Shown here in pieces: positions 1 through 10,355 of a stretch of DNA of 10,355 nt. A program made the position numbers and the translations under genes. The stretch's first letter is position 1. Each line of letters starts with the position of its first letter. Source of the stretch: Nitrospinota bacterium (GTDB lineage: Bacteria > Nitrospinota > Nitrospinia > JACRGO01); the NCBI GenBank assembly GCA_016212295.1, contig JACRGO010000218.1, positions 1 to 10,355 of the forward strand, given 5' to 3'. The notes under the pieces are model-generated. The model was not told the origin of the DNA, ran no database searches, and saw only the letters and a program-made list of their open reading frames with translations.

Positions 1-129
1 TCGCCTATTCCGAAAATTTATCTCTTTTTGCCATAAAACGTTTCACTTTTTGCCGCCTTTTTGAAATTTCAAATATTTTTGGCTCATTGCCGAAATGAAA
101 TGTGCGAGATAAATTCTCAGAATAGGCGA
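1..129. repeat. Palindromic MITE-like element with imperfect 24-bp terminal inverted repeats
   Basis: The ends are inverted copies of each other: bases 1-24 match the reverse complement of bases 106-129 with two mismatches. The interior segment 30-83 reappears in reverse orientation at 877-930, so this is an interspersed repeat family. Its left edge coincides with the window edge, so the element may be longer. No coding capacity is believable here; the reading frame crossing it on the minus strand is low-complexity Lys/Arg/Ser. It could be a non-autonomous transposable element or a structured RNA or DNA hairpin. Confidence 0.7.
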
Positions 130-195
130 GTAAGTATCTAACGCCGAAGTATGTCATCAGCCATGCGTTCATGGCGCGTGACACATGACGCACAC

Positions 196-245
196 ACTTT
201 CCTACTTCGATGTTGGACGTTGGACGTTCGATGTTCTGTTTTCTT
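196..245. repeat. Interspersed repeat with tandem GTTGGAC/GTTCGATG units
   Basis: A short degenerate tandem pattern (cgatgttggacgttggac followed by gttcgatgttc, bases 209-236) lies here. From memory, this motif family occurs scattered in intergenic DNA of many environmental bacterial genomes, where spurious translations read like ERPTSNIQRPTSN; both minus-strand frames here show exactly that signature (NIERPTSNIE in one, NVQRPTSK in the other). It overlaps the 3' end of the minus-strand small membrane protein gene. Its mobility mechanism is unknown to me. Confidence 0.6.
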
Positions 246-510
246 TCTTCTCGCACTCTTGGCCTGGGGCATGGTCTTCATGGTAATCGTCGATAAGGAT
301 GTGAATGGAAAGCCCCAATATCACTGTGATAATGCCGACCATCAAGGGAAGGTATCCATCGCTTTCGATGAACTGCAAATAACTTTTGCCGTAAATTGGC
401 CATTGGCGTATGATGCCGATGAGGACAAGGATCAATCCAAAACACATGACGATTTTCCGCGCCCTTTTAAGGCCTTTTTCATTATCTTCCCCGGTAATGG
501 GATCCTGCAT
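202..510 (-). CDS. Small two-helix membrane protein, unknown function
   Basis: I do not recognise this 102-residue protein. A good ribosome binding site (AAGGAG, 8 bases before the ATG at 510-508) supports translation. The sequence shows a short charged N-terminus with a basic patch (KRARK, residues 15-19), a first hydrophobic helix (about 20-34), a loop containing RQWPIYGKS, a second hydrophobic helix (about 53-73), then an acidic, His-containing tail (DDYHEDH). By the positive-inside rule, both ends probably face the cytoplasm. The last dozen residues (NRTSNVQRPTSK) are encoded by an interspersed DNA repeat, so the original C-terminus may have been replaced or extended. The overlapping plus-strand frame (151-603) lacks a ribosome binding site and looks like a shadow. 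It stands alone, divergent from the 6S-like RNA. Its existence is fairly likely; its function is unknown. Confidence 0.6.
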   Translation of the reverse strand: MQDPITGEDNEKGLKRARKIVMCFGLILVLIGIIRQWPIYGKSYLQFIESDGYLPLMVGIITVILGLSIHILIDDYHEDHAPGQECEKKENRTSNVQRPTSK

Positions 511-630
511 GGATTTAGCTCCTTAAAAAAGAATTATTTTGCCACGAATATTATATCCGGCTTATCGCACGGATTTCTACTTTACCGAAGACAGAACTTT
601 TAATTTTGCGGTGATATTGGTTTTGGGTTA

Positions 631-659
631 TTGCATTAAAAAACCCTTTATGCTAATCT
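631..659 (+). promoter_or_regulatory. Sigma-70 type promoter with extended -10, for the 6S-like RNA
   Basis: A -35 box TTGCAT (631-636), a 17-base spacer and a -10 box TAATCT (654-659) preceded by TGC (an extended -10, 651-653) are well placed. Transcription would start near 666-667, about ten bases before the closing stem of the downstream structured RNA. Both the spacing and the match to the RNA 5' end support the call. Confidence 0.65.
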
Positions 660-666
660 TTAAGCG

Positions 667-858
667 TGGAAAAAAATGATCCCCTGTCGTGTCCGTGTGG
701 ATTGAAATTTTTGTACCAACATCTTAAAAAAGGGAGCCGGGATTAAACCGACTAAGAACACGCCCGATAGGGAAGTTCGAAGCGATTCACTTGGCGCCCA
801 CCTGCTTAGCAGGGTTCATAATTTCTTTTCCATATCGGCACTGTGGCGGGGGATCAAT
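667..858 (+). ncRNA. ssrS: Probable 6S RNA
   Basis: 6S RNA binds the housekeeping RNA polymerase holoenzyme by imitating an open promoter and lowers transcription in stationary phase. The sequence can fold into the matching long rod. The closing stem pairs 677-684 (tgatcccc) with 849-856 (ggggatca) and continues, with many G-U pairs and bulges, through 685-700 against 830-848. A large central bubble follows (about 701-731 on the 5' side). On its 3' side is a small hairpin cctgc-tta-gcagg (801-813). The apical arm begins with gggagcc (732-738) paired to ggcgccc (793-799). The size, about 190 nt, is typical. It lies upstream of fthC on the same strand, a classic 6S neighbour in proteobacteria, although here about 690 bases separate them. 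A promoter is placed correctly at its 5' end. No intrinsic terminator is evident, consistent with processing of a longer transcript. The call rests on structure and synteny, not on a model search. Confidence 0.8.
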
Positions 859-876
859 TATTATTTCCGGCGATGA

Positions 877-978
877 GCCAAAAATATTTGAAATTTAAAA
901 AAGGCCGCAAAAAGTAAAACGTTTCATGGCGGGAAAAAAATTATTGCGTCTTTTTAAAAAATTTCAAATATTTTTGGC
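877..978. repeat. Palindromic repeat related to the element at the left edge
   Basis: A 20-base arm, gccaaaaatatttgaaattt (877-896), is repeated in inverted form at about 959-978, forming a large AT-rich hairpin. Its left half (877-930) matches the reverse complement of 30-83 over about 54 bases with few differences. The element sits about 20 bases after the 3' end of the 6S-like RNA and separates it from fthC. It has no coding content. Confidence 0.7.
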
Positions 979-1548
979 TAGGATTTTAAGAAGAAATTTC
1001 ATGGTTGTGAGGTAGATCGGATTTTTGGGAATGCTTCCAAGGCAATTTTTTTTACAAATCTCTAAAGGAATAAGGAAAGATCAATAAGCTCCTATGGCTT
1101 TAATCGTGCTACTATTTACGCTTGCCCTGTTTTCTGAACCATCCTTTCCATTTGGGGAAAATAAATCCGCTTTTCCCTTGCCTGCCGGATGGCTGCCCTT
1201 TCAGGCTCACTCAAGAAAAATGAAAGGCATGCAACAGGGTTTTATTTTTCACGCGATAAATTTTATTCCGCCTATGAGTTTTTTTCCTGGAAAGATGTCT
1301 TTCCGGCCAGGCTTTGTATCACAAAAAGCCTGAGATATCTTTCCCCTTTCTTGATTTTTCCTGGAACCCCATCCGGTCCCCCTCCTTTTCAACACCCCCA
1401 TAATTTTTTCTTGAAATTCATTGTAAACGCAAGCAATACGTTGGCCTGATGCCCGCGTATTTCCCGTGTTTACCATCCGTTTCTCCGCCTGAAAAATTAC
1501 GGCGCTTTTTAAAATGCGCTGATTATAAAACTTTTTTCCGGCCATACC
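979..1548. other. About 570 bases without a convincing gene
   Basis: Short open frames here (for example 1094-1333 plus and 1590-1249 minus) lack a well-placed ribosome binding site and have biased Phe/Pro or Lys/Gly composition; the minus frame also overlaps the start of fthC. A small hairpin with arms CAGGCTTT/AAAGCCTG (1308-1332) is visible but is not followed by a T tract. Near the end, TATAAA (1524-1529) could be the -10 element of the downstream operon, but no good -35 box stands at the right distance. The stretch might hold decayed coding sequence or an extended precursor of the 6S-fthC transcript. Confidence 0.5.
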
Positions 1549-2142
1549 GTGTTTTCCGAAAAGGAAGCTGTCAGGCGCAGGGTCCTTCACGTCAGGGAGG
1601 GGCTTGATCCGGAAACGGTCAAATCAAAAAGCAAAGCGGCCACTGGATTGCTGATGGCTGTTCCAGAGTTCGCCGCGAGCCGTTTTATTCTTTTTTACGC
1701 GGCGCTGAAGGGAGAAGTGCAGACGTCCGGCGCGGTGGAGGAATCCCTGGCAAGGGGCAAGAGAGTGGCATTGCCTAAAGTCGAACATAATGAATTGCGT
1801 GTTTTTGAAATCAGGTCCTATAACGACACGCGAAAAGGGGCTTTTAATATTCCTGAGCCGGATGAAAAAAAATCCGTGGAGGCCGACCCGGAAAGCCTTG
1901 ATCTTATCATTGTCCCCGGGATTGCCTTTGATGAAAAGGGAACAAGGCTTGGCTTCGGCAAGGGGTATTACGACCGTTTTTTAAAAAATATTTCACGAAA
2001 GCCCCTTTTCGTGGGCCTGGCCTTTGAGTTTCAAATGGTGGAAGAGGCTGTGCCAATGGAGAATGACGTCCCAATGGATTTAGTCGTCACTGAAAAAAGA
2101 ATTATAAATTGTCGACAGAATAGAAAAGGAGCAAGAAAATGA
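1549..2142 (+). CDS. fthC: 5-formyltetrahydrofolate cyclo-ligase
   Basis: This cytoplasmic enzyme (also called 5,10-methenyltetrahydrofolate synthetase, ygfA/fau) uses ATP to convert 5-formyl-THF into 5,10-methenyl-THF, returning an inhibitory storage form to the one-carbon pool. The 197-residue length is normal for the family. Diagnostic parts are the N-terminal basic helix ([10 protein letters not shown]), [11 protein letters not shown] (about 50-60), VALPKV, the IPEP motif, [17 protein letters not shown] and the signature [10 protein letters not shown] (residues 135-144), followed by GLAFEFQ and [10 protein letters not shown] near the C-terminus. Translation most likely begins at GTG 1549; the frame is closed by a stop at 1510-1512 and only a CTG lies between. 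There is no clear Shine-Dalgarno sequence before it. It is the first gene of the fthC-rny-ymdB-pseG-like operon and its stop overlaps the rny start by four bases (ATGA). The 6S-like RNA lies upstream, as often seen for this gene. Confidence 0.93.
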
Positions 2143-3716
2143 ACCTTGGAATACAGATAACGTTAAGGACTGTCAGCATCGGCATCGGCATTTGGTTCGT
2201 CGGGATGGCCATAGGTTATCTCCTGAGGCGCTTCGTGGTGGAAAGTAAATTGAAGGACAGCGAAAAACTGGCCAAGATGATTATTTCCGAGGCGGAAAAG
2301 GAAGCCGAAAATAAGAAAAAAGAAGCGGAAATAGAAGTCAAGGATTTTCTATTTAAATCGAGGACGGACATTGACAAGGAGTTGAGGGAGAAAAAAAATG
2401 AAATGGCGCAAATTGAGCGCCGCATGGCCCAGAAAGAATCGGAAATAGAAAAGAAGCTTTTCTCTATTTCCCAGAGCGAGAAGGAACTATCCAAAAAGGA
2501 AAAGGACCTGGATGAGACCGCGAAAAGGGCAAAGGACAAGGAAACCCGCTATCAGAACCTCATTGACGAGCAACTTTTAAAACTAGAAAAACTGTCAGGT
2601 CTTTCAATGGCCGAGGCCAAGGAGGAACTGAAAATGAGTTTGTTCCAGGAGGCCAGGAGCGAGGCGGCGAACGAATTGAAGAAAATAGAGGAAGAGACCA
2701 AGTTGAAGGCCGAGGAAAAGAGCAGTAAGATCATCAGCCTGGCCATTCAAAGGTACGCGGCCGACCACGTGGCTGAGTCCACGGTCTCCATTGTGGACCT
2801 TCCCAACGACGAGATGAAGGGCAGGATAATAGGCAGGGAGGGCAGAAACATCCGGGCGCTGGAGATCGCGACCGGTATGGACCTTATTATAGATGACACC
2901 CCAGAGGCGGTCATACTCTCCGGGTTTGATCCCATACGGCGCGAGGTGGCAAGACTGGCCTTGGAAAAATTGATTTCCGACGGAAGGATACATCCGGCGC
3001 GCATTGAGGACGTGGTCAATAAGGCCAAGAAGGAGATCGCCACAAAGATCAGGGAGGAGGGTGAAAAAACGGCCCTGGAATGCGGAATAGACGGCCTTCA
3101 CCCGGAAGAAATAAAACTCCTTGGCCGCCTGAAATACAGGACCAGTTACTCACAGAACATCCTTCAGCATTCAAAGGAAGTGTGCTTTCTCTGTGGAATC
3201 ATGGCCGCCGAACTTGGCGTGAACGTGAAACTTGCCAAGCGGGCCGGCCTCCTTCACGACATAGGCAAGGCCATTGACCACCAGACGGACGGGACCCACA
3301 CCCAAATCGGGGTGGACATAGCGAGGAGATACAGGGAGCCAAAGGTCGTCATCAATGCCATTGCCTCCCACCACGAGGACGTTGAGGCGGAATCCGTCAT
3401 AGCTGTCCTTGTGGCGGCGGCGGACGCCATTTCCGCCTCCAGGCCGGGCGCAAGGAGGGAGATGCTGGAGAGCTACGTGAAGCGGCTTACTCAATTGGAG
3501 GAAATAACCACCTCCTTCAAGGGAGTGGAAAAGACCTTCGCCATCCAGGCGGGCCGTGAAATAAGGATAATAGTTGAGCCTGAAACCATAAAGGACGCGG
3601 ACACCCAGTTCCTGGCAAAGGACATAGCCAAGAAGATCGAAAAGGAAATGGCCTATCCGGGAGAAATAAAGGTAACAGTTGTCAGGGAAACCAGGGCAGT
3701 GGAATACGCAAGGTAA
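2139..3716 (+). CDS. rny: Ribonuclease Y
   Basis: RNase Y is a membrane-anchored endoribonuclease that starts mRNA decay and processes RNAs. At 525 residues it matches the usual length (about 520). Domains in order: one N-terminal transmembrane helix (about 10-29), a long highly charged Lys/Glu coiled coil (about 35-200), a KH RNA-binding domain with the [12 protein letters not shown] loop (228-239), and an HD metal-dependent phosphohydrolase domain whose catalytic pair is H373-D374 in LLHDIGKA, with a further His pair at 411-412 (SHHED) and the [15 protein letters not shown] segment. The C-terminal part ends in [15 protein letters not shown], typical of the family. Every expected domain and catalytic residue is present. 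AAGGAG at 2126-2131 is a strong ribosome binding site, and the start overlaps the fthC stop by four bases. It is followed directly by ymdB, the conserved partner of rny in many bacteria. Confidence 0.97.
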
Positions 3717-4495
3717 TGAAAATTCTTTTTATAGGGGACATAGTTGGAAAGCCGGGGAGGACCCTCCTTCAGGAAAAACTTGGGCGGGTTGTCCAAAACA
3801 ACCAAATTGATCTGTGCATCGCGAATTGCGAAAACGTGGCGGGTGGATTTGGAGTGACGCTGGAGATAATTAACTTCCTGGAAAGGGAAGGGGTCCAGGT
3901 CTTTACCTCCGGAAACCATGTATGGGACAAAAAGGAAATTTATCAGGTCTTCGAGGCAAAGGGAACGGTCCTCCGGCCTCAAAACTATCCGGAAGGCATT
4001 CCAGGCAGGGGGTTTGCCACCGTGAAAACAGCCTCCGGCGTATGCGTGGGGGTCCTCAACCTGGCGGGCAGGATCTTCATGGACCACATAGATTGTCCAT
4101 TCAGGGCCGCTGACAAGGCCCTTGCGTCCCTGAAAAAAGAGACTAATATCATTATAGTGGACATGCACGCCGAGGCCACCTCGGAAAAAATCGCGATGGG
4201 ATGGTATCTGGACGGAAGGGTGAGCGCGGTCCTAGGCACGCACACGCATGTGCAGACGTCCGATGAAAAAATTCTTCCCAACGGGACCGCTTATATCACG
4301 GACGTCGGCATGACAGGTCCCATTGACTCCGTGATAGGGATGAAAAAGGAGATCGCCATCTCCCGCTTCCTGACCCGGATCCCCAAGAAGTTCGAGCCTG
4401 CCCCAGGCGACGCTCAATTCAACGGCGTTATTGTCCAGATTGACGAAGCAACCGGGAAGGGCGTTTCCATTACGAGAGATTGCGGATGTGAATGA
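3716..4495 (+). CDS. ymdB: YmdB family metallophosphoesterase
   Basis: YmdB (TIGR00282) is a cytoplasmic dinuclear-metal phosphodiesterase; the Bacillus subtilis protein hydrolyses 2',3'-cyclic nucleotides and influences biofilm and motility decisions. The 259-residue protein carries the full metal site: D8 in FIGDIVGKPGR, E39-N40 in ANCENVAGGFG, N67-H68 in SGNHVWDK, H151 in DMHAEATSEK, and H176/H178 in GTHTHVQTSD. The conserved segment ITDVGMTGP also follows. Its ATG overlaps the last base of the rny stop (TAATG), which suggests translational coupling, and the rny-ymdB order is conserved across phyla. The physiological substrate in this organism is not known; regulation of RNA turnover with RNase Y is a reasonable inference from context only. 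Confidence 0.95.
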   Translation: MKILFIGDIVGKPGRTLLQEKLGRVVQNNQIDLCIANCENVAGGFGVTLEIINFLEREGVQVFTSGNHVWDKKEIYQVFEAKGTVLRPQNYPEGIPGRGFATVKTASGVCVGVLNLAGRIFMDHIDCPFRAADKALASLKKETNIIIVDMHAEATSEKIAMGWYLDGRVSAVLGTHTHVQTSDEKILPNGTAYITDVGMTGPIDSVIGMKKEIAISRFLTRIPKKFEPAPGDAQFNGVIVQIDEATGKGVSITRDCGCE

Positions 4496-5522
4496 AAGAA
4501 GGCCCTCCATCGTCTTCCGGACCGAGGCAGGATTCAAAACCGGCTTGGGGCATATAAAGCGCTGCCTTCGTCTGGCCGATTTTCTTGAAAGGCATTTCCA
4601 CCCGGAAATCACCTTTCTCGTCTCTTCCCGGGATTGCCAATGGGAAAAATTATTTCTGGAAAAACCTTACCAAGCCCGTCTCGTAAAAGAAGGGGACGAA
4701 GGACCTGTCGTTGAATCCTTTTTTCAGAGAGGCGTAAACCGCGCCTGGATCTCGGATCTACGAACGGTGAAGGATAAGGCTCTCATTCAGGGATTGGCGG
4801 ACAGGCACGGCTTCCTGCATATCGCAGTGGACGATATGCACCTGTGCGGAGTAAAGGCCGGGACCACCATCAACCCCTCCATCGTCCCGTGTTCTCCTTC
4901 CAGCCATTCTAATTCAGAAGGAAAATATTATTGCGGAGTGGAGTATTTTCTTTCCAATCCCTTGGAAAATACCTGCCGGGCTTACGTGAAAGGCGGGAAA
5001 AAGGTTTTAATATCCATGGGCGGGAGCGATCCCAACGGGGTGACGAATAAACTTCTGCCCTTTATTTCAGGGACAGGGGAGGAGATGGAGGCGCATGTTG
5101 TTGTGGGTCCAGCCTTCAACTGGGACGCAGGAAAGGTCCCGGCGGGAGGGGAAAATATTTTTTACCACCATGCGCCTGAATCCCTGGAGCCTCTCATCGC
5201 AATGTCGGACCTGGTGGTCACCTCAGCCGGGTTGACCCTTTACGAAGCGGTCCGGATGGGAGTCCCGGCAATCACCATACCTCAAAACCCCTTTGAGGAA
5301 AGGACCGCGGATGCCTTTCAGAACAAGGGAGCGGCATTGGCCATGGGCGCAGGCGGCCAAGTAGACCCTGCCCTGGTGGTGTCCACGGCCTTGGCGTTAT
5401 TGAAAGATCAGGAACGCCTTAAGGAGATGTCCGGCTGCAAGGGGATTTTTAAAGGTTCCGGGTTTGAATTGATAAAAGGCTTGCTGGAATTCCCTGACCC
5501 GAATAAATCGGAAAAGAAATAG
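4488..5522 (+). CDS. PseG-like sugar-nucleotide hydrolase / GT-B fold protein
   Basis: PseG removes UDP from UDP-2,4-diacetamido-2,4,6-trideoxy-altrose during pseudaminic acid synthesis; its fold resembles MurG. Starting from GTG 4488 the protein has 344 residues. Visible motifs are the N-terminal RTEAGFKTGLGHIKRC, whose H22 matches the proposed catalytic His of PseG, VDDMHLCG in the N-terminal domain, GGSDPNG (178-184) in the phosphate-binding loop of the second Rossmann domain, and SAGLTLYEAVRMGVPAITIP (from 246), the UDP-binding region with E253. The usual C-terminal Asn-Gln of this region is replaced by NPFEERTADAF, so the exact substrate may differ. The upstream frame extends to a TTG at 4431 but would read far into ymdB; GTG 4488 overlaps ymdB by only eight bases and begins just before the conserved domain. 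No other pseudaminate genes are in view, so a different glycan substrate or a glycosyltransferase role is possible. The stop codon lies inside an inverted repeat end. Confidence 0.8.
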   Translation: MNERRPSIVFRTEAGFKTGLGHIKRCLRLADFLERHFHPEITFLVSSRDCQWEKLFLEKPYQARLVKEGDEGPVVESFFQRGVNRAWISDLRTVKDKALIQGLADRHGFLHIAVDDMHLCGVKAGTTINPSIVPCSPSSHSNSEGKYYCGVEYFLSNPLENTCRAYVKGGKKVLISMGGSDPNGVTNKLLPFISGTGEEMEAHVVVGPAFNWDAGKVPAGGENIFYHHAPESLEPLIAMSDLVVTSAGLTLYEAVRMGVPAITIPQNPFEERTADAFQNKGAALAMGAGGQVDPALVVSTALALLKDQERLKEMSGCKGIFKGSGFELIKGLLEFPDPNKSEKK

Positions 5523-5749
5523 AACGCGGATAAATGCGAAAACTACGCGGATTGGCGCGGATTTAATTCAAAATTTGCAACAAAGCCACCAAGACACAAA
5601 TATCACAAAGAACATTTTAAGCATTAAATCTTAGTGAATCTTTGTGCCTTAGTGGCAAAAAAAGCATAGCGGCTGAATAGGTCCTAATTTTTTTTTCATA
5701 TTCTGACTTCAGCGGGAGTCCTTATTTTCCGCGAAAACCCGCGTTCTAT
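5519..5749. repeat. Intergenic repeat cluster bounded by an 11-bp inverted repeat, with an internal palindrome
   Basis: The outer ends are atagaacgcgg (5519-5529) and its exact reverse complement (5739-5749). Inside, 5585-5600 and 5641-5656 form a 16-bp imperfect stem (gccaccaagacacaaa / tttgtgccttagtggc, two mismatches). The segment 5609-5648 is nearly identical (one mismatch in 40) to 8065-8104 beyond the porin gene. The element begins within the last codons of the PseG-like gene and supplies its TAG stop. A run of T at 5688-5696 follows, but there is no clean terminator hairpin directly before it. Confidence 0.7.
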
Positions 5750-5770
5750 TATTTATTCGTTATTTTGGTC

Positions 5771-5800
5771 TTGACTTCCATTTTTCAGTTGGTTTAGAAT
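5771..5800 (+). promoter_or_regulatory. Sigma-70 promoter for the porin-like gene
   Basis: TTGACT (5771-5776), an 18-base spacer and TAGAAT (5795-5800) form a good housekeeping promoter. Transcription would start near 5807 and give a leader of about 145 bases before the ATG at 5952. The leader contains a purine-rich stretch (agaagagggaggtgg, about 5861-5875) that is too far from the start to serve it. Confidence 0.6.
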
Positions 5801-5951
5801 AGGACACCATTTTTGCTTTTATCATGAAAAAGAATAATCTAAACAGGACAATTAAAATAAAGAAGAGGGAGGTGGTAAAAGGGTAATTAAATAAAGTTTG
5901 CCGCGAACTAATCTAAATCATACCATCGTATATTGGAGAGGAGAGAAAAAT

Positions 5952-7862
5952 ATGTTTAAAAAGCTTTTGACGCTTGCATTGGCGCTTTCTTTATCGGCGG
6001 TCATGTGCGCCCCGGCCAAGGCAATCGACATGAAAATGAACGGGGTATTCAAGACATGGTCCATTGCCCAGAATGATTTCCGGTTCGGGAAGGACGATAT
6101 AAACGACTGGTACACCGTCAGCTTGGTCAGGTTGAAACCGAACTTCTCGGCCTTTGACGGCGACGTGCAGATCAATTTGAGAATGGATCTGGCGCAGGGC
6201 TGGTGGGGCATAGACAACGAACGGGGCGGCTTCAAGAACCTCATGGGAGTCCGCAGGACCCATTCCGGGACAGCCAACGGCCTGTTCAACGGCAAGGACA
6301 CCAACTATCCGGTGCACGTGGACGAGGCATGGATAGATATCCGCCTCCCCTTCACTGATTCCTTCGCCCCTTCCAGGATGCATCTTGGCCGGGAATACAT
6401 CACCCTCGGCAACAAACTGGTTCTCGACTACGAGTTGGACGGCGTGAACTTCGTTACCAAGTGGACGGACACAACCTCCACCAAACTGGGATACGCCCTC
6501 CTTGCCGAAGGCTACCAGGGGCTTAGCGACAACAAGGCCAGCCAGAATAAATGGGACGCCTTGGGCGAAGGCGCGGGAGTTAGCGGCGGCAACTCTTATT
6601 TAGGGTACCTCCAGTTGAAACAGAAACTCCCGGAAAAATACGGAGACCTGGAAGCATTTTTCATGGGATACCAGGACACCGGCACTGATGACGGCACCGC
6701 GTACCTGAATGACGACCTTGATTACAGCGATGCGCGTTTCCATCCACAGATCGGGACCCTCTTCGCGCTCGGTCTAGCCGGCAATCTTAACCTGGACGGC
6801 GGGATGATCACCGTGAAATTCGAGGCCGACGGCTTGGTGGGAAAAGACCCCATCAACAACAGGACCTATAACTCCAACGGCCTTCCAAACGGCGAGGCCA
6901 CGGGCGTAGGAACGATTTTCAAGCCAGCGAGCAAGGACCCGGCCGCGACAGCGGATAGTTCGGGCACCAAGGGTATTATTTCCGATCCCGGGAAAGGGAC
7001 CATCAGCAATCAAACACGAGGATCGGATGGAAGACCGGAGACCACGCTCCTCCCCGGCTACACAGCGCAGCATTTCTGGAACAGACTCGACATAAACGAC
7101 GGGGACATCAACGGGTGGAATTTTCTGGCGGACGCCCAATTCCATTATCTGGACGCCGATTATAATACCACTCCAGGACTGATTATCGGCGCCGGTTCAG
7201 GGGACAAGAACAAAGCCGGAGGCAATGGCAACGTGAACAAGCTCATCACCGAAGGCTGGTTCTATATCACGGAAGTGTGGGAAGACTCAATCATGCCTGA
7301 CCTCACTGGAATCACCCCCCAGGGCCTTGGAGCTCCATGGAGCCGGGGCTACAGGGAATTCGAGAACCAGGTGCTTGTCCAGGCAAACAATAACTGGAAA
7401 TTCCTGCCGAAATGGAACCTCTTCCTTTCCTATACATGGGTCCATGCTTTAAACAACATCTATGCATGGGAAGACGAGCCTGTTAACCACAACAGGCCGG
7501 GGATAGGAGGCGCGAAAGGCGCGTCAATTAATCCTAAAACAGGAAAACCCTTTGATCCCAATAACGATTTTCTCGACAGCACGGGACATGCCGGCGCTGA
7601 TCCAGTCACCGGCATCGTTGTTGACAATGGAAATGGACGGGGCGGTTATGGAATGGGCGGTTTCGACACCGCCAGGTCTTCCAAGGACCTCGGCCACGAA
7701 ATTGACTTCAGGATAGAGTACACCATCTTCCCGAAGCTCGTCATGGAGTTCAGGGGCGGTTACTTCTTCTCCGGCGACGCGGCTTCTTATCTGATCGCGG
7801 GCGCGAGGGGATGGGACAGGAACGCATGGGAAGGCAGGTGGGACGTAACCTACGCTTTCTAG
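5952..7862 (+). CDS. Outer-membrane beta-barrel porin-like protein
   Basis: I recognise the class but not a named family. From ATG 5952 the protein has 636 residues; a purine-rich GGAGAGGAG sits shortly upstream, and the ATG begins a clear Sec signal peptide (MFKKLLTLALALSLSAV, cleavage predicted after AKA at residue 24). Translation from an upstream frame start at 5898 would bury this signal and is rejected. The mature part is rich in Trp, Tyr, Gly, Asp and Asn, with repeated amphipathic strand-like stretches such as VSLVRLKPNF, VQINLRMDLAQGWWG and LGREYITLGNKLVLDYELDG, and ends in WDVTYAF with a final Phe, the usual signal for the BAM insertion machinery. Long polar Gly/Asn/Pro-rich segments (about 313-375 and 508-571) look like surface loops. 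The arrangement resembles alginate-export-type or deltaproteobacterial porins. Substrate is unknown. It is a single-gene unit with its own promoter and terminator, flanked by two repeat copies. Confidence 0.82.
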   Translation: MFKKLLTLALALSLSAVMCAPAKAIDMKMNGVFKTWSIAQNDFRFGKDDINDWYTVSLVRLKPNFSAFDGDVQINLRMDLAQGWWGIDNERGGFKNLMGVRRTHSGTANGLFNGKDTNYPVHVDEAWIDIRLPFTDSFAPSRMHLGREYITLGNKLVLDYELDGVNFVTKWTDTTSTKLGYALLAEGYQGLSDNKASQNKWDALGEGAGVSGGNSYLGYLQLKQKLPEKYGDLEAFFMGYQDTGTDDGTAYLNDDLDYSDARFHPQIGTLFALGLAGNLNLDGGMITVKFEADGLVGKDPINNRTYNSNGLPNGEATGVGTIFKPASKDPAATADSSGTKGIISDPGKGTISNQTRGSDGRPETTLLPGYTAQHFWNRLDINDGDINGWNFLADAQFHYLDADYNTTPGLIIGAGSGDKNKAGGNGNVNKLITEGWFYITEVWEDSIMPDLTGITPQGLGAPWSRGYREFENQVLVQANNNWKFLPKWNLFLSYTWVHALNNIYAWEDEPVNHNRPGIGGAKGASINPKTGKPFDPNNDFLDSTGHAGADPVTGIVVDNGNGRGGYGMGGFDTARSSKDLGHEIDFRIEYTIFPKLVMEFRGGYFFSGDAASYLIAGARGWDRNAWEGRWDVTYAF

Positions 7863-7891
7863 GCTGTCCCACTGAACATAGCGGTTTTGTG

Positions 7892-7926
7892 AAAGGGACC
7901 GGGTTTTTACCCGGTCCCTTTTTTTT
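7892..7926 (+). terminator. Rho-independent terminator after the porin-like gene
   Basis: A perfect 13-bp stem (AAAGGGACCGGGT, 7892-7904, with its complement at 7909-7921) closes a TTTT loop and is followed by a T tract reaching 7926. It lies about 30 bases after the stop codon. Confidence 0.95.
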
Positions 7927-7940
7927 CGCATTTACCCCTT

Positions 7941-7977
7941 AACCACAAAGGACACAAAAAATTCACAAAGAACACGG
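7941..7977. repeat. Short ACCACAAAGGACAC-type interspersed repeat
   Basis: The stretch contains aaccacaaaggacac followed by attcacaaagaacacgg. It resembles the arms of the palindromes at 5585-5656 and 8029-8120 in theme (CACAAAG blocks). From memory, similar motifs are scattered through intergenic DNA of many environmental genomes. It directly adjoins the larger element that begins at 7982. Confidence 0.5.
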
Positions 7978-7981
7978 AGAA

Positions 7982-8156
7982 AAAATTTTGTAACTACTCA
8001 GCAGCCCAATAAGTTGTAATTCAAATATGCCACCAAGACACTAAGGCACAAAGTATCACAAGAAAGAACATTTTAAGCATTAAATATTAGTGAATCTTTG
8101 TGCCTTTGTGTCTAAGTGGCAAAAAAAACATAGCGGCCGAGTAGTTACAAAATTTT
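7982..8156. repeat. MITE-like element with perfect 18-bp terminal inverted repeats and nested palindrome
   Basis: The ends aaaattttgtaactactc (7982-7999) and its exact reverse complement (8139-8156) enclose a second palindrome, 8029-8053 against 8096-8120 (25 bp, three mismatches). The core 8065-8104 matches 5609-5648 with one mismatch in 40 and in the same orientation. The right flank (catagcggc) is also shared with the first copy at about 5667. It has no coding content and, at 175 bases, is the size of a non-autonomous element. No target-site duplication is evident. Confidence 0.75.
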
Positions 8157-8211
8157 AATTAAAGCATGGCCCCCAATACCCTCTTGCCAATTTTTTTTAG
8201 CCCACTATTAA

Positions 8212-8241
8212 TTGACACATGCCTCCAGCGCCCCCTATAAT
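8212..8241 (+). promoter_or_regulatory. Consensus sigma-70 promoter of the radical SAM gene
   Basis: Perfect TTGACA (8212-8217) and TATAAT (8236-8241) hexamers are separated by 18 bases. Transcription is expected six to eight bases after the -10 box, which puts the start at or next to the A of the ATG at 8248. The messenger would be leaderless, in keeping with the absence of a Shine-Dalgarno sequence. Confidence 0.8.
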
Positions 8242-8247
8242 CAATTC

Positions 8248-9174
8248 ATGAAATTAATAAATAAAGAAATCAGAATCGAAACCACCAATATTTGTAATGC
8301 CCATTGCGTCATGTGTCCCAGGGAAAAGCTCACCAGGGAAAAAGGGACAATGGACATGGGGCTTTTCAAGCGTATCGTAGATGAAGTTTTGGATTACGGC
8401 GTTCAAAACGTCTTTCTTGGAGGGTTCGGGGAGTCCTTGTTGGACCCTTTTTTCGTGGAAAGGGTCCGTTATGTGAAAAGCCTTGGCCTTTTCTGCAATT
8501 TTATATGCAACGGGTCTCTCATGGACGAGACAAAGGCCAGGGAATTGATAGACGCCGGATTGGACGAGGTCAGGTTCAGCGTTTATGGAGCGGCCGGCCG
8601 GACATATTCAAAGGTCCATAGGGGCCTTGATTTCGAGAAGACCGCCGGGAATATCCTGAAGTTACTGGACCTGAAAAATTCCCTGGGCAAGGAAAGGCCC
8701 AAGGTATTGGTCTTTTACCTTATGCTTGAGGAAAACGCCGCTGAGTGGGAGGATTTCAAGAAGGAATGGATTGATAAAGCGGACGCAATTGAAATTTGGA
8801 AGCCCCACAATTTCGGAGACGGACGCCTATACCGAAGCGTGAATGGAGGGCCTAGGCGGTCCTGCAACCGGCCGCAGGTCGGACCTGTGCAGATTCAATG
8901 GGACGGCACTGTGATTCCCTGTTGTTGGGATTACGATGGGAAAATGATTTTAGGAGACATGAAGACGCATACCCTGGCGGAAATCTTGCGCAGCGAAAAG
9001 TACCAGGCCATCAGGGACGCCCACAATGCGAATGAATTCAGCGCTTATCCTTTTTGCAGCCAATGCGATCAGCTAATCGACCATCCCGATGCGCTGGTTT
9101 TTTCAAACCGGCACGACCTTCCCCCGGAAATAGCCGTCAACCTCACCAACTCAAATCTCTATAGTTTAACATGA
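8248..9174 (+). CDS. Radical SAM protein with reduced SPASM-like C-terminus
   Basis: Radical SAM enzymes use a 4Fe-4S cluster and S-adenosylmethionine to create a 5'-deoxyadenosyl radical. This 308-residue protein has the cluster motif CNAHCVMC (C16, C20, C23) right after its N-terminal strand EIRIETTN. It also has the Gly-rich GGFGESLLDP segment, a parallel strand ending in CNGSLM, and RFSVYGA. Its C-terminal third carries C206, C225-C226 (VIPCCWD, after VQIQWDG), GDMKTHTLAEIL, and C270-C273 (FCSQC), which looks like a shortened SPASM or twitch auxiliary-cluster domain as found in peptide- or alcohol-modifying members. No precursor peptide or other partner is visible, so the substrate is unknown. 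ATG 8248 is chosen because an upstream TTG (8212) belongs to the -35 box and adds residues unrelated to the family. Its 3' end overlaps the convergent cysH by 16 bases. Confidence 0.85.
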   Translation: MKLINKEIRIETTNICNAHCVMCPREKLTREKGTMDMGLFKRIVDEVLDYGVQNVFLGGFGESLLDPFFVERVRYVKSLGLFCNFICNGSLMDETKARELIDAGLDEVRFSVYGAAGRTYSKVHRGLDFEKTAGNILKLLDLKNSLGKERPKVLVFYLMLEENAAEWEDFKKEWIDKADAIEIWKPHNFGDGRLYRSVNGGPRRSCNRPQVGPVQIQWDGTVIPCCWDYDGKMILGDMKTHTLAEILRSEKYQAIRDAHNANEFSAYPFCSQCDQLIDHPDALVFSNRHDLPPEIAVNLTNSNLYSLT

Positions 9175-9875
9175 AGGCCGCATTCCTTGACCTCCGGAGA
9201 TTCCCACCACCAGCGGCCGGAGCGGATATCCTCGCCGGGCTTGACCGGTCGCGTGCATGGGGCGCAGCCTATGGACGGGTAGCCCTTGTCGTGAAGCCCG
9301 TTATATGGGACCTCGTTTTTCCGGATGTAGTCCCAAACGTCATCATTTGACCAATTTGCAAGGGGGTTTAGTTTGATGATGCCGCCGAATGTCTTGTCAA
9401 TCTCTATTTTCCTGACCTCGGTGCGGGTGACCGCCTGGTCGCGCCGCAACCCGGTCACCCATGCATCCAAGGAAGAAAGCTTGCGTTTAAGGGGCTGGAC
9501 CTTCCTTACATTACAGCACAGCTTGCGGTCCCCGGCGCTGTGGTAAAAGAGGTTCACTCCCTTGTCCCGCGCCATCTCCTCGACCTTGGCGGCGTCTGGA
9601 AACAAAATTTCAATTTGGATTCCGTACTTGCCGCGCACTCTGTCTATCACGTCATAAGTTTCAGGATTGAGCCTTCCGGTATCAAGAGTAAATACGCGCG
9701 CCTGGGGATTGATCCTGGCCAGCATATCCACCACGGCAACGTCCTCGGCCCCGCTCCAGGCAAAGGCCATCCTTGGGTGAAGCTCCTGAAGGCCCCATTC
9801 CAACAGTTCTTGCGGCATCCTGGACTCCATCTCCTTATTCAGTTTTTCTATGTCGTATTTTTCGGTGGTTTTCAT
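9159..9875 (-). CDS. cysH: Assimilatory adenylyl-sulfate (APS) reductase, CysH family
   Basis: The enzyme reduces APS (or PAPS) to sulfite with thioredoxin electrons, the committed step from activated sulfate toward cysteine, in the cytoplasm. The 238-residue length is standard. Features in order: the PP-loop nucleotide site FAWSGAEDV (SGAED at 41-45), FTLDTGRLNPETY (62-74), a Cys pair C120-C121 in KLCCNVRKVQPL, TGLRRDQAVTR (141-151), PLANWSNDDVWDYI (171-184), C204-C207 in GCAPCTRP, and the C-terminal ECGLH (231-235) carrying the catalytic Cys232. The CC and CxxC pairs bind a 4Fe-4S cluster and mark the APS-using type as opposed to the cluster-free PAPS type of Escherichia coli. No clear ribosome binding site precedes the ATG at 9875-9873. 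No other sulfate-assimilation genes are in the window. It converges on the radical SAM gene. Confidence 0.95.
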   Translation of the reverse strand: MKTTEKYDIEKLNKEMESRMPQELLEWGLQELHPRMAFAWSGAEDVAVVDMLARINPQARVFTLDTGRLNPETYDVIDRVRGKYGIQIEILFPDAAKVEEMARDKGVNLFYHSAGDRKLCCNVRKVQPLKRKLSSLDAWVTGLRRDQAVTRTEVRKIEIDKTFGGIIKLNPLANWSNDDVWDYIRKNEVPYNGLHDKGYPSIGCAPCTRPVKPGEDIRSGRWWWESPEVKECGLHVKL

Positions 9876-9931
9876 TTGTACAAAGTTCGTAACACTTTAG
9901 CCTTTTGAAAAAGTTTGTTTTAGAAAAGAAG

Positions 9932-10048
9932 GAACCACTAATGGACACTAATGAACGCGAATTATTTTAAAGAGTAGTTTTATAAAATTCGTGTCAATTC
10001 GTGGTTCAAGCCTTTTTTTCAAACAGCTAAGCGTCATCCGCGTTCTAT
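9932..10048. repeat. Imperfect palindrome of GAACCACTAATG/CGTGGTTC type plus an ATAGAACGCGG end
   Basis: An arm beginning gaaccactaatggacacta (9932-9950) pairs imperfectly with 9987-10007 (gtgtcaattcgtggttc at its end). About 30 bases further on, ccgcgttctat (10038-10048) repeats exactly the right boundary seen at 5739-5749 and, inverted, the left one at 5519-5529. The two elements therefore appear to share an end module. It lies upstream of cysH and is not coding. Confidence 0.6.
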
Positions 10049-10114
10049 TTTTAAATTTAGAAGCTGTCTTGAAAAAAACATTAAGGCTTGCATGCAAATA
10101 GCCGAAGAAATTCT

Positions 10115-10302
10115 TAACACACCCCGGCCTTCGGCCGCCCCTCTCAAGAGGGGAATTTATAAGTGACGGCGCTCTTTCAATAGGGTATTAATGAATAAGG
10201 CGTCGCGGCAAACTGCTGGAAATCATGCCGGCGGTGGCTGAAAAATTTATTCCTTTAAAAATTCCCCTCTTGAGAGGGGTGGCCGAAGGCCGGGGTGTGT
10301 TA
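10115..10302. repeat. 188-bp element with 44-bp inverted repeats
   Basis: The left arm (10115-10158) and the reverse complement of the right arm (10259-10302) agree at 43 of 44 positions. Each arm contains two smaller palindromes, ggccttcggcc and cccctctcaagagggg (the latter matching in both arms). The interior (10159-10258) shows no gene. The strength of the arms suggests recent activity or selection for a hairpin; transcribed, it would form a very stable stem. No transposase is present, so it would be a non-autonomous element. Confidence 0.85.
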
Positions 10303-10355
10303 GCGTGTTTTTTATACCAACCGCATATTGCCCTTCAGGATAAACATTTTTTCCA

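Follow-up and report, generated by a model that had tools for sequence, protein, structure and literature searches.

A perfect sigma-70-type promoter six bases before the start codon predicts a leaderless radical SAM mRNA in a Nitrospinota bacterium

Analysis of a 10,355 nt stretch of Nitrospinota DNA (contig JACRGO010000218.1, assembly GCA_016212295.1; hereafter the window) revealed a gene for a radical SAM/SPASM protein that is very probably transcribed from a sigma-70-type promoter at 8212-8241 into a leaderless monocistronic mRNA, as one of a small leaderless class of genes in this genome. This reading is based on the promoter geometry, a start codon validated by orthologues and the accumulation of promoters at 6-8 nt from ATGs across the genome. 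The elements of the region are:

7895-7926, plus strand: intrinsic terminator belonging to the porin gene upstream, GGGACCGGG-TTTTTA-CCCGGTCCC-T8 (read directly from the sequence)
7982-8156, no strand assigned: dispersed palindromic repeat of two nested inverted repeats, just 5' of the promoter
8212-8217, plus strand: -35 hexamer TTGACA, 6/6 (read in the sequence, promoter scan)
8218-8235, plus strand: spacer of 18 nt, with no TG extension ahead of the -10 box
8236-8241, plus strand: -10 hexamer TATAAT, 6/6 (read in the sequence, promoter scan)
8242-8247, plus strand: CAATTC, the six bases separating the -10 box from the ATG (sequence)
8248-8250, plus strand: start codon ATG of the radical SAM gene
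8248, plus strand: predicted transcription start, on the A of the start codon (from geometry only)
8248-9174, plus strand: radical SAM/SPASM protein of 308 aa with a CNAHCVMC motif (Pfam domains, orthologue starts)

The coordinates confirmed what the first-pass annotation had described, namely perfect TTGACA and TATAAT boxes 18 bases apart, followed by six bases and then ATG 8248. The absence of a Shine-Dalgarno (SD) sequence was also borne out: none of the SD cores GGAG, GAGG, AGGA or AAGG was found within 25 nt 5' of this ATG. A8248, preceded by a C, forms a pyrimidine-purine initiator 7 nt past the -10 box. Nothing beyond the identity of the hexamers backs the unusually strong transcription proposed in the first-pass annotation, the spacer measuring 18 nt instead of 17 and a TG extension being absent. 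That annotation had also contrasted the gene with other, SD-led genes of the window; rny and the porin gene do have good SD sites (AAAAGGAGCAAGAAA-ATG and GGAGAGGAGAGAAAAAT-ATG, respectively), but the contrast is incomplete, since a clear SD was likewise not seen for the cysH-like gene at 9875 on the minus strand.

The encoded protein combines an N-terminal radical SAM domain with the CxxxCxxC motif (PF04055: E-value 1.4e-16, 61.6 bits, cut-off 29.5) and a C-terminal SPASM domain (PF13186: 3.5e-15, 56.5 bits, cut-off 21.5). It shares this layout with the radical SAM/SPASM maturases that are its nearest models, TIGR04317, PqqE and BtrN, the last two being the closest solved structures. It scores, however, far under every named-family equivalog cut-off, and TIGR04317 (tungsten cofactor oxidoreductase maturase) matched its N-terminal half only, with 129.6 bits against a cut-off of 380. 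As the gene neighbours vary from genome to genome, no pathway was assigned to the protein. In the window, the gene converges with the cysH-like APS/PAPS reductase gene, and their 3' ends overlap by 16 nt (9159-9174).

Close relatives were found in three of 76 other Nitrospinota genomes, with 74% identity over 243 residues in a member of the same genus, 60% in G009 and 58% in G058; a further relative with 53% identity comes from an Acidobacteria bin. The window protein and these four relatives have their first residue in common (MKL[IT]N.E[VI]RIETTN), as the N-termini show (window: MKLINKEIRIETTN; relatives: MKLINAEVRIETTN, MKLTNPEIRIETTN, MKLTNPEVRIETTN), with matching first residues in G001, G009, G058 and L010. 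The orthologue starts, which the first-pass annotation had named as a check, thus coincide with ATG 8248, and sequence comparison identifies this ATG as the correct start codon. A later start is implausible, since residue 16 already opens the CNAHCVMC cluster motif.

The genome comprises 3.74 Mb in 237 contigs, and an assembly error may have deleted bases between the -10 box and the ATG in such a fragmented sequence. Perfect sigma-70 promoters occur ten times in it, compared with two occurrences of the reversed pattern. Downstream of three of the ten, a long open reading frame begins with its ATG at 6, 6 and 7 nt; the genes in question are the radical SAM gene and what we take to be an RpiR-type regulator and an AAA ATPase. 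For the remaining promoters the next such ATG follows at a distance of roughly 34 to 258 nt, or there is no clear gene. In 1.3 Mb sampled from the genome, promoters with 10 or more of the 12 positions matched were sorted by the distance (d) from the -10 box to the in-frame ATG of a long open reading frame. Counts of 4, 5 and 3 were obtained at d = 6, 7 and 8; d = 3, 4, 5 and 9 were empty, and the other positions held about 0.86 promoters each. The total at d = 6-8 is therefore 12, against about 2.6 expected (Poisson p 1.7e-5), and this peak sits where transcription would begin at the A of the ATG. In the same sample, TANNNT or TATAAT alone gave no clear or strong peak at starts, and the peak before ATGs emerged only once a -35 box was required. 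The lack of a strong peak with TANNNT alone indicates that leaderless starts are a minority in this genome. Extrapolation suggests that some 25-30 of its genes have a strong promoter in the leaderless position, a number that takes in strong promoters and leaves genes with weaker ones uncounted. Read from their sequences, the candidates presumably include a serine acetyltransferase-like gene, a MutS2-like gene, a glycosyltransferase and two regulators. Three of the 12 candidates of this genome (L075, L094, L137) resemble DUF4143-type AAA ATPases, again by sequence reading. The first-pass annotation had suggested a distinct start mode for the radical SAM gene; the geometry, the validated start codon and the pile-up at 6-8 nt speak for a leaderless start, a mode that this gene shares with a minority class of the genome.

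Three other explanations of the arrangement were weighed. The radical SAM gene might also, or mainly, depend on a promoter lying further upstream; most of its mRNA would then carry an SD-less leader, and the site at 8212 would be secondary. The interval 7927-8211 is long, the dispersed repeat within it could hold an alternative-sigma promoter, and the promoters of the congener lie further from the ATG. Against this, the promoter scan detected no other sigma-70-like site on the plus strand from the porin terminator to 8212 (7927-8211), and any such leader would lack an SD. Read-through into the radical SAM gene is also unlikely in view of the strong porin terminator at 7895-7926, although the one structure that a terminator scan listed here was a weaker stem at 7882, which overlaps this hairpin. 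Altogether we regard transcription also or mainly from further upstream as unlikely.

Chance is a still poorer explanation. Weak promoter-like sites are indeed common, with 15 in the window against 10.7 in shuffles, and the string at 8212 might be one more functionless match. However, no other 12/12 match exists in the window, none of 200 dinucleotide shuffles of the window contained one, and among the mere ten in 3.74 Mb most stand in front of genes, three of them at exactly 6-7 nt; a functionless string is therefore very improbable. Lowest of all we rate the idea that the protein begins at TTG 8212, in which case the promoter-like string would be partly coding and its adjacency to the ATG accidental. 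The frame is open from this TTG and would give 320 aa, but the 12 extra residues are not common to the orthologues, whose starts match ATG 8248, and in G001 an in-frame stop lies a few codons 5' of the matching residue. TTG 8212 was rejected as a start.

We thus favour the promoter at 8212-8241 and a leaderless message. RNA polymerase with the main (housekeeping, sigma-70 type) sigma factor would bind at 8212-8241 and start transcription at A8248 or within one or two bases of it, and the product would be a leaderless monocistronic mRNA for the radical SAM/SPASM protein. The predicted message has a 5' region rich in A, and its first 60 nt fold with -0.2 kcal/mol, which is nearly unstructured and weaker than nearly all shuffles; such a start suits direct uptake of a 5'-terminal AUG. 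The ribosome would accordingly take the AUG directly, with no 5' leader, and the candidate initiating particle, as in model bacteria, would be the 70S ribosome, or a 30S subunit with the initiator tRNA already bound together with IF2.

The dispersed repeat next to the promoter is possibly a MITE-like element. It matches 34 places in the genome, contains '...CACCAAGACACTAAGGCACAAAG...' and is also found at 5564-5692 of the window. An origin of the promoter from this repeat was ruled out, because 8160-8260 is unique in the genome and hence not part of the repeat. Two further inverted repeats were observed in the window. One of 66 nt (30-95 and 865-930, 91% complementary, 769 nt apart) encloses a stretch without clear genes; the other, of 48 nt, lies near the contig end (10115-10162 and 10255-10302, 96% complementary, with a 92-nt centre; CCCCGGCCTTCGGCCGCCCCTCTCAAGAGGGG).

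Comparison of the region 5' of the ATG among orthologues of the radical SAM gene, for which conservation of the promoter-to-ATG distance had been proposed as a check, showed that the orthologues do not keep this distance. The congener's best promoters stop 27 nt (a TATAAT without a good -35 box) or 67 nt (TTGACA-18-TAGAAT) short of its ATG. G009 has AAAGGAG as an SD ahead of the ATG, in G058 the ATG overlaps the stop of an upstream glnD-like gene with GGAGG as the SD, and the orthologue in L010 has an SD-like site. A gapped alignment of window and congener revealed essentially no conserved block 5' of the ATG, so that a homologous promoter in the congener cannot be assigned. Since the geometry is not kept in the orthologues, it represents a species-level arrangement in the genome of the window.

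Across the phylum, the pattern TTGA-N18/20-TATAAT-N6/8-ATG gave 256 matches in 77 Nitrospinota genomes, compared with 130 for a control placing the ATG 9 nt further (N15/17) and 46 for the reversed pattern, where related genomes are not independent and not every match heads a gene, so that significance values for the phylum serve as a rough guide. The leaderless geometry is enriched across these 77 genomes. Family f6 (G008, G011, G013, G015, G017 and G019) contributed 64 leaderless-type sites against 19 at the control distance, and each of its six genomes has on average several times more sites than the other genomes of the phylum.

A gene with this geometry in many genomes is nadB (L-aspartate oxidase, above the NCBIfam cut-off). 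Among its best-scoring 30 loci (L218-L247), which come from Nitrospinia genomes of families f5, f7, f8 and f9 and leave out f1, f3, f4 and f6, a -10 box adjoins the start in 30 of 30, with d = 6-8 in 29 and d = 5 in one cut contig, distances being counted to an outer in-frame ATG in four of the 30. The promoter consists of TTGA and a TATAAT-like -10 box, and a spacer motif AAAGG..TAA is conserved in many loci. In these best-scoring 30 loci nadB thus appears to have a leaderless arrangement conserved between orthologues; the genome of the window itself has a divergent nadB without this geometry. We consider it likely that leaderless initiation is a regular minority mode in Nitrospinia: several families would have retained it for nadB, f6 would rely on it several times more frequently, and single genes such as the radical SAM gene would switch by gain or loss of a leader among close relatives.

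These observations correct the expectation that every gene here has a leader and an SD site, and they may help to assign start codons in Nitrospinota genomes. With its promoter 6-8 nt from the ATG across families, nadB would offer a good natural test of why some genes stay leaderless. The radical SAM gene, predicted to lack a leader in one species while its relatives have one, would show how genes pass from one mode to the other.

Bacteria are well known to produce leaderless mRNAs; the kind of gene is thus established, and the radical SAM gene is a new member of it. To judge from titles and passages, the literature searched contained no paper on leaderless genes in Nitrospinota, which does not prove that no such paper exists. 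According to passages of two reviews (PMC9031893, PMC10783764), leaderless messages in model bacteria are bound by 70S ribosomes with the assistance of IF2, and the passages of the latter also list the anti-SD class of Nitrospinia. Zheng et al. 2011 (PMC3160421) defined TA-led (leaderless) genes and described medium-GC genomes as keeping the full TATAAT; no passage on Nitrospinota was found in that paper, and 'Nitrospir' has zero occurrences. Like TA-led genes, the radical SAM gene has a TATAAT-type -10 box about 12 bp (from its first T) before the start codon and no SD; unlike them, it also has a perfect -35 box. It likewise resembles the -10-motif genes of Deinococcus-Thermus (PMC12340547), in which the -10 box lies 6-7 bp before the open reading frame and expression is leaderless, as is predicted here. 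In Deinococcus-Thermus, however, nearly one third of the genes are of this type and TANNNT is enough, whereas in the present genome they form a small minority that becomes visible with full sigma-70 promoters.
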